Assembly: GCA_951813615.1 (NCBI GenBank)
Contig: OX638377.1
Coordinates: 1,426,001 to 1,490,000 of the forward strand
Reading direction: 5' to 3'
Origin: an uncultured Latescibacterota bacterium
Lineage (GTDB): Bacteria > Latescibacterota > UBA2968 > UBA8231
Length of the DNA: 64,000 nt
Shown: positions 1 to 64,000 of the stretch, piece after piece
Numbering within the stretch: position 1 is the stretch's first letter
Layout: each line of letters begins with the position of its first letter
The notes under the pieces: model-generated
Databases searched by the model: none
The model's input: only the letters and a program-made list of their open reading frames with translations
What the model was told of the DNA's origin: nothing
Made by a program: the position numbers and the translations under genes

Positions 1-1
1 T

Positions 2-1111
2 CCGTGCATTTGGAAAAAGGACGGGGCCTACTACTCGCTTTCAGGGGGCACGCTGCCTATCGGTCCGCGGGGCCTGCAGCGCCGGACGAATTTTCTCTTT
101 CGCTCGGAGGATCTCGAAACTTGGGAATACCTGCACCCTTTTGTCGAAGACGATCTGTTTAGCGCCAACGGCGACGACGGGGCCTGTCCGTATTTTTGGC
201 CCATAGGCGACAAACACATGCTGCTGTATTACAGCCACCGCAACGGTGGTCAGTACCTGATTGGCGATTACGACCAAGCGCGAGACAAATTGATCGCCCG
301 CGATTACGGCCGTTTCAACTTTGGTGCCTCTTGGCCTGGGGGGATACACGCACCATCGGCCACCCCCGACGGCAAGGGGGGATTGATTGCGATCTTTAAT
401 GTCAATTGGGGGATGCCGAGCTCGGGTTGGAGCGAGGAGGAACGCCAGGTCCGCCACTTTGGCTGTTGGGAAGGGCAGCAGCTTATGAGTCTGCCCCGGC
501 ACCTGAGCTTGAGCGCTAGCGGCGATGTACAGATTGAACCGACCGGGGATATCGAATCGCTGCGCGGCCGCCATACGCAGATCGCCGACTGCACCATCAA
601 GGGCAATAGCGAAACCGTTTTCGACCAGCTCGCCGGCAATGCTATCGAGCTGAACCTCGAGGTCGAGACCAATGGTGCGCCCTTGATCGAGTTGGATGTT
701 TTGCGCTCACCGGATCAGCAGGAATATACCCGGATCGCCTTTTACCGAGACCGTGGCGTCAAGCCCCTTGAGCCCGGTAGCGGGGCCGGTACGCCGCCCA
801 ATAGTGAGGGCACCTACAGCCTAGTCGCCCTCGATTCTTCCCATGCATCGATACAGCCGCAGGCTCGATCGCGGCCTCCAGAGATTGCCCCGGTGTTCCT
901 GACGCCGGAGGAGAATCTCAAGATGCGGGTATTCGTCGACAAAAGCATCGTCGAAGTCTTTGTCAACAACAGGCAATGCCTCGCTGTCCGGGTGTATCCC
1001 GGCCGCCAAGACAGCGTCGGCGTGGCACTGCGGGCGGTGGGCCGGGATGTGCGCTTGGTTGCTTTGGATGCCTGGGAGATGAAGAATATCTATAGCCCAA
1101 CGGATCAATGA
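2..1111 (+). CDS. GH32-like glycoside hydrolase, 5'-truncated by window edge
   Basis: The reading frame is open from base 2, so the N-terminus lies outside the window; 369 residues are visible. The start of the visible part (PCIWKKDGAYYSLSGG) resembles the RDP-type blade of five-bladed GH32/GH68 propellers. A later block, DDGACPYFWPIGDKHMLLYYSH, resembles the GH32 'EC' blade. The C-terminal part (FVDKSIVEVFVNN, then a run ending in SVGVAL) matches the beta-sandwich that closes GH32 enzymes. These proteins usually hydrolyse fructosides such as sucrose, levan or inulin. The residue before the conserved Cys is Ala here, where GH32 enzymes carry the acid/base Glu, so catalysis may differ or be lost. 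The nucleophile region is not visible, and the substrate is unknown. Confidence 0.75.
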   Translation, partial: PCIWKKDGAYYSLSGGTLPIGPRGLQRRTNFLFRSEDLETWEYLHPFVEDDLFSANGDDGACPYFWPIGDKHMLLYYSHRNGGQYLIGDYDQARDKLIARDYGRFNFGASWPGGIHAPSATPDGKGGLIAIFNVNWGMPSSGWSEEERQVRHFGCWEGQQLMSLPRHLSLSASGDVQIEPTGDIESLRGRHTQIADCTIKGNSETVFDQLAGNAIELNLEVETNGAPLIELDVLRSPDQQEYTRIAFYRDRGVKPLEPGSGAGTPPNSEGTYSLVALDSSHASIQPQARSRPPEIAPVFLTPEENLKMRVFVDKSIVEVFVNNRQCLAVRVYPGRQDSVGVALRAVGRDVRLVALDAWEMKNIYSPTDQ

Positions 1112-1216
1112 ATTGCAGGAGAACATTCTCATTCATTGCGATTAACTATCCAATCCCGAGGGCTTTGACAAAGGCTTCCCTTGCGCCCTCAATGTCTCCG
1201 GCATCTTGGCGCATGA

Positions 1217-1549
1217 TCAAGGCCTCGCCCCCCGGATTACCGTCTGCAGGGCTTCGAGGTGGTTCTGCAGGGCCTTGGCACCCTTTTCGGTTAGGCAGTA
1301 CCAAGTCACCGGCTTGCGGTTCTCGAAGCGCTTGGACACGCCGAGATACTCGGCGTCCTCCAGCTTGCGCAGGTGCGCTCCCAGATTGCCGTCCGTCTCC
1401 TTGAGAAGCTGCTTCAGGCTAGTGAAGGTCATGGAGTCCCCGCTGGCCAGCAGTGCGCAGGCTCCGAGCCGGCTGCGATGTTCCAGCAGCTTGTCCAGCT
1501 TCACCAGCCCCTTGGAGGTGACTTCAGCCGGCTGCGAGGACTTGCTCAT
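1217..1549 (-). CDS. Winged-helix transcriptional regulator (HTH_27/ArsR-MarR-like)
   Basis: This 110-residue protein has a single winged-helix domain. A recognition-helix region (MTFTSLKQLLKETDGNLGAHLRKLE) is followed by a wing containing GVSKRFENRKPVTWYCLTEKG, typical of small PF13601-type repressors. I chose the ATG at 1549 because a purine-rich site (GGGAGCGAAGG) sits directly before it; an in-frame ATG five codons upstream has no better site. The start lies inside the 3' end of the membrane-protein gene upstream on the same strand, so the two are translationally coupled. Regulator plus small membrane protein is a recurrent pair, and the 16-bp palindrome in their common promoter is the likely autoregulatory operator. 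The ligand is unknown. Confidence 0.8.
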   Translation of the reverse strand: MSKSSQPAEVTSKGLVKLDKLLEHRSRLGACALLASGDSMTFTSLKQLLKETDGNLGAHLRKLEDAEYLGVSKRFENRKPVTWYCLTEKGAKALQNHLEALQTVIRGARP

Positions 1550-2123
1550 CCTTCGCTCCCTCATCCTTTGGTTTCATCCATAGGGCGCTGACCACTAGGC
1601 CAACGGCAGTGGCCCACCCGACTATGGTCCAGGGATAGGGCTGGATGTGGTCGATCGCAACCGACCCGCAGATGAGCAGGACCCCCGGCCAGAGGGTGCG
1701 CCGGTCCAAGTGTAGCCCACCCAGAAAGAACACCACACCGGAGATGAGGGCGAAGAGCTGCCCGATGACCCGACCGTCGATACGATGGGAGAGGACGATG
1801 GAAGTCACCGCCACTCCTGCGAAGAAGATGGTGCCCCAGTGCAGAGCATGTCTCCTCCCCAGCCCCGGACTGCGGATTCCCTGTTTTCTTCCCTGCCAAA
1901 CACCGAGGCCGAAGCTGAGCAGGAAACCAGCCACGGGGGCGATGGTCCAGAACAGGGCCGAGTATTCCACGGCGAAATCGTTCAGAGTGTATCCGACGGC
2001 GATGATCACCGCCCACAGGACGGTGATCCCCAGCACGCGGTACTGGCCCTCATCCCTCTGCTCCACCGCCTGGCGGATAAAGGATACGTCCTCTTCGAGC
2101 TTCTGCGTCACTTTGGGTTCCAT
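1524..2123 (-). CDS. Small multi-pass membrane protein paired with wHTH regulator
   Basis: This 199-aa protein has a soluble charged N-terminus (MEPKVTQKLEEDVSFIRQAVEQRDEG). About five or six hydrophobic segments follow, for example VLWAVIIAVGYTL, LFWTIAPVAGFLLSFGLGVW, TIFFAGVAVTSIVL, LFALISGVVFFLGGLHL and WATAVGLVVSALWM. The start at 2123 is set by a strong AGGAGG seven bases upstream; a longer frame to 2246 would cross the promoter and palindrome. It is the first gene of a two-gene operon with the wHTH regulator. I do not recognise a specific function. It could be the sensor, target or immunity partner of the regulator. Confidence 0.75.
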   Translation of the reverse strand: MEPKVTQKLEEDVSFIRQAVEQRDEGQYRVLGITVLWAVIIAVGYTLNDFAVEYSALFWTIAPVAGFLLSFGLGVWQGRKQGIRSPGLGRRHALHWGTIFFAGVAVTSIVLSHRIDGRVIGQLFALISGVVFFLGGLHLDRRTLWPGVLLICGSVAIDHIQPYPWTIVGWATAVGLVVSALWMKPKDEGAKDEQVLAAG

Positions 2124-2203
2124 GAGAAATCCTCCTTGTGTGGTATTCGCCCCGAGGGCAACGGGACGCTGGCTCTTTCTGGTGACAAAAGTTACCCAAT
2201 CTA

Positions 2204-2219
2204 TACAGAGTACTCTGTA
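2204..2219. promoter_or_regulatory. Perfect 16-bp palindrome, candidate repressor operator
   Basis: TACAGAGTACTCTGTA reads identically on both strands. It lies just downstream of and touching the predicted -10 of the minus-strand promoter that drives the membrane-protein/regulator pair, the usual position for an autoregulatory dimeric wHTH repressor. Binding by that regulator is inferred. Confidence 0.6.
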
Positions 2220-2246
2220 AAATAGAGTTAATAGAGCACTTGTCAA
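2219..2246 (-). promoter_or_regulatory. Sigma70-like promoter of membrane protein/regulator operon
   Basis: On the minus strand TTGACA (2241-2246) is followed after 16 bases by TATTTT (2219-2224). The start codon at 2123 is about 95 bases further on, and the -10 abuts the palindromic operator. Confidence 0.5.
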
Positions 2247-2297
2247 CTCATTTCTTTCGCAGGTAGTGTTATTCGTTTGAAATTCGGATCTTCACAC

Positions 2298-2337
2298 AGA
2301 AAGGCCCAAGCTCTGACTATTGAACTTGGGCCTTTCT
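2298..2337. terminator. 13-bp perfect hairpin at the 3' end of the SDR gene
   Basis: Arms 2298-2310 and 2325-2337 (agaaaggcccaag and its exact complement) enclose a 14-base loop and touch the SDR stop codon at 2338. There is no clear U-tract on either side, so it may be a weak or bidirectional terminator, or a 3'-protecting hairpin. Confidence 0.55.
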
Positions 2338-3063
2338 CTACTCCCAACTCGGGATCGGGGTCTGAAGCGGATCGTCGATCCAGAGAAAGCGCCCGTTGAC
2401 GTCGCTCTCGATGATGTCGATTACGAGCTTGGCCGCTTTCTCCGGCGGATCCCCACCTGTTTGCTCCACCCACGCCACCCAGTCGTGGTAGCCGTGCTCG
2501 CTGAGGGTGCCCGTCTTGTCGCGGATATCCGCCCACATCGCGGTTTTGACGTCGCCGGGATGGATGACGTTCGCCGTGACGCCGGTCCCCTCCAGCTCGG
2601 CGGCAAGGTGGCGGGTGAACTGGTTGAGCGCGACCTTTGCCGTGCCATAGGCGCTGTTCAGCCGCCCGGGTGTGTGCAGCGACGCCGCAGACGAAAGGTT
2701 CACGATCCGGCCCCAGCCGACGTCCAGCATTCCGCTCAGGAACGCACGGGACACGAGATAGGGTCCCACCGCATCAATCATGAGCGTTTCGACCCATTCC
2801 TCGGGGTCGCTGTCCTGTACGAGGGCGATCGGGCCGAAGACCCCGGCGGCATTGACGAGAACGGTAGGCCGGCCGAGCTCGGCTTCGACTGCGGTTTTGA
2901 GGCGGTCAATAGCGGCCGGGTTCGAGACATCTGCGGTGAATTGCGCCGAGCGGCGCGCGACGGTTGCGACGGCGAGGCCGCGCGCCTCCAGCGCATCTGC
3001 GATTGCCCGTCCGACGCCACGGCTAGCTCCAGTGACGACTGCGACGTGTCCTTCGAGGTTCAC
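2338..3063 (-). CDS. Short-chain dehydrogenase/reductase (SDR)
   Basis: This 241-aa protein is the length of a classical NAD(P)-dependent SDR. The cofactor motif TGASRGVG is near residue 11, NAAG near 91, and the catalytic Ser-Tyr-Lys appears as NLSSAAS followed by YGTAK. It is expected to be a cytosolic oxidoreductase of an alcohol/carbonyl pair; the substrate cannot be read from sequence. Its ATG overlaps the stop of the upstream PhyH gene (ATGA, 4 bases), so the two are co-translated from the promoter at 3902-3930. Partnership with a hydroxylating dioxygenase suggests it oxidises the alcohol made by that enzyme (inference). Confidence 0.9.
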   Translation of the reverse strand: MNLEGHVAVVTGASRGVGRAIADALEARGLAVATVARRSAQFTADVSNPAAIDRLKTAVEAELGRPTVLVNAAGVFGPIALVQDSDPEEWVETLMIDAVGPYLVSRAFLSGMLDVGWGRIVNLSSAASLHTPGRLNSAYGTAKVALNQFTRHLAAELEGTGVTANVIHPGDVKTAMWADIRDKTGTLSEHGYHDWVAWVEQTGGDPPEKAAKLVIDIIESDVNGRFLWIDDPLQTPIPSWE

Positions 3064-3860
3064 GGTCCGGCCTCGGCGGACACCATGGGATTGTCTGAGT
3101 CATTCAGGCGCTTCCGCTCACTGCCCCAGTTGCCGGCGCTGCCGTTCCAGTAGCGGGTGTCGGCGGGGCTGTACGAGAAGAGGTAGGACCAGCGCGGCTT
3201 GTCGGTGGTGTTGTCCGGGCCGCCGTGGACGGTGTAGCCGTGGTGCACGGTGCAGTCGCCCGGCTGGTAGTGGAAGGGCGGCGAGAGCTCCAGCACGGAC
3301 GTCAGATTTGGGAACTGCTTGAGCAGGTCGCCTTGGTCGTCGTTGAACACCGAACCCAGCGGTCCTTCGCGATGGGAGCGGCTGACGAACCGCATGGCCC
3401 CCATCTCGGGTGTGACTTCCGCTAGCGCTAGCCAGAACTGGAGCTCGCCGACTCGGTCGGAGCCGTGCTCGGACGAGTCCTGGTGATAGACGGACCCAGC
3501 TCCTCCGGGGGGCTTGTTGAGGAGGAGATCCACGCGGTAGCGGAGCGGAATGTCCACGCCCTTGAACCGCTTCCTGTTCACGAGGCGCGTCGCGTTTTGT
3601 GCCATGCGTTCGCTGAACATGAATGAACGAAACGGCTCGGTCTCTTGATTCCGCGCCAGACCGGCGACCGGCTTGCCGGGGCCAACCTCTTGGGCGTTGC
3701 GATCGGCGAACTCCCGTCCGACGCGCAAAAGCTGTGTGGCGAACTCCGGATCGACGAGCCGCGGCATCATAACCCAGCCGTATTCGTGGTAGAAGGCGAC
3801 CTCCTCGTCTGTGACTTCCCGGATGATGGTCTCGATCTCATGCTCGGTCATTTGTTCCAT
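3060..3860 (-). CDS. Phytanoyl-CoA dioxygenase (PhyH) family protein
   Basis: This 266-aa Fe(II)/2-oxoglutarate dioxygenase has a jelly-roll fold. The metal triad is visible as H-x-D in VYHQDSSEHGSD and the distal His in the VHHGYTVHGG block; the Arg in DKPRWSYLFS is a candidate 2-oxoglutarate anchor. The family hydroxylates unactivated carbons in very diverse substrates. AGGAGC nine bases before the ATG supports the start at 3860. It is the first gene of a two-gene unit with the SDR, driven by a promoter nearly identical to the one before the aminotransferase gene at 6004. Substrate is unknown. Confidence 0.88.
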   Translation of the reverse strand: MEQMTEHEIETIIREVTDEEVAFYHEYGWVMMPRLVDPEFATQLLRVGREFADRNAQEVGPGKPVAGLARNQETEPFRSFMFSERMAQNATRLVNRKRFKGVDIPLRYRVDLLLNKPPGGAGSVYHQDSSEHGSDRVGELQFWLALAEVTPEMGAMRFVSRSHREGPLGSVFNDDQGDLLKQFPNLTSVLELSPPFHYQPGDCTVHHGYTVHGGPDNTTDKPRWSYLFSYSPADTRYWNGSAGNWGSERKRLNDSDNPMVSAEAGP

Positions 3861-3901
3861 TATTCGTGCTCCTATTGCGCTACTGTACGAATCGGAAAAC
3901 G

Positions 3902-3930
3902 ATAAGAAGCTTTTATAGATGCTCTGTCAA
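3902..3930 (-). promoter_or_regulatory. Promoter of PhyH-SDR operon
   Basis: On the minus strand TTGACA (3925-3930) is separated by 17 bases from TCTTAT (3902-3907). The -35 overlaps the stop codon of the isochorismatase-like gene. The whole element, including flanks, closely matches the promoter at 6052-6080, implying co-regulation. Confidence 0.65.
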
Positions 3931-4631
3931 GGGGCTGTGGCTAGGGCGGAACAGGCTTGGACGAACTCTGCCGCCGTAGAGGTGTAGCCCACCACGTGCT
4001 CGAAGTTCCGCAGCATGATCTTGCGCAACCACCCCCCTTCCGGTAGGCTGTCGTCCACTGTATCCGGATACTCGGCCGAATGGGTGCAGTCCCGCAACAT
4101 CACCACCCGGTAGTTGTGTTCGACCGCGCCGGCACAGGTGAAGTAGAGGCAGGACCGCTGCGAAAATCCCACGGCGATCAGGGTCTTGATGCCGTGGCAG
4201 CGCAAGTGATAGTCGGTGTGGGTCTCGTGAAACCCCGACCACTCCCGCTTGGGAAAGTCCGGCTCGTGGGCGAGGGGCTGAATCGACGGCGAGTAGTTCG
4301 GCTGCAGCGGTCTGCGCTCCGGTGCCGGGCGGTCGGCGGCATCTTCGCTGCCCCAGCGGGTGCCGTGGATCTCGCGCTTGATACTGCCCGGTTCGTCGCA
4401 CAGGGAGAAATCGTTGTGGATGAAGAATACGTGTATGCCGACGGCGCGGGCGGCCTTCAGCGCGGGCGCAATCCCCTCCTCGACGCAGGGATTCCCCGCG
4501 CCGCAGTCCGAATCCACGATCATGAAGGCGGTGGTCGCCAACGGCAGGTCGAGGTCGCCGAAACGATTTCCGTCGGGATTGTCGGGGCCGTAGCCGGAAT
4601 ACCATCGTACGGGAAGTTGTATCGTCGCCAT
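3927..4631 (-). CDS. Isochorismatase-family cysteine hydrolase
   Basis: This 234-aa alpha/beta hydrolase belongs to the isochorismatase/nicotinamidase superfamily. The expected Asp is in FMIVDSDCG, the Lys in FPKREWSGF, and the nucleophilic Cys in VGFSQRSCLYFT. The family cleaves amides (nicotinamide, N-carbamoyl compounds, biuret) or vinyl ethers. AGGAG precedes the ATG at 4631. It lies 50 bases downstream of the class III aminotransferase on the same strand and is probably co-transcribed with it. An amide-to-acid hydrolysis step in the degradation of a small nitrogenous compound would fit the neighbours (inference). Confidence 0.82.
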   Translation of the reverse strand: MATIQLPVRWYSGYGPDNPDGNRFGDLDLPLATTAFMIVDSDCGAGNPCVEEGIAPALKAARAVGIHVFFIHNDFSLCDEPGSIKREIHGTRWGSEDAADRPAPERRPLQPNYSPSIQPLAHEPDFPKREWSGFHETHTDYHLRCHGIKTLIAVGFSQRSCLYFTCAGAVEHNYRVVMLRDCTHSAEYPDTVDDSLPEGGWLRKIMLRNFEHVVGYTSTAAEFVQACSALATAP

Positions 4632-4681
4632 GTTTGATCTCCTTGTCAGGGATAGCTCAACGGAATCTACGCAGCCGACGA

Positions 4682-6004
4682 TCAGATCTGGTCGAGTGCG
4701 TCCTTGAGGCTTTTTTCGACGAGGTCGAAGAGCTCGTCAACCTGGGGCTTGTCGATGATGAGGGCGGGCACGACGGCGAACCAGCTCGGATCAACCCGCA
4801 GGATGACTCCGTTCTGCAGAGCTGTCTTCTTGAGCGCCCGGCCCAGTTCCGGGAACGGCTTGAGGCTCGACGTATCCTTTACCAGTTCAACCCCCCTCAG
4901 CAACCCCTTGCCCCGCACCTCCCGCACGACGCCGAGCGATTTCAGGCCTTCGAGCTTGGCGGCGAGATAGTCGCCCATCTCGCGGGCATGGGTATCGAGG
5001 CCGCGCTCCACGATCTCATCTACCACGGCGATGCCGACCGCGCAGGCCAGTGGATGGCCAGCGTAGGTGTGCCCGTGGGCGAAGTTCTCGCCGGGCTCGT
5101 AGAAGTGCTCCCCCATCCCCTCGCGCGCCATCAGCGCTCCGAGGGGAATGGCGCCACTCGACAGCCCTTTGCTGCCGCAGATGATGTCGGGCGTCACCCC
5201 GAAGGTGTGGGCGGCAAACATCGCTCCTGTGCGACCGAAGCCGGTGATGATCTCGTCGTAGATGAGCACGACATTGTGGCGGTCGCAGGTGTCGCGGATG
5301 ATCTGGAAGTACTCATCCGTGGGCGTGATGACACCCCCCGTGTTCGACACCGGTTCAAGGATGATGCCAGCCACCGTCGCTGGATCTTCACTGATGATGA
5401 CATCCTCGAACTGCTGCGCCGCGAACCGGTTGGCCTCGTCCCAGTCGCCGAAGCGATCGCGGTAGTGCGTTGGGGGGAATACTTTGAGGAAACCCGGCGG
5501 GGCTGGCTCGAATGGGGTTTTGCGCTCTCCCGTACCGCTGGCCGCCATAGCTCCCATAGTGGCGCCGTGGTAGGCTTGGTAGCGGCTGATGAATTTGTAC
5601 TTGTTCGGATGGCCCGACTGCTTGAAATACTGGCGCGTGAACTTGATCGCCGCCTCCATCGACTCCGAGCCGCCGCTGAACGCTTTCACGTAGTTGAGGT
5701 CGTCGGGCGTGACGCTGCCGAGCCTCTCGACGAAGTCGAGCGTCACGTCGGCCGTGCCGTGCATGGGCGGCGCGAATGCGAGCTTGTCCCATTGGGCCCG
5801 CATGGCCTCTGCGATGCGCGGATGACGGTGGCCGAGCAGGGTTGAGTAGATACCGCTGATGCCGTCGAAGTAGCGTTTCCCATCCGTGTCCCAGTAGTAG
5901 AGCCCTTCCGCCCGCGACACGATGAGTGGATTGTTCATGAACTCGGCCGTCGACTGGTAGTCGAGGAAGGTTCTTCTGAGCAGCTTCTCCTGTCGCGCGT
6001 CCAC
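4682..6004 (-). CDS. Class III (PLP) aminotransferase
   Basis: This 440-aa fold-type I PLP enzyme has the usual length of class III omega-aminotransferases. Visible motifs include the phosphate-binding GGSESMEAAIKF, a YQAYHGAT block, the Asp motif VLIYDEIITGFGRTG and the PLP lysine in ICGSKGLSSGAIP. The start is GTG at 6004 with AGGGAG about nine bases before it. It is the first gene of a unit that continues into the isochorismatase-like hydrolase. Its promoter (6052-6080) mirrors that of the PhyH operon and lies back-to-back with the promoter of the Gfo/Idh gene. Substrate is undetermined. Confidence 0.9.
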   Translation of the reverse strand: MDARQEKLLRRTFLDYQSTAEFMNNPLIVSRAEGLYYWDTDGKRYFDGISGIYSTLLGHRHPRIAEAMRAQWDKLAFAPPMHGTADVTLDFVERLGSVTPDDLNYVKAFSGGSESMEAAIKFTRQYFKQSGHPNKYKFISRYQAYHGATMGAMAASGTGERKTPFEPAPPGFLKVFPPTHYRDRFGDWDEANRFAAQQFEDVIISEDPATVAGIILEPVSNTGGVITPTDEYFQIIRDTCDRHNVVLIYDEIITGFGRTGAMFAAHTFGVTPDIICGSKGLSSGAIPLGALMAREGMGEHFYEPGENFAHGHTYAGHPLACAVGIAVVDEIVERGLDTHAREMGDYLAAKLEGLKSLGVVREVRGKGLLRGVELVKDTSSLKPFPELGRALKKTALQNGVILRVDPSWFAVVPALIIDKPQVDELFDLVEKSLKDALDQI

Positions 6005-6051
6005 GTTTATCGCTCCCTATCCGCCGCAATAGCGCGTACGGATCGGAATGA

Positions 6052-6080
6052 TTAAGAAGCCTTTACGGACGCGTTGTCAA
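6052..6080 (-). promoter_or_regulatory. Promoter of aminotransferase-isochorismatase operon
   Basis: On the minus strand TTGACA (6075-6080), a 17-base spacer and TCTTAA (6052-6057). The flanks CCCC before the -35 and TTCCGATCCG after the -10 are shared with the PhyH promoter at 3902-3930. Confidence 0.6.
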
Positions 6081-6097
6081 GGGGCCGTATTGACAAC
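6073..6097. promoter_or_regulatory. Inverted repeat overlapping two divergent -35 boxes
   Basis: GTTGTCAA (6073-6080), 9 bases, TTGACAAC (6090-6097): an exact 8-bp dyad. Each arm contains the -35 hexamer of one divergent promoter, so one dimeric regulator, or simply symmetric promoters, could account for it. Confidence 0.45.
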
Positions 6098-6118
6098 GTA
6101 TCGGTAAGGGCACTTTAT
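6090..6118 (+). promoter_or_regulatory. Divergent promoter of the Gfo/Idh oxidoreductase gene
   Basis: TTGACA (6090-6095), 17 bases, CTTTAT (6113-6118). The start codon at 6178 is 60 bases downstream. Confidence 0.5.
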
Positions 6119-6177
6119 CGTTCCTAATCCGCACCACGTGGATGGAGGCGCGAGGTTGAGATACTAAAGGAGGAACC

Positions 6178-7323
6178 ATGAACCAGAAGAGTGATCCAGA
6201 ATCGACGGCGGAGACCGTCCCGATCCAGGGTTTCGAGAGGGCAGTTACCGACTACGAGGCGTCGAAGAACTGGGAACCCGTGTCCGACCGCGTGATTCGC
6301 GTAGGTATCGCCGGGTATGGCGTGTGCAACTTCGGCGCGGCCTTCCATTTCCAAGATCATCCGAACGTGACCGTCGCCGCGGTGGCCGAACTGGACCCGG
6401 ACAAGCGGGCCGAACTGGCCAGAGCATGCCGCTGCGCGACCGCTTATTCCTCGTGCGAAGAGTTGATCGAGGACGGCTCGCTTGAGGCCGTTTTCGTTGC
6501 CACCGACGCCCCGAGCCATGCCCGGCTGGCCATCGCCGCGCTCAAAGCCGGCAAACACGTTGCATCGGCCGTGCCCGCCGTGTGGGGATCACTGGAGGAT
6601 GCGGATGCGCTTTTCGCCGCCGCCAAGACTGCCGACCGCAGCTACATGATGTTCGAGACCTCGTACTTTCACGAAGATCTCTATATCATGCGGGAGTTGT
6701 ACCGATCCGGCGCGCTGGGAAAAGTCGTCTATGCAGAGGGTGAATACTGGCACTACTTCCCGACGCCGCTGGCCGCGCACGGAGGCTGGCGCACTGGGTG
6801 TCCCCCGCAGTGGTATCCCACGCACTCCAATGCTTACTACATGGGCGTCACCGGTGGGAGCTTCACCGAGGTCTCCTGTATGGGCGTGCCGAGCAGCAGC
6901 GTCGATCATCTGAAGGCTGCAAACAACCGCTACGGCAACCCGTTTGGCACTGAAATTGCGCTATTTCGCACTAGCGAAGGCGGCATGGCGCGGATGGGGG
7001 TTAGCTGGGACACGCCGGGTGTCGGTGGGGAGACGGGCCGAATTCGCACGGAGAAGGGGACCTTCTACGGCACGTTCCAGCATGACGGGCAGGACCCTGT
7101 GCCAACATTCAAGCGCCCACCTCTTCCTCCGGGGGTGGATGCCGGCGGGCACGGCGGCTCCCACGGCTACCTGATGTGCGAGTTCGTCGAGGCGATCCTG
7201 CTGGACCGCATGCCCCTCATCGACGTGGCCCAAGCACTTAACATGACGGTCAGCGGCATCGTCGCGCACGAGTCGGCGCTGAAGGACGGCGAACTGCTGA
7301 AGATCCCGCAGTATATCCTGTGA
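6178..7323 (+). CDS. Gfo/Idh/MocA family oxidoreductase
   Basis: This 381-aa protein has an N-terminal Rossmann fold (VRVGIAGYGVCNFGAAFHF, near residue 43) and the alpha/beta C-terminal domain of the family. Members usually oxidise or epimerise sugars, inositols and sugar acids with NAD(P). At the position of the hallmark EKP motif (after KAGKHV) the sequence reads ASAVPAVW, so the usual catalytic Lys is absent and the chemistry may be non-standard. AAAGGAGG sits just before the ATG. It is divergently transcribed from the aminotransferase operon through a shared, symmetric promoter region, which links it to that pathway. Confidence 0.88.
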   Translation: MNQKSDPESTAETVPIQGFERAVTDYEASKNWEPVSDRVIRVGIAGYGVCNFGAAFHFQDHPNVTVAAVAELDPDKRAELARACRCATAYSSCEELIEDGSLEAVFVATDAPSHARLAIAALKAGKHVASAVPAVWGSLEDADALFAAAKTADRSYMMFETSYFHEDLYIMRELYRSGALGKVVYAEGEYWHYFPTPLAAHGGWRTGCPPQWYPTHSNAYYMGVTGGSFTEVSCMGVPSSSVDHLKAANNRYGNPFGTEIALFRTSEGGMARMGVSWDTPGVGGETGRIRTEKGTFYGTFQHDGQDPVPTFKRPPLPPGVDAGGHGGSHGYLMCEFVEAILLDRMPLIDVAQALNMTVSGIVAHESALKDGELLKIPQYIL

Positions 7324-7370
7324 GCTCCATCGCGTTAGATATGCAAGGAATAGTCGCCGTTTTCGGTCGG

Positions 7371-9617
7371 CTACTTGAGGTAGAGCAATCGCCGCGTCTG
7401 CGCTCCGTCGGGGTGGCGCAGGCGGGTGAGATAGACGCCGGCCGCCACCTCAGCGCCCCGCTGGTCGCGGGCGTCCCAGCGGACTTGGTAGAAACCGGCG
7501 GACTGGAACTGGTTTACCAGCGTGCGCACGGGTTGGCCCAAGACGTTGTAGATTTCCAGCCGCACCAAGCCGGGCGTGGCGAGGCGGTAGGCGATCTGGG
7601 TGCTGGCGTTGAAGGGGTTGGGGAAATTGGGGTCTAGCCCGCTGGTGGTCGGTATGGCCGGTGTGGTGCTGGGCGTTGAAACGAAAGTCGGGTGGGGGAT
7701 GTCTAAGGCGATGCCAGTGGAGGCCAAGCCTCTTTCTATTCCCACGGAGCGGATTTTCTCGACATTGGAGCCATCCAAGTTGGAACGGAAGATTTCTGAA
7801 TACATTGGTGAAGGACTAAACCAATCGTTGTTGAATCCGACACTCATGCCCGTCCAGTATATCTTTCCCCCAATGGGGTCCAGAGCGATAGCTTCGTTCC
7901 AACCATCCCAACGATAATCAAGAGTGACGATTTTTTTTATGTGTGAGCCATCCAAGTTAGAGCGGAAGACAGTATCGCGATGCGTCCAGTAGATTTTGGA
8001 TCTGTCTCTGTCCAAGGCGATACCCAAGGAACTGGTGCCGCCAAAGAAACGCACTACTGTTGTAATTTTTTTTATGTGTGAGCCATCCAAGTTAGAGCGG
8101 AAGACAGTATCGCGATGCGTCCAGTAGATTTTGGATCTGTCTCTGTCCAAGGCGATACCCAAGGAACTGGTGCCGCCAAAGAAACGCACTACTGTTGTAA
8201 TTTTTTTTATGTGTGAGCCATCCAAGTTGGAGCGGAAGACGGTATCGAGATTCGTCCAGTAGATTTTGGATCTGTCCCTGTCCAAGGCAATGGCATCTGG
8301 ACGATTCAACCCGGTGACGATGTCTTCGACCTGAGAGTTGTCCAAGTCTGCCGCCTGAATTTTCCCTGCTCCCGAGTCGGCCCAGTAGATTTTGTTCTCG
8401 GCTGTCAGGGCTATACCTTTCGGCTCATCCAACCCGGTTACAAGAACTTCCATGCCTGAGCCGTCTAGGTCGGCCCGCTGGATGGCCCCCTTCACTACGT
8501 CGGTCCAGTACATCTTATCTATGCCTAGGGCAATGCCGTGTGGTCCCCTCACTACTGGATCGAAGAGGATTTCGCGGTTTTGGCCGTCCAAGTCCGCTCG
8601 CTGGATCGTTCCCGAACCCCAACACACCCGGCAATTTTCCGGACTCGCGTCCGTCCAGTACACTTTGCCCCCGTCCACGTCGAGGACGATGTCTGCTAGG
8701 GTACCCGTGAGATGGAGTTTGCCTAAGTCGAAGAAGGGTTCGACGTTTTTACCGTACAGATCCGCTCGCTGGATCGTCTGCGTGCCCGGATTGGTCCAGT
8801 ATATCTGGTCTCGGTCCAAGTCGAGGAGGATGATTTCTTCGGGATAGCCATCTGAGATGGTGAGGACCTCTTCGACGTTTTGGCCGTCGAGGTCCGCTCG
8901 CTGGATCGTTCCCGCGCCCGTCCAGTACACTTTGCCCCTGTCCACGTCGAGGGCAATACTCATAGTAGAGCCTAGTCCGATATATTCATATCCGATATGT
9001 TCATATATATAGTCGGGGGAATATTCTTCGCGGTCGACCCACCTTTGGTCCTCAAGGTCCGCTCGCTGGATCGTTCCCGCGTTCGTCCAATACACTTTGC
9101 CTTTGACCAAATCCAGAGCAATGTCTTCTAGATCATGTCCTGCCCGAAGGAGGACTTCGATGTTGGAGCCGTCGAGGTTTGCCCGCGCAACGATACCTTC
9201 AATATAGTCACCGTGTGAGATCCCCTCCGTCCAGTACATTTTGCCTCCGGCTACATCGAGGGCAATGTCTGTTATCCAGTTCCATCCTGGGGGGCCATAT
9301 CCTTCTATGAGGGTTTCGACGTTTGAGCCGTCGAGGTCGGACCGATGGATGTCAGCCACCGCCCTTTCCGTCCAGTATATCTTCCCGCCAGCTATATCCA
9401 GAGTGATCTTGTTCGGACCTCGTAAATCTGGGATGACTAGCTGTTCGACATTTGAGCCATCTAAACTAGAGCGATGGATGCCGCTCTCTGGGTGAGTCCA
9501 GTAGATTTTGCCCTCCTCAACCGGCGGCTGGCCGTAGCCGCTCTGTGCTCCAAAGATTGACCATGCCGCTGTGAATATGGCGGCGATTGCTTTCCGGCTG
9601 GCAATTGAGCGTCTCAT
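7371..9617 (-). CDS. Secreted YWTD (LDL-receptor class B-like) beta-propeller protein with FlgD-like C-terminal module
   Basis: This 748-aa protein begins with a signal peptide (MRRSIASRKAIAAIFTAAWSIFGAQSGYG). Some fourteen repeats of about 40-45 residues follow, built on 'GKIYWTD...IQRADLDGSN', as in YWTD propellers, from about residue 35 to 640. The end (PNFPNPFNASTQIAYRL...IYNVLGQPVRTLV...GVYLTRLRH...RLLYLK) is the FlgD Ig-like/Por-type sorting module common in FCB-group secreted proteins. GAGGAGC precedes the ATG at 9617. It is probably exported or surface attached and involved in binding; no enzymatic residues are evident. Two internal repeats are near-identical at the DNA level (7931-8200). 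Confidence 0.85.
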   Translation of the reverse strand: MRRSIASRKAIAAIFTAAWSIFGAQSGYGQPPVEEGKIYWTHPESGIHRSSLDGSNVEQLVIPDLRGPNKITLDIAGGKIYWTERAVADIHRSDLDGSNVETLIEGYGPPGWNWITDIALDVAGGKMYWTEGISHGDYIEGIVARANLDGSNIEVLLRAGHDLEDIALDLVKGKVYWTNAGTIQRADLEDQRWVDREEYSPDYIYEHIGYEYIGLGSTMSIALDVDRGKVYWTGAGTIQRADLDGQNVEEVLTISDGYPEEIILLDLDRDQIYWTNPGTQTIQRADLYGKNVEPFFDLGKLHLTGTLADIVLDVDGGKVYWTDASPENCRVCWGSGTIQRADLDGQNREILFDPVVRGPHGIALGIDKMYWTDVVKGAIQRADLDGSGMEVLVTGLDEPKGIALTAENKIYWADSGAGKIQAADLDNSQVEDIVTGLNRPDAIALDRDRSKIYWTNLDTVFRSNLDGSHIKKITTVVRFFGGTSSLGIALDRDRSKIYWTHRDTVFRSNLDGSHIKKITTVVRFFGGTSSLGIALDRDRSKIYWTHRDTVFRSNLDGSHIKKIVTLDYRWDGWNEAIALDPIGGKIYWTGMSVGFNNDWFSPSPMYSEIFRSNLDGSNVEKIRSVGIERGLASTGIALDIPHPTFVSTPSTTPAIPTTSGLDPNFPNPFNASTQIAYRLATPGLVRLEIYNVLGQPVRTLVNQFQSAGFYQVRWDARDQRGAEVAAGVYLTRLRHPDGAQTRRLLYLK
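7931..8200 (-). repeat. Tandem 135-bp repeat inside the YWTD gene
   Basis: Copies 7931-8065 and 8066-8200 are essentially identical and encode the same 45 residues twice (DTVFRSNLDGSHIKKITTVV..., ...RSKIYWTHR). A third, diverged copy starts at 8201. The unit is in frame, so it adds a propeller blade rather than breaking the gene. Confidence 0.9.
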
Positions 9618-9667
9618 CGGATAGCTCCTCGCAACAATGTTCGGCGTTTGACAGAAAATTCAACTCG

Positions 9668-11011
9668 TCAACTGAGGTATTGCTTGGCTTCTTTGCTCAC
9701 TAGCTCTCGCAGGTCGGGGTCGTCAACGCAGAAGATGCGGAAAATTTTGGCTTGGTCTTCGAAGTTGTGCAGCAGCGAATCGCGCAGGCGGGAGACCTCT
9801 GGATCGGCAAAGGTCAGGGGGTCGGTCTTGTCGGCGGGAAGCGTGCGGCCGTAGAAGACTCTGAGATCGACTTCGGGGGTCTTGTTGAAGCTGGGAATGT
9901 CGATGAGGATCTCGTGGCCTTGGAACGTGCGGCCGAGCCGCTGGCCGAAGACTTGGCACAGCTCGATTTCCTTGTCGCGGCGCTTGTAGGGATGGCGGAA
10001 GAGAAAGTCGAGGCGGTTCATCAGAGGCTGGGTGCGCTCGCTGGGATGAATGACGGCAGCGACCTTGTAGAGGCGGCGGTGGATCGTGCCTTCGAGGAGC
10101 TGGGCGGAGGTTTCCAGCCCGAGGCGCTCCTGCTCGCGCTGGAGACGAGCGATCAGCCCACTCTCGGTGAGGCGGTGGAAATCGGAGAAGTCGAGCCGGT
10201 TGTGCGGATGGAGGAGGATTTCCTGCACTGCGCGCTTGAACATGGCCGACGCCGAGCGCACCCCGTGGTGCCAGTACACGTTGCGGTACATTTGGTAATT
10301 GGTAAAGACGAGGGCCTCGACAGCGGAGACGCCCTTGCTGGTGATGGCCAGCCGTTGGCGCTCCGGGTCGAACTTGATCGAGGCGATCAGTCGGTCGCGG
10401 TTGACGCTCTCGCCAAAGGGCACGCCGCAGAACATGGAGTCGCGCAGGAGGTAGTCGATTTTGTCGGGGTCGAGGCTGCTGCTGAGGATATTGGCCAAGA
10501 GCAGGTCCTCGGGGGGAACTGCGAGACCGCTGTTTTCGTAGTCGATGACGTTGGCTACCCGCGCTGGATCGATCTGGAACTTATCGGCGATCGTCTGGTA
10601 GAGTTCGCCGTTTTGGTCCTCGATGATCTGCCTGGCCCCTTCTTCGTGCCGGATGAAAAAGGGTCTTAGCTCTTCGAGGGTATGCGAGAAGGGATAGTGG
10701 CCGATGTCGTGGAGCAAGGTCGCGGCGATGAAGACGCGCACGTCCTCGTCGCTCAGCACTAGGGGCGGGTCCGAGTCGAGGAGACGGGTCAAAAACTGCT
10801 TGGCCAAGTGATAGACGCCCAGCGAGTGCTCAAAACGCGAGTGGCGTGCGCCTGGGTACACCAGATGCACGTAGCCGAGCTGGGAGATGTTGCGCAGGCG
10901 CTGAAAGGCCCGGGTATCGACGAGGGCGAGGACGGGGTCGGGGAAGTGGATGTAGCCCCAAACCGGGTCGCGGATGACCTTGCCTTCTTCGGCTAAAAGC
11001 GGATGATCCAT
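9668..11011 (-). CDS. HD-domain phosphohydrolase (YwfO/dGTPase-like)
   Basis: About 447 residues. The HD metal-binding signature is complete: RHSRFEHSLGVYHLA near residue 60, then TLLHDIGHYPFSHTLE near 110, and a later SSLDPDKIDYLLRDS block typical of the dGTP triphosphohydrolase-related branch. The likely activity is hydrolysis of (d)NTPs in the cytosol. No good ribosome site precedes either candidate start; I use ATG at 11011, while a TTG four codons upstream (11023) is also possible. Stand-alone gene: the neighbour downstream encodes an unrelated secreted protein and ndk diverges on the other side. Confidence 0.85.
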   Translation of the reverse strand: MDHPLLAEEGKVIRDPVWGYIHFPDPVLALVDTRAFQRLRNISQLGYVHLVYPGARHSRFEHSLGVYHLAKQFLTRLLDSDPPLVLSDEDVRVFIAATLLHDIGHYPFSHTLEELRPFFIRHEEGARQIIEDQNGELYQTIADKFQIDPARVANVIDYENSGLAVPPEDLLLANILSSSLDPDKIDYLLRDSMFCGVPFGESVNRDRLIASIKFDPERQRLAITSKGVSAVEALVFTNYQMYRNVYWHHGVRSASAMFKRAVQEILLHPHNRLDFSDFHRLTESGLIARLQREQERLGLETSAQLLEGTIHRRLYKVAAVIHPSERTQPLMNRLDFLFRHPYKRRDKEIELCQVFGQRLGRTFQGHEILIDIPSFNKTPEVDLRVFYGRTLPADKTDPLTFADPEVSRLRDSLLHNFEDQAKIFRIFCVDDPDLRELVSKEAKQYLS

Positions 11012-11113
11012 AGCATTGGCCAATCTAGGAGAGGCGTGTTACCCTGTCAAGAAATATGCGCCGAACTCGTTATGAAAGCGATACTTAGGGCATTTTGTTG
11101 CGCGGGCCGTCCA

Positions 11114-11142
11114 TTGACACAAAACCAATTGGCTCCTATCTT
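11114..11142 (+). promoter_or_regulatory. Candidate promoter of the ndk-led housekeeping operon
   Basis: TTGACA (11114-11119), 17 bases, TATCTT (11137-11142), 55 bases before the ndk ATG in a 174-186 base gap between divergent genes. Confidence 0.5.
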
Positions 11143-11197
11143 CCAAGATTTCGTTTGACTAGGGGAAACACTTGCTAAGGAAATAAATTTTATATCT

Positions 11198-11599
11198 ATG
11201 GAACGCACGTTGATGATCGTCAAGCCCGATGCGGTTGCCAAAAGCGCTATCGGCCAAATTATTGCCCGCGTCGAGGGCGAAGGGTTTGTGGTGCGCGCCT
11301 TGCGCATGGTCGAGCTATCCGCCGAGCAGGCGGGGGCCTTCTACGCCGTGCATCGGGAGCGGCCCTTTTACGGTGAATTGGTGGAATTTATGACCTCGGG
11401 GCCAGCGGTGCCGATGGTGTTAGAGCGCGCCGACGCCGTGGCGCACTTGCGCGATTTTATCGGGCCGACCAACAGCACAGAGGCCCCGGCGGGCACGATT
11501 CGCGGCGACTTTGGCACGGACGTGCAATGCAATGCCGTGCACGCCTCGGACTCAGCGGTCAACGCCAAGTCTGAAATCGCGTTTTTCTTTGCCGACTGA
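11198..11599 (+). CDS. ndk: Nucleoside diphosphate kinase
   Basis: This 133-aa protein matches the family length. It starts MERTLMIVKPDAVAK, which carries the K-P-D motif, and has the active-site His in NAVHASDS (NxxH-SDS), phosphorylated during ping-pong transfer of the gamma phosphate from ATP to NDPs. The SD region (CTAAGGA) is about 20 bases from the ATG, so initiation may be modest. It is the first gene of the run that continues nine bases later into yceD and then rpmF and the fatty acid synthesis genes. Confidence 0.96.
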   Translation: MERTLMIVKPDAVAKSAIGQIIARVEGEGFVVRALRMVELSAEQAGAFYAVHRERPFYGELVEFMTSGPAVPMVLERADAVAHLRDFIGPTNSTEAPAGTIRGDFGTDVQCNAVHASDSAVNAKSEIAFFFAD

Positions 11600-11607
11600 G
11601 CAATCCC

Positions 11608-12147
11608 ATGAGCGCCTTGTTAGTACTCGACGACCTCGCAGAGGGACCCAATGCGCTCGCCTTTGATCTACGTGCAGAGGAACTGGGGCTAAAAGACGAA
11701 TTCTTCGCCTTTCCCTCCAGCGTTGCAACCCGCGTCGAGGTGCAGCGCGCCCTCGACAACTTTAAGATCAACGCGGTCATTACCTGCCGCATTGCCGGCG
11801 AGTGCTATCGCTGTCTAGAGGAAGTACAAGAAGAAGTCTCAGCGCGGTTTCGCTTGCTCTTGCAGCGCCGTCAGGCTACCCCTGAGGAATTGGCGTCGGC
11901 CGAAAAAGATGGGTTTATCGAGATCGTCGATCCGGGGACGCGCGAGTTGGATTTGTGCGCGTACATTCGCGAGGCCGTGATCTTGGACTTGCCGATGCGA
12001 ATACCCACCCCGGAGGCCGATGGGCGGTGCCCGCACTGCGGAGTTGATGGGGCCGACGAACCCGCCACCGAACAGGAGCGAGAAGTGGACCCGCGTTGGG
12101 CCGCGCTCGCGCAGATCGAATTTTCGCAACCCAAAGAAGGTTCTTGA
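11608..12147 (+). CDS. yceD: YceD/DUF177 family protein
   Basis: This 179-aa protein has the DUF177 landmarks: CRIAGECYRCLEEVQEEV (CxRC) near residue 60, ELDLCAYIREAVILDLPMRIP near 112, and a closing CPHCG pair, a probable metal site. YceD is known in E. coli and plants to affect 23S rRNA accumulation, and it almost always sits directly before rpmF, as here (12 bases). The acidic C-terminal tail is normal for the family. Confidence 0.9.
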   Translation: MSALLVLDDLAEGPNALAFDLRAEELGLKDEFFAFPSSVATRVEVQRALDNFKINAVITCRIAGECYRCLEEVQEEVSARFRLLLQRRQATPEELASAEKDGFIEIVDPGTRELDLCAYIREAVILDLPMRIPTPEADGRCPHCGVDGADEPATEQEREVDPRWAALAQIEFSQPKEGS

Positions 12148-12159
12148 GAGGAGTTCCCC

Positions 12160-12342
12160 GTGGCTGCAGTACCTAAAAGAAGAATTTCGCGCACCCGTCG
12201 CGACAAGCGGCGCACTCACTGGAAGATCAAGGCGGCGGCGAGGACTACTTGCTCCCACTGCGGACAGCCCGCCCTGCCCCATCGCGTCTGCCCGAGTTGC
12301 GGCTTCTACCGAGGCCGCGAATACGTCGAGCCTGAAGTCTAG
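12160..12342 (+). CDS. rpmF: 50S ribosomal protein L32
   Basis: This 60-aa protein begins AVPKRRISRTRRDKRRTHWK after the initiator, typical of L32. It keeps a four-Cys zinc ribbon (CSHCG ... CPSCG). The start is GTG with GAGAGGAG about seven bases upstream. It is the usual partner of yceD and leads into the fab genes. Unlike many bacteria, no plsX follows it. Confidence 0.96.
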   Translation: MAAVPKRRISRTRRDKRRTHWKIKAAARTTCSHCGQPALPHRVCPSCGFYRGREYVEPEV

Positions 12343-12364
12343 GCTGCTCGGGGCGGATGCTTGC

Positions 12365-13369
12365 GTGACTGAAGAGGGGAAAAAATTTCGCGCGGCCATT
12401 ACGGCCACGGCGCACTTTCTGCCCGACAAGGTGATCACCAACGCCGATCTGGAGCGGCTGGTGGACACCTCGGACGGGTGGATTCGCTCGCGCACCGGCA
12501 TTTCCGAGCGGCGCTTCCTGCCGGAGGACGAGCCGACCTCGACGATGGCTATCGCCGTGGCCCAAGAGCTGTTGGCGCGCCGTGAAATCGATCCCGACGA
12601 CATCGACCTAATCATCGTCGCGACCATTACGCCAGATATGATATTTCCGGCGACGGCTTGCTTGGTGCAACACGCCATCGGCGCTAGCGGGGTCTGGGCC
12701 TACGACCTGTCGGCGGCTTGCTCTGGCTTTGTCTTTGCCGTGGCGACCGGAGCACAGTTCATCGAAAGCGGCGCGCATCGCCGGGTGATGGTCATTGGTG
12801 CCGACAAGATGAGCAGCATCCTCGACTTTGAGGACCGCACGACGTGTGTGCTCTTTGGCGATGGAGCGGGCGGGGTGTTGCTGGAGCGCGGCGAGGATGA
12901 GGCCGGGCTGATCGACTTTGAACTATACGCCGATGGGGCCGCGGTCGAATGCCTGCACATCAAAGGCGGCGGCAGCCTGTATCCTCCTTCGCACGAGACT
13001 GTAGATCAGCGCATGCACTACATCCGCCAAGAGGGGCGCACGGTCTTCCGGTTCGCCGTGGAAAAAATGGCTGAAGTGTCGGCCAGCTTGCTGGAGCGCA
13101 ACGGTCTTACGGGCGCAGACCTCAAGCTTTTTGTGCCGCATCAAGCCAACAAGCGCATTATCGACGCCGCGGCCCAGCGCATGGATCTCCCCCCGGAAAA
13201 AGTGATGATGAATATCGACCGCTACGCCAACACCACGGCCGCGACGATTCCCATTGCCTTGGCAGAAGCCGCTGATCAAGGCCGATTGGAGCGCGGCGAC
13301 TTGGTGCTGATGACCGGCGTTGGCGGCGGCCTCACTTGGGGCAGCACCTTGTTTCGCTGGGGGGACTGA
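12365..13369 (+). CDS. fabH: Beta-ketoacyl-ACP synthase III
   Basis: About 334 residues. The Cys-His-Asn triad is visible in DLSAACSGFVFAV, VPHQANKRI and IDRYANTTAATIPIAL. FabH condenses acetyl-CoA (or branched acyl-CoA) with malonyl-ACP to start type II fatty acid synthesis. The GTG at 12365, just after the rpmF stop, gives MTEEGKKFRAAITATAHFLPDK, the right distance to the conserved N-terminus; the same frame is open further upstream over rpmF, which I regard as spurious. It is followed one base later by fabD. Confidence 0.93.
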   Translation: MTEEGKKFRAAITATAHFLPDKVITNADLERLVDTSDGWIRSRTGISERRFLPEDEPTSTMAIAVAQELLARREIDPDDIDLIIVATITPDMIFPATACLVQHAIGASGVWAYDLSAACSGFVFAVATGAQFIESGAHRRVMVIGADKMSSILDFEDRTTCVLFGDGAGGVLLERGEDEAGLIDFELYADGAAVECLHIKGGGSLYPPSHETVDQRMHYIRQEGRTVFRFAVEKMAEVSASLLERNGLTGADLKLFVPHQANKRIIDAAAQRMDLPPEKVMMNIDRYANTTAATIPIALAEAADQGRLERGDLVLMTGVGGGLTWGSTLFRWGD

Positions 13370-13370
13370 G

Positions 13371-14300
13371 ATGGACGGGTGCGCCTTTTTGTTTCCGGGA
13401 CAGGGTTCGCAGGCCGTGGGTATGGCCCGCGACCTGTACGATCAGCACGAGTCGGTGCGGGTGCGCTTTGCCGAGGCCGACGAGGTACTGGGTTTTTCGC
13501 TCAGTGCGCTTTGCTTTGAGGGCCCGGTCGAGCAACTGGCGCAAACCAATGTTACGCAGCCGGCCGTCTTTGTCCACAGCATCGCCGCCAACGAGTTGCT
13601 CACCGCGGCCGGACTACAGCCTGTGGCCGTAGCTGGACACAGCCTCGGGGAATATTCGGCGCTGGTAGCAGCCGGCGTGCTCTCGTTTGCGGAGGCCCTG
13701 ACGCTGGTGGGGACGCGCGGTCGGTTGATGCTGGAGGCCGGCAGCGAGTGGCCGGGGACGATGGGGGCGGTGATCGGTTTGGAGGATGACCACGTCGTAG
13801 CCTTGTGCCAACAGGTAGCGGATGTGGGGATCGCAGTAGCCGCTAATTTTAATGCTCCGGGCCAAGTCGTGGTCTCGGGTGAGCTAGACGCGGTGGCGCG
13901 GGTGAGTGAGTTGGCTTCTCAAGCCGGTGCTCGGCGCGTCGTCGAATTGGCCGTTAGCGGGGCTTTTCACTCGCCGCTTATGGCGTCGGCAGCCGTGGAG
14001 ATGGAGTCGCTGTTACAGGCGGTGCCCTTTGCGCGGCCGCGCGTGCCGGTGCTGACCAATGTCTCGGCTGAGCCCGTGGAAGACCCAGAAAAATTGCGGC
14101 TACATCTAATCCATCAGATCACGGGTCCGGTTCGCTGGAACGCGACTGTGCATCGGCTGGCCAGTATGGGCATCAACAGTGCTTTTGAAGTGGGCCCGGG
14201 GGCTGTGCTAAGGGGGTTGGTGCGCCGCACCGCGCCCAAGCTGGCGGTCGCACTGGCGGGTACCGTGGAAGAAATCGCCGCGGCACAAGGAGCGGAATAA
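13371..14300 (+). CDS. fabD: Malonyl-CoA:ACP transacylase
   Basis: This 309-aa protein begins MDGCAFLFPGQGSQAVGMARDL, the standard FabD opening. The nucleophile elbow is AVAGHSLGEYSALVAAG (GHSLGE), and the catalytic His lies in SGAFHSPLM. It loads malonyl groups onto ACP. The ATG at 13371 follows the fabH stop by one base (TGAG ATG). It is in the conserved fabH-fabD-fabG order. Confidence 0.95.
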   Translation: MDGCAFLFPGQGSQAVGMARDLYDQHESVRVRFAEADEVLGFSLSALCFEGPVEQLAQTNVTQPAVFVHSIAANELLTAAGLQPVAVAGHSLGEYSALVAAGVLSFAEALTLVGTRGRLMLEAGSEWPGTMGAVIGLEDDHVVALCQQVADVGIAVAANFNAPGQVVVSGELDAVARVSELASQAGARRVVELAVSGAFHSPLMASAAVEMESLLQAVPFARPRVPVLTNVSAEPVEDPEKLRLHLIHQITGPVRWNATVHRLASMGINSAFEVGPGAVLRGLVRRTAPKLAVALAGTVEEIAAAQGAE

Positions 14301-14301
14301 C

Positions 14302-15048
14302 ATGGGACTGTTGGACGGAAAAGTCGCGCTAGTAACCGGTGGGTCGCGGGGCATTGGCCGGGCCATTGCTCTGCGCTTGGCGGCAGAGGGCGCGGACTTA
14401 GCGATCTGCGCTCGCAATGTGGCGGCGGCTGGCGAAGTGGCCGCGGCCATTGAGGCACTAGGTCGTCGCTGCTTCGTGCGCCAGGCCGATGTCGCCGACG
14501 CCGAACAGGCGGCCGAGTTGGTGGCGGCGACGATTGCGGAGTTGGGTCGGCTGGACGTGCTGGTCAACAACGCCGGCGTCACCCGCGACAATTTGTTGAT
14601 GCGGATGAAGGAAGAGGACTGGGACGAGGTGTTGGCGATCAACCTCAAGGGCACCTTTAACTGCGTCCGAGCGGCAGTGCGCCCCATGCTCAAGGCTCGC
14701 GGTGGGCGGATCATCAACATCACTTCGGTCGTGGGATTGTTGGGCAATGCCGGCCAAGCCAACTACGCCGCGTCCAAGGCCGGGTTGGTCGGCCTGACCA
14801 AGAGCTTGGCGCGGGAGTTGGCCTCGCGCGGGATCACTGCCAATGCCGTGGCCCCGGGGCTGGTGCCGGAAACGGGCATGACGGACGGGTTGACGGAACA
14901 GCAGCAGGAGCAGATGATTGCCACGGTGCCGCTGGGCCGGGCCGGGACGCCGGAAGACGTGGCTCACGCCGTGGCATTTCTAGCGTCGGAGCAAGCCGCC
15001 TATATCACTGGTCAGGTCTTGTCTGTGGACGGCGGCATGGCCATGTGA
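14302..15048 (+). CDS. fabG: 3-oxoacyl-ACP reductase
   Basis: This 248-aa SDR matches FabG in length and motif spacing: TGGSRGIGRAIA, NNAGVTRDNLLMRM, NITSVVGLLGNAGQANYAASKAG with the catalytic Ser-Tyr-Lys, and a closing TGQVLSVDGGMAM. It reduces 3-ketoacyl-ACP with NADPH. It starts one base after the fabD stop, with AAGGAGCGG inside the fabD end serving as ribosome site. Confidence 0.95.
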   Translation: MGLLDGKVALVTGGSRGIGRAIALRLAAEGADLAICARNVAAAGEVAAAIEALGRRCFVRQADVADAEQAAELVAATIAELGRLDVLVNNAGVTRDNLLMRMKEEDWDEVLAINLKGTFNCVRAAVRPMLKARGGRIINITSVVGLLGNAGQANYAASKAGLVGLTKSLARELASRGITANAVAPGLVPETGMTDGLTEQQQEQMIATVPLGRAGTPEDVAHAVAFLASEQAAYITGQVLSVDGGMAM

Positions 15049-15069
15049 CATGTGGTAGGTATTAAAAAC

Positions 15070-15098
15070 TTGCCTATCGCCTATATTTAGATTCTAAT
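15070..15098 (+). promoter_or_regulatory. Candidate internal promoter of acpP
   Basis: TTGCCT (15070-15075), 17 bases, TCTAAT (15093-15098) in the 116-base AT-rich gap between fabG and acpP. A separate promoter would fit the high ACP demand; a weak stem (GGTAGGTA/TGCCTATC with G-U pairs) precedes and overlaps it. Confidence 0.4.
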
Positions 15099-15164
15099 TT
15101 TAAGACCGCCGGCGACGTATCGCAGCGGTACAACTGTTCACTCCTATCCCAAGAGGAACACACC

Positions 15165-15404
15165 ATGGCTTCTATTGAAGAGCGCGTGAGAGATCTGGTC
15201 GTCGAACAACTCGGCGTGAGCCAGGATCAAGTAAATCCCCAGGCATCTTTTATCGACGACTTGGGGGCCGACTCGCTCGACACCGTCGAGTTGGTTATGG
15301 CCTTTGAGGAGGAATTTGGGATCGACATCCCGGATGAGGACGCCGAGAAGATGTCGGTCGTCTCCGACGCGATTAAGTATCTAGAGGAGAACAGCAAGGC
15401 GTGA
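15165..15404 (+). CDS. acpP: Acyl carrier protein
   Basis: This 79-aa acidic protein has the phosphopantetheine attachment Ser in [19 protein letters not shown]. It carries growing acyl chains for the fab enzymes around it. AAGAGGAAC before the ATG is a reasonable ribosome site. Its last four bases overlap the GTG start of fabF, giving translational coupling. Confidence 0.97.
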
Positions 15405-16660
15405 GTGGCCCTCCAGTGCAGAGGCGCAGAGTCGTCGTCACGGGCTTGGGGGTCTTAGCGCCTAACGGCAACGACCTGCCGACGTTCTGGGACGCGCTCC
15501 TAGCGGGTCGCTCTGGGGTCGGGCCGATCACCAAGTTCGACGCTTCCCAACACCGGACTACGATCGCCGCCGAGGTCAAGGGTTTTGATCCGGAGGCGAT
15601 TATGGACCGCAAGGACGTGCGCCGCAACGACGCCTTCACGCATTACGCGATGTGCGTGGCCAGGGAGGCGGCTAGCCGCGCTCGGCTCGACATGGAAGTG
15701 GTGGACCCCGAGCGCGTGGGCGTCATCTGGGGCTCGGGCATCGGCGGAATCCAGACCCACGAAGAACAGCACACCATCCTGTTAGAAAAAGGCCCTAGGC
15801 GTATCAGTCCGTTCTACGTGCCCATGATGATTTCCGACATGGCCCCGGGCATGATCTCCATGGATCTGGGAGCCAAAGGGCCCAACTACGGCACGGTGTC
15901 GGCTTGTTCGTCGGCTGCCCACGCCCTCGGCGAGTCGGCGCGCAAGATCCAATACGGGGAAGCCGACGTGATGGTGACTGGGGGTTCGGAAGCGGCCGTC
16001 ACGCCCATTTCCATGGCCGGCTTTTCCTCAGCCAAGGCCCTATCGACGCGCAACGAGGAGCCCGAGCGGGCCAGTCGGCCCTTTGACGTGGGGCGTGATG
16101 GCTTCGTGCTCGGCGAAGGAGCCGGAGCCGTCATCTTGGAGGAATTGGAGCACGCGCACAGGCGCAGGGCCGAGATCTACGGCGAATTCCTCGGGCTCGG
16201 TTTTACGGCTGACGCCTATCACCAGACGGCGATGGCACCAGAGGCCGAGGGCGGGGCGCGGGCCATGCGCATTGCACTGCAGGATGGGGGCTTGGAACCG
16301 AGTGATATCGGGTACGTCAATGCCCACGGCACCTCGACGCCGATGGGCGACCAGCAGGAGACCGCGGCGATCAGGACGGTCTTCGCCGGCCAGACCGATA
16401 GCGTGGCCGTAAGTTCGACCAAGTCGATGACCGGGCATCTGTTGGGGGCCGCCGGAGCCATCGAGAGCATCGCCTGCATCATGGCGCTCAAAAGCGGGGT
16501 GCTGCCGCCGACGATCAACTACGAAAACCCCGACCCCGACTGCGACCTCGACTACGTGCCCAATGAGGCGCGCCGCGTGCAGGTAGACTACGCCCTCAAC
16601 AATTCCTTTGGCTTTGGCGGCCACAATGTGGCGCTGGTGTTTGGTCGCTTCACCGGCTGA
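15401..16660 (+). CDS. fabF: Beta-ketoacyl-ACP synthase II
   Basis: This 419-aa protein matches the family length. The Cys-His-His triad appears in [23 protein letters not shown] and [15 protein letters not shown], and the end [17 protein letters not shown] is characteristic. It elongates acyl-ACP with malonyl-ACP. It starts with GTG overlapping the acpP stop (GTGA), with AGAGGAG upstream. acpP-fabF adjacency is near universal. Confidence 0.96.
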
Positions 16661-16726
16661 CGCACTTCCCCAGCATCCCCCGAGCACTCCCCGTGCAAAC
16701 GAGGTTTTCAAGCGGGAATTAGGCAG

Positions 16727-17485
16727 ATGAGCTGGATTGCAACCCTGTGGAATCGCCGCAAGCCGGCGAGTGCCCCAGAAGAGCATACCGCGGATTCGCG
16801 GCACGCTCTCGAAAAGCTGTTGGGCTACCACTTTAAGGACAAGGATTTGTTGGTCAAAGCCCTCAAGCATCGATCGTATGTGTACTCTGAGGAGGGCAGC
16901 GACCGCATTGAGTCAAACGAGCGGCTCGAATTTCTCGGCGACGCTGTGTTGGAGTTGTTGGTCACCGACTACCTCTACCGCCGCTTTGAAAACAAGGGCG
17001 AGGGCGAGTTGACTCAAATGAAGTCGCAGCTAGTTAACCGCAAGGCGCTGGCGCGCCAAGCGGATCGTCTTGGGGTGGGAGCCTTTGTATTGTTGAGTGA
17101 GGACGAGCGCGAATCCAACGGCGGACAGCGGCCGTCGATCCTCTGCGATACCTTGGAGTCGTTGATTGGGGCGATCTATCTCGACGGTGGCTTAGAGGCC
17201 GCCCGCTCCTGTGTTCGGCGCGCGGTGCTGGCGGATTTTTACCAAATAGTCCAACCGAACGCAAAGTTCAACTTCAAGAGCAGGTTGCTCGAATACTCGC
17301 AGAGCAAGGGCAATGGTCACCCCCGCTACTTGGTGCACGCAGAGTATGGGCCAGACCACGACAAGATCTTCAGAGTCGAAGTGTGCATCACTGGCCAACG
17401 CATGGGTTGGGGGCAGGGACGGAGCAAGAAAGAGGCGCAACAGATGGCGGCCAAGGACGCCCTCGAGAGTTTGGAAGCGCTCTAA
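16727..17485 (+). CDS. rnc: Ribonuclease III
   Basis: This 252-aa protein has the RNase III signature NERLEFLGDAVLELLVTDYLY near residue 62 with the metal-binding acidic residues, a second acidic site in LCDTLESLIGAIYLDGG, and a C-terminal double-stranded RNA-binding domain (FKSRLLEYSQ...GRSKKEAQQMAAKDALE). It cleaves dsRNA in rRNA and mRNA processing. It follows fabF by 66 bases, a common arrangement, and its stop overlaps the next gene by one base. Confidence 0.96.
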   Translation: MSWIATLWNRRKPASAPEEHTADSRHALEKLLGYHFKDKDLLVKALKHRSYVYSEEGSDRIESNERLEFLGDAVLELLVTDYLYRRFENKGEGELTQMKSQLVNRKALARQADRLGVGAFVLLSEDERESNGGQRPSILCDTLESLIGAIYLDGGLEAARSCVRRAVLADFYQIVQPNAKFNFKSRLLEYSQSKGNGHPRYLVHAEYGPDHDKIFRVEVCITGQRMGWGQGRSKKEAQQMAAKDALESLEAL

Positions 17486-18264
17486 TGGGCCTTGCTTGGC
17501 GCGTCGTTGATACGGGTGCGAACTGTGGCGCGTACAACATGGGCGTTGATCAGGTCCTCGCTGCCGACGCGGCCCAAGGTCCGGTGCTGCGGTTCTACGA
17601 CTGGGATCCGCCGGCTGTATCCTGTGGCTGGAACCAGCAGCCCGAGCGCGAGACCAACGTAGAAGCCTGCCGCGTACTGGGTATTGACGTGGTGCGTCGG
17701 CCCACCGGCGGGCGCGCGGTGCTGCACTGGGAGGAATTGACCTATAGCATCGCCTGCGTCCCAGAGGCACTAGTCGCGGGCGGCGGGATAGAGGCCACGC
17801 ACCGCAAGATCGGCGCGTGCTTGGCCGAAGGGTTGCGGCTTTTCGGGGCTCCGGTCGAGTTGGAAAGGGCTGGCCGTTACGGTCGGGCCTGGCGGTCGGG
17901 GCCTTGTTTTGGCAGCACGGCGCGCTGGGAGCTCAAGTGCCAGCAGCGCAAGCTGGTCGGCAGCGCGCAGCGGCGCTACGGACGCCGCTTGCTGCAACAC
18001 GGATCTATCTTGCTCGGTCGGGCGCACGAGCGCCTGCCGCAGCTTATGCGGATTGACCAGGACGCGCGGCAAAAATGGACCCGGCAGGTGCGAGCGCACA
18101 GCACGGATTTGCAGTCTTGCATGGGGCAGCCAATTGACCGGGCCGAGTTAGTCAATTGCTTGGTCGAGGGCTTTAGTCGCCAACTCGGCGCAACAATGCG
18201 CTGGAGTGTGCTGGCCACCGACGAGGTAAACCGAGCTGCGGCTTGGGAAAGAGACAGCGCATGA
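17485..18264 (+). CDS. Lipoate-protein ligase A / LipM-type octanoyltransferase family protein
   Basis: This 259-aa protein has the BPL/LplA/LipB fold. The substrate loop is [20 protein letters not shown], and [12 protein letters not shown] holds the conserved lysine of lipoyl and octanoyl transferases. The Cys in GPCFGS sits where LipM-type octanoyltransferases carry their nucleophile, so LipM is as likely as LplA. The role is modification of lipoyl domains in 2-oxoacid dehydrogenases or GcvH. The ATG overlaps the rnc stop by one base and its own stop overlaps the next ATG; a longer upstream frame lies within rnc and is rejected. Confidence 0.82.
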
Positions 18265-19241
18265 TCGCGCAGGATCCCCTGCTGGAGGTTCGCGATTTGC
18301 GGACCTACTTCCATACAGAAGAGGGCGTCGCCCGCGCCGTCGATGGGGTGTCGTTTGCCGTGGGACAGGGCCAGACGTTGGGGCTAGTCGGCGAAAGTGG
18401 CTGCGGCAAGAGCGTCAGCGCCTTCTCGATTATGCGCTTGGTGCCCGATCCGCCGGGCCGCATTGAGGCCGGGCAGATCCTGCTCAGGGGGCGCGACTTG
18501 CTCGCGCTGGACGAGGAGGAAATGAGCCGCGTGCGCGGCGACGACATCGCGATGATTTTTCAAGAGCCGATGACGAGCCTCAATCCGGTGCTGACCTGCG
18601 GGTTCCAGATCGCCGAGGCCGTAGTTTTGCATCAGCAGGTTCCCATGCAGGAAGCGCGCGCCCGGGCGGTTGAGATGCTGCAACTCGTGGGGATTCCAGC
18701 GCCCGAACAGCGGATCGACGAATACCCCCATCAGCTATCGGGCGGGATGCGCCAGCGGGTGATGATTGCCATGGCGCTGTCGTGCAATCCAGACGTGCTG
18801 ATTGCCGACGAGCCGACCACGGCTCTCGACGTGACGATTCAAGCGCAGATCCTCGCGCTGTTGGAGTCGCTGCAAGAGTCCCTGCAAATGGCGATTGTGA
18901 TGATCACCCACGACCTCGGCGTGATCGCCGAGACTGCCGATCAAGTGGCAGTCATGTACGCTGGACAAATTGTCGAATACGCGGAAACGCAATCTCTCTT
19001 TGCCCGCCCACGACACCCTTATACGCGCGGTTTGCTGCGCTCGATCCCTCGGCTGGACGACGAGCAGGAGCGCTTGGACATCATTCCGGGCGTGGTACCC
19101 GACGCCCGCGCCTTCCCACCGGGGTGTCGCTTTGCCCCGCGCTGCCCGTTGGCCGACGACCACTGTCGGGCGGAAGCGCCGTCGCTAGAGGAGATTGAGC
19201 CCGGGCACTGGGCGAACTGTTGGAAAGCGGGGGACGCATGA
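18261..19241 (+). CDS. Peptide/nickel-type ABC transporter ATP-binding protein (OppD/DppD)
   Basis: This 326-aa ATPase has Walker [13 protein letters not shown], signature LSGGMRQRV, Walker [13 protein letters not shown] and the switch His in [11 protein letters not shown]. The C-terminal oligopeptide/dipeptide extension contains Cys residues ([15 protein letters not shown]) as in OppD/DppD. It powers import of oligopeptides or similar solutes at the inner membrane. ATGA overlaps couple it to the ligase before and to its paralog after. No permease or binding protein lies beside it; a family 5 binding protein begins at 62387. Confidence 0.92.
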
Positions 19242-20266
19242 GCGAAGTCGCGCCTTTAGTCGAGGTCAAGGGACTTAAAAAACACTTTCCCGTGCGCCGA
19301 GGGTTTTGGAGTCGGGTACAGGCCCACGTCAAGGCCGTCGATGGAGTCGATCTGGCAATTGGGCGCGGCGAGACCTTGGGTGTAGTCGGCGAGAGCGGCT
19401 GCGGCAAGACCACGCTGGGCAGGCTCATGCTGCGGCTCGTCGAGGCCACGGCCGGGCAGGTGCGCTTTGCCGGGGTTGATCTGTTGGGATTGGGCAAAGA
19501 AGCCATGCGGCGGCAGCGGCGGGACATGCAGCTTATTTTCCAAGACCCGTATGCGTCGCTCAACCCGCGGATGACGGTGGGCGGCATCATCGGCGAGGCT
19601 CTAAAGGTCCACGGGCTGGCCGAGCGCGCCGAATTGGCCGAGCGAGTGGGGGAGTTGCTGGAGATGGTCGGGTTGCCGGCGGATTGTGCGCGGCGCTACC
19701 CGCACGAGTTTTCCGGCGGCCAGCGCCAGCGCATTGGCATTGCTCGGGCCTTGGCGGTGCGACCGCAGTTTATCGTCGCCGACGAGCCCGTGTCCGCGCT
19801 GGACGTTTCGGTGCAGGCCCAGATCATCAACTTGCTGCAAGACTTACAGCGAGATTTGGGCCTAACGTATATGTTTATTGCTCACGACTTGAGCGTAGTG
19901 CGCCACATTTCGGATCGGGTGGCCGTGATGTACTTGGGGCGCATAGTCGAAGTGGCGACTCGCGATCAGCTCTACCGCCAGCCGTCCCATCCCTATACGA
20001 GCGCACTGCTGGCGGCCGTACCCGCGCCCGACCCGCGGACTAAGCGGGAGCGCGTCATTTTGGAGGGCGACGCGCCCAATCCGGCGGCCGTGCCCTCGGG
20101 ATGCGCCTTTCACCCGCGCTGCCCAGAGCGCGAAGCGATCTGCACCCGCGTGGTGCCACGCCTCGTCGATCTGGGTGGCGGTCACTGTACGGCTTGTCTG
20201 CTCCGCTATCCCGCGGAGCTAAAAAACCGGCTGGCTGCTGAAGCCAACGAAAAAAACGCAAGATAG
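19238..20266 (+). CDS. Peptide/nickel-type ABC transporter ATP-binding protein (OppF/DppF)
   Basis: This 342-aa paralog of the preceding ATPase has [39 protein letters not shown] and [11 protein letters not shown], with the C-terminal OppF-type cysteine motif ([16 protein letters not shown]). It probably forms a heterodimer with the OppD-like protein. The start at 19238 overlaps the previous stop by four bases; a slightly longer frame lacks a ribosome site. The permease subunits must be encoded elsewhere. Confidence 0.92.
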
Positions 20267-20283
20267 CAGGAGAACTACAGCTT

Positions 20284-22104
20284 ATGATGACTTTATTGCG
20301 CCAAAAGACGGTGCTCGTTTTGTGGTTTGTGATATTCGCCTTCATCGGCCTGATCGTCGTCGAATGGGGAGCCGACTACTCGGGCGCGGGCCCCAACGAC
20401 GCCGGCGATGCGGTCGGCGTGGTCAATGGCGAGACCATTTCGCTCCGAGAGTTCCAAGACGCGCTGCGGCGCGTAGCGCGCCAGATGCCGCAGGAACAGC
20501 GCACCGATCAGGCCCTGCTCGTGCAGCAGGTGTGGGACTACTATGTCCGCGAGATCATTCTGAGCCAAGAGTACGAGCGCTTGGGTTTTGAGGTGACCGA
20601 TGGGGAAATCGCCTTTTACACGCGGAACAAGCCCCCGCAGGCCGTGCGCGAGTTCGAGACCTTTCAAACCGATGGCGCGTTCGACATGGACAAGTACGCC
20701 CAGTTCATCGGCAATCCGGCCAATCTCAGCGATCCCAACAACCAAGCCTTAGTCCTGTGGATCGAGAGTACGATTGAGCGGCAATTGTTCGATTATAGGC
20801 TACAGCGGGTGCTGCGGGGCACCGCCCAAGTGAGTCCCAACGAGGCGCACCAGTACTTTGCCGAGGTCAACGAAAAGGTGCACGTCGAATACGCATTCGC
20901 CCCCAGCGACGTTGCGGATGACGAGATCGAGGTCTCAGAAGAAGACGTAGCCGCCTATTACGAAGAGAACGTGGCCAACTACGAACATCCCGACCAAGTA
21001 AAGCTGGAATATGCGTACTTTCCCAAAGTGGCCAGCGCTGAGGATTCGCTGAAAATCAAAGAGGAGATTGAGCAAATTCGCCAAGAGATCGAGGCCGGCG
21101 CGGATTTCGCCGAGTTGGCTGCGGTGGTCTCCGACGATGAAGGCTCCGCCGCCCGTGGCGGCGACCTCGGATTTTTTGGTCGCGGCCAGATGGTTGGGCC
21201 CTTTGAGGAAGCCGCCTTCACCTTGGCACCTGGCGAACTCTCCGGGCCGGTGCAGACGCGCTATGGCTGGCATCTGATCAAGGTGGAAGAACGCTTGGAG
21301 GAAAGCGGCGGGGAGAGGGTGCATGCCCGCCACATTTTGCTCAGACACCAGCCCTCGCGCACGACTGAGGATAGCCTGCGCAGCCGGGCCGAGGTGTTCC
21401 AAGAGCAGGCCGCGGCCGAGGGATTTGCCGCCACGCTGGCAGCCTCTGGCACCGAGGCGACGACCACCAATTTCCTGCGCAAGAGCCAAGCTGTGCCGGG
21501 CATCAGCGCGAACACCACTTGGCTCGTCAACTGGTTTTTTGAACAAGAGCCTGGGGCCGTCAGCCAAGTCATCGAGGACGACTTGGGGCTGTGGGTGGTG
21601 CAGCTAGTGGCCAAGCGGCCCGAGGGCACCGTGCCTTTGGACGAGCTAAGGGACCAGCTTGAGCTGTTGGTGCGCGCACAGAAAAAGGCCGCCCGCGCCG
21701 CAGCCCAACTAGAGGCCGTGCGGCGGGAAGTAGGAGCCGGGGTTACCTTGGCGCAGGCGGCGCAAAACGCCGGAGTGGAGTTCCACAGCCCCGAGGCTTT
21801 CTCGCGCTCCGAATCGGTGGAGGGCCTAGGCCGCGCTAACGCGGTGATCGGCGCGGCCTTCCGCTTGGAAAAGGGCCGGCTCAGCGAAGTGATCGAGGTC
21901 GCCGAGGGCAGCAAGCGCGGCGCGTACCTGCTGAAGCTGCTGGAGAAGACGCCGGTGGATGAGGAGCAATTCGCCGCGCAGCGCGAGCAGGTCATCGCTC
22001 AACTGCAGGCGCAGCGCGAGCAAGAGGCCGTACAGAACTGGTTCGCGCACCTGTACGACACGGCTGAGATAGAAGACAACAGACATCGCTTTTTCACGTT
22101 TTAG
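20284..22104 (+). CDS. PpiD/SurA-like peptidyl-prolyl isomerase
   Basis: This 606-aa protein begins with a single N-terminal membrane anchor ([20 protein letters not shown]), then a SurA_N-like helical region ([19 protein letters not shown]...). A parvulin domain follows around residues 230-345, including [23 protein letters not shown] and [10 protein letters not shown]; a second, degenerate parvulin-like stretch and a helical C-terminus complete it. PpiD-type chaperones sit on the periplasmic face of the inner membrane and fold exported proteins. AGGAG precedes the ATG, and there is a second ATG one codon on. It follows the ABC ATPase by 17 bases. Confidence 0.88.
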
Positions 22105-22118
22105 ATTGGAGAGGAATC

Positions 22119-23030
22119 ATGTCAGCAGCACCGGGGCAGACGCAAATTGGCTTTATCGGCTTGGGGATCATGGGCGCGCCCATGGCCAAGAACCTGCTCA
22201 AAGTCGGTTATCAACTCAACGTGTACAACCGCAGCGACCGGCCGCGCGTTGACGAGGTGGTCGCAGCGGGTGGCGTGCGCGTCGGTTCGCCCAAGGAGGC
22301 GGCGACGGGTGCGGATGTCATCATCAGCATCGTCACGGACACGCCCGATATGGAGGACGTACTCGTGGGCGAAGAGGGCGCGATTCACGGAGCCAAGGAG
22401 GGCGCAGTCGTCATCGATATGAGCACGGTTTCGCCCAAAGTCACCCGCGAAGTGGCCGCGGCCTTGCAGGAGCGGGGCGTGGCCATGCTCGACGCGCCCG
22501 TCAGTGGCGGCGATGTCGGCGCGATCAACGGCACCTTGTCGATCATGGTCGGCGGCGACGAGGCCGTCTTTAATCAGTGCCTGCCGGTATTTGAGGCGAT
22601 GGGCACCAATATCAACTTGATTGGTTCCAACGGCGCTGGTCAGACGACCAAGCTCTGCAACCAGATCGCGGTGTCGGTCAACAACATGGCCATGGCCGAG
22701 GCCCTAATGCTGGCGGCGACCTCCGACTTGGACGTGCAAAAGGTCATCGACGCGATCAGCGGCGGGGCGGCTGGCTCTTGGCAGTTGAGCAATTTGGGCC
22801 CGCGCATTGCCGCTGGCGATTTTGACCCCGGCTTTATGGTCTATTTGCAGCAAAAGGACCTGCGGTTGGTCTTGCAGGCGGCCAACGATGTCAAGCTGGC
22901 CTTGCCAGCCGTGAGCATCGCCCACCAGTTTTTCAACATCGTCGAACGCGCCGGTTGTGCCGAAGAGGGGACTCAGGCACTGATCAAGGCCTACGAGGCC
23001 CAGGCCAGCAAACAAGCGCGGGCCGGGTAG
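22119..23030 (+). CDS. NAD-binding beta-hydroxyacid dehydrogenase (GarR/tartronate semialdehyde reductase-like)
   Basis: This 303-aa protein begins with [19 protein letters not shown], carries [22 protein letters not shown] and the catalytic Lys in [12 protein letters not shown], the complete pattern of 3-hydroxyacid dehydrogenases. Members interconvert 2-hydroxy-3-oxopropionate and glycerate, or 3-hydroxyisobutyrate and its semialdehyde. GGAGAGG precedes the ATG. It is nine bases before nadK, so an NADPH supply link is conceivable but not shown. Confidence 0.9.
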
Positions 23031-23039
23031 CTAGCGTCG

Positions 23040-23831
23040 GTGCAACTCGAACTGAAAAAGGTCGGGGTCCTGCTGCGCGACCAGGATTTGGACTATCCGG
23101 TCGCCGAGGTGCGCGACTTATTTGCCCCGCATGGGATCGAGGTGTGCTTTATCGAGGGCGACGAGCCCCCGGATGACTTGGACTTGGTTATTGCGCTTGG
23201 AGGCGATGGCACGGTGCTCCGCGCCTTTGCGCGCTTCCCCCAGCGGCCGGTGTTGGCGATCAATTTCGGCACCGTCGGCTTCTTGACCGCTGGGGACCGC
23301 AAGGACTTGGCGCGCATCGTCCAACTCTTAGTCGATGGCCAGTACTTCGTCAGCGAGCGCTTGGTGCTCTCTTGCCGCCATCCCTGCGGCGAGAGTCTGG
23401 TCTTCAACGAGGTGACCTTGCGGGCGCATCACAAAATGCTCTCTACGGATGTCTTCGTTGACGATGCCAAAATCCGCACCATTCGCGGCGACGGCGTGGT
23501 CGTCGGCACGCCGACGGGCAGCACTGGGCTGTTGATGTCGATGGGTGCGCCGCTGGTCATGCCGGAAGTGCGCTGCATGTTGCTCGACGGCATCAACGAA
23601 TACAACTTCACGTCGCGGACCTTGATCCTGCCGGCCGAGAAACGGGTGCGGCTGCGCGTCAGCTCCGAGACTGTAGACAGCCAGGTGGCGCTCATTGCCG
23701 ATGGCCGCGAAATATGCAGCTTAGCCCCCGGGCAGGAGGTGTACGTCGGTCAGGCGGAGCACACGGCGCGGCTGATATATCTCGACGATAATTATTTTTT
23801 TCACAACTTGTCTGAGAAACTTTCTTGGTAG
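23040..23831 (+). CDS. nadK: NAD kinase
   Basis: This 263-aa protein has the NAD kinase hallmarks IALGGDGTVLRAF and NFGTVGFLT, then VVGTPTGSTGLLMSMGAPLV. It phosphorylates NAD to NADP. The start is a GTG at 23040 with no strong ribosome site; the protein is somewhat short at its N-terminus relative to the usual ~290 residues, but the Rossmann-like opening (KKVGVLLRDQD) is present. It is co-directional with neighbours on both sides, with gaps of about ten bases. Confidence 0.92.
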   Translation: MQLELKKVGVLLRDQDLDYPVAEVRDLFAPHGIEVCFIEGDEPPDDLDLVIALGGDGTVLRAFARFPQRPVLAINFGTVGFLTAGDRKDLARIVQLLVDGQYFVSERLVLSCRHPCGESLVFNEVTLRAHHKMLSTDVFVDDAKIRTIRGDGVVVGTPTGSTGLLMSMGAPLVMPEVRCMLLDGINEYNFTSRTLILPAEKRVRLRVSSETVDSQVALIADGREICSLAPGQEVYVGQAEHTARLIYLDDNYFFHNLSEKLSW

Positions 23832-23841
23832 AGGAAATGCT

Positions 23842-24441
23842 ATGCGCGTGGCGGTAATCGGCGCAGATCGCCCTTGGGGGGCGTTGCTAGCGGCTGAGTT
23901 GGGTGCGGGCTTTGAGGTCGTGGCACTTGGCGCAGAAGAGACCAGCGACCTAGCTGGCTACCGGCAGGTCGATTTGCTCCAGTGCGAGGCATTAGATCCG
24001 GCACTGGCAGGCGTGGAGGCCATCGTCCATGCGGTGGGCGGCGACCCGGTTGGCGACGACGAAGGGGCCCTGCTCGATGTCGCGGCGCGGAGTACTTACG
24101 TGGCGCTGACGGCCGCCTGTGCTGTTGGCATTGAAAAAGCGGTGCTGCTGAGTGATCTCGATTTGATGCGCGACTACCCGGAAGAATATGTGGTTGATCC
24201 GCAGTGGAATGCCTTGCCGAAGGCGGAAGCTGGATCGCTGGCACCGCTTATGGCCGAATTAGTCGGCCGCGAAATCGCCCGCACTGGTCAGATAGAGGTG
24301 CGCTGTCTGCGCCTCGGCGAATTGGATGCGGAGACCACAGCCGACGACGCGGTGGAAGCGGTGCGCCAAGCCTTAGCTGCCGAGCGTGGAGGACACGACT
24401 GGTTACTGGCTCACGTAGCGTCGAGCGGGCGCTTCGCCTAA
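23842..24441 (+). CDS. Small NAD(P)-binding Rossmann protein, unassigned
   Basis: This 199-aa protein opens with MRVAVIGADRPWGALLAAELG, a dinucleotide-binding pattern of extended SDR/epimerase type. It then has VEAIVHAVGG and AACAVGIEKAVLLSDLDLM, which match the order of strands in NAD-dependent epimerases. No YxxxK catalytic pair is visible and it is shorter than functional epimerases, so it may be a binding or regulatory relative. GAGG lies before the ATG. It sits ten bases ahead of a full-length epimerase-like gene with which it is probably co-transcribed. Confidence 0.65.
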   Translation: MRVAVIGADRPWGALLAAELGAGFEVVALGAEETSDLAGYRQVDLLQCEALDPALAGVEAIVHAVGGDPVGDDEGALLDVAARSTYVALTAACAVGIEKAVLLSDLDLMRDYPEEYVVDPQWNALPKAEAGSLAPLMAELVGREIARTGQIEVRCLRLGELDAETTADDAVEAVRQALAAERGGHDWLLAHVASSGRFA

Positions 24442-24451
24442 AGGGGAGATT

Positions 24452-25252
24452 ATGGCAACGGTGAACGAAGGCAAGGTGGTGTTGTTTGGAACGGGTGGGC
24501 CGGTCGGCGCGTCCGCGATTGCCGCGCTCAAAGAGCATTACACGTTGCGGGTGACCGATATCCGGCCGATGACCGAGGTGGCAGCCGCGCCGCCGCAAAA
24601 TCCCCGAGCGCCGATCCCGGAGGTGTTGGGGCCGCCACACGAAAATCGGGTTGTTGATATTACTGACTACGCGCAAGTGTTGGCTGCCTGCGAAAGCATG
24701 GACGCGGCGATCAATGTATCCGTCGTCCGACCGCATCCCGTGCTGGCCTTCCAAGTCAATATGGTCGGTGCGTATAACGTGGCCAAAGCCTGCGTCGCCT
24801 GCGGCATAAAAAGGCTGATCCACACCGGACCTTTTCACACCTCCTTAAACCACAACGCCGACTATTGGAACGACTTCCAAGTGGAAGCCGACATCCCACT
24901 GCATCCAGGCGACGATCTCTACGCAGTGAGCAAGTATCTCGGCGGGCACATTACGCGCGTGTTTGCCGAGCGCGAGGGCCTGGAGGTGCTCACCTTTGTC
25001 TATACGCATTTTCGGCCGCGGGAAATTCTGTCCGAGGAACATGGGCAGGGCGTGCATCCATACGTTACTTCGTGGGAGGATACTGGGGAGGCGTTCTTGT
25101 ATGGGCTCCGAGCACCCGAGATGCCGTCGCGGTACGAGGATTTCTTTATCTGTGCGCGGCTGCCGCACGACAAGTACCGGCCCGACAAGGCCAAGCGGCT
25201 CTTGGGCTGGGAGGCTAAGGACCGCTTCGAGGTGTTATATACGCGGCCTTAG
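24452..25252 (+). CDS. NAD-dependent epimerase/dehydratase family protein
   Basis: This 266-aa extended SDR has an N-terminal cofactor loop (VVLFGTGGPVGASAIAAL), a helix-strand region VACGIKRLIHTGPF and a catalytic YxxxK pair in DDLYAVSKYLGG. The C-terminus (DKAKRLLGWEAKDRFE) matches the 'KAxxxLGWxP' end of sugar epimerases. The substrate is unknown and could be a nucleotide sugar or free sugar acid. GGGGAG precedes the ATG. Its last bases overlap the convergent sugar-dehydrogenase gene by four. Confidence 0.83.
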   Translation: MATVNEGKVVLFGTGGPVGASAIAALKEHYTLRVTDIRPMTEVAAAPPQNPRAPIPEVLGPPHENRVVDITDYAQVLAACESMDAAINVSVVRPHPVLAFQVNMVGAYNVAKACVACGIKRLIHTGPFHTSLNHNADYWNDFQVEADIPLHPGDDLYAVSKYLGGHITRVFAEREGLEVLTFVYTHFRPREILSEEHGQGVHPYVTSWEDTGEAFLYGLRAPEMPSRYEDFFICARLPHDKYRPDKAKRLLGWEAKDRFEVLYTRP

Positions 25253-27219
25253 TAACTGATTCGATAGATTAGACCGGCCTGATCGTCCGAGACCAGCAGA
25301 GAACCATCGGGCATCACGAGAACGTCAACAGGCCGCCCCCAGCTCGATTCTCCCTGTAGCCAACCTTCGGCGAACGGCTCGTAACTGACCGCTCCATCGA
25401 CGGCCAAGCGCACTAGGGTGAGGCGGTAGCCGATCTTGCTGGTACGATTCCAAGAGCCGTGTTCGGCGATGAAGATTTGATCGCGGTACTCCGCCGGAAA
25501 CATGTTGCCAGTGTAAAAGCGCATCCCGAGGGCTGCTACGTGTGGGCCGAGTTCTTGGACTGGCGGAACGAACTCGTCGCAGCCGCGCTGAGCGCCGAAA
25601 GCTGGATCGGTAATGTTGGTGCCGTGGCAATAGGGATAGCCGAAGTGCTGCCCTTCGGCGGTTACTCGGTTCAGTTCGTCGGGCGGCAGATCGTCTCCCA
25701 TCCAGTCTCTGCCGTTTTCCGTGAACCACATTTCCCCTGTTTCTGGGTGCCAGTCGAAGCCAACGGAATTGCGCACGCCCCGCGACACGACCTCGAAGTT
25801 ACCGGTGGAGGGATCCAGCCTGCCGATTGACGCGTACGGATCGGGGGAAGCGCAGATGTTGCACGGCGCGCCGACCGGCACGTACAGCAAATCGTCCGGG
25901 CCAAAGCGGATGAACTTCCAGCCGTGCGAGCGATCTGTTGGGAAAGCGTCGTTGACAATCTCCGGTTGTGGCGGGTTGTCGAGGTGTGCTTCAATGTCGC
26001 GATAGCGCAGGATGCGGCTGACTTCGGCTACGTACAGGTCGCCGTCCTTGAAGGCGACGCCGTTGGGTCTGTTCAGACCGCTGGCGAGGATGATGATTCG
26101 CTCGGCCTTGTGGTTGCCGTCTTCGTCGCGGACTGCGTACACGCGACCGCTGGAGCGGGTGCCGACGAACAAGGTGCCACTAGGGCTGAGGCTCAGCGAG
26201 CGAGCGCCGGGTACCCCTTTGGCGTACACGCGGATGTGGAATCCTTCCGGTAGTTCGATCTGCGTCAGGCGCGGGTCTTCGGGTGGTGGCGGCGGACCCA
26301 CCGGCTTGCCGATTTCCGCAGGCAGCGACAGGTCGGACGGATCGATGCTATATATCTCGATAAGCTGGGCGTCAGCTAGGTCAATCTGCCCGTCTTGGCT
26401 GACGTCGCCCAAGGATATATCGCCGTTGTTGGGCAGGGCGATGGAGGAGTCTTCGCTGTACAGGGCGACCAGCAGTGCATCGGCCCAATCGACGCGACCG
26501 TTGTTATCGAGGTCGCCCAACAGCCCGCTCACCGTCGCTTTATCTTGGGGAACGCTGTCGAGTGCTTCGACTGCGATATCGACAGCATCGGTCCCTACCC
26601 GAAAGGCCGGGTCCACGTAGGGGATCAAGCTATGGCCTGAGACGGTCAATCCATAGATCTGCGCTGTTTCCGCTAGCTCCGTGTCTGCCGGCCCCTCAGA
26701 GAGGCCTCCGACCGCCCCGTCGAGTAGCACCATCGACTGAGTTAAACGCATCCCATCGCCAACCAGCCGGTAGAGATAGACCCCTGCCGCGACGCTCTGT
26801 CCTGACGCATCCGTGCCATCCCATGTGACCGTGTGAAAACCCGCTGACTGCTCCGCATCTACCAATGTCGTCATGCGTTGGCCTAGGACGTTGAACACTG
26901 CTAGCCGCACCCGGGTCGAGACCGGCAGTTGGTAGGGAATGATTGTCGAAGGATTGAACGGGTTGGGGTAATTCTGCCCTAAGTAAAACTGTTGCGGCAG
27001 GGGGGTCGTACTCAACGGCGCTAGGGGCAGAGCAAAATAGCCGGTCTCATCGGTGGTAGTGCGGATCGAGCGGCTCAGGTCGGTCGGAGCAAACAGCCGC
27101 ACCTGTGCGCCGTCGACCGGTTGCCCCGAAGCCAGCCGCACCCATCCCTGGACCAGCGACTCGGCGCTGGCATCGCCGACTAAGATTAGCCCTATGAGAC
27201 ATCCGAGTATCGATCTCAT
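25249..27219 (-). CDS. Secreted multidomain protein: CarboxypepD_reg-like + FlgD-like + dockerin-like + PQQ-type sugar dehydrogenase
   Basis: This 656-aa protein starts with a signal peptide (MRSILGCLIGLILVGDASA). Residues ~20-75 look like a carboxypeptidase-regulatory-like beta sandwich. Residues ~80-170 are a FlgD/Por-type module (NYPNPFNPSTIIPYQL ... NVLGQRMTTLV ... GVYLYRL), normally the very C-terminus but here internal. Residues ~230-300 hold paired dockerin-like calcium loops (GDLDNNGRVDWADALL; GDVSQDGQIDLADAQL). Residues ~320-656 are a six-bladed glucose/sorbosone-dehydrogenase-type propeller (GLNRPNGVAFKDGDLYVAE; FIAEHGSWNR). The likely site is periplasmic or outer surface, oxidising a sugar or alcohol; substrate unknown. 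Confidence 0.85.
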   Translation of the reverse strand: MRSILGCLIGLILVGDASAESLVQGWVRLASGQPVDGAQVRLFAPTDLSRSIRTTTDETGYFALPLAPLSTTPLPQQFYLGQNYPNPFNPSTIIPYQLPVSTRVRLAVFNVLGQRMTTLVDAEQSAGFHTVTWDGTDASGQSVAAGVYLYRLVGDGMRLTQSMVLLDGAVGGLSEGPADTELAETAQIYGLTVSGHSLIPYVDPAFRVGTDAVDIAVEALDSVPQDKATVSGLLGDLDNNGRVDWADALLVALYSEDSSIALPNNGDISLGDVSQDGQIDLADAQLIEIYSIDPSDLSLPAEIGKPVGPPPPPEDPRLTQIELPEGFHIRVYAKGVPGARSLSLSPSGTLFVGTRSSGRVYAVRDEDGNHKAERIIILASGLNRPNGVAFKDGDLYVAEVSRILRYRDIEAHLDNPPQPEIVNDAFPTDRSHGWKFIRFGPDDLLYVPVGAPCNICASPDPYASIGRLDPSTGNFEVVSRGVRNSVGFDWHPETGEMWFTENGRDWMGDDLPPDELNRVTAEGQHFGYPYCHGTNITDPAFGAQRGCDEFVPPVQELGPHVAALGMRFYTGNMFPAEYRDQIFIAEHGSWNRTSKIGYRLTLVRLAVDGAVSYEPFAEGWLQGESSWGRPVDVLVMPDGSLLVSDDQAGLIYRISY

Positions 27220-27347
27220 AACGCCTGCTCTCTAAAGAGGTAGATTGGACAGAGCCACTAGATAGTAGTATAGTATTGGTTATTTATGAGAAATCAAACA
27301 TTAATTCCTTTACATAATACATATTAACCCAAACAAGGAGAGGCCAT

Positions 27348-30300
27348 ATGCGACTCTGGAGCAAGTGCATTTTTATGACCCTGCTGCTGGTCTTGTCCGC
27401 CGTTCGCACTGAGGCGGAGTCAACGGGTACCATTATGGGCACTGTCGTCGATGCTGAGAAAGGCACGATGCTGGATCTTGCCCAAGTCTATATCGCGGAA
27501 TTGAACAAGAGCGCGGAATGGGGCGAAGACGGTCGCTTTACCATAGCCGACGTCCCCGCTGGCAAGCATCTGCTAGCAGCCGAATTGATCGGCTACAAAA
27601 GCGCAAGCACCACCGTCGTGGTCGTCGCGGGAGAGACCGCGACCGTCGAGTTGGAACTGATGTCCAGTGCAGTCGAATTGGAGGAAGTGGTGGTGACCGG
27701 CACCGCGGTGAAGAACTCCCATATCAGCTCGACCTACGCGGTCGCCGTGACCGGCCGGGAAAAGATGGCCGAACAAGGGTCGCCGCAGGCGGTTGATTTC
27801 TTCAAGAACTTGAGCGCCAGCCACGGGGTGATCGGCGAGCGCAGCAGTTGGTACAACGCCAATCAAGCCGCGACCCTTTCCGAGAGCATTGCCAATGTCA
27901 ATCTGCGCGGTCTGGGAGCCTCGCGGACGCTAGTGTTGATCAACAGTCGCCGCCAGACCTATGTGCCAGCGCGCTTGATCGGCGGGCGCTTCGTCGATGT
28001 AAATGCCATCCCCTCCATCGCCGTGGACCGGGTTGAGGTGCTCAAGGAAGGAGCCTCGGCTATCTATGGTTCCGATGCGGTGGCAGGTGTCGCCAATTTC
28101 TTGACTCGTGCCGATTTCGAGGGTTTTGAGGTTTCGGGGGCGCACGAGTATATCGCTGGCGCGGGCGATAGCAACCTCGGCGCGATCTGGGGTGGGAAAC
28201 TCGGCAGTGCTCATGCGATTGTTGCCGGGGAATGGAGGGGCCGTCAGGCGCTACCGGCCTCCGAGCGGGATTATCTGTTGCAGCCATGGCACGGCGGCGG
28301 GCAGCGTCTTGGCTGGTCGAGTTTGGGCAATCCGGGTACCTTCGCCGTTGGCGCGCCGGCCCCCTGGACCGCTGCTATCCACGCCCCGCGTTGCGAGCAG
28401 TTTGGCGGCTTCCGGGAATCTTGGACCTGCCGTTTCCGCTATCAGCAGTACGAGAATCTGATCGAGGACATGAGCCATATCCGGGCTTTTACCGAGATCA
28501 ACGGTGAGCTGGACAATGGCATGGAGTATCACTTAGAGGGTCTGGTTGCCCAGGCTGAGATTCCCGAGTGGTTCACGACCCCTTCGTATCCGCCCTTCCC
28601 CTTGACAGATACGAGCATCATGGAGGTTGCGCCCGACCACCCGGGCCGGGATGCCTTCTGCGCGGACTACGGCGCTGAGGAAGGCGACCTGTACTACAAC
28701 GAATGCCAAGGCGGCGAGAACTGGTATTTCAATGGCCGCCCGTTTGGCAACTCGGGTCCCGGGCGCATACTGGGCCGCGACTCCCGCACGTGGCGCGTGG
28801 CGGCTTCCGCCAATGGCGACCTTAGTCAAAATACCCATTTTGATTTAGGTCTGTCCTATTCCCGCACCGAGGGCAACTACAATCTGCCGGGGGTGTACAT
28901 TGAGCGGCTGTTCCTCGGTTTCCGCGGGTTTGGCGGACCCGATTGCGGCGTTGGCGTGGAGGCGGATAACACGTCCCTTGCTGGGATGCGGCTCGGCCCG
29001 CTCAACGGCCAAGTGGCGGGTCAGGGGGATTGCCAGTATTACAACCCCTTCGGCAATGCCATCGAGTTCGCGGATCAATACGGTGCGGAGTTTGCAAGCC
29101 AAGCGAATCCCGATTACCGCGCCAACCTCGCCAACAGCCCCGAGTTGCGGCACTGGCTTAATCAGGAAGTCGATCTACAGAGCACTGCGGATCTGCTGGT
29201 CGCCGATGCGACGCTGAGCGGAACTTGGGTCGAGGATGTCGCTAGTTACGCGGCCGGCTACCAGTTCCGTCTGCTCAATGCCAGCGGCGATCCCAACGAC
29301 GAGGGCGATGTGACCATCAATCCCTGTCCGGTGGTGGGCGATGACGGGTGCTCAGCCGAGGACCGGTTTGGTCCCTATGCGTTCACCAATGTGAATCGGC
29401 CGTATGATGAATCGCAGACCGTGCATCGCTTCTTTGCCGAGATTCCCCTGAGCTTGGGATCGCGCTTTGACACCCAACTGGCCGCCAACTACGAATTCCA
29501 CGATGTGGCGAGCAGTTTCGACCCCAAGTTTGGCTGGCGCTATCAGCTAGTGGAATCCCCGACTCAATCCGTGTTTTTGCGCGGCTCGGTGCAGACGACG
29601 TTTCGCACCCCATCGCTGGACGACGTAAATGAAAATCCGCTTTCGACGCTCGAGTGGATCAATGAGACGGGTGCCTATCAAACGGTGGACCGATTCGGCA
29701 GCAAGGATCTCAAACCCGAACAGGCTTTTACCTATAATGCGGGCTTCGTCTTAGTCACTGAGGAGGGCCTTGATGCGACGTTTGACTACTGGAGCTACGA
29801 TTTCAAGGATGTCATCGGGGCCATGCCGCATGGGGCTATTACTGCCTTATATGACGATAATAATGAGGCTCTGAAGCAGTTCATCGTCTGCCCGGATGGG
29901 ATCGGCACGGGCACGTGCGCGGCTTCCGAACTTGAGCGAGTGCAAGTTGATATCGTCAATTGGCCGGGGGTCAAGACCTCGGGGATTGATTTGCATTTGG
30001 GCGGACGCACCGATACTGGAACCGGGGAAGTCTCGCTCAACTTGGACGCTACGTACACGTTGGAGTACAGGACGAAGGCCCTGACGCTTGGCAACTTGGC
30101 ACTGCAAGAGGAGGCAGACGCGGCTGGCTACCTAAACTTTGGCAATCCCATTGCAACCTCGCTACCGAAGTTGAAGGGACAGGTGTCGGCGGGCTATTAC
30201 TGGGGAGCCTATCGCTTGGTGAGCTTCTTGAACTACATTTCTTCGTACGAGGACCGGGGATCGATGAACTCCGATAATGCTGCCGTTAAAGAAGTATTCG

Positions 30301-30500
30301 GTACCATTGACTCGTTCGTCACTTGGGATATGAGCTTGCTGTGGGACTTGTCCGAGGGCGTCAACATCGCGCTGTCGGGAATGAACCTACTCGATACGAT
30401 GCCGCCGCTGGTCAACATCGAGCAAGCGTACGACGGCTTTACGCACGACCCCAAGGGACGGCGGCTGAAGCTGGCCGTGTCCTATAATTTTGGCGGTTGA
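27348..30500 (+). CDS. TonB-dependent receptor with carboxypeptidase-regulatory-like domain
   Basis: This 1050-aa outer-membrane protein has a signal peptide (to about residue 24) and a CarboxypepD_reg-like domain (TGTIMGTVVDAEKGTML...VELELMSSAVELEEVVVTG). A plug follows, with NVNLRGLGASRTLVLINSRR and VDRVEVLKEGASAIYGSDAVAGVANFLT, and then a ~750-residue barrel ending in YNFGG. TonB receptors import scarce large ligands such as glycans, siderophores and vitamins. AAGGAGAGG lies before the ATG. The AT-rich 128-base leader separates it from the divergent secreted sugar dehydrogenase, which suggests a shared polysaccharide or sugar theme (inference). A strong hairpin follows the stop. Confidence 0.93.
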   Translation: MRLWSKCIFMTLLLVLSAVRTEAESTGTIMGTVVDAEKGTMLDLAQVYIAELNKSAEWGEDGRFTIADVPAGKHLLAAELIGYKSASTTVVVVAGETATVELELMSSAVELEEVVVTGTAVKNSHISSTYAVAVTGREKMAEQGSPQAVDFFKNLSASHGVIGERSSWYNANQAATLSESIANVNLRGLGASRTLVLINSRRQTYVPARLIGGRFVDVNAIPSIAVDRVEVLKEGASAIYGSDAVAGVANFLTRADFEGFEVSGAHEYIAGAGDSNLGAIWGGKLGSAHAIVAGEWRGRQALPASERDYLLQPWHGGGQRLGWSSLGNPGTFAVGAPAPWTAAIHAPRCEQFGGFRESWTCRFRYQQYENLIEDMSHIRAFTEINGELDNGMEYHLEGLVAQAEIPEWFTTPSYPPFPLTDTSIMEVAPDHPGRDAFCADYGAEEGDLYYNECQGGENWYFNGRPFGNSGPGRILGRDSRTWRVAASANGDLSQNTHFDLGLSYSRTEGNYNLPGVYIERLFLGFRGFGGPDCGVGVEADNTSLAGMRLGPLNGQVAGQGDCQYYNPFGNAIEFADQYGAEFASQANPDYRANLANSPELRHWLNQEVDLQSTADLLVADATLSGTWVEDVASYAAGYQFRLLNASGDPNDEGDVTINPCPVVGDDGCSAEDRFGPYAFTNVNRPYDESQTVHRFFAEIPLSLGSRFDTQLAANYEFHDVASSFDPKFGWRYQLVESPTQSVFLRGSVQTTFRTPSLDDVNENPLSTLEWINETGAYQTVDRFGSKDLKPEQAFTYNAGFVLVTEEGLDATFDYWSYDFKDVIGAMPHGAITALYDDNNEALKQFIVCPDGIGTGTCAASELERVQVDIVNWPGVKTSGIDLHLGGRTDTGTGEVSLNLDATYTLEYRTKALTLGNLALQEEADAAGYLNFGNPIATSLPKLKGQVSAGYYWGAYRLVSFLNYISSYEDRGSMNSDNAAVKEVFGTIDSFVTWDMSLLWDLSEGVNIALSGMNLLDTMPPLVNIEQAYDGFTHDPKGRRLKLAVSYNFGG

Positions 30501-30524
30501 AATTCGGTAGCATCCCAATTGTGC

Positions 30525-30557
30525 AGGGCCGTCCAATACTAACTTGGACGGCCCTGT
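30525..30557. terminator. 13-bp perfect hairpin after the TonB receptor gene
   Basis: Arms 30525-30537 and 30545-30557 (cagggccgtccaa and its complement) enclose a 7-base loop, 25 bases after the stop. As with the hairpin at 2298-2337, a U-tract is lacking. Confidence 0.6.
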
Positions 30558-30601
30558 GTAGTATTGCACCGAGTACAGCAGGGAATGACGACTTGCTACT
30601 T

Positions 30602-30661
30602 TTTGCTCCCTGACCGATTGAGAAACAGATAATCAATCTCGCGAAAAATAAAGGGAGCAAA
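30602..30661. repeat. Nested inverted repeat in the 540-bp gap before the AlbA/ParA pair
   Basis: TTTGCTCCCT (30602-30611) pairs with AGGGAGCAAA (30652-30661), and GATTGA pairs with TCAATC inside it. It could be a folded RNA, a terminator from either side, or a mobile-element remnant. The rest of 30558-30930 shows no convincing gene. Confidence 0.4.
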
Positions 30662-30934
30662 CTCGCTCTTTTGGGAATCTCCGAGACAGGAAATGAAATG
30701 GAGTCCTATCGCCTCTGGAAGGGCCATACGGCTTGGAGAGTCCTGAAAGGTGGTTGTACCCCCGATAGGTGGCCGACAGGCAACCAACTGTACTGCAAAG
30801 CCTTGCTGAAGGAAATCTCAGGAGCTTACCCTACCCTTTACGTGCGTTCAGCCTCTTGACAAAGAATCCAGAAAAGGGTCTTTCTTTATATTATACCTAT
30901 ATGCCTTCGCTGCTGTCGAATTGACGGTGAGCTT

Positions 30935-31048
30935 GTGCAAGCGACCACGTACATTCGCACCCCCTTTGTCCGCGAACTGGATTTCGGCATGACCAGTGGC
31001 AACTATAAGCTAGCTGAATTGTTCGCCGAAGAGGAGGTCCCGTGTTAA
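30935..31048 (+). CDS. Possible 37-aa leader peptide or gene remnant before the AlbA-like gene
   Basis: From a GTG at 30935 the frame runs 37 codons (VQATTYIRTPFVRELDFGM..., ending LAELFAEEEVPC). It overlaps the GTG of the next gene and uses the same GAGGAGG region in its own last codons. The frame is open for some codons before the GTG without a standard start, so it may be the tail of a lost gene instead. The composition looks protein-like but I do not recognise it. Confidence 0.3.
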   Translation: MQATTYIRTPFVRELDFGMTSGNYKLAELFAEEEVPC

Positions 31049-32226
31049 CCGATAAAGAAATCAAGGCTCTTTTGACAGATATAGAGGCCGACAATGTGGA
31101 GCGTACCGTTTCCACGAACGATACGGATAAATTCTGCAAAGCTATTTGTGCCTTTGCCAACGACCTGCCGAATCACAGTAAACCAGGCTATCTGCTTATT
31201 GGTGCAGAGGATGAAACCGGAAAGATTGCAGGTATTGATATCACAGATCAACTTCTTAAGAATCTTGCCAGCCATCGTGACTCCGGCCAGATTGTTCCCT
31301 TGCCGTCTCTTACCGTTCAGAAACGCTCTTTCTCCGAAGGCGATATTGCTGTGGTGGAAGTACAGCCTTCCGATATGCCACCGGTCCGCTACCAGGGGCG
31401 GGGCTGGGTTCGGGTGGGACCGCGTCGGGGCATTGCTAACGAACAGGACGAGCGCAGACTCACCGAGCGTAGAATACACAAGGCTAGGACATTTGATATG
31501 CAGCCTTGTCTTGGCTGTGGACAGGATCAAATTGTCCACTCACTCTTCCATGATTACCGAACTGCCGCCGTGGATCCGGAGATCATCGAAGAGAACAATC
31601 GAGACACATTCCAGCAGATGGCTGCTCTGGGGTTATGGGACGAACAGAACCAGTGTGTCACGAACGGCGGAGCTTTGTTGTTTTCGGAAGCGCCACAAGA
31701 TTGGTTGCCTGGCTCGTATATTCAATACGTCCGCTACGATGGAACCGACTTGGAATCTGACATTCTCGACGAGCGAAGATTCACGGGAGATCTGCCCACA
31801 AACCTTCGCACATTGGATGCGTTTGTACAAACGCTCTTTCCATCCCGTCCCGTCCCACTTTCCGCGTTACAGGAACAACAGGTAACTCCGTATCCACAAT
31901 GGGCTATTCGCGAGTTGCTGATGAATGCGGTTATGCATCGCGACTATCAGTCGAATGCGCCGATTCGTTTTTATCAGTTTTCCGACCGGATCGAAATTCA
32001 GAATCCAGGCGGGCTTTACGGTGCTGCCGTTGATTTCCCTCGTCAGAATGATTACCGGAATCCCAAGATAGCCGAGGCCATGAAAAATCTTGCCTATGTC
32101 AATCAGTTCGGACGTGGGATAGCGACAGTCCAGGCTGCTCTGCACACAAACGGCAACCAGCCTGCTGAGTTTGATATTGGACAGGCAACCTTTTTCCTTG
32201 TAAAAGTGTTAGAAGCCAACCCATGA
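31042..32226 (+). CDS. AlbA_2 (Schlafen-type) DNA-binding / HATPase domain protein
   Basis: This 394-aa protein has an N-terminal AlbA_2 domain (residues ~15-130: VERTVSTND...KAICAFANDLPN...YLLIGAEDE.GKIAGI, then VRYQGRGWVRVGPRRGIANEQDE). A C-terminal GHKL-like HATPase_c_4 domain follows (IRELLMNAVMHRDYQ, RIEIQNPGGLYG, NQFGRGIATVQ). Such proteins are annotated as RecG-like or transcriptional regulators and often occur in accessory regions. It starts with GTG behind GAGGAGG, and its stop overlaps the ParA-like ATG by four bases. Regulator, nucleic-acid sensor and defence component are all possible; the sequence does not decide. Confidence 0.82.
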   Translation: MLTDKEIKALLTDIEADNVERTVSTNDTDKFCKAICAFANDLPNHSKPGYLLIGAEDETGKIAGIDITDQLLKNLASHRDSGQIVPLPSLTVQKRSFSEGDIAVVEVQPSDMPPVRYQGRGWVRVGPRRGIANEQDERRLTERRIHKARTFDMQPCLGCGQDQIVHSLFHDYRTAAVDPEIIEENNRDTFQQMAALGLWDEQNQCVTNGGALLFSEAPQDWLPGSYIQYVRYDGTDLESDILDERRFTGDLPTNLRTLDAFVQTLFPSRPVPLSALQEQQVTPYPQWAIRELLMNAVMHRDYQSNAPIRFYQFSDRIEIQNPGGLYGAAVDFPRQNDYRNPKIAEAMKNLAYVNQFGRGIATVQAALHTNGNQPAEFDIGQATFFLVKVLEANP

Positions 32227-33215
32227 AAACAATCGTCTTTTTCAATAATAAGGGCGGTGTGGGGAAAACGACATTGGTCTATCACATTGCCTGGATGATG
32301 ATGGAACAGGGGCAAAAGGTACTGGCAGCCGACCTGGACCCGCAGGCTAATCTGTCGAGCATGTTTCTGGATGAAGAGCGCTTGGAAACGCTCTGGCCGG
32401 AGGAGGAGCGGGAACACCAGAGTATTCTGCCTTGTATCTCACCAATTTTAGAAGGAACTGGCGACATTGCGCCGGCGCATACGGAGATCATTCAGGACGG
32501 CCTGTATCTGATTCCTGGTGATCTTGGGCTGTCCCAGTTTGAGGATAAGCTCTCGGACAGTTGGCCCCGCTGCCTGGATCACGATCCTGCTGCGTTTCGT
32601 GCTATCACTGCGTTTTATCGAATTATTTATATGGCTGCCGAGGCGGTTGGTGCGAATATTGTTCTTATTGACGTCGGACCAAATCTTGGGGCGATCAACC
32701 GCTCGTCCTTGATTGCCGCGGACTACGTAATCTCCCCTCTGGCTCCTGACCTCTATTCTCTTCAGGGTCTCAAAAATCTTGGGCCTACGCTGAGAATGTG
32801 GCGTTCTGGCTGGGAGCAGAGGCTGAAACAAAAACCAGACAACCTGCACATTCCACTTCCCTCCGGCGCAATGACACCTACAGGGTATATTGTCATGCAG
32901 CATATCGAGCGAAAAAGGCGTCCCGTTAGAGCGTACCAGAGATGGGTCGAGAGAATACCGACTACGTATCTGGAATATGTTCTTGCGCAAACAAAAGATT
33001 CTGCATCTGAAGAAGACGATCCCAATCGAGTGGGGCTGGTTCGCCATTATCAGAGCCTAATGCCCATGGCTCAAGAAGCGAGAAAACCAGTCTTTTTTCT
33101 CAAACCGGCTGATGGCGCCATTGGCTCACACGCCCAAAGCGTTTCTAAGTGTTACATGGAATTCAAAAGGATGACTAAAACGATATTACACAGAACGGAG
33201 TCAAGGCATGGGTGA
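32223..33215 (+). CDS. ParA/MinD-family ATPase
   Basis: This 330-aa protein opens MKTIVFFNNKGGVGKTTLVYHIA, a deviant Walker A (KGGVGKT), followed by VLAADLDPQANLS (Walker A') and NIVLIDVGPNLGAINRSSLIAADYVISPL (Walker B region). About 80 residues of family-specific tail follow. ParA ATPases position DNA or protein cargo. No ParB and no centromere-like repeats are visible, and the obligate neighbour is the AlbA_2/HATPase gene, with which it overlaps (ATGA). The pair forms a closed two-gene cassette in an accessory stretch rather than a chromosomal partition locus. Confidence 0.88.
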   Translation: MKTIVFFNNKGGVGKTTLVYHIAWMMMEQGQKVLAADLDPQANLSSMFLDEERLETLWPEEEREHQSILPCISPILEGTGDIAPAHTEIIQDGLYLIPGDLGLSQFEDKLSDSWPRCLDHDPAAFRAITAFYRIIYMAAEAVGANIVLIDVGPNLGAINRSSLIAADYVISPLAPDLYSLQGLKNLGPTLRMWRSGWEQRLKQKPDNLHIPLPSGAMTPTGYIVMQHIERKRRPVRAYQRWVERIPTTYLEYVLAQTKDSASEEDDPNRVGLVRHYQSLMPMAQEARKPVFFLKPADGAIGSHAQSVSKCYMEFKRMTKTILHRTESRHG

Positions 33216-33307
33216 GACGCGGGTCATGTCACGCCGGAAAAAACTCATTTCTGACGATCTATACTGCACGCCGATAATACACATCGCATTACATCATTGA
33301 GAAGCCC

Positions 33308-34318
33308 ATGATTATATCCCGAATAATCGTCCATCAGCCCGCTGGTCTTTTGCGCATTTTGACCGACGCGGGCTTAGAAGGTCACTGTACTGGTGTTGCG
33401 ACCACGGTCGCCGAGACCGACGTGGCCACGGCGGCCTCCATCCTCCTTGATGCGAATCCCGTCAATCGCGAGCGGATATGGCAGACATTCAACGAAACGG
33501 ACGGGAGGGTGCCTGCCGCACTGTGCGCCTGTGTCGATGTCGCACTGTGGGACCTCACGGCCAAGGTTGCCGGTCAGCGGGTTCATCGGCATGTCAACGG
33601 CTTTCGCAATCGCATTCCGGTTTGCAGGAGGTCGGAGCAAAGCTCGGGGGAAGGGATCGTCGAGGAAGCGCAGGAAGCGCTGCGTGCAGGTTTCCGGGCG
33701 TACAAATTCGATGCCCTTTTGGACGAAGAATCGCTCATCGGCCTGATAGGGGACGTGCGTGGGGCCGTAGGACCGGATTTCTGCCTGCTGCTGGACGGCC
33801 GGACGCGGTGGGTTCTTGACCAAGCGATACGGATCGGCCGGGCGCTCGATGATGCGGACTTTTTCTGTTTTGATCGGCCTCGGCCCGATAACGACATGTC
33901 CGGCGGTAGGCAGCTAGCCGCCGCGATAGATACCCCGACGAGTACGGGCGTGTCCAGTCCCATGGAAGCGTCACAGGTCATGACGACTCAGGCGGCAGAC
34001 CATGTCCGCACCGGAGTAACGCGGGCCGGCGGTATGACGGACGTGCTCAAAGCCGCTCGCTGTGCCGAAGCTTTCGGGGCCTACTGCCATTTGGACGGTT
34101 TGGGGATCTGCGACGGTTTCGCCCATCTGCATCTGGCGGGTACCATCCGCAATGCGCCCTTTCTGGAGGTGAGTGAAAACGGAGCGTCTTCGCCGTTCGT
34201 CGAGAATCCGCTGCAGATATGCGATGGGTACATCCAGATTCCCGCTGCGCCGGGACTGGGCATGGAGATCGACATGGGTGCTGTCAACGAGCACACCGAG
34301 GAACTGATTGAGAGCTGA
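33308..34318 (+). CDS. Enolase-superfamily protein with altered metal-site motifs
   Basis: This 336-aa protein has the mandelate racemase/muconate lactonizing fold: a capping domain and a TIM-barrel (AALCACVDVALWDLTAKVAGQRVH; ALRAGFRAYKFDALLDEE; FCLLLDGRTRW; HVRTGVTRAGGMTDVLKAARCAEAFG). The first Mg ligand (LLLDGR) is present. The usual second ligand motif 'EEP' reads FDRPRP, and the third acidic ligand is not evident at AIDTPTSTG. It may be a binding protein, an atypical lyase or a decaying duplicate. It lies six bases before a more canonical paralog, presumably one operon. Confidence 0.75.
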   Translation: MIISRIIVHQPAGLLRILTDAGLEGHCTGVATTVAETDVATAASILLDANPVNRERIWQTFNETDGRVPAALCACVDVALWDLTAKVAGQRVHRHVNGFRNRIPVCRRSEQSSGEGIVEEAQEALRAGFRAYKFDALLDEESLIGLIGDVRGAVGPDFCLLLDGRTRWVLDQAIRIGRALDDADFFCFDRPRPDNDMSGGRQLAAAIDTPTSTGVSSPMEASQVMTTQAADHVRTGVTRAGGMTDVLKAARCAEAFGAYCHLDGLGICDGFAHLHLAGTIRNAPFLEVSENGASSPFVENPLQICDGYIQIPAAPGLGMEIDMGAVNEHTEELIES

Positions 34319-34324
34319 GGCCCT

Positions 34325-35512
34325 ATGCAGATTCGAGATATCAAGTGTTACCTATTGCAGGGCGAACCCGCGACGCGGCAGGAAAGTTGCGGGGCCAGAG
34401 GAAGCATCGGCCCCGTGCCGCCGGGGATCTCCGGGTTGCTTACCCACGACCAGGGATTCGGTGCCGCCGCCCCCGAGGGATTTACGTTCACCGGGGAAGA
34501 ACCGGAGCCGACGTATAGCCTGATGATCCGGCTTGTGACGGATGGCGAACTGGATGCGTACGCCAATTACGCCACGGGTTACAATCCTCGGGAGCTGGAA
34601 TGGGAGGCCAAGGCGTTTCTGGCTCGGTATGCCCACATGCTCATCGGCGTGGATGCCTTTGACCGGGAATACATCTGGCAGCGGTTCTGGATGGCTCAGC
34701 GGTTTATGTACACGGGCAGGGGGCTGCTCGACACCATCGACCGGATGTTGTGGGACTTGGCGAGTCGAAGTGCCCGCCTGCCGATTTACAAGCTGCTCGG
34801 AGCCTGTCGCGAAAGCGTTCCTGCGTACTGCAATGTCGGTGGGCGGACCATTGACGACTTGGTGGCCCACGCGGTGAAACGGGTAGAAGAAGAGGGTTTC
34901 ATCGGCTGCAAGGATCACTCGTATCGGGGGGTGAAAGGCAACGGGGAGATGGCTAGGAAGCTGCGGGAGACGCTGGGCGACGATATCCTGCTCTTTCACG
35001 ATCCTGTCGAGTCGTACACAGTCGAGGAGGCTATAAAAATCGGCCGCATCCTAGAGAAGTACCATTACAGGTGGATCGAAGAGCCGCTGCAGGACTACGA
35101 TATCATGGGGCTGAAGAAGCTGTGCGCCGCCCTCGATCTTCCGGTTTTGACCCTCGAGTGGATCGGAGCCATCGGCGGACAACCCTACAATACGGCACCG
35201 TATTTGGCGCTACAGGCCGCGGATATTGTCCGGCAGCGGGGCATCGGCATCACGGGTCAGGTCAAACAAGCCCAACTGGCCGAAAGCTTTGGCGTCGAAG
35301 TACACGGCGGCGATCCCCAGGTCATCCTGTCCATCGGCAACGACCCTGTCTTTGAGGCCATGGGCGTGCAGCCGCGTCCTCCCGAGGAGAAACTGGATTG
35401 CCGGGGTACGGTCGTCGTAGAGGATGGTGCTATGTCGATAGCTTGGAGCGACCGTCCCGCGGTGGAACCGGATTGGGACGAGATGGCTCGGAACGCCATT
35501 TTGGTCATTTGA
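34325..35512 (+). CDS. Enolase-superfamily dehydratase/racemase (mandelate racemase group)
   Basis: This 395-aa protein shows all three metal ligands in order: Asp in LLFHDPVESY, Glu in WIEEPLQDYD and Glu in VLTLEWIGA. Candidate general bases are the Lys of IGCKDHSY and the His of GVEVHGGDP. Such enzymes dehydrate or epimerise sugar acids through an enolate. Substrate cannot be assigned. It follows the degenerate paralog by six bases; the two together suggest a sugar-acid catabolic operon. The 3' flank carries a MITE at 35559. Confidence 0.85.
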   Translation: MQIRDIKCYLLQGEPATRQESCGARGSIGPVPPGISGLLTHDQGFGAAAPEGFTFTGEEPEPTYSLMIRLVTDGELDAYANYATGYNPRELEWEAKAFLARYAHMLIGVDAFDREYIWQRFWMAQRFMYTGRGLLDTIDRMLWDLASRSARLPIYKLLGACRESVPAYCNVGGRTIDDLVAHAVKRVEEEGFIGCKDHSYRGVKGNGEMARKLRETLGDDILLFHDPVESYTVEEAIKIGRILEKYHYRWIEEPLQDYDIMGLKKLCAALDLPVLTLEWIGAIGGQPYNTAPYLALQAADIVRQRGIGITGQVKQAQLAESFGVEVHGGDPQVILSIGNDPVFEAMGVQPRPPEEKLDCRGTVVVEDGAMSIAWSDRPAVEPDWDEMARNAILVI

Positions 35513-35558
35513 CCGCGGAACTATGCTACTGGAGCCAACGACGACCGAAAATAATAAT

Positions 35559-35731
35559 ACGTGAGTTCGGGATAAGCAGAGTAGCAAAAGCTCGACAGGC
35601 TAGTTTTTCGGGTTCCCTATTTATGGTCAACCGCATCGGCGGCTTACTTGCCTATTGCCACCAATCGGAAAAACCGGCCCTAAAAACCGATGAACCACGC
35701 CAAGTAGAGACCGCTTAACCCGAACTCACGT
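35559..35731. mobile_element. 173-bp MITE with 19-bp terminal inverted repeats and 7-bp target duplication
   Basis: The left end ACGTGAGTTCGGGATAAGC (35559-35577) is matched by the reverse complement of 35713-35731 with one difference. It is flanked on both sides by an exact TAATAAT direct repeat (35552-35558 and 35732-35738), the signature of a transposition event. No transposase is encoded, so a related autonomous IS elsewhere must have moved it. It landed between the enolase-like gene and the ribosome site of the LRR gene. Confidence 0.8.
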
Positions 35732-35759
35732 TAATAATGAAAGAGGAAAGAGGTTTATA

Positions 35760-37031
35760 ATGAAAACGCTACTTGTAAATCGAAAAATTACCGTATCAAT
35801 TCTAACTATGATAACGGTGGTGTTGGCATCTGGGTTACAAGACATCAGTTACGGTCAGGATGCACCTGACACCGTTGTGGAATTCTCTGATCGCAGTCTA
35901 GCCATAATGGTGCGCATATCAATAAGGTTTGATACTCTAAGTCCATTTAACATCAACGAACTGCTCGGAATGCCCGAAACTGACATTCTCAAAATTCCTA
36001 AAGCGGAACTGGCAAAACTAAAGTCATTGTCAGCTAGTAAGTCAGCAGTAAAGGACTTAGATTTACCAGTGATAACCGACCTCACCGGCTTGGAACATGC
36101 AACTGAACTCATAACTATAGATCTTAGAGGTCAGGATGTCACTGATCTCGCTCCCCTCGCACAACTCACGCAGTTAAGCCGGATAGATCTTTGGGGCAAT
36201 CAAGTCATTGATGTCTCTCCGCTCGCGCAACTCACGCAGTTGACAAAACTGAATCTCGGGGGCAATTCAATCATGGGCAATTACATCGTTGATATCACCC
36301 CACTCGCCCAATTGACACAGCTAAGAGAGTTAAGTGTTGTGAGCCAAGTCGTTGACATCACACCAGTCGCGCAACTCACCCAGCTAAGGGAGTTAGAGCT
36401 CTCGGGTAATCAGATCAGCGACCTCACCCCGCTGGCACAACTCACCCAGCTAAGGAAGTTAGAGCTCTCGGATAATCAGATCAGCGACCTCACCCCGCTG
36501 GCACAACTTAAGCAACTGACATGGTTAACGCTCGGAGCTAATCAGATTAGCGACCTCAGTCCACTCACGCAACTCACTCAGCTAACAACGTTATTCCTTC
36601 AGGTTAATCAGATCAGTGACCTCACCCCGCTGGCACAACTTAAGCAACTGACGCTGTTATATCTCTCGTATAACAAAATTCGCGACCTTACCCCGCTCAC
36701 TGAACTAGCGGATTCGCTAACAAGGTTGTATCTCGATCATAATCAAATCCGAGACATCACTCCACTTGCAGACTTGGTATATCTTAAAAAGTTATCGCTT
36801 GATGATAATCCGATTACAGATACGTTGCCGCTTCGCGCACTTCTAAATGATAATCCGAATCTGGATATCGATATCGACCAAGAGATCCCCCAGACCTTGA
36901 CATCCGAAGATGACCAAGAAAGACCGGCTGATGCTGCGTTAGCCGATTCACTGGTAGTAGCCGGCGATCCTGAAGAGTCAGCGGTCGAGGCCGTCTCTTG
37001 GGGATTCATCAAATCGAGCGTGACGCGCTGA
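35760..37031 (+). CDS. Secreted leucine-rich-repeat protein (internalin-like repeats)
   Basis: This 423-aa protein has an N-terminal export signal (KITVSILTMITVVLASGL), a ~70-residue linker and about eleven 22-residue LRRs of internalin type (PLAQLTQLRELELSGNQISDLT), residues ~110-365. It has an acidic Ser/Ala-rich tail. LRRs mediate protein binding; extracellular or periplasmic location is expected. Codon use is AT-richer than neighbours, suggesting transfer. GAGGAAAGAGG lies before the ATG, adjacent to the MITE end, so its promoter may derive from the element. Adjacent repeats at 36372-36503 are almost identical in DNA. Confidence 0.85.
   Translation: MKTLLVNRKITVSILTMITVVLASGLQDISYGQDAPDTVVEFSDRSLAIMVRISIRFDTLSPFNINELLGMPETDILKIPKAELAKLKSLSASKSAVKDLDLPVITDLTGLEHATELITIDLRGQDVTDLAPLAQLTQLSRIDLWGNQVIDVSPLAQLTQLTKLNLGGNSIMGNYIVDITPLAQLTQLRELSVVSQVVDITPVAQLTQLRELELSGNQISDLTPLAQLTQLRKLELSDNQISDLTPLAQLKQLTWLTLGANQISDLSPLTQLTQLTTLFLQVNQISDLTPLAQLKQLTLLYLSYNKIRDLTPLTELADSLTRLYLDHNQIRDITPLADLVYLKKLSLDDNPITDTLPLRALLNDNPNLDIDIDQEIPQTLTSEDDQERPADAALADSLVVAGDPEESAVEAVSWGFIKSSVTR
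36372..36503 (+). repeat. Two near-identical 66-bp LRR units
   Basis: 36372-36437 and 36438-36503 differ at only a few bases and encode one 22-residue LRR each, showing recent in-frame expansion. Confidence 0.75.
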
Positions 37032-37036
37032 CCTAG

Positions 37037-37195
37037 GCGGTAACTTTGAACACACTGGCATCCTTGCTGGGAAAGGGACAGGCACGGTACTCGGCTCTCG
37101 GGTCAAGGAATGGCACGGTTATACTGTGGGATATAGCTGAGGGGACGAGTTCCCGTTCTTACAAGCAGGAAATAACACGTGGGTTGGTAGTATAG
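37037..37195 (+). pseudogene. WD40-repeat gene fragment
   Basis: The open frame from 37037 to a stop at 37193-37195 has no start codon of its own and encodes ARYSALGSRNGTVILWDIAE, a typical WD40 blade end ('GSxDGTVxLWDxA'). No further blades are present. It looks like the remnant of a larger WD40 or propeller gene left between the LRR gene and the HAD gene. Confidence 0.45.
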
Positions 37196-37214
37196 CCGAG
37201 TAGCATGGGAGACT

Positions 37215-37910
37215 TTACAGCAGCGCCTCGGCTAGCTCGGTAAAATTTCCCACCTCGACATCGGGTCGGTACGGCGTTTCTTCGTACGGCAGGGCGTTGC
37301 GATTGACGAAGGCCCCCCTCATGCCACAGGCTCGCGCGCCCATCACGTCGAATGAATTGGCCGAAACCATCATGCACTGTCCCATTTCTAGCTCTAGCGA
37401 GGCCGCAGCCCGGCGATACACCCCAGGATGCGGCTTGAAAGCACCTACTTCCTCGACCGAGATAATGCGGTCGAAGTCCCAGCCAATGCGGTTGGTCGCT
37501 AGGTGAACTAAAAAATCCGCTTCGCCGTTGGACAGAGCAACTAGGCGGTAGCGCTCCTGCAACTTTTCTAGCGCCGCCCTCACATCGGCGAAGGGGTTGA
37601 GCTGCTGCCAAGCTGCCATGAGCCGGGGGATATCTCCTTTGGCCGCATCTATTCCCTCCAACGCCAAGACGTAAATCAAGGCCCGCCGCACGGTCTCCAA
37701 ATAGCCGCTGTGGCCCAATAGGAGGATGTTGTCCTGATATTGCTCTAGGCGCTGGCGCGCCCGCCATTGGTTCCACAGGTGTTCGGGCGCGACTGAAGAC
37801 CCTTTATCGCGCAGGTAGGACGCGATGGCCGGGATCAGGCTGCCGCCCAAGTCGAGGACAGTGCCGAACAGGTCGAAAGTAAGGGCTTGTACCGCTGAAA
37901 ATTTGGCCAT
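37215..37910 (-). CDS. Haloacid dehalogenase type II-like HAD hydrolase
   Basis: This 231-aa HAD-superfamily protein has nucleophile Asp in LTFDLFGTVLDLGG, motif II Ser in YRLVALSNGEADF, Lys in GAFKPHPGVYRRAA and an acidic motif IV region (MMVSANSFDVMGARACG). The pattern fits (S)-2-haloacid dehalogenases, but related phosphatases look alike. I start at ATG 37910, which has AAGGCGG before it; an upstream in-frame ATG at 37961 lacks one. Minus-strand singleton with no obvious operon partner. Confidence 0.82.
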   Translation of the reverse strand: MAKFSAVQALTFDLFGTVLDLGGSLIPAIASYLRDKGSSVAPEHLWNQWRARQRLEQYQDNILLLGHSGYLETVRRALIYVLALEGIDAAKGDIPRLMAAWQQLNPFADVRAALEKLQERYRLVALSNGEADFLVHLATNRIGWDFDRIISVEEVGAFKPHPGVYRRAAASLELEMGQCMMVSANSFDVMGARACGMRGAFVNRNALPYEETPYRPDVEVGNFTELAEALL

Positions 37911-38031
37911 TGATCCGCCTTTATGGGTTTTGAGTACAGCCAGCGCGATGCGTTTGCGCATTTGCCTCGCTGTGTTTGTTGCGCTCTGCGCGATTGTGTA
38001 ATTTACTCTATCTTCGAGCGGCAGACCAAGC

Positions 38032-38061
38032 GTAGGGGGCGGTTTGCAAACCGCCCCCTAC
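38032..38061. repeat. REP-like palindrome (copy 1)
   Basis: GTAGGGGGCGGTTT, GC, AAACCGCCCCCTAC: an exact 14-bp stem with a 2-base loop, 19 bases before the mgsA start. A near-identical palindrome lies at 58647-58675. Confidence 0.75.
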
Positions 38062-38080
38062 AAATAATGACTAGTATGCA

Positions 38081-38983
38081 ATGTGCGGTATTGTTGGGCT
38101 ATATGTAAAAAAACGCGACTTGGCGGACCAACTCGGCGCACTGTTCGCCGAGATGCTGATCTGCATGAGCGATCGCGGCCCTGACAGTGCGGGGTTGGCG
38201 CTCTATGGCAATGAGCCGCCGGAAGGCTTTATCAAGGTCACCTTGCGGCACGAGGCCGACGACTATGACTGGCAAGGGCTAGCCGACCAACTCGGCGCGC
38301 GCTTTGATTGCGAGGCAAGCCTGCGCGTCAACGCCAACTACGCGGTCATCGCGGTGTGCGCCGACGCGGAGTCACTCGGGCGAGAGTTGGCTGGTTCAGA
38401 CCCTAACCTGACGGTAATGAGCATCGGCCGCAGCATCGAGATCCTCAAAGAAATCGGCGCACCCGCTGAGATCGTCGATCGCTTTGGCGTGCGCGAGATG
38501 CGCGGCACGCACATCATCGGCCATACGCGCATGGCCACTGAGAGCGCGGTGACCACCGATGGCTCGCATCCCTTTTCCACGGGCATGGACCTCTGTCTCG
38601 TACACAACGGGTCGCTGAGCAACCACAATCGGCTGCGCATGGGGCTGGAGCGTAGGGGGATCGAGATCCGCACGGAGAACGACTCGGAGGTGGCTGCCGG
38701 CTATTTGATGTGGCGGATGCAGGAGGGAGATACTTTGCAAGGGGCCCTGCAAGCGGCGCTCGACGACTTAGACGGTTTCTATACCTTTGCCATTGGCACG
38801 GTCGATGGCTTCGCAGTCTTGCGCGACCCGATCGCCTGCAAGCCGGCGGTGCTGGCTGAGACGGATGAGTACGTGGCGATGGCCAGCGAGTTTCAGGCGC
38901 TATCGAGCTTGCCTGGGATCGACGACGCAGAGGTGTGGGAGCCCAAGCCGGCGCGGGTGTACACTTGGGGAGGAGCCGATTGA
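38081..38983 (+). CDS. mgsA: Class II glutamine amidotransferase, N-methylglutamate synthase subunit A-like
   Basis: This 300-aa Ntn-hydrolase begins MCGIVGLYVKK, so the catalytic Cys is residue 2, which fixes the start despite a poor ribosome site. MSDRGPDSAGLALYG, GHTRMATESAVTTDGSHPF and LVHNGSLSNHNRLR are the PurF/GltB-type glutaminase motifs. With the next two genes it matches the three-subunit MgsABC (GlxBCD) glutamate-synthase-like complex. In methylotrophs MgsABC makes N-methylglutamate from methylamine-derived intermediates. Assignment to the NMG pathway rests on gmaS-like and sarcosine-oxidase-like genes following in order. Confidence 0.82.
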   Translation: MCGIVGLYVKKRDLADQLGALFAEMLICMSDRGPDSAGLALYGNEPPEGFIKVTLRHEADDYDWQGLADQLGARFDCEASLRVNANYAVIAVCADAESLGRELAGSDPNLTVMSIGRSIEILKEIGAPAEIVDRFGVREMRGTHIIGHTRMATESAVTTDGSHPFSTGMDLCLVHNGSLSNHNRLRMGLERRGIEIRTENDSEVAAGYLMWRMQEGDTLQGALQAALDDLDGFYTFAIGTVDGFAVLRDPIACKPAVLAETDEYVAMASEFQALSSLPGIDDAEVWEPKPARVYTWGGAD

Positions 38984-39675
38984 TGGGTGCGGAGGTTTTC
39001 GACTTGGCGACTGGAGAGTTGCGCCAGCTCAACCAGCGTCTGCACGACCTGACTGAGGAGACGGCCAAGACGCCGTGGCGGATCCTGCATCCCCGAGGCG
39101 CGCACGCCGTGGCCGCCGGAGTCAATGCATCCGTAGAAATCGATATCGAAGGCCACGTTGGCTACTATTGCGCTGGCATGAATCAGCGCGCCCACATCAC
39201 CGTCCACGGGATGGTCGGGGTCGGGGTGGCCGAGAACATGATGTCGGGGCTGGTGAGGGTGAAGGGCCACGCCAGCCAGTGCGCTGGAGCTACCGGACAC
39301 GGCGGCCTGCTGGTCATCGAGGGCGACGCGTCGAGCCGCTGTGGGATTTCGATGAAGGGGATCGACATTGTGGTCGGCGGCTCGGTCGGCCACAGCAGTT
39401 GCTTTATGGCGCAAGCTGGCAACCTAGTCGTCTGTGGCGATGCGGACGAGGCGTTGGGCGACTCGCTGTACGAGGCGCGGATTTTCGTGCGCGGCCGGGT
39501 TGCGGGCTTGGGGGCCGACTGCGTTGAAAAGCCCATGCGCGACGAGCATTTGAGCGCGTTGGCCGAGCTGTTGGCGCGAGCGGATTTGTCCGATGTGCGC
39601 CCAGAAGAGTTCCGCCGCTACGGGTCGGCGCGTCAGCTTTACAACTTCAAGGTGGACAACGCATCCCAGTACTAG
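38983..39675 (+). CDS. mgsB: GltB gamma-domain-like (GXGXG) protein, N-methylglutamate synthase subunit B-like
   Basis: This 230-aa protein consists mainly of a right-handed beta-helix of the GXGXG type (HGMVGVGVAENMMSGLVRVKGHAS, GATGHGGLLVIEG, VVGGSVGHSSCFM, RGRVAGLGAD), the C-terminal domain of large glutamate synthases encoded as a separate subunit (GlxC/MgsB). It acts structurally in ammonia channelling. The ATG overlaps the mgsA stop (TGATG) with GGGGAGGA upstream. A longer frame lies within mgsA and is not used. Confidence 0.85.
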   Translation: MGAEVFDLATGELRQLNQRLHDLTEETAKTPWRILHPRGAHAVAAGVNASVEIDIEGHVGYYCAGMNQRAHITVHGMVGVGVAENMMSGLVRVKGHASQCAGATGHGGLLVIEGDASSRCGISMKGIDIVVGGSVGHSSCFMAQAGNLVVCGDADEALGDSLYEARIFVRGRVAGLGADCVEKPMRDEHLSALAELLARADLSDVRPEEFRRYGSARQLYNFKVDNASQY

Positions 39676-39682
39676 ACACTCT

Positions 39683-41032
39683 ATGACGCAACCAAACCAC
39701 AACCAAGACGGCCTGCGCGAATCGGCGACCTTTGGCCGCGACGTCATCTACGAGATCCAGCGCGCTGCGCGGACCGGGATCTACGACATTCGCGGCTGGG
39801 GAGCCAAGCGCCAAGTGCCCCATTTTGACGACTTGGTCTTTCTGGGCGCGAGTATGTCACGCTACCCGCTGGAGGGCTACCGCGAGCGCTGCGACACCGA
39901 TGTGGTGCTGGGCACGCGCTACGCCAAAAATCCGATTCACCTCGACATCCCCGTCACCATCGCGGGGATGAGCTTTGGCTCGCTGTCGGCGCAGGCCAAA
40001 GAGGCGCTCGGTCGCGGTGCCAGCGAGGTGGGCACGAGCACCACGACCGGCGACGGCGGGATGACGCCGGAGGAGCGCGAACAGTCGCGGATTTTGGTGT
40101 ACCAGCTTTTGCCCTCGCGCTACGGCATGAACCCCGACGACCTGCGCAAGGCCGATGCCATTGAAGTAGTGCTCGGCCAGGGGGCCAAGCCCGGCGGTGG
40201 CGGAATGCTGTTGGGCCAGAAAATTAGCGACCGCGTCGCCCAGATGCGGACCTTGCCCAAGGACATCGACCAGCGCTCGGCCTGCCGCCATCCCGACTGG
40301 ACTGGCCCGGATGACTTGGCGATCAAAATAGTCGAGTTGCGCGAAATTACCGACTGGCAGGTGCCGATCTACGTCAAGATCGGCGCGACGCGGACCTACT
40401 ACGACACGCTTTTGGCGATCAAGGCCGGAGCCGACGTGGTGGTGCTCGACGGGATGCAGGGCGGCACGGGCGCGACTCAAGATGTGTTCATCGAGCACGT
40501 GGGGATCCCGACTCTGCCAGCCGTGCGCCAAGCGGTGGAAGCGCTCGACGAGTTGGACATGCATCGCAAGGTGCAGCTCGTTGTGTCTGGGGGCATCCGC
40601 AGCGGTGCGGATGTGGCCAAAGCCTTGGCAATGGGGGCGGACGCTTGTTCGATTGGCACGGCTGCACTGATTGCGCTGGGCGACAACAGCCCACATTTGG
40701 ATCCCGAGTACCGCAAAATTGGTTCGGCCGCTGGCTTTTACGACGACTTACAGGACGGCCAAGACCCGGCTGGCATCTCGACCCAGACCGACACCTTGGC
40801 CGAGCGCCTCGACCCGGTGGCTGGAGGCCGCCAGCTTGCCAACTATCTGCGGGTAATGACCATGGAGTGCCAGACCATTGCCCGCGCCTGCGGCAAATCG
40901 CACGTTCACAATTTAGAGCCAGAGGACTTGGCAGCGCTGACCATTGAGGCAGCGGCTATGGCCAAAATTCCCTTGGCCGGGACGGATTGGATTCCTGGAA
41001 ACACGCCAACTAAAGGAGCTTGCTGTGACTGA
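39683..41032 (+). CDS. mgsC: FMN-binding glutamate synthase-family protein, N-methylglutamate synthase subunit C-like
   Basis: This 449-aa protein equals the FMN/Fe-S barrel of glutamate synthase (GlxD/MgsC). Motifs include VTIAGMSFGSLSAQAKEALGRGA, DGGMTPEE, LGQGAKPGGGGMLLGQKI, PIYVKIGATRTY, VVLDGMQGGTGATQ and LVVSGGIRSGADVAKALAMGADACSIGTA. It performs the reductive or exchange step using FMN. The ATG at 39683 lies seven bases after mgsB; the last eight bases overlap the gmaS-like gene. High confidence in fold, moderate in NMG role. Confidence 0.88.
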   Translation: MTQPNHNQDGLRESATFGRDVIYEIQRAARTGIYDIRGWGAKRQVPHFDDLVFLGASMSRYPLEGYRERCDTDVVLGTRYAKNPIHLDIPVTIAGMSFGSLSAQAKEALGRGASEVGTSTTTGDGGMTPEEREQSRILVYQLLPSRYGMNPDDLRKADAIEVVLGQGAKPGGGGMLLGQKISDRVAQMRTLPKDIDQRSACRHPDWTGPDDLAIKIVELREITDWQVPIYVKIGATRTYYDTLLAIKAGADVVVLDGMQGGTGATQDVFIEHVGIPTLPAVRQAVEALDELDMHRKVQLVVSGGIRSGADVAKALAMGADACSIGTAALIALGDNSPHLDPEYRKIGSAAGFYDDLQDGQDPAGISTQTDTLAERLDPVAGGRQLANYLRVMTMECQTIARACGKSHVHNLEPEDLAALTIEAAAMAKIPLAGTDWIPGNTPTKGACCD

Positions 41033-42383
41033 ACGCACTGAGATCAAAGAACGACTCGCCCAAGAGGGCATTGAATTCCTACTCGTACAATTCGTCGATA
41101 TGACTGGTGCGCCCAAAGTGAAGATGGTGCCGGTGACGGCGCTCGACGACGCGCTTGACGAAGGCGCGGGTTTTGCCGGCGCGTCTATTTGGGGTTTGGG
41201 GCAGGGGCCGCACTCGCACGACATGCTGGCGCGGATTGATCTCGATTCGTACGCGCGGCTGTCTTGGCAGCCGAACACCGTGCGTTTTGCCAGCAATCTC
41301 TTCGTCGATGGGGAATCCTATCCCTATTGCTCGCGCACCAACCTCGAGCGGGTACTCGCGGACGCCGCGCAACAGGGCTATGTCTTCAACGTGGGCATGG
41401 AGCCGGAGCACTTTCTCGTCGCGCGCGATGAAGACGGTTCGATCCGGCCCTGGGACCCGGACGGCGTGGACTCGCTAGCCAAGCCCTGCTACGACTTTCG
41501 CTCCATGTCACCGGCGATGGCGTACTTGCAGGAGTTGACTCGATCGCTCAACGACATGGGTTGGGGGGTTTATCAGTGCGACCACGAGGATGCCAACGGG
41601 CAGTTTGAGGTCAACTTCGACTATGCCGACGCGCTGACGACGTCTGACCGCATCATTTTCTTTAAAATGGCTACTTCGCAGATTGCCAAGAAGTACGGTG
41701 CGATCGCCTCGCACATGCCCAAGCCGTTTGCCGACCGCACGGGCAGCGGCTTGCACGCGCACTACCATATCGCCGACGCCGAGTCGGGCGAAAATATCTT
41801 CTTGGACGAAGGAGACGCACGGGGCTTGGGCTGCTCAGAGCTGGCCTACCACTTCCTCGGCGGCATTTTGCACCACGCGCGCGCCCTCTGCGCGGTGACC
41901 AGCCCGACGGTGAACTGCTACAAGCGTCTCCAACTCGGCGCTGGTATCTATTCGAGCCGTTCGGGTTTTACTTGGACGCCGGCGTTTATCACCTATGGCG
42001 ACAACAACCGCACGCAGATGATCCGCACGGCTGGCGAGGGACATTTTGAAGACCGCACAGTCAGCGCTGCGGCCAATCCCTATCTGGCTTTAGCCGCCTA
42101 TCTGGTCGCCGGGCTCGACGGCATTGAGCGCGGTTTGGAGCCGGGCGAGCCCAATCTGGGCAACATGTACGAGCGCTCCCTCGACGAGATCCAAGCGGCA
42201 GGGGTACAGCTTTTGCCGCAGTCGCTGGCCGAGGCGCTCGACGCGCTGCGCGAGGACGAAGTAGTGCAGAGCGCGCTAGGCCCCATCGCCGACGAATTCC
42301 TCAAGATAAAAGCCGACGAGTGGGCCGAGTACGACAGCCAAGTCAGCCGCTGGGAGATCGACCGGTATTTGACGTCTGTTTGA
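41025..42383 (+). CDS. gmaS: Glutamine synthetase type III-like, probable gamma-glutamylmethylamide synthetase
   Basis: This 452-aa protein of the GlnT/GSIII branch has N-terminal LLVQFVDMTGAPKVKMVPV, catalytic-domain NVGMEPEHFLV, QCDHEDANGQFEVNFDYADA, FADRTGSGLHAHYHIAD and FEDRTVSAAANPYLALAAYL. GmaS ligates methylamine to glutamate with ATP; the true glutamine synthetases of this branch are hard to separate by eye, and the assignment follows from position after MgsABC and before sarcosine-oxidase-like genes. The start is GTG with AAAGGAG, overlapping mgsC by eight bases. The operon is then broken by the ATPase gene at 42453. Confidence 0.8.
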   Translation: MTERTEIKERLAQEGIEFLLVQFVDMTGAPKVKMVPVTALDDALDEGAGFAGASIWGLGQGPHSHDMLARIDLDSYARLSWQPNTVRFASNLFVDGESYPYCSRTNLERVLADAAQQGYVFNVGMEPEHFLVARDEDGSIRPWDPDGVDSLAKPCYDFRSMSPAMAYLQELTRSLNDMGWGVYQCDHEDANGQFEVNFDYADALTTSDRIIFFKMATSQIAKKYGAIASHMPKPFADRTGSGLHAHYHIADAESGENIFLDEGDARGLGCSELAYHFLGGILHHARALCAVTSPTVNCYKRLQLGAGIYSSRSGFTWTPAFITYGDNNRTQMIRTAGEGHFEDRTVSAAANPYLALAAYLVAGLDGIERGLEPGEPNLGNMYERSLDEIQAAGVQLLPQSLAEALDALREDEVVQSALGPIADEFLKIKADEWAEYDSQVSRWEIDRYLTSV

Positions 42384-42452
42384 GTTTGATGTACGACCAC
42401 ATTTTGAGCAAGTTATATTGATATTTCAACGAAAAATCGTTATCATTGAGAA

Positions 42453-43664
42453 ATGATTCACACATTTTCCGTATCCAACTACTACTCGGTCCGCGAGGAA
42501 GTAGTTCTCGACTTCCGCATTCCAGGGACTGCTCCCGCCCTGCCACGCTTTCGGCGCAGTGCGGCCAAGCCGGATATCCGGCTCCCCCCTGTCGTTGTGC
42601 TCATGGGACCCAATGGATCGGGCAAGACGACCCTGCTGGATGCGCTGCTCGCTATCTCCCGCATCGCCTCATCCGCATCTCCTGCTGAAGAGACCAGCCC
42701 GCTCACCTTTCTCCCTTTCTCTTCGACGGAAACCAGAGACAAACCGACGCGGTTTTGCGTGGAGATCGAAGCGGATTGGCTGGCACCGGACCAAGCCCGG
42801 CATCTGTTCCGCTATGAACTGGCCGTGAGACGCGGTGACGCCGGCGTCAAGGATACCTTCTTCCAGTGCGAAGTGCTGTCCTACTTTCCCAAGGGGCGTC
42901 CCCGCCGCCTTTTCGAGCGCGGTGCTCCGGAAGAGCCTATATACGTTTCCAGCGAGCTAGGGCTCACTCCGAAGGATGATCGCCTCAAGGCGATTCGGGA
43001 GGACGCCTCGGTGATTGCCACGCTCGCCCTGCTCAATGTGCCTTTGGCGGCGCGTATTGCAGAATGGATGCGCGCTTTTTCTTATTTCTCCAACATCCTT
43101 CACCGCGAGAAATGGCAGCTTCCGACCCAAACAATGGTGGACGCATTCGACGAGAGTGATCCCCAGGTGAGAGATTGGCTCGTGAGACACATCCAGGCCA
43201 GCGACTTGGGGATTCAAGACATGCGTATTTTGGAGCAAGCCGACAAGAAGGAGGTGTTTTTCGACCATCGCGGGCTCGACAGGCCGATTCCTTTGCCCTT
43301 CGAGTCCAACGGCACGAGACGGCTGTTCCATCTGCTGCCTCAGCTCTACCTCGCCCTCAAAGACGGCATTCCCGCGGTCCTCGACGAGGTCGACGGTGAT
43401 CTTCACGTGGATATCGCTGGCGAAATGCTCGACTGGTTCCGCTCCCAAGAGACCAATCCTTCCGGCGCACAGCTTTTCGTCTCCTCTCACAATGTCGGCC
43501 TGCTCGACAATCTGGAGAAGGAGGAGGTCTTCATCGTCGAGAAGGACCGCGATGGCGCGACCCGCGTGTACAGCGCCCAAGATGTGCGCGGTCTCCGCCG
43601 CGACGCCCGGCTCTATCCCAAGTACCGGGCGGGGGTGCTCGGTGGTATCCCGAAAATCGGCTGA
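42453..43664 (+). CDS. AAA ATPase, RloA/AAA_21-like
   Basis: This 403-aa ATPase has Walker A near residue 50 (VVLMGPNGSGKTTLLDALL), an ABC-like signature (FESNGTRRLFHL), Walker B PAVLDEVDGDLH and switch His SSHNVGLLD. Between Walker A and B lies the ~250-residue insert seen in RloA/OLD-type ATPases. These usually pair with a TOPRIM or HEPN effector in anti-phage systems; here the following gene is a 36-codon TOPRIM-like stub (43671-43781). The pair sits inside an otherwise contiguous metabolic operon and looks inserted. An AT-rich 69-base leader precedes it. Confidence 0.82.
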   Translation: MIHTFSVSNYYSVREEVVLDFRIPGTAPALPRFRRSAAKPDIRLPPVVVLMGPNGSGKTTLLDALLAISRIASSASPAEETSPLTFLPFSSTETRDKPTRFCVEIEADWLAPDQARHLFRYELAVRRGDAGVKDTFFQCEVLSYFPKGRPRRLFERGAPEEPIYVSSELGLTPKDDRLKAIREDASVIATLALLNVPLAARIAEWMRAFSYFSNILHREKWQLPTQTMVDAFDESDPQVRDWLVRHIQASDLGIQDMRILEQADKKEVFFDHRGLDRPIPLPFESNGTRRLFHLLPQLYLALKDGIPAVLDEVDGDLHVDIAGEMLDWFRSQETNPSGAQLFVSSHNVGLLDNLEKEEVFIVEKDRDGATRVYSAQDVRGLRRDARLYPKYRAGVLGGIPKIG

Positions 43665-43670
43665 GGAGCG

Positions 43671-43781
43671 ATGCGCCGCAGGTCGGTCGAACCTAGGCGG
43701 GTCATTTTTATCGGGGTTGAGGGCAAGAGCGACCAAGCATTCGCACGGTTCCTCGGCCACTGTTGTGAAATCGGTCTTTGA
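43671..43781 (+). pseudogene. Truncated TOPRIM-like (RloB/OLD-type) effector stub
   Basis: An ATG behind GAGGAGCG, six bases after the ATPase stop, opens 36 codons. They include RRVIFIGVEGKSDQAFARFL, the 'VEGKSD' start of a TOPRIM domain. The frame then stops and mgdA begins 36 bases later, so a full effector (normally ~200 aa) is missing. This is a truncation, since too few bases remain for a simple frameshift. It implies loss of the effector half of the system. Confidence 0.55.
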
Positions 43782-43817
43782 TCTTTCTCGTTCGACGAGA
43801 GGAGAGTCACTCCCGCC

Positions 43818-45062
43818 ATGCCTTACCGGTTGCTCAAATACGGCTTGGGGCGATCGCGTCCCGCGCCGCGCATGTTCCGCTCGCCCGAGCGGTTGCGCGA
43901 CAGCTATGAAGTAGTGATCATCGGCGGCGGTGGGCACGGGCTGGCCGCGGCGCACTATCTCGCCCAAGAGCACGGCATCAGCGACATCGCCGTCTTGGAG
44001 CAGGGTTACATCGGCCACGGCGGCACCGGCCGCAACACCGCGATTATCCGCTCGAATTATCTGACGGAAGAGGGCGCGCGCTTTTACCAGTTCAGCGTGG
44101 ATCTGTACCGCGATTTGTCGCGGAAGCTCGACTACAACCTGTTCTACTCCGAGCGCGGTCACTTCACCTTGGCGCACACGCCGGCCGCGCTGCGCACCCA
44201 GCGCTGGCGCGCAGAGGTCAACAAGCATCTCGGCATCAATTCCGAGGTCGTCGGCCCGGAGTTCATTAAAAAGACCATCCCCGAGATCGACCTGAACTGC
44301 GGCGGGTACCAACCGCCCATTGTCGGCGCGCTCTACCACCCGCCGGGTGCGATCGCTCGCCACGACGCCGTGGCGTGGGCGTATGCGCGCGGGGCCGATA
44401 GCAAAGGCGTGGAAATCCACCAGCAGACCAGTGTCACCGGCATTGAAATCGCCGATGGCAGGGTCGCGGGCGTGCACACGGATCGCGGTTTTATCCAGAC
44501 GCGCAAGGTGCTCAGCGCGGTGGCGGGCTGGACGCCGCAGATACAGCGGATGGTCGGCTTGCGCTCACCGCTGGTGGTACATCCGCTACAGGCGTTTGTC
44601 ACCGAACCGTTCAAGCCGTGGCTCGACGCGATTGTCGTATCGGCCAGTCTGCACACGTACGTCAGCCAATCCTCGCGCGGTGAGTTGGTCGCTGGTGCGT
44701 CTTTGGATCCTTACGAGCTGACGTCCATGCGTTCGACGCTCGACTTTGCCGAGGGCTTAGCCGGCCACATGCTCGACCTCTTTCCCTGCTTGGGCGACGT
44801 CAAGGTGCTGCGCCAGTGGGCTGGCTTGTGCGACATGACTCCGGATTTTTCGCCGCTCATGGGGACGACGCCGATTGCGGGTTTTTACATTGACGCGGGC
44901 TGGGGCACGTGGGGCTTTAAGGCCTCGCCGGTCTGCGGCTATACCATGGCTCACACCATCGCCCACGACGAGGATCATCCGCTGATTCGCGCCTTTAATT
45001 TGTCGCGCTTTGGCGCGTTTGAGTTGGTCGGCGAGAAGGGAGCGGCGTCCGTTGGCCACTAG
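43818..45062 (+). CDS. mgdA: FAD-dependent oxidoreductase, sarcosine oxidase beta / N-methylglutamate dehydrogenase subunit A-like
   Basis: This 414-aa DAO-family flavoprotein has the dinucleotide fold YEVVIIGGGGHGLAAAHYLAQEHG near residue 35, HGGTGRNTAIIRSNYL (SoxB-type), AGWTPQIQRMVGL and a closing GFYIDAGWGTWGFKASPVCG. SoxB binds FAD and FMN and oxidises N-methyl groups. It is followed by delta and alpha subunit genes. In the NMG pathway MgdABCD oxidises N-methylglutamate, releasing formaldehyde-level carbon to tetrahydrofolate. AGAGGAGAG lies about 12 bases before the ATG. Confidence 0.85.
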   Translation: MPYRLLKYGLGRSRPAPRMFRSPERLRDSYEVVIIGGGGHGLAAAHYLAQEHGISDIAVLEQGYIGHGGTGRNTAIIRSNYLTEEGARFYQFSVDLYRDLSRKLDYNLFYSERGHFTLAHTPAALRTQRWRAEVNKHLGINSEVVGPEFIKKTIPEIDLNCGGYQPPIVGALYHPPGAIARHDAVAWAYARGADSKGVEIHQQTSVTGIEIADGRVAGVHTDRGFIQTRKVLSAVAGWTPQIQRMVGLRSPLVVHPLQAFVTEPFKPWLDAIVVSASLHTYVSQSSRGELVAGASLDPYELTSMRSTLDFAEGLAGHMLDLFPCLGDVKVLRQWAGLCDMTPDFSPLMGTTPIAGFYIDAGWGTWGFKASPVCGYTMAHTIAHDEDHPLIRAFNLSRFGAFELVGEKGAASVGH

Positions 45063-45080
45063 CCACGCAAGGGGGCGGTC

Positions 45081-45344
45081 GTGAAAATCCTCACCTGTCC
45101 AATCAACGGGCCGCGTCCGCTCGCGGAATTCGTCTTCGGCGGCGAGGTGCGTCCCATGCCCGATCCCAAGCAAGCGGATGATGCTGGGTGGGCCGACTAC
45201 GTGTTCAACCGCTCCGGCGAGCCGGGTATTCAGCGCGAGTGGTGGTACCACAGTGCCAGCAGCACTTGGTTTATCGCCGAGCGCGACACGGCCCGCGACG
45301 AGATCGTTCGCACCTATTTGTGGGGCGAGGAGGACCAAGCGTGA
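45081..45344 (+). CDS. mgdB: Sarcosine oxidase delta / N-methylglutamate dehydrogenase subunit B-like
   Basis: This 87-aa protein matches SoxD in size and pattern: CPINGPRPLAEFVFGGEVRPMPD, WADYVFNRSGEPGIQREWWYHSASSTWFIAERDTARDEI. SoxD is a small zinc-binding subunit of heterotetrameric sarcosine oxidases. The start is GTG at 45081. Its stop overlaps the GTG of the alpha subunit (GTGA). Confidence 0.88.
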   Translation: MKILTCPINGPRPLAEFVFGGEVRPMPDPKQADDAGWADYVFNRSGEPGIQREWWYHSASSTWFIAERDTARDEIVRTYLWGEEDQA

Positions 45345-48223
45345 AGCGCCGCCTGCCCGCACAGCCCGGGGAGTGGATCGACCGGACGCAGCCCATTGAA
45401 TTCCGCTTTGAAGGCGAGGCATTCAGCGGTTTTGCCGGCGATGTGATCGCCAGTGCGCTAATGGCCAATGGCGTGCAGATGATGGGGCGCAGCTTCAAGT
45501 ACCACCGGCCGCGCGGGGTGTACAGCTTGGCCGGCCACGACGCCAATGCACTGTTTACAGACGGCGAGCGCACGCATCTGCGCGGTGATAGCGAGCCGTT
45601 GGCCCTGGGCATGGATCTGCGGGCCGTCAACACCATCGGCGGGTTGAAACGCGATCTGTTCAAGTGGTTGGAGTCTTTGGGCCGCTTCATGCCGGTGGGT
45701 TTTTACTACAAGGCATTTCACCGCCCTCGATGGCTTTTCCCCTTCCACGAGCGGATCATTCGCCAGATCGCGGGCTTGGGCCAGATCAACCGCGACCAAG
45801 AGGCCACGGCTAGTCCCAAGAAGTACGCTTGGTGCGATGTGCTGGTCGTGGGTGGCGGTGCGGCCGGGCTGGAGGCGGCAAGGGCCGCGGGAGAAGCCGG
45901 TGCCCGCGTTTTGCTGGTCGAGGAACAGGCGCGTGTGGGCGGCAGCATGGCTTGGCAGGGCCGCGACTCCGCAGTACAAGCGCTCGTCGCAGCTCTGTCC
46001 GCTCTCCCAAATGTCGAGGTACGCTGCGGGACGGTGGCCGGCGGCCATTACACCGACGGATGGATCGCCCTATTTGACGCCGTGCGGATGACCAAGGTGC
46101 GAGCCGGGGCGGTCGTCTATGCCAACGGCGCGATTGAGCAGCCGGCGGTCTTTGGGCACAATGATCTGCCGGGTGTACTGCTCGGGTCGGCCGCCCAGCG
46201 GTTGGTGAAGTTGTACGCGGTCAAACCCTGCGACCGCATGGTGGTGCTAGCGGCCAATAGCGATGCGTACAGGATGGCGCTGGACATGCTCGATGCGGGA
46301 GTCGAGGTGGCAGCCATTGCCGATTTGCGTCCCGACGCGGCATCGTCGGCTCTAGCGGAAAAAATCACCGCAGCCGGGGTGCCGATCCACAGCGGCTGCG
46401 CCGTCTATACGGCGGTGCCCAATGGCCAGAAGACCGGCCTACGCGGTGCCGTGGTAGCCCCGTTCTTTTTAGATGGCACCACCATAGACGCTCAGCGCGG
46501 CAAAGAGATCGCCTGCGACGGCCTTGCCACTTCGGTCGGCTGGATGCCCAACGCCGCACTGCCCAGCCAAGCGGGGGTGCAATTCGCGTACGACGAAGCG
46601 CTGGAGCAACTCGTGCCACATTGGTGTCCAGCCGGGGTTTTTGTCGCCGGGCGCGTTCGCGGGGTGTACGATCTAGACGCGCAGCGGGAAGACGGGCGGG
46701 TCGCTGGGCTTAGGGCAGCACACTACGCTGGCCACGGCGCTGGCGAAGTGCCCGCGCCTCCGCCACCGGTGCACGAACCTCGCAGTCACAGCTATCCGAT
46801 TTTCGCCCATCCGAGCAAAAAGAACTTCGTGGATTTCGACGAGGATTTGCACTTGACGGATTTCGTCGATGCCCACCAAGAAGGCTACGATAGCGTCGAA
46901 CTGCTCAAGCGCTACAGCACTGTGGGGATGGGGCCGAGCCAGGGCAAGCTATCCAACATGAATGCGATGCGGATCTTGGCCAACCTCAACGACGACACCC
47001 TCACCGCGACCGGCTCGACGACCGCCCGTCCCTTCTACCAGCCAGTGCCGCTGGGGCATTTGGCCGGTCGGCGCTTCCACCCGATGCGCCGGACGGCGAT
47101 TCACGATTGGCATTGCGAACACGGCGCAGTCTTTGCCCACGCCGGCGACTGGTATCGGCCCGAGTACTATGCCTGCGGCGACACCAGCCGCGACGAGTGC
47201 ATTGTGCAGGAGGCGCAGCAGGTGCGGTCAGGTCTAGGGATTATTGATGTGAGCACGCTGGGCAAATTGCAGGTCAGCGGTCCGGACGCTGGCGAGCTAC
47301 TCGAACGCCTCTATACAGGCCGCTTCAAGAAGCTGTCGATGGGCCGCTGTCGCTACGGCGTGGCGCTCGACGAGAGCGGGGTCGTAATCGAGGACGGGGT
47401 GATTGCGCGGCTGGGCGAGGACCGCTTCTACGCGACCACGACTAGCAGCGGCGCGGCGGCCTTTTATCGAGAGATGCTGCGCTGGGCCGCGATTTGGGGC
47501 TTGGACGTGACCTTGAGCAATGTTACGGGACAACTGGCGGCGTTCAATCTGGCCGGTCCAGAAAGCCGCGACGCGCTGGCGGGGTTGACGGACATCGATT
47601 TGCGGCCGGGGCCTTTCTCCTATCTGCGGGTGCGCGAGGGTGAAGTGGCCGGGGTGCGGGCAATGGTGATGCGGGTGGGCTTTGTCGGCGAACTGGGATA
47701 CGAGATTCACGTGCCGGCTTGGGAGGGGGAGCACGTATGGCGGACGCTGGTGGAGGCCGGTGCGCGGCCCTTTGGGGTGGAGGCGCAGCGCCTGTTGCGC
47801 TTGGAAAAAGGGCACTTGATCGTCGGCCACGACACGGACGCGCTGACCTATCCCCAAGAAGCGGGGTTGGCGTGGGCCATTGGCAAAAAAAAGCGCTTCT
47901 TCGTCGGCCAGCGCAGTATGCAAATCTACGCTGCGCGTCCAGCTCGGCGCACGCTCGTCGGCGTGCGATGGCCCGCTGATTTTGCCGACAAGCTGCCCGA
48001 GGAGTGCAACTTGATCATGCGGGAGGGATGGATCGCCGGTCGCATAACCAGCATCGCCCCGGTCTCGACGCTGGGTTATCCGCTGGGCTTGGCCTTTGTC
48101 GAAGCGGATATGGCCGCACCCGGCACGCAGGTGGAAGTGCGCTTGGACGACGGCTCGACGAGCACGGCGGCAGTGACCGCGCTGCCCTTTTACGACCCCG
48201 AGGACGAGCGGCAGAAGCTGTGA
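45341..48223 (+). CDS. mgdC: Sarcosine oxidase alpha / N-methylglutamate dehydrogenase subunit C-like
   Basis: This 960-aa protein has the three-part SoxA architecture. It begins with a Fer2_4-like N-terminus (IEFRFEGEAFSGFAGDVIASALMANGV, residues ~15-100). An NAD/FAD Rossmann domain (DVLVVGGGAAGLEAARAAGEAGARVLLVEE, near 165) and a C-terminal aminomethyltransferase (GCV_T) folate-binding domain follow (VQEAQQVRSGLGIIDVSTLGKLQVSG ... RLEKGHLIVGHDTDALTYPQEAGLAWAI). It transfers the oxidised methyl carbon to tetrahydrofolate. The start is GTG with GAGGAGG upstream. A much longer upstream frame overlaps mgdB and is discarded. Confidence 0.9.
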   Translation: MKRRLPAQPGEWIDRTQPIEFRFEGEAFSGFAGDVIASALMANGVQMMGRSFKYHRPRGVYSLAGHDANALFTDGERTHLRGDSEPLALGMDLRAVNTIGGLKRDLFKWLESLGRFMPVGFYYKAFHRPRWLFPFHERIIRQIAGLGQINRDQEATASPKKYAWCDVLVVGGGAAGLEAARAAGEAGARVLLVEEQARVGGSMAWQGRDSAVQALVAALSALPNVEVRCGTVAGGHYTDGWIALFDAVRMTKVRAGAVVYANGAIEQPAVFGHNDLPGVLLGSAAQRLVKLYAVKPCDRMVVLAANSDAYRMALDMLDAGVEVAAIADLRPDAASSALAEKITAAGVPIHSGCAVYTAVPNGQKTGLRGAVVAPFFLDGTTIDAQRGKEIACDGLATSVGWMPNAALPSQAGVQFAYDEALEQLVPHWCPAGVFVAGRVRGVYDLDAQREDGRVAGLRAAHYAGHGAGEVPAPPPPVHEPRSHSYPIFAHPSKKNFVDFDEDLHLTDFVDAHQEGYDSVELLKRYSTVGMGPSQGKLSNMNAMRILANLNDDTLTATGSTTARPFYQPVPLGHLAGRRFHPMRRTAIHDWHCEHGAVFAHAGDWYRPEYYACGDTSRDECIVQEAQQVRSGLGIIDVSTLGKLQVSGPDAGELLERLYTGRFKKLSMGRCRYGVALDESGVVIEDGVIARLGEDRFYATTTSSGAAAFYREMLRWAAIWGLDVTLSNVTGQLAAFNLAGPESRDALAGLTDIDLRPGPFSYLRVREGEVAGVRAMVMRVGFVGELGYEIHVPAWEGEHVWRTLVEAGARPFGVEAQRLLRLEKGHLIVGHDTDALTYPQEAGLAWAIGKKKRFFVGQRSMQIYAARPARRTLVGVRWPADFADKLPEECNLIMREGWIAGRITSIAPVSTLGYPLGLAFVEADMAAPGTQVEVRLDDGSTSTAAVTALPFYDPEDERQKL

Positions 48224-48296
48224 GGGGCTAGATGCCACTCGACATTGGTAAGCTGCATCCGCAAAAAGTAAAGGCTAGTCAGTACAACCGGTCCTC

Positions 48297-50819
48297 TCAA
48301 AATGCCTTCTTCGCACTCAGGCTCCAGTGCCCCTCTTGGTGATCCAGTCTGCGGGTGTATTCTACATTGAGATAATCGAGCAGGGTCAGCGATAGGCCGA
48401 GCTCGTGGTGGAGGAGTGTAGATGGGGCCTCGGCAAGGCCCCAAACTCGGCCCGAAGCCCCGTGCAGTGCCCAGCCCAATCCCCAGCGCTGGGCGCGCCA
48501 CCCCAGTCCCAACCGCTCGAAGAGGCCGATCCGCCAGCGCTGTTCCCAGAAAAATCCCGCGTAGTGTTGGCCTGTGTATGGGCGGTTGTGCAGGGTTTTA
48601 AATGTGCCAAAAGGGGCGACGATCACCAGACTAGCATCTAGGGTCCCGTGGCGCTGAATCGGCACCTGACCAAGACCCGCACCGGCCTGGAGCCGATAGT
48701 TGGACTCAGCCGGCCAGAGTCTGCCCCGCGTTGGTTCGACGTGCCAGTCGAGCCGGGCATCTAGGCGGACAAAACGGGCAAAGCTCCCCATCCATTCGTC
48801 GCTGTACTCGGCCGCGAGTCGGGTGCGATGCCACGCCTTGGGGTCGAGTCCCCCTAGATCGAGCACCAGTTCCAGTGACGTCATGCGCCCGGCGCGGATC
48901 GGGGGATTATCCCTATAGGTCAGGTCACGGCCAGCGCAGAGGTGCTTATAGACGTAACTGTCTTTGGACTGCGTGCGGCAGAAGCTGAAGTCTGTCTCCT
49001 TGCGCAAACTGCTATGCCGTTCCCGATTGAACGCCAATGTTAGGACGCTGTGTTGCTGCGCCAAGCGATAGCCTGCCTCGGCGCGCCAGCGGGTCCGCCA
49101 GTAGAAGTCGAAGTAGTCGTCGAGACTGAGCAGAAAGGGATAGCTGTTGTCGGCGAGTGTATAGAGCGACGAAGGATAGCGTGGAACGGTGCCGCGCTGG
49201 TAGTACAGGCCCGTGAAGCTACGGCCATCTGCACCCCAAGTTCGCTTTGATCCCACGCCCGCAAAAAAGCGCCCGTGCCCGGTGTTGTAGCCTCCCTTGA
49301 AGTAGACCCCCGTGCGCTGGCCGAGCAGGTTAGTGCCGCGCCAGCGCGCGCCGAAATGCAGCGCATCGACGCGGTTGGTCCACAGCTCCGGGGTGAGCTT
49401 GCCCCTAGCTGCTGCCGGGATTTCTACTACGTGCAGGCCGAGGAACGTCAGGCTCGTGTCGAGGTGGACCCCGGTCACCCCGGCGACGACATCGCGCAAG
49501 AGCGCGTCGTTGACCAAGCTTTTTCGCGCCAGCGGATCCTCCTCGATCACAGCGGGTACCTCCTCGCCCACCCGCTGTTCGTAGAGCCGGTAGAGTGCGG
49601 AGACCGCCTGCTTGGCCAGCGGCTTGAACCCTTGTTGCAAGTCCGCAAAAGCCTGCGCTTCTCGGCGGGTCAAGGGCCGCTCCGCTCGCCGTTTGTCTAG
49701 GAACTTGTCCCAGGTTGGCGAGTGCGGCTCGACCAAGAGGGTTTGTCCTACGTTGAACGCATAATCGATCGACGGCGCGTCGAACTCATAGCCCCTGAGC
49801 CAGGTCCAGCCGCGTAGCCGCGCCTGTGGTGTGGGTGCACCGCGGAGGCGCAGGATGCGTTCGCCGCCGGCTGTTGTGCCCAACCGCCCTTCGATCTCGT
49901 ATTCGGTTTCCACCGGCAACCAAGCTCCATGCGCGAAGCGAGCAAAGTGCTGCCGGAGCCGGTAGCCAAGCCCGTTCTCGGTCGCGAAACCGGCCGGATG
50001 CAGCCGGCGGTTCGGCCATAGCTGCGCCTCTACTAAGGCATACTCGCCGTCTTGGACGACCAGCGCACCCGTCCATCCGGGCAAGGCATTGGTTTTTGGC
50101 TGCATCGAGATGAAGTAGTGGTCGTCCTTGTGGCCGACCAGTTGGAAAGAGTAATGCTCCAGTGCCTGCGGGTGCGTCGGCCCTAAGAAAATTTGTCCGT
50201 GAAGCGCGATTTCGTCGTCGTAGAGGTTGAACAGATACTTCGCCGTGGCAAAAACCTGCATTGAAGCGCTCACGTTGGCCGTGTGCTTTTTGGCCTTTAA
50301 CTGCTCGCGTAGTCCCTGGTCTCGATCCCGATACAGTTCGGCTAGGCTCTCGCGGATCGCCGCGATGTACTGATTGCTGTAGAGGACCTGCCGCGTATGC
50401 GCCTCGACCCGGTAGCGGTGCGCAAGCGGTGCCCACGTGCGTTTGCGGCGGATCACTTCGCGCATGATGCGCACCGCTGGGTCGTCGCCGTCGATAATCA
50501 GGCCTTCGATCTCGAGGGGTATCGGCTGCAAACGGAATTCCAGAGGGCCGGCCTCGTCCACCAGCAACTCGACGGGCGCGTATCCTATGTGCGTCGCCCG
50601 GAGCGTCACTGGCAACGCATCTACCACCAGCCGAAAGGCTCCTTGGCCATCGCCGATAGTCCCCCACGCTTGACCTATCACCTCGATGTTGGCACGCGGC
50701 AAGGGTTCTCCCGTCTCCGCGTCGCGCACTACGCCCTGTACTACGACCTCGGCCTGGGAATCAGCCGCGCAGTATCCTAAGAGGAAGAAGGTGAACCAGA
50801 CTATTATTGGCGGAAACAT
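48297..50819 (-). CDS. DUF5686-like outer-membrane protein with carboxypeptidase-regulatory-like domain
   Basis: This 840-aa protein begins with a signal peptide (MFPPIIVWFTFFLLGYCAADSQA). A CarboxypepD_reg-like domain follows (VVVQGVVRDAETGEPLPRANIEVIG ... ATHIGYAPVELLV). Residues ~115-350 are a conserved family region (VRIMREVIRRKRTWAPLAHRYRVEAHTRQ ... QYIAAIRESLAELY), and the C-terminal ~400 residues alternate like a beta-barrel, ending with F. This is the DUF5686 layout common in Bacteroidota relatives. Function is unknown. It is transcribed against the NMG genes and splits mgdABC from the membrane-protein/mgdD pair. Confidence 0.78.
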   Translation of the reverse strand: MFPPIIVWFTFFLLGYCAADSQAEVVVQGVVRDAETGEPLPRANIEVIGQAWGTIGDGQGAFRLVVDALPVTLRATHIGYAPVELLVDEAGPLEFRLQPIPLEIEGLIIDGDDPAVRIMREVIRRKRTWAPLAHRYRVEAHTRQVLYSNQYIAAIRESLAELYRDRDQGLREQLKAKKHTANVSASMQVFATAKYLFNLYDDEIALHGQIFLGPTHPQALEHYSFQLVGHKDDHYFISMQPKTNALPGWTGALVVQDGEYALVEAQLWPNRRLHPAGFATENGLGYRLRQHFARFAHGAWLPVETEYEIEGRLGTTAGGERILRLRGAPTPQARLRGWTWLRGYEFDAPSIDYAFNVGQTLLVEPHSPTWDKFLDKRRAERPLTRREAQAFADLQQGFKPLAKQAVSALYRLYEQRVGEEVPAVIEEDPLARKSLVNDALLRDVVAGVTGVHLDTSLTFLGLHVVEIPAAARGKLTPELWTNRVDALHFGARWRGTNLLGQRTGVYFKGGYNTGHGRFFAGVGSKRTWGADGRSFTGLYYQRGTVPRYPSSLYTLADNSYPFLLSLDDYFDFYWRTRWRAEAGYRLAQQHSVLTLAFNRERHSSLRKETDFSFCRTQSKDSYVYKHLCAGRDLTYRDNPPIRAGRMTSLELVLDLGGLDPKAWHRTRLAAEYSDEWMGSFARFVRLDARLDWHVEPTRGRLWPAESNYRLQAGAGLGQVPIQRHGTLDASLVIVAPFGTFKTLHNRPYTGQHYAGFFWEQRWRIGLFERLGLGWRAQRWGLGWALHGASGRVWGLAEAPSTLLHHELGLSLTLLDYLNVEYTRRLDHQEGHWSLSAKKAF

Positions 50820-51060
50820 ACGTTGGAATGACTAAACAATACAGGCAAAGGTTCCAAATGAGCGCTCCCCATTTGCCTCGCTCTCTCGCCCTTCCTATCC
50901 TCACCGCTGTATAGCTCTTCTTTAGCTGCCGCGCCGAACCCCTAGAAGCCCCGACCCCAACTCCCGAAATACGGTACGGGACCTTTGCTGAATGTCCGCG
51001 TAGCCGGGGCCTTGGTAGCGTATCAGGCGTTGCTGGGGCGGCGCTAGGAAAGGACTGGTC

Positions 51061-53025
51061 TTGCTCCGACGAATACCGGCTGTCTATCGCCAGCGCGTAG
51101 GGCACCACGACCAGACCACAGGCCGGGGTGCTACAGGGCGCGCCCTGCTCACCGGCGGCCTCTTGGCGGCCCTCATCGCCATCGGCGTGCCCTATGGGGG
51201 CATGGTGATGCAAGGGTCGCGGCTGGGGCTTTCGTCGGCGACGCCGGCGGCGTTTTTCTTGTTATTCGTGTTACTGCTGACCGTGCAGGTGGGCTTGGGG
51301 GCTGTGCGGCGGGAGTGGGCGTTTGGCCGCGGCGAGTTGCTGACGATCTTTGCGATGATGGCGGTGGCCACGGCCATTCCCACGCGTGGCGTGGTGGGGA
51401 TGCTGCTGCCGATGATCACCGGCACCTTCTACTACGCTACTCCAGAAAACCAGTGGGCCGAGTTGATCCATCCCCATTTGGCCGATTGGATGGTCGTCGC
51501 AGACATCGAGGCTATCCGGGACTTTTACGAGGGCGTGGGGCGCGATGCGCCGATCCCTTGGGACGCCTGGTTAGTGCCCTTGGGACATTGGCTGGCGTTC
51601 TACGCGGCGTTCTACTTGGCCTTGATATGCTTGATGAATATCCTGCGCCGCCAGTGGGTGGATAACGAGCGGCTGGCCTATCCCTTAGCGCAAGTGCCGC
51701 TGGCCATGGTCCAAGACGCGGAGGAAAGCCGGCTCGCGCCCTTTTTCCGCCAGCGCCTCGTCTGGCTGGGCTTGGCCGTTCCCTTTGTCCTCGGCAGTTT
51801 AGAGGCGCTGCATCATTATTTCCCCGCCATGCCCTCGCCCGTGCTGGAGACGCGGCTGTCGCTGCTGCGGCAGATCGTGGTCCTGCGCCTCGACATAAAC
51901 TTCCTGATGCTCGGTTTCGCCTACCTCATTGGCGTCCAGCTCTCCTTTAGCCTGTGGGTTTTCTATCTGCTCCACGCCCTGCAAGAGGGCTTGTTGCACA
52001 GTCTGCATTTGCAGCATACCGCCGAATTGGGGACGTGGTCCGATGCGGGGATGGGACATCAGATGATAGGGGCCTGCGCCGTTCTCGTCATTTATGGCTT
52101 GTGGACGGCTCGCGCTCATCTGGCCGAGGTCGGACGCCGCTTTTTGCGTCCGGGGAAAGACGAAGGAGAAATGGCGTCCTATCGCTTCTCCGTAGTTGGG
52201 TTGGTCTTGGGCACAGCGGGCATGGTGGTGTGGCTGTGGCAGAGTGGGCTGCCGATATGGATCGCCGCGTTGGTGGTAGTGGTGGCGCTGGGTCTTTTGG
52301 TGGCGCTGACACGCATCATCGCCGAAGCTGGTACTCCCACTATTACTTCGGGTATGATTCCCGCGGGATTTACCGTCGGTGCTGTCGGGGTGCCGGCCTT
52401 GGGTGCGCCGGGCATGGTGGCGCTGAGCTATACCTTGGTCTGGGTCGGCGATCTGCTGGTTTTTATGACCGCTCCTTTGGCCAATAGCCTGCGCTTGGGC
52501 AGCGAATTGGCGGGGGACCGCCGTCGGTTGCTGTGGGGTTTGGCCGCGGCCATGCTCATCAGCCTTGTGCTATCGACTTGGTACACGCTGCACTTGGCCT
52601 ATACGCACGGAGCCGTCAACCTCCACCGGCAGTATTTTTCCACCTTTGCGGCCGAGCCGTCCAAGTTCGCCGCGCAGCAACTACTCCATCCCACTGGCCC
52701 GGACGCCATTGGCTGGCTGTGGACCGGCGGCGGCGCTTTGCTGATGAGTGCGTTGATTGGTGCGCGCAACCACTGGGCTTGGTGGCCGCTGCATCCTTTG
52801 GGCTTTGCCGCGAGCATGGCTTGGGTTATGAACCATATCTGGTTCTCTATTTTTCTCGCTTGGTTCGTCAAGACCTTGGTTCTCCGCTTTGGGGGCGCAG
52901 CGCTCTACCACAAGACCGTGCCCTTCTTTCTCGGCATAGCCCTCGGTCAGATCGTCACTGCGGGGATCTGGCTCATCGTCGATGGGTTCACTGGGATGGT
53001 GGGCAATCGCCTGCCGGTGTATTAG
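51061..53025 (+). CDS. DUF6785/OPT-like polytopic membrane protein
   Basis: This protein of about 654 aa has some twelve or more hydrophobic helices (LLTGGLLAALIAIGVPYGGMVMQG, FFLLFVLLLTVQVGLGAV, FGRGELLTIFAMMAVATAIPTRGVVGMLLPMITG). The conserved tail is HPLGFAASMAWVMNHIWFSIFLAWFVKTLVLRFGGAALYHKTVPFFLGIALG. Family members are annotated as DUF6784/6785, distantly like OPT transporters. A paralog lies at 59078-60961. The start appears to be TTG at 51061 with AGGAAAGG upstream. It is 37 bases before mgdD on the same strand, so transport of an N-methylated substrate is an attractive but unproven role. Confidence 0.75.
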   Translation: MLRRIPAVYRQRVGHHDQTTGRGATGRALLTGGLLAALIAIGVPYGGMVMQGSRLGLSSATPAAFFLLFVLLLTVQVGLGAVRREWAFGRGELLTIFAMMAVATAIPTRGVVGMLLPMITGTFYYATPENQWAELIHPHLADWMVVADIEAIRDFYEGVGRDAPIPWDAWLVPLGHWLAFYAAFYLALICLMNILRRQWVDNERLAYPLAQVPLAMVQDAEESRLAPFFRQRLVWLGLAVPFVLGSLEALHHYFPAMPSPVLETRLSLLRQIVVLRLDINFLMLGFAYLIGVQLSFSLWVFYLLHALQEGLLHSLHLQHTAELGTWSDAGMGHQMIGACAVLVIYGLWTARAHLAEVGRRFLRPGKDEGEMASYRFSVVGLVLGTAGMVVWLWQSGLPIWIAALVVVVALGLLVALTRIIAEAGTPTITSGMIPAGFTVGAVGVPALGAPGMVALSYTLVWVGDLLVFMTAPLANSLRLGSELAGDRRRLLWGLAAAMLISLVLSTWYTLHLAYTHGAVNLHRQYFSTFAAEPSKFAAQQLLHPTGPDAIGWLWTGGGALLMSALIGARNHWAWWPLHPLGFAASMAWVMNHIWFSIFLAWFVKTLVLRFGGAALYHKTVPFFLGIALGQIVTAGIWLIVDGFTGMVGNRLPVY

Positions 53026-53062
53026 TTTCTGTTGACGGGAGAATGCAAAACATAATTTCGCT

Positions 53063-53635
53063 ATGACCACGACGCGCAAAAGCCCCATCGCCCATCTCGT
53101 CGCTGACGCATCCGCTCCGGTGCAAGCCGCTTTGCACCATCCGGTTGATATGGTCAAGCTCGGAGCCAAGGGTCCGCGCTTGGTCGAATGGGCTGAGCAG
53201 CACGCGCTCGCTCTGCCGACGCGGATATACGACACGCGGCCCGTAGGAACGGATGGGGTTTTGGCGCGGGTGGGCGCAGGAGAACTGATCTTGGAGTGTC
53301 GCCCCGAAGACGAGCTGTGGGCGCGTCTGAATGCGGCGTTGGAAGCTGCGGGGGACGGAGTCTATCGGGTGGAGCAGCAGTCGGTGACCTTGGTGGTGCA
53401 AGGGGATGATGCCAAAGGCATTTTGGCGCAGGCTTGCGCAGTGGATTTGGCCCGTGAGCCAGCAGAGCGGATGGTGTACACGCAGGTGGCCGGGGCGGCT
53501 TGCGGGGTGCTACCGCAGGGCGAGGATGGGCAGCGTGCGTATCGTCTGTGGGTTGATTACAGCTTGGCGGCCTATCTGTGGGAAGCGCTCGCCGCCATTG
53601 CCGAGGATATTACTTGCGCCAAAACGCCGGACTGA
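53063..53635 (+). CDS. mgdD: Sarcosine oxidase gamma / N-methylglutamate dehydrogenase subunit D-like
   Basis: This 190-aa protein matches SoxG: SPIAHLV near the N-terminus, VGAGELILECRPEDELWARLNAALE in the middle, VTLVVQGDDAKGILAQACAVDLA, and the closing YRLWVDYSLAAYLWEALAAIAED. It is the fourth subunit of the heterotetramer, separated from mgdABC by about 4.8 kb. No good ribosome site precedes the ATG, suggesting translation coupled to the membrane protein upstream. Its last 58 bases lie in the 78-bp repeat duplicated at 55791. Confidence 0.82.
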   Translation: MTTTRKSPIAHLVADASAPVQAALHHPVDMVKLGAKGPRLVEWAEQHALALPTRIYDTRPVGTDGVLARVGAGELILECRPEDELWARLNAALEAAGDGVYRVEQQSVTLVVQGDDAKGILAQACAVDLAREPAERMVYTQVAGAACGVLPQGEDGQRAYRLWVDYSLAAYLWEALAAIAEDITCAKTPD

Positions 53636-53655
53636 ACAGCACTAAGAGCGTAAAA
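53578..53655. repeat. 78-bp direct repeat, left copy
   Basis: Identical to 55791-55868 except one base (G 53587 versus A 55800). It covers the 3' end of mgdD and 20 bases beyond. The two copies bracket 2135 bases carrying the orphan gene. Confidence 0.95.
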
Positions 53656-54039
53656 GTCTGCGAAGTAGGGCTCATCCGGAAGTATCAGGTTGCCCCTGAA
53701 AGCGCCGAAATCCTTAAGCAGGGAATTCGTGTTACTTCTGGGACCTCTTCGCCCCCTCTGACAGCCGGCAAGAACGACAAAGGGCGGCGACGATGCCCGC
53801 AAGGGGTTGAAACCGACCGATTTCGATGCGATGACTGTCGTTGTTGGGGCCGAATGCGGAGCATCTGGGAAGGTCAACGAATGCAGTGGCTTAGGATGCC
53901 GCTCGCCGACCGACTGGTGGTAGGCTTGTATATCCGGCAAAGAGGTCATGTGCGCGGGGATTCGTGCCATGGAATTGCAATACGCTGTAAAAACAAGTAA
54001 CGGCGTACCGATCAACAATTGTTTCTTGTGAGGATCTAA
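53656..54039. other. Gap of 384 bases inside the inserted segment, no confident gene
   Basis: Several short frames are open here on both strands but none starts well or resembles a family. One plus-strand frame near 53790-53930 reads KGGDDARKGLKPTDFDAM... and ends RSPTDWW, and may be the tail of an eroded gene. The stretch precedes the orphan gene and presumably contains its promoter, which I could not place. Confidence 0.4.
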
Positions 54040-55779
54040 ATGTTGGACATCGTTGAAGCGTCTTCGAACCCAAAACCATTTGTCATGAGCGACGCACAAA
54101 TCGCATTGGATGGGGGTCAGCTATTGTTGTCTCAATATGTGGACATTGGTAAATCGCTAGACGAACGGCCGGATTATATCCTTGTGAAGGGTGTCGAAGC
54201 GGAGTTCAGTTTGGCACACAGCGCTACGATACTCATATCTAGTCCTCATAGATTTCAAGACGTAGGTGAGACGTTGATTCAAGACGAACAGGAGGGTCGG
54301 GCTCACAACCGCAAAGAGGAGTCTGAGAAAAATGAGTATGTAGAAGAACGTCAAGAACAAGAAGAGGCGCTCCACCAACTTGGTATGACGAAAGTGAAGC
54401 TGGGACCGCAAACTAGCCGGACCTCCCAAAATCAGGCGGAATCATATACGTTTGGTGGAGGATCGTGGATATTCTGTACCGCAATTCAACCGACGTCAGA
54501 TAATGAATGGCAAAGGTTACGAAAGGCGTTACCTCCGACTTACAACGACTATACTACGATACATCAACCAACTAAGTTTGCCCAGGCATTGGGCCTTATG
54601 TATATCGATCAGTTCGGCGCGAAGGGAACTGATGGCAAATTCACACATAATTCAACAGGTACGAGACCGCTGGTAACGATGCATGATTTTCTGCAAGTGC
54701 TTCATGGTCCTGTGCTGTACACAGACGATGTCTATGGTTTCTTGGAAGCTCGCCAGGATGCGACTCTGGCAATGGTATATCCATTGTTCGTTAAAGATAA
54801 GAAACATGCTGATCAGCGAGAGTATAGATTCGTGATTGTTGGGAAGGACGAAATAAATCATCGATACGAGCATTTGCGTGTCTCGGGAATGATGAAAGAT
54901 TCCTTTTCGCCGATAGGCAAAAAAAGCACAGTCCAGTTCAATACAGGGTTGGAAGAGCAGAAGGAGCCACAGGGTGAAGATCCCCCTGCAGTCACGCCGA
55001 AGAGTTATTCGCGAAAGAACAGCCAAACGTGGAGAAAAGAGGAGACAAGAACGAGAACCATAGCGGTCAATGGAGAGGAAAGAGAACGCGTGATTCAGAG
55101 GCGGGAAGTAATTGTCACGTTGATGTCGGAATCAAGAGTCGGCGGTGAGTTCATGTCTGGATTAGAAATTGAAGAGGAAAGACATGCAGGGAATTTTATT
55201 GAGCGAAGTAGCGAGGATGTCGAAGTGGATGGTGTTCCTATTGAAAGTTCGAAGAGTGAAACTGTCAGAATTGGTTATATCAAAAACATTGAAGATGCGG
55301 ACGACTTCTTTAGTATCGAGGATAAGAATGAAGCTAAGGAGGTATTTGAAAGCGCGAAGAATCTTGGGAGCCAAATTCTAGATAGCCCGGAATTGCGCAA
55401 GTCGATTTCTCGGTTATTTGAGGTCACTTTCGATCCAGTCCATCACAAATCAGTGGATGTCACGAGTGCGGCATGGCATGGGCTATGTGCATTAACCAAT
55501 TTGCATTCACTTTTTGGGGAGATTGTCGAAGAGGTCACTGTTGAGAACCAACGCTTTATTGCCATCAGTCTTAAACCATCTCAAGAATTTCAGGCTAACG
55601 GTAAGTTGCTGGTCGGCCCGATTGGTACTTGTGCTTATGTCTTACGTAAGGGGGATGAGGCGATTGATGGAGTCGGAGGCGAGGAGACGCAGATGATCCT
55701 ATTTCCGGATGAAGAGGCAGCGCAGAAGTTTTCTGAGTTTGGGTGGCCAATTAGGGAGCGAGATAGGGAGGATCGTTAG
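54040..55779 (+). CDS. 579-aa orphan protein in an inserted segment
   Basis: I do not recognise a family. The protein is soluble: no signal or membrane helix. Landmarks: charged, coiled-coil-prone residues ~92-118 (EEGRAHNRKEESEKNEYVEER type composition), SWIFCTAIQPTSDNEWQRLRKALPPTYNDYTTIHQPTKFAQALG near 145-190, and FVKDKKHADQREYRFVIVGKDE near 255, which resembles the 'K...QxEYRF' end of some phage- and defence-associated proteins. A Glu/Arg-rich middle and a compact C-terminus follow (VDVTSAAWHGLCALTNLHSLFGEIVEE). GAGGAT lies before the ATG. It is AT-richer than all neighbours and flanked by the 78-bp repeat, so recently acquired. Confidence 0.7.
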   Translation: MLDIVEASSNPKPFVMSDAQIALDGGQLLLSQYVDIGKSLDERPDYILVKGVEAEFSLAHSATILISSPHRFQDVGETLIQDEQEGRAHNRKEESEKNEYVEERQEQEEALHQLGMTKVKLGPQTSRTSQNQAESYTFGGGSWIFCTAIQPTSDNEWQRLRKALPPTYNDYTTIHQPTKFAQALGLMYIDQFGAKGTDGKFTHNSTGTRPLVTMHDFLQVLHGPVLYTDDVYGFLEARQDATLAMVYPLFVKDKKHADQREYRFVIVGKDEINHRYEHLRVSGMMKDSFSPIGKKSTVQFNTGLEEQKEPQGEDPPAVTPKSYSRKNSQTWRKEETRTRTIAVNGEERERVIQRREVIVTLMSESRVGGEFMSGLEIEEERHAGNFIERSSEDVEVDGVPIESSKSETVRIGYIKNIEDADDFFSIEDKNEAKEVFESAKNLGSQILDSPELRKSISRLFEVTFDPVHHKSVDVTSAAWHGLCALTNLHSLFGEIVEEVTVENQRFIAISLKPSQEFQANGKLLVGPIGTCAYVLRKGDEAIDGVGGEETQMILFPDEEAAQKFSEFGWPIRERDREDR

Positions 55780-55790
55780 TAAAGTTGAAC

Positions 55791-55868
55791 GTGGGAAGCA
55801 CTCGCCGCCATTGCCGAGGATATTACTTGCGCCAAAACGCCGGACTGAACAGCACTAAGAGCGTAAAA
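55791..55868. repeat. 78-bp direct repeat, right copy
   Basis: Second copy of 53578-53655. It contains the last 46 bases of trkH (stop at 55823) and, in the other direction, a duplicated tail of mgdD without its gene body. Confidence 0.95.
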
Positions 55869-57271
55869 ACTTCCAGTCTCCCAATCAGCATAGCAAAGCA
55901 CAGGATCCACTTGGCGACCGCATTGATGTCGCCGTAGTGGTGGACGACTTCCCCTAGGCCCGGTCCCAAGTTGTTGATGCAGGCGGCTACCGCTGAAAAA
56001 GACGTAGTCAGATCCAAGTCGGTGGCGAGCACGGCGAGGAACATGAGCGTGAACGTCAGCACGTACACCGAGAAAAATCCCCACACCGCTTCCATGACTC
56101 GATCGGGAACAGCCCGCCGTCCCACCTTGATGGGAAGGACGGCGTTGGGGTGGATCAGGCGCGTGATCTCTCGGCTGCCCTGCTTTAGAATGAGCAACAA
56201 ACGCATCACTTTGATGCCCCCTGCCGTCGAGCCAGCACAGCCGCCGACAAACGAGCCAAGGAACAACAAAAACGGCAGCACGCTGGGCCAGACCGAATGG
56301 TCGGCAATGCTGAACCCGGTGGTGGTGACAATGGACACGGTGGCGAAGAGGCCGTAGCGCAGGGATGCGAGAGCGTCGTGCTCGTTGTGCGTAAAGAGGA
56401 TCAGCCAGGCGATTAGGGCGGTGATCAGTAAAATAACTAGATACGTGCGGCCCTCGGGGTCGATGCGATACGGATGCAGCGACCGCTGGCGAAAGGCGTA
56501 AAAGTGCAACGTGAAGTTTATGCCCGATAATACGATAAAAAAGACGGCGACCAACTCGATGGCTTGGCTGTTAAAAAAGCCGATACTGGCGTCGTGGGTT
56601 GAAAAGCCGCCGATGGCAACCGTTGAAAAGCTGTGGGCGATGGCGTCAAAAGGCTCCATGCCGGCCAGCCAATAGGCCAAGGCACAGGCCACGGTCAAAC
56701 TCAAGTAGATAAACCAAAGGGCCTTGGCGGTGTGGGTGATCCTCGGCGTCAGCTTTGAATCCTTAATAGGACCGGTGATCTCAGCGCGAAAAAGCTGCAT
56801 CCCGCCGATGCCGAGCATGGGTAATACGGCGATGGCGAGGACGATGATGCCCATGCCGCCGAACCACTGGAGTTGCTGGCGGTATAATAAGATGGAGCGG
56901 GGCAGGTCGTCTAGGCCTTGGATGACGGTGGCACCGGTTGTGGTCAAGCCGGAGAGGGACTCAAATACGGCGTCGGTAACACTCAGTTTAGGCTGATCGG
57001 ACAACATCAACGGGAAGGAGCCGTACAAGCCTAGGACGGCCCAGAACAAGACCGTCACCAAAAAGCCGTCCCTGATCCGCAACTCAGCGCGCTGCTTGCG
57101 CGTGGGCAACCAGCAGGCAAGCCCGGTGCCGAGCGTAATGGCAAAGGCTAACAGAAAGGCGGTTGCCGCTCCGTCGCGGTAGAAGAGGGATACGCCAGCG
57201 GGTACTAACATGGTGACGCTAAACAGCGTCAGCAGGACGCCCAGCACCCGAAATGTCCCCGCGGGGCGCAT
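55823..57271 (-). CDS. trkH: Trk-type potassium uptake protein, membrane subunit
   Basis: This 482-aa polytopic protein has the four pore-loop pattern of TrkH/KtrB (FESLSGLTTTGATVIQGL; HSFSTVAIGGFSTHDASIGFF; YGLFATVSIVTTTGFSIADHSVWP; FSAVAACINNLGPGLGEV). LFLGSFVGGCAGSTAGGIKVMRLLLI is also characteristic. It conducts K+ across the inner membrane under control of TrkA, whose gene lies seven bases upstream. GGAG is close to the ATG. In the pre-insertion state its 3' end would have overlapped mgdD by 26 bases. Confidence 0.93.
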   Translation of the reverse strand: MRPAGTFRVLGVLLTLFSVTMLVPAGVSLFYRDGAATAFLLAFAITLGTGLACWLPTRKQRAELRIRDGFLVTVLFWAVLGLYGSFPLMLSDQPKLSVTDAVFESLSGLTTTGATVIQGLDDLPRSILLYRQQLQWFGGMGIIVLAIAVLPMLGIGGMQLFRAEITGPIKDSKLTPRITHTAKALWFIYLSLTVACALAYWLAGMEPFDAIAHSFSTVAIGGFSTHDASIGFFNSQAIELVAVFFIVLSGINFTLHFYAFRQRSLHPYRIDPEGRTYLVILLITALIAWLILFTHNEHDALASLRYGLFATVSIVTTTGFSIADHSVWPSVLPFLLFLGSFVGGCAGSTAGGIKVMRLLLILKQGSREITRLIHPNAVLPIKVGRRAVPDRVMEAVWGFFSVYVLTFTLMFLAVLATDLDLTTSFSAVAACINNLGPGLGEVVHHYGDINAVAKWILCFAMLIGRLEVFTLLVLFSPAFWRK

Positions 57272-57278
57272 GCGCTCC

Positions 57279-58622
57279 TTAGCCCCCGAAGATCTTTCTT
57301 ACTTCCTCATGGACGTAGTGTCGGGCGAAGACCACGGCTTTGTCGCCGGACTGGATGCGCGTGTCTCCGCGAGGGATGATCACGCTATCGCCGTGGACGA
57401 CAGCTCCGATGATCGAATCCTTGGGCAGGCGGATGGAGATTAGGGGTTTTTGGGTGATCTTGCTGCCGCCGTGGGCGATGTACTCGACCGCTTCTACGTC
57501 GAGGCCGGGCAAGCTGGCGATGGATGCGATGCGCTGATGCCGCACGTAGCGCTGGACGGCGTTGACGGTCAAAAGCTGTTTGCTCAATACCGAATCTAGG
57601 CCGATGGCCGGGGTGATGGGCATGTAATCGACGTTGTTGACCAAGGCGATGGCGCGCGGCACTTCGAGGTGCTTGGCGACCAGCGTTGAGATGATGTTGA
57701 CCTCGTCGTTGCCGGTAACGGCAATGAAGGCGTCCATGTCGGCAAGGCCCTCGACCGCCAACAGGTCGTAGTCTGTGCCGTCGCCTTGGATGACCAACAC
57801 GTTGGCGAGTTGGTCGGCGATTTGCCGGGACTTCTCGGCTTGGCTTTCGATGAGCTTGATGCGCGTCTGCGAGGCAAGCTCTTGGGCGATGAACTGACCA
57901 ATGAGGCCGCCGCCGAGGATCGTGATATCCTCGATGCGGTGGTCGGCAAGACCGGTCAAGCTGACCACCGAGGGAATGAAGTCGGGATCGCTGATGACGA
58001 AAATCCGGTCCTCTGGCAGCAGCGTGGTTCTGCCGCTGGGGATCAAGGTCTGCTGCTTGCGCTGGATGGCGACGATGCGCATGGGGATGTCGGCAAACTG
58101 CCGCCCCAATTCGGCTAAAGGAGCGTGGAGCAAGGAGGACTGGTGGTTGAGGCGCATGCCGAGCAAGACCAGCTTGCCTTCGGCAAACTCGACCAGATCG
58201 GTGGCACTGGACTGGCGGATGAGGCGGACGATGGCGTCGGCGGTTTCCTTTTCGGGGTGGATGAACTGATCGACGCCGAGCTCTTGGGGACTGAAGATAA
58301 AGTCGGGCGCGGTGAATTCGGGATTGCGGATGCGGGCGATGGCCGATTGGACGCCCAGCTTCTTGGCCATTCTACAGGCGAGCAGGTTGACCTCGTCGTT
58401 GGTGGTCATGGCGGCGACGAGATCCACCTTTTCGATGCCGAGCCCGCGCAAGTCCTGTAAACTGGTGCCATTGCCCTCGGCGACGATGATGTCGAGCTGT
58501 TCGCTGACGCGCTTGACTCGGCTGGGATCGGTGTCGATCTGGGTAATGTCGTGCCCGTCTTGGCTCAGTTGCTTGCTCAACTGGAAGCCGATGGCTCCGG
58601 CACCTATGACCAAAATGTGCAT
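57279..58622 (-). CDS. trkA: Trk system potassium uptake regulatory protein
   Basis: This 447-aa cytosolic protein has two RCK halves. Each has a Rossmann NAD site (MHILVIGAGAIGFQLSKQL at residue 1; DITILGGGLIGQFIAQELA near 230), a TTNDEVN or TGNDEVN motif and a TrkA_C domain (RLPKDSIIGAVVHGDSVIIPRGDTRIQSGDKAVVFA). Two-repeat length is typical of enterobacterial-type TrkA. It gates TrkH in response to nucleotides. It leads a trkA-trkH operon; no strong ribosome site precedes the ATG. Confidence 0.94.
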   Translation of the reverse strand: MHILVIGAGAIGFQLSKQLSQDGHDITQIDTDPSRVKRVSEQLDIIVAEGNGTSLQDLRGLGIEKVDLVAAMTTNDEVNLLACRMAKKLGVQSAIARIRNPEFTAPDFIFSPQELGVDQFIHPEKETADAIVRLIRQSSATDLVEFAEGKLVLLGMRLNHQSSLLHAPLAELGRQFADIPMRIVAIQRKQQTLIPSGRTTLLPEDRIFVISDPDFIPSVVSLTGLADHRIEDITILGGGLIGQFIAQELASQTRIKLIESQAEKSRQIADQLANVLVIQGDGTDYDLLAVEGLADMDAFIAVTGNDEVNIISTLVAKHLEVPRAIALVNNVDYMPITPAIGLDSVLSKQLLTVNAVQRYVRHQRIASIASLPGLDVEAVEYIAHGGSKITQKPLISIRLPKDSIIGAVVHGDSVIIPRGDTRIQSGDKAVVFARHYVHEEVRKIFGG

Positions 58623-58646
58623 GGTTTTTTAGATAAATTACGTGTT

Positions 58647-58675
58647 GTAGGGGCGGTTTGAAAACCGCCCCCTAC
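58647..58675. repeat. REP-like palindrome (copy 2)
   Basis: GTAGGGGCGGTTT, GA, AAACCGCCCCCTAC: same core as 38032-38061. It abuts the stop codon of the mutarotase-like gene and ends 25 bases before trkA, so it may also serve as terminator. Confidence 0.75.
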
Positions 58676-58990
58676 CTAGTCGATATGGAAAACCTCGCGC
58701 AGATCCTTGGCAATCGGGCTGTCGTCCGGGTTGGAGGCCATGATGTCCTTCATGTAGGTCCACCACCGGCGGCAATCCGGCGTCGCGGCGATGCTATTCC
58801 AGCGCTCCTCGTCTTCGATTTCTACGTAGGCAAAAAGCTGGTGGGTGTCGGCGTCGAGGAAGATGGAGTAGTTGTGGACGCCGTGTTCTTTGAGGGTCTG
58901 TTCTAGCTCGGGCCAGATGGGGTTGTGGCGCGCTTCGTATTCGGCGTGTTGGTCGGGATTAACCTGCATGACAAAGGCTTTGCGGATCAT
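58676..58990 (-). CDS. L-rhamnose mutarotase (RhaM/DUF718) family protein
   Basis: This 104-aa dimeric ferredoxin-fold protein is the exact length of RhaM. Motifs: [55 protein letters not shown], and [12 protein letters not shown]. The His residues after EAR and the Tyr/Trp pair line the sugar pocket in known members. It interconverts anomers of L-rhamnose or related sugars. I place the start at ATG 58990, with AAAGGAG upstream, rather than 15 codons earlier. No rhamnose catabolic genes are nearby. Confidence 0.85.
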
Positions 58991-59077
58991 GGCCGTTTGC
59001 TCCTTTTCTTTAAGCTTGTGCCAAGTGTCTGGCATTTCGCTTGCCGAGTCAAATTAAGCGTATATTACGGGGCCAAA

Positions 59078-60961
59078 TCAGAAGTTGAAGATCATGTTGC
59101 CCTCGACGCCGTAGGCCCCGTCGATGAAGAGCCATAGGCAGGCCGTGGTGAACTCGCCGAGGATCAGCCCCAAAAAGAACGGCATCAAGGCGCGGTAGGC
59201 GCGCACCCCGCCGTAGCGCAGGATCGTCGCCTTGAGTAGCCAAGCCAAAAAGATGGACAACCAGCCATAGTAAACAATGGTGAAGGTGGAGGCGATGGGG
59301 AATCCCAAGGGATGCAGGGGCCACCACGCGAAGCGGTGGCGCAAAAAGAGCAGGGCGGCCATGACAAAGCTCCCGCTGGCGGTGAAGGCAAGGCGCGGGG
59401 CAAACGACGGCTCGGGCGCGTTGTACACCGAGGCCATATAGGTAAAGGGCCAGCGCGGTGCGCCGCTAAAGTACCAGCCGTGCAGGTTGATGCCGCCGTA
59501 GGTATAGGCGAGCGTCATGGTAAACCAGATCGAGCCGAGCAGCCCCACGGCGATGGCAGCGAACAAAGCCCAAGGCAGCCAGCGCGGCGCGGGCGAGTCG
59601 CCGGAGGTGAGCTTGAGGCTGTGCATGACGGCATTCATCATGTTGGCCGCGGTCTCGCCCATCCACACCGTGCTCAGACCCAAGCCGGTCATGTTGCCAA
59701 GGCCGAGGGTCTCGGGGCCGATGCCTCGGGTGATGAAGGCTTGGGGGGCCATCGGCGTCTGGCAGCCGGGGATCCCGGCCTCGCAGACGATGCGCGACAG
59801 ACCGATAAAGACGATGAGTGCCCCTACCACTAGTAGCACCGCCGCGTACAGGGAGAGCCCGGTGAGCGTCAGCCAAGCCACCATGAACGTCATGCCGACG
59901 GCTAGGCCGCCAAAGGCCGTGCGCGGGGCCATGAGTTCGCCGGGGGCTGGTTCGCCTTTTAACGCTTGGCTCCACAGGCGGCGCAGATGCGTGCGGGCGG
60001 TCCACATCACGAAGAGGGACAGCACCAAGAGGCCACCGGCCTGTTGGTGAGAGACGGGGACTGAGCCGCCACCCGAGGTCCAAATATCGCCCCCGCCAAT
60101 GACGAGGCCGATGCGGGCGAAGACGACTTTTTCTAGGGTGTAAAACAAAAAGAAAAACCAGATGCTGAAGGAGACGCTGAGCGCCATCAGGTAGGCTAGG
60201 CCCAAGATCGGCAGGTTGATTCGCCAGGGCAGGCCGACGCTGCCTTGCAGCAGGGATAGGCTACCGCTCAGGGCGATAGGTTGGAAGGCGTCGTGGTAGT
60301 AGTTGAGCGAGTTCCAAGAGTGAATGAGGAGCGGCACGGCAAAGCCCAGCCACAGCAGGCGATTTTTAAACAGGCCGCCGAAGAGGGGCGCGGAGTCCGC
60401 GTCTTCGAGCATGGCCAAGGGCAGGCGAGTGAGGGGAAAGACGAGCCGCTCGTTGGCTACCCACTGGCCTCTGAGCAACACGCCGAGGCAAAAGAGGACC
60501 CAGTAGAAGACGAAGATAAAGCACGTCCAGGCGAATAGCGGACGGCTCCAAGCGGCCCACGGTATGGCGCTGCCTTGGGGTAGGCCTTCGTAGAACAGGC
60601 GCACGGCCTCGGTGTTGGTGGGGGCCAGCCAGGGGTGGATATACTCGACGAAAAGCTCCTGCCAGGCATTTTCCGGCGTGGCGTAGTACGCGGCTCCGGT
60701 GATGACCGATAAAAAGCTGCCGGTGAAGCCAGTGGTGACCACGACCGCGCCGACCAGCATCATGGCGTACACAGCGATGAGTTCGGCGCGAGAAAAAGCC
60801 CACGCACGGCCCAGCATCTTGAGCAGGGGCAGGGCCACGGCGGTCAATAGAAAGAGGAAGAGGACGGCGATTAGAGGGATGGCATTGCTGGTGATCTGCG
60901 ATCCCTTGACTATGAGGATACCCCAAGGACTTAGTACGCTGATCGCCCCGACGAGGAGCAA
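59078..60961 (-). CDS. DUF6785/OPT-like polytopic membrane protein (paralog of 51061)
   Basis: This protein has about 627 residues from the TTG at 60961. Many helices match the protein at 51061-53025: ILIVKGSQITSNAIPLIAVLFLFLLTAV, FSRAELIAVYAMMLVGAVVVTTGFTGSFLSVITGAAYYATPENAWQELF, and the tail HPLGFPIASTFTIVYYGWLSIFLAWLLKATILRYGGVRAYRALMPFFLGLILGEF. The frame stays open upstream to 61228 but overlaps the methyltransferase gene. The homolog suggests 15-25 extra residues before RAVLTG, with CTG (L, six codons earlier) the only nearby alternative, so the true start is unsettled. Substrate unknown. Confidence 0.75.
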   Translation of the reverse strand: MLLVGAISVLSPWGILIVKGSQITSNAIPLIAVLFLFLLTAVALPLLKMLGRAWAFSRAELIAVYAMMLVGAVVVTTGFTGSFLSVITGAAYYATPENAWQELFVEYIHPWLAPTNTEAVRLFYEGLPQGSAIPWAAWSRPLFAWTCFIFVFYWVLFCLGVLLRGQWVANERLVFPLTRLPLAMLEDADSAPLFGGLFKNRLLWLGFAVPLLIHSWNSLNYYHDAFQPIALSGSLSLLQGSVGLPWRINLPILGLAYLMALSVSFSIWFFFLFYTLEKVVFARIGLVIGGGDIWTSGGGSVPVSHQQAGGLLVLSLFVMWTARTHLRRLWSQALKGEPAPGELMAPRTAFGGLAVGMTFMVAWLTLTGLSLYAAVLLVVGALIVFIGLSRIVCEAGIPGCQTPMAPQAFITRGIGPETLGLGNMTGLGLSTVWMGETAANMMNAVMHSLKLTSGDSPAPRWLPWALFAAIAVGLLGSIWFTMTLAYTYGGINLHGWYFSGAPRWPFTYMASVYNAPEPSFAPRLAFTASGSFVMAALLFLRHRFAWWPLHPLGFPIASTFTIVYYGWLSIFLAWLLKATILRYGGVRAYRALMPFFLGLILGEFTTACLWLFIDGAYGVEGNMIFNF

Positions 60962-61025
60962 ACCCGTGAGGACGGCGCGCAGAGAGAAAGCGGACGGAGG
61001 GGTGGTGCGGGACGTGGGAAACCGC

Positions 61026-62270
61026 CTATTTGAGACTGCGGATGAAGTAGAGCAGGCGCTTGAAAAAGCTCGGCCGGATGCCGGGGTTCTCGGTGCGTTG
61101 GGCCACCACGTGGTAGGCTTGGAGATGGTGGTTGTACATGGCGTGGGCTCCGCCCCACAAGTACAGGCGGAAGGCACGAAAAACCGCTTCGCCCCAGCGC
61201 TCGACGATGGTCTGGCGGTTAGCCTCAAAGCGAGTGGCCCAGTGGTCCAGCGTCAGGGCGTACTCGTGCGTTTCATCTACTACTTCCTCCACCTTGAAGC
61301 CGTGCATGAGGAACTCTTGCAGCAGGTCGGGTAGGCACAGGTACGTGTGGGTGCCGGGGTAGATATAGCGACGCACGAAGTTGCTCACCTTGTACTTTTC
61401 GAGCGTGGCCGAAGCGTCCAAATAAATGCGGCCCCCGGGCTTGAGGCATTTCCACACTTGCGCGGCAAAGTCACGGTAGTGGGGGATGTGCTCAATGACG
61501 CCGAAAATGACGATGGCGTCGTACGGCTCGGGTGGCTCGTGCTCGAGGAAATCTTCAAGGAGGATTTGGCAGTTCGTCAGCCCTTGTTCGGCGATGAGTT
61601 CTTGGTGCAGTCGATGCGAGTCCTCAGCAATGGTCAGGGCCGTGCAGTGGATGCCGCGCGGACCAGCGTAGCGAGTAACTGCGCCCCAGCCTGCGCCGAT
61701 GTCGAGTAGGCGGTCTCCTGCTTGCAGGCGCAGGGCTTGGGCCATGGTGGCAAATTTGTGCTCAGCGGCCTGTTCCAGCGTTTCGTCATCGTCGTGGAAG
61801 AGGCACTGCGAGTAGAGATGGTACTGGCGATCGACGATCGCCAAGTAGAAATCGTCGCCGAAGTTATAGTGGTGCGCGATGGCAGCGCGGTTGAGGCGGA
61901 TGCGGTTGCTCCAGAGAAGTTGCAGATAGGCCCGCAGCAGGAAACCGGGGCTGATCTTGCCCTTGGCGTACTGGCGCATATCTAGGAAGGAGTGTACATC
62001 ACCCTCGATTTCGATCTGGCCCTCGACGTAAGCGCGACCGATGGCGTACTCGTCGAGTCTTTTGCTGAGTATCTCGTCGGAGTGGAAGACGACGCTAAAG
62101 TCTGGTTCGCCCGCCGGTCCCAAGCGCAAGGTCTCGCCTTGTGCAAAGGTAAACTGGCAGGGGATGGGGATGTCGGCGAGGGCGGCGTAGACTAGGCGGG
62201 CAGCCGCGCATTGGGGCTTGGGGGGCGGGGCTTGCTCTCGCTCTTGCTGTAATTGGGGCTGTGCGGTCAT
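61026..62270 (-). CDS. Cyclopropane-fatty-acyl-phospholipid synthase-like SAM methyltransferase
   Basis: This 414-aa protein has the CFA synthase layout: an N-terminal substrate domain (VVFHSDEILSKRLDEYAIGRAYVEGQIEIEGDVHSFLDM), then IAHHYNFGDDFYLAIVDRQYHLYSQCLF, typical of the family. The SAM site is LLDIGAGWGAVTRYAG and is followed by a VIEHIPHYRDF-type loop. It adds a methylene or methyl group to unsaturated membrane lipids. The start at 62270 has AGGA upstream; a start seven codons earlier is less supported. It ends just upstream of the DUF6785-like gene on the same strand. Confidence 0.88.
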   Translation of the reverse strand: MTAQPQLQQEREQAPPPKPQCAAARLVYAALADIPIPCQFTFAQGETLRLGPAGEPDFSVVFHSDEILSKRLDEYAIGRAYVEGQIEIEGDVHSFLDMRQYAKGKISPGFLLRAYLQLLWSNRIRLNRAAIAHHYNFGDDFYLAIVDRQYHLYSQCLFHDDDETLEQAAEHKFATMAQALRLQAGDRLLDIGAGWGAVTRYAGPRGIHCTALTIAEDSHRLHQELIAEQGLTNCQILLEDFLEHEPPEPYDAIVIFGVIEHIPHYRDFAAQVWKCLKPGGRIYLDASATLEKYKVSNFVRRYIYPGTHTYLCLPDLLQEFLMHGFKVEEVVDETHEYALTLDHWATRFEANRQTIVERWGEAVFRAFRLYLWGGAHAMYNHHLQAYHVVAQRTENPGIRPSFFKRLLYFIRSLK

Positions 62271-62386
62271 GATGGTTTTTCCTGGCGGCACAATTAGTTG
62301 CGCAAAGGAGACGTTTAGTATTAAAGGAGTACAGATTATTAAACTTTGCCCGATTAGTCAAGAAGATGGGTAAAAGGAGCGAGGTT

Positions 62387-64000
62387 ATGCAGGTGATTGG
62401 ATGGGGTAGGATGGTGTGGAATATAGGCGCAGTTGCGTGGTTGGGCTGTGCGCCGGTCGAAGCGGAGCGCCCGGCCGCAGCGGTCGATGTCCAGCGCGCG
62501 GTGCCGACGGGAGACATCCCGCAGCGCGCGTGGCCAGAGGCTTGGTTCCGGCCGCCGGCTACGGCTGCGACCGTGGGATTGCAGACCTTCCGCCAGTCGC
62601 CGATGCTCGATGAATTGGTGGCTACCGGTGAATTGCTGCCGGTCGCCGAGCGCCTGCCCGACGACCCGGTGGTGGTTGAACCCTTTGGCGAGATTGGCCG
62701 CTATGGGGGCACGGCCCGGTTGTTCTTCGCAGGTGAAAGCCTGATCAACGTGCCCGAAGGGGTGCTGCGTCCGGGGCCGCAAATGCGGTTGAATCTGCCG
62801 AATTTTGCGGCCAAGGCCGAATACCTCAATGGTGCGCGGACTTTGCGGATCACCTTGCGCCCGGGCCACAAGTGGTCCGACGGCCATCCCGTAACGGCTG
62901 ACGACTACGCGTTCTGGTTCGACCACGTGCTGATGAACGAGGAGCTCACGCCGGTGGTGGAGCCTCGGTTCAAGGGCGCGCGGTTCGAAAAGCACGATGC
63001 GCACAGTTTTAGTTATCACTTTCCCCAGCCGATGCCGCTGTTTGTCAACCACCTTGCCCACAACAGTTCGCGCTTGGCGATGCCAGCGCACTTCATGCGC
63101 CGCTACCACCCGGCGTTTACCGATCCCGCACAGTTGGAGCGCGAAGCCGCAGAGTTGGGTTTGCAGGACTGGCTAACCTATTTCGGGGCGGTCAATAGCA
63201 CGACCGACCTGATTCACTTCAACCGCCCGGTGCTGACGGCGTACGTATTGGTCAGCCGGACCTCGACGCGCGCGCTGCTGCGCCGCAACCCCTACTATTT
63301 CAAGGTGGATCCCAAGGGCAACCAATTACCCTATATCGACTACTTGGAGGTACAACGGGTCGATAGCTCCGAGATCATGGCGGCCAAAGCCTCAACTGGA
63401 CAGGTTGACTTCGCTGGACGGCAGTTTATGACGGCCGATATTCCGCTGTTTAAGCGCTTTGAGCAGAACAATGGCTATTCCACGTACGTCTGGCCACGGC
63501 CGTACGGATCGGACGTAGTGTTGCAGTTCAATTTGAATCATCCCGACGAGGGGTTGCGGCGGATTTTCCAGGACGTGCGCTTCCGCCGGGCGATGTCGCT
63601 GGCCATCAATCGAGAGGAAATCAACGACATCGTTTACTTCGGGTACGGGGTACCGCGTCAACTCACGGTGGTGTCTGCGAGCCGCTACTTCGAGCCGGAA
63701 TTTGCCACGGCGTGGGCGGAGTTTGACCCGGCGCGGGCCAATGCCTTGTTCGATGAGATGGGACTTGTCGATCGCGACGGGGATGGAAGACGTGAGCGGC
63801 TCGACGGCAAACCGTTGCAAATCACCTTGGAGTACATGATCGGCGAGACGCCCAAGCAGGTTACCTTGGACTTGGTCACAGCCCACTGGCGCGAGGTGGG
63901 GGTAAGCGTCAATCTCAAACAAATCAGCGGCACACTGCAGCGGATCCGCGCTAGAGCGGGCTTGATGGACATGACCATCTGGCACGCCGACCGCAACGCG
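62387..64000 (+). CDS. Family 5 extracellular solute-binding protein (ABC transporter), 3'-truncated by window edge
   Basis: The frame opens at ATG 62387 (AAAGGAGCGAGG upstream) and stays open to the window end, 538 codons. A hydrophobic N-terminus with a Cys (AVAWLGCAPVEA) suggests an exported lipoprotein, though the lipobox is imperfect. Core motifs fit SBP_bac_5: RYGGTARLFFAG, LRITLRPGHKWSDGHPVTADDYAFWFDHVL, NPYYFKVDPKGNQLPYIDYLEVQRV, DVRFRRAMSLAINREEINDIVYFGYG and ARANALFDEMGL. It delivers peptides, sugars or nickel-like solutes to an Opp/Dpp permease. It might use the OppD/OppF-type ATPases at 18261-20266, but that is a guess. Confidence 0.9.
   Translation, partial: MQVIGWGRMVWNIGAVAWLGCAPVEAERPAAAVDVQRAVPTGDIPQRAWPEAWFRPPATAATVGLQTFRQSPMLDELVATGELLPVAERLPDDPVVVEPFGEIGRYGGTARLFFAGESLINVPEGVLRPGPQMRLNLPNFAAKAEYLNGARTLRITLRPGHKWSDGHPVTADDYAFWFDHVLMNEELTPVVEPRFKGARFEKHDAHSFSYHFPQPMPLFVNHLAHNSSRLAMPAHFMRRYHPAFTDPAQLEREAAELGLQDWLTYFGAVNSTTDLIHFNRPVLTAYVLVSRTSTRALLRRNPYYFKVDPKGNQLPYIDYLEVQRVDSSEIMAAKASTGQVDFAGRQFMTADIPLFKRFEQNNGYSTYVWPRPYGSDVVLQFNLNHPDEGLRRIFQDVRFRRAMSLAINREEINDIVYFGYGVPRQLTVVSASRYFEPEFATAWAEFDPARANALFDEMGLVDRDGDGRRERLDGKPLQITLEYMIGETPKQVTLDLVTAHWREVGVSVNLKQISGTLQRIRARAGLMDMTIWHADRNA

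Follow-up and report, generated by a model that had tools for sequence, protein, structure and literature searches.

How could a foreign gene come to lie in the overlap of two convergent genes and leave both of them whole? The question is raised by a locus in an uncultured Latescibacterota bacterium, a presumed relative of bacteria that live in sponges, within a 64,000-nucleotide stretch of DNA that we call the window (contig OX638377.1, positions 1,426,001 to 1,490,000, assembly GCA_951813615.1). Coordinates are those of the window, and positions in the whole genome are marked by its contig G000:C1 or named as genome positions. A direct-repeat search placed two 78-bp copies at 53578..53655 (with the empty-site alignment) and 55791..55868 (with the congener alignment), and between them lies an AT-rich insert of 2,135 bp (53656..55790; these three features are unstranded). 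The copies were identical at 77 of the 78 positions with a start-to-start spacing of 2213, and the sole mismatch falls at repeat position 10, which is G at 53587 and A at 55800. These two copies are the only ones in the whole 6.27-Mb genome. Since the longest chance direct repeat 600-9000 bp apart was 19 bp in three order-5 Markov copies of 464 kb, the 78-bp repeat is not a product of chance.

The left neighbour of the insert is an intact mgdD-like gene of 190 aa (53063..53635, plus strand) with a weak GCV_T/SoxG-like match and its stop at 53635. The right neighbour is an intact trkH of 482 aa (55823..57271, minus strand; PF02386, E 2e-98), and its end at 55823 is equivalent to 53610 in the left copy. 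Without the insert, the two genes thus overlap by 26 bp, which correspond to 53610-53635 of the left copy. This copy supplies the end of mgdD by its part 53578-53635 and keeps a non-functional remnant of the trkH end at 53636-53655, while the right copy completes trkH by its part 55823-55868 and keeps a non-functional remnant of mgdD, which carries the single substitution (55800), at 55791-55822. Both genes are whole because 78 bp of the landing site were duplicated. The sequence-only reading had described a repeat that differs at one base, consists of the 3' ends of both genes, which share 26 bases in the empty site, and left mgdD and trkH intact; its coordinates and the identity of the copies were borne out, the ORF ends confirmed the overlap, and both genes proved complete. 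Two DUF6785/DUF6784 membrane proteins in opposite orientation (51061-53025 and 59078-61228) flank the mgdD-trkH-trkA region. Elsewhere in the window (7930-8950), short direct repeats cluster 267-300 bp apart within a coding region and are probably repeated protein domains.

The same junction was compared in the congeners, with one genome per species. Six congeneric species (G001, G002, G003, G006, G007, and G010) carry a single copy of the 78 bp, and mgdD runs seamlessly into trkH. G004, G005, and G008 are more diverged, yet mgdD adjoins trkH there as well; G009 was left out of the empty-site comparison, as its contig ends inside trkH. No other insert was found at the mgdD/trkH junction in the congeners examined. 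An empty site in relatives had been anticipated from the sequence, and an arrangement shared by all relatives, which would have spoken against a recent insertion, was not seen. The insertion took place on the studied lineage and hit the stretch shared by the two convergent genes.

The two copies also bear on the source of the duplicated DNA. Both share a private T at repeat position 66 (53643 and 55856), where all six congeners have C. Furthermore, they differ from each other at one site and from five congeners at 2-5 sites (G003 was left out of these counts because of a deletion within the repeat region). The A of the right copy at position 10 (55800) is also present in G006. This substitution sits in the non-coding remnant of the right copy (55791-55822), which fits the neutral change expected after the event. 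An imported att site is disfavoured, as the copies have the one private base in common and each resembles the other more than it resembles any congener. The second copy most likely derives from DNA of the lineage itself, as judged from one private site and low divergence; that self-origin draws on these two observations is a point that counts against the explanation proposed below.

The insert itself was searched for functions that could have moved it. No recombinase domain was found in the cargo or in the other insert ORFs of at least 60 aa, in agreement with the earlier remark that the insert lacks an integrase. There was no inverted repeat joining the insert ends, no tRNA in the window, and no Rfam RNA in 53000-56500. 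The insert DNA, which differs in GC content from its flanks (0.478 vs 0.601), has no counterpart in the congeners or elsewhere in the genome; a search of the own genome and 60 relatives gave nothing past chance matches of 20-30 bp, and no donor was found there. A DDE or HUH transposon was rejected in view of the 78-bp duplication and the lack of inverted ends and of a transposase. Ku was not found in the genome, and Ku-dependent end joining is therefore unlikely and was set aside. A ComEC family protein is encoded in the genome, and its presence would permit the uptake of DNA.

The insert consists of a 384-bp non-coding leader (53656..54039, plus strand), which has no Rfam family and only short ORFs lacking a Pfam match, followed by the cargo gene (54040..55779, plus strand) encoding a 579-aa protein of an orphan family with no assigned function. 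Nothing above the cut-off was obtained for this protein in Pfam, NCBIfam, PADLOC, or PHROGs, so membership of a known family was rejected. The family had no match in the viral, phage, or plasmid collections, and the cargo contains no restriction or methyltransferase domain. Its relatives are sporadic (27-35% identity), occurring in G009 of the same genus, in G028 and G030 of another family of the class, and in MAGs labelled Gemmatimonadetes, Latescibacteria, Silicimonas, Chloroflexota, and Poribacteria, which we take to be from sponges. The conserved residues form the motifs HGPVxY and FxK...QREYRF; a supposed resemblance of the motif to DUF2971 was dropped, as Pfam gave no confirmation. The structure model of the full-length protein reached a pLDDT of 49 and that of the N-terminal part a pTM of 0.73, and the N-terminal model had no match below E 0.7 among the PDB and viral structures.

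The neighbours of the relatives hint at a role. The Poribacteria relative lies between methyltransferase-like and helicase-like genes resembling a type III restriction-modification pair, and the Chloroflexota relative adjoins a DNA methyltransferase-like gene (names given by reading the sequences). The relatives also match the phage-defence candidate PDC-S31 weakly (E 0.003-0.02), which points the same way as these neighbours. As identities of the cargo, PDC-S31 and phrog_13198 were both rejected, since the matches are weak and belong to the relatives and not to the window protein. A defence-related role, guessed from the neighbouring genes, is conceivable. Repeats near two of the relatives were discarded as support: those near the G030 gene are ImmA/PIN gene ends that were duplicated long ago and have since degraded, and those near the G037 gene are the shared 5' end of paralogous genes. 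A separate stretch of ~55 bp (L047:6676-6730) has several dispersed copies in G030, G026, G028, G029, and further members of their genus, and is possibly a small interspersed repeat.

Is the locus the only one of its kind in this genome? Isolated direct repeats were listed from 2.06 Mb of the 6.27 Mb, i.e., a third of the genome, and the repeat density refers to this genome alone. In case 2, a 125-bp repeat (96%) at genome positions 1618936 and 1620881 corresponds to the 3' end of a 458-aa gene. It brackets an AT-rich SIR2-TPR gene (GC 0.448; SIR2_2, E 2e-15; PADLOC SIR2 families), whose last codons fall inside a repeat copy, and the site is empty with one copy in G007. This junction (G000:C1 1618936-1622257) is variable and holds other genes in G010, G003, G009, G006, and G001, among them a DUF262/GmrSD-like gene in G010 (PADLOC) and, by reading, a sulfatase-like gene in G009 and a CoiA-like gene in G003. 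In case 7, a 527-aa gene has its 3' end duplicated as a repeat of ~120-140 bp (~90%) at 4064724 and 4073665. Between this gene and the remnant copy of its end lies a type I restriction-modification locus with HsdM, HsdS, and HsdR (G000:C1 4063217-4075099). The site is contiguous and empty in G006 and G002, while the insert is present in G007 and, by contig ends, in G001 and G003, and is shortened in G010. Together with the mgdD/trkH locus, the genome holds three supported cases.

Three more repeats at gene 3' ends look like these cases by their anatomy alone and are kept as candidates. They are a 75-bp repeat around an FAD/BNR protein (candidate 3, 2165521-2167906), a 155-bp repeat around an AAA-ATPase with a PD-(D/E)XK nuclease (candidate 4, 3200894-3202903), and an 83-bp repeat around a split AAA_14/DUF4143 ATPase (candidate 6, 3017944-3019494). 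Candidate 5 (yhbY, 4195030/4196049) was rejected as a probable duplication of a yhbY paralogue. The repeat ends exactly on the stop codon in case 2 and candidates 3 and 4, and passes it by 20-25 bp at the mgdD/trkH locus and in case 7. The repeat sequences are unrelated from locus to locus. Two further arrangements were seen on the same contig. Within the type I locus (G000:C1 4067287-4068133), the complete hsdS is immediately preceded by a fusion between a Y1 (RAYT-like) transposase ORF and a copy of the hsdS 5' end, and a 45-bp repeat links this copy with the complete gene. At G000:C1 1654151-1656025, a 61-bp repeat (93%) resembling an hsdR-type 5' end brackets a HipA-like kinase gene and its partner.

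We propose that the mgdD/trkH junction captured a foreign fragment with a single gene, so that the 78 bp of the host itself came to stand on both sides, and we put the probability of this whole explanation at roughly 0.7. That the event belongs, as a class, to the insertions with long target duplication is likely. The joining would not have been performed by a site-specific enzyme. Two routes could give the observed product: a break with staggered ends of ~78 nt might have been filled in around the fragment, or replication might have switched onto the foreign fragment and then back to a point 78 bp upstream. Illegitimate capture of this kind, at a break or a stalled fork, is the likeliest, still tentative answer to the question of the joining route, somewhat short of an even chance. 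Such inserts would be kept only at places where the duplication restores the sequence that they interrupt, and for this reason gene ends would appear as insertion places. Their use may therefore reflect survivorship, i.e., selection against insertions elsewhere. The direct repeats would in principle also allow precise loss of the insert by homologous recombination.

Several other origins were weighed against this capture. A mis-join of the assembly, which would have produced repeat and insert together, finds some room in the stated contamination of the genome of 7%, but values of 2-9% are usual in the genus, the genome is a single 6.27-Mb contig, the repeat copies are set apart by one base, synteny with the congeners holds on both flanks, and similar structures stand at other loci where congeners have empty sites; mis-assembly is thus very improbable. 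An integrase-less cassette, which a tyrosine recombinase acting in trans would have placed at the 3' end of a gene, would turn the 78 bp into attL and attR of an element that carries its own gene ends. Tyrosine-recombinase elements such as genomic islands and satellites do duplicate and restore a gene end at the insertion point, and the location at gene 3' ends, the restoration of both genes, the fact that this genome holds several inserts next to gene ends, and the stop-codon boundaries at loci 2-4 would all suit them. Here, however, the insert has no integrase or other recombinase, the repeat appears to be host-derived, with the species-private base in both copies, and the junction holds no further insert in the congeners examined. 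Moreover, a single integrase in trans is unlikely because the inserts use unrelated sequences at different gene ends of the same genome. The sequence-only reading had likened the locus to a site-specific element and had considered capture by an element acting in trans; the shared private base, the lack of other inserts, and the unrelated sites count against the former, and the unrelated target sequences elsewhere against the latter, and we hold site-specific integration to be quite unlikely.

A RecA-dependent single crossover, which the sequence-only reading had also named as a possible origin in the form of a circle carrying the junction, would start from a circle that already contained the 78-bp junction and the gene, e.g., one popped from another chromosome of the species. 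Its product would have identical geometry, it agrees with copies that are nearly identical and both of the studied lineage, and a circle model of the same sort has been put forward for relocated genes of plants that are bracketed by repeats (PMC2869330). Those Arabidopsis genes are similar in being single genes between direct repeats that often match the orthologous target site, and differ in being eukaryotic and in having, in some cases, a parental copy in the same genome (PMC2869330); none was found here. The circle must already hold the species' own junction, and the first molecule with junction and cargo must still arise by an insertion with duplication; the model may explain spread within the species but not the origin, and we give it little credence for this locus. 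Homology-facilitated illegitimate recombination during DNA uptake would have recombined the donor fragment by homology at the mgdD end and joined its other end illegitimately to recipient DNA 78 bp further back. The process is known to be homologous at one end and illegitimate at the other (PMC3240628), and it likewise adds foreign DNA without a dedicated recombinase. Stop-codon boundaries at loci 2-4 would fit homology that ends with the gene, the last codons of the case 2 cargo lie inside a repeat copy, and a ComEC family protein is encoded, although ComEC is widespread and little informative. At the mgdD/trkH locus, however, the homologous anchor that is required at one end is not apparent at either insert end, and neither repeat end lies on a natural limit of homology, since the repeat overruns the mgdD stop by 20 bp into the trkH coding sequence. 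This route is therefore unlikely here. The stop-codon ends at loci 2, 3, and 4 are not favoured by a blind cut, and a homology-anchored variant may have acted there.

Insertion with long target duplication was reportedly named by Nobusato et al. (Gene, 2000) for restriction-modification genes, and Furuta et al. (NAR, 2010) are said to have described it. As far as the available text of these sources goes, such insertions, first found in Helicobacter pylori, carry restriction-modification genes between repeats of the order of 100 bp (PMC1643837, PMC3031569, PMC3874152), and the enzymology of joining is not stated in those parts of the three papers. PMC3874152 describes target duplications of the order of 100 bp, and the papers call inserts of this type "frequently associated" with restriction-modification genes. 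The mgdD/trkH locus agrees with these insertions in its empty orthologous site, in a direct repeat of the order of 100 bp (here 78 bp) that is single there, and in the lack of a mobility gene. It differs from them in its orphan non-restriction cargo, in its host, an uncultured relative of Latescibacteria, and in the target, an overlap of convergent genes. Restriction-modification cargo is absent from the mgdD/trkH locus, but the insert of case 7 carries a type I system. On these results, the pattern seems to extend beyond restriction genes and beyond Helicobacter.

What is new here is the non-restriction cargo, the uncultured phylum, and the repetition within one genome, which apparently acquired defence genes in this manner at other loci as well. 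A wider reading is that the genus possesses a route, independent of recombinases or relying on an enzyme in trans, that repeatedly places defence-like genes, singly or as entire loci, and not only restriction-modification systems, at gene 3' ends, each time with 75-155 bp duplicated; we consider it rather doubtful. The spread of defence genes without a mobility enzyme is poorly understood, and a genome with three supported cases and further candidates offers material for seeking donors and the rules of the junctions. If this wider reading is true, gene ends would be general landing places for immune genes, beyond restriction-modification systems.
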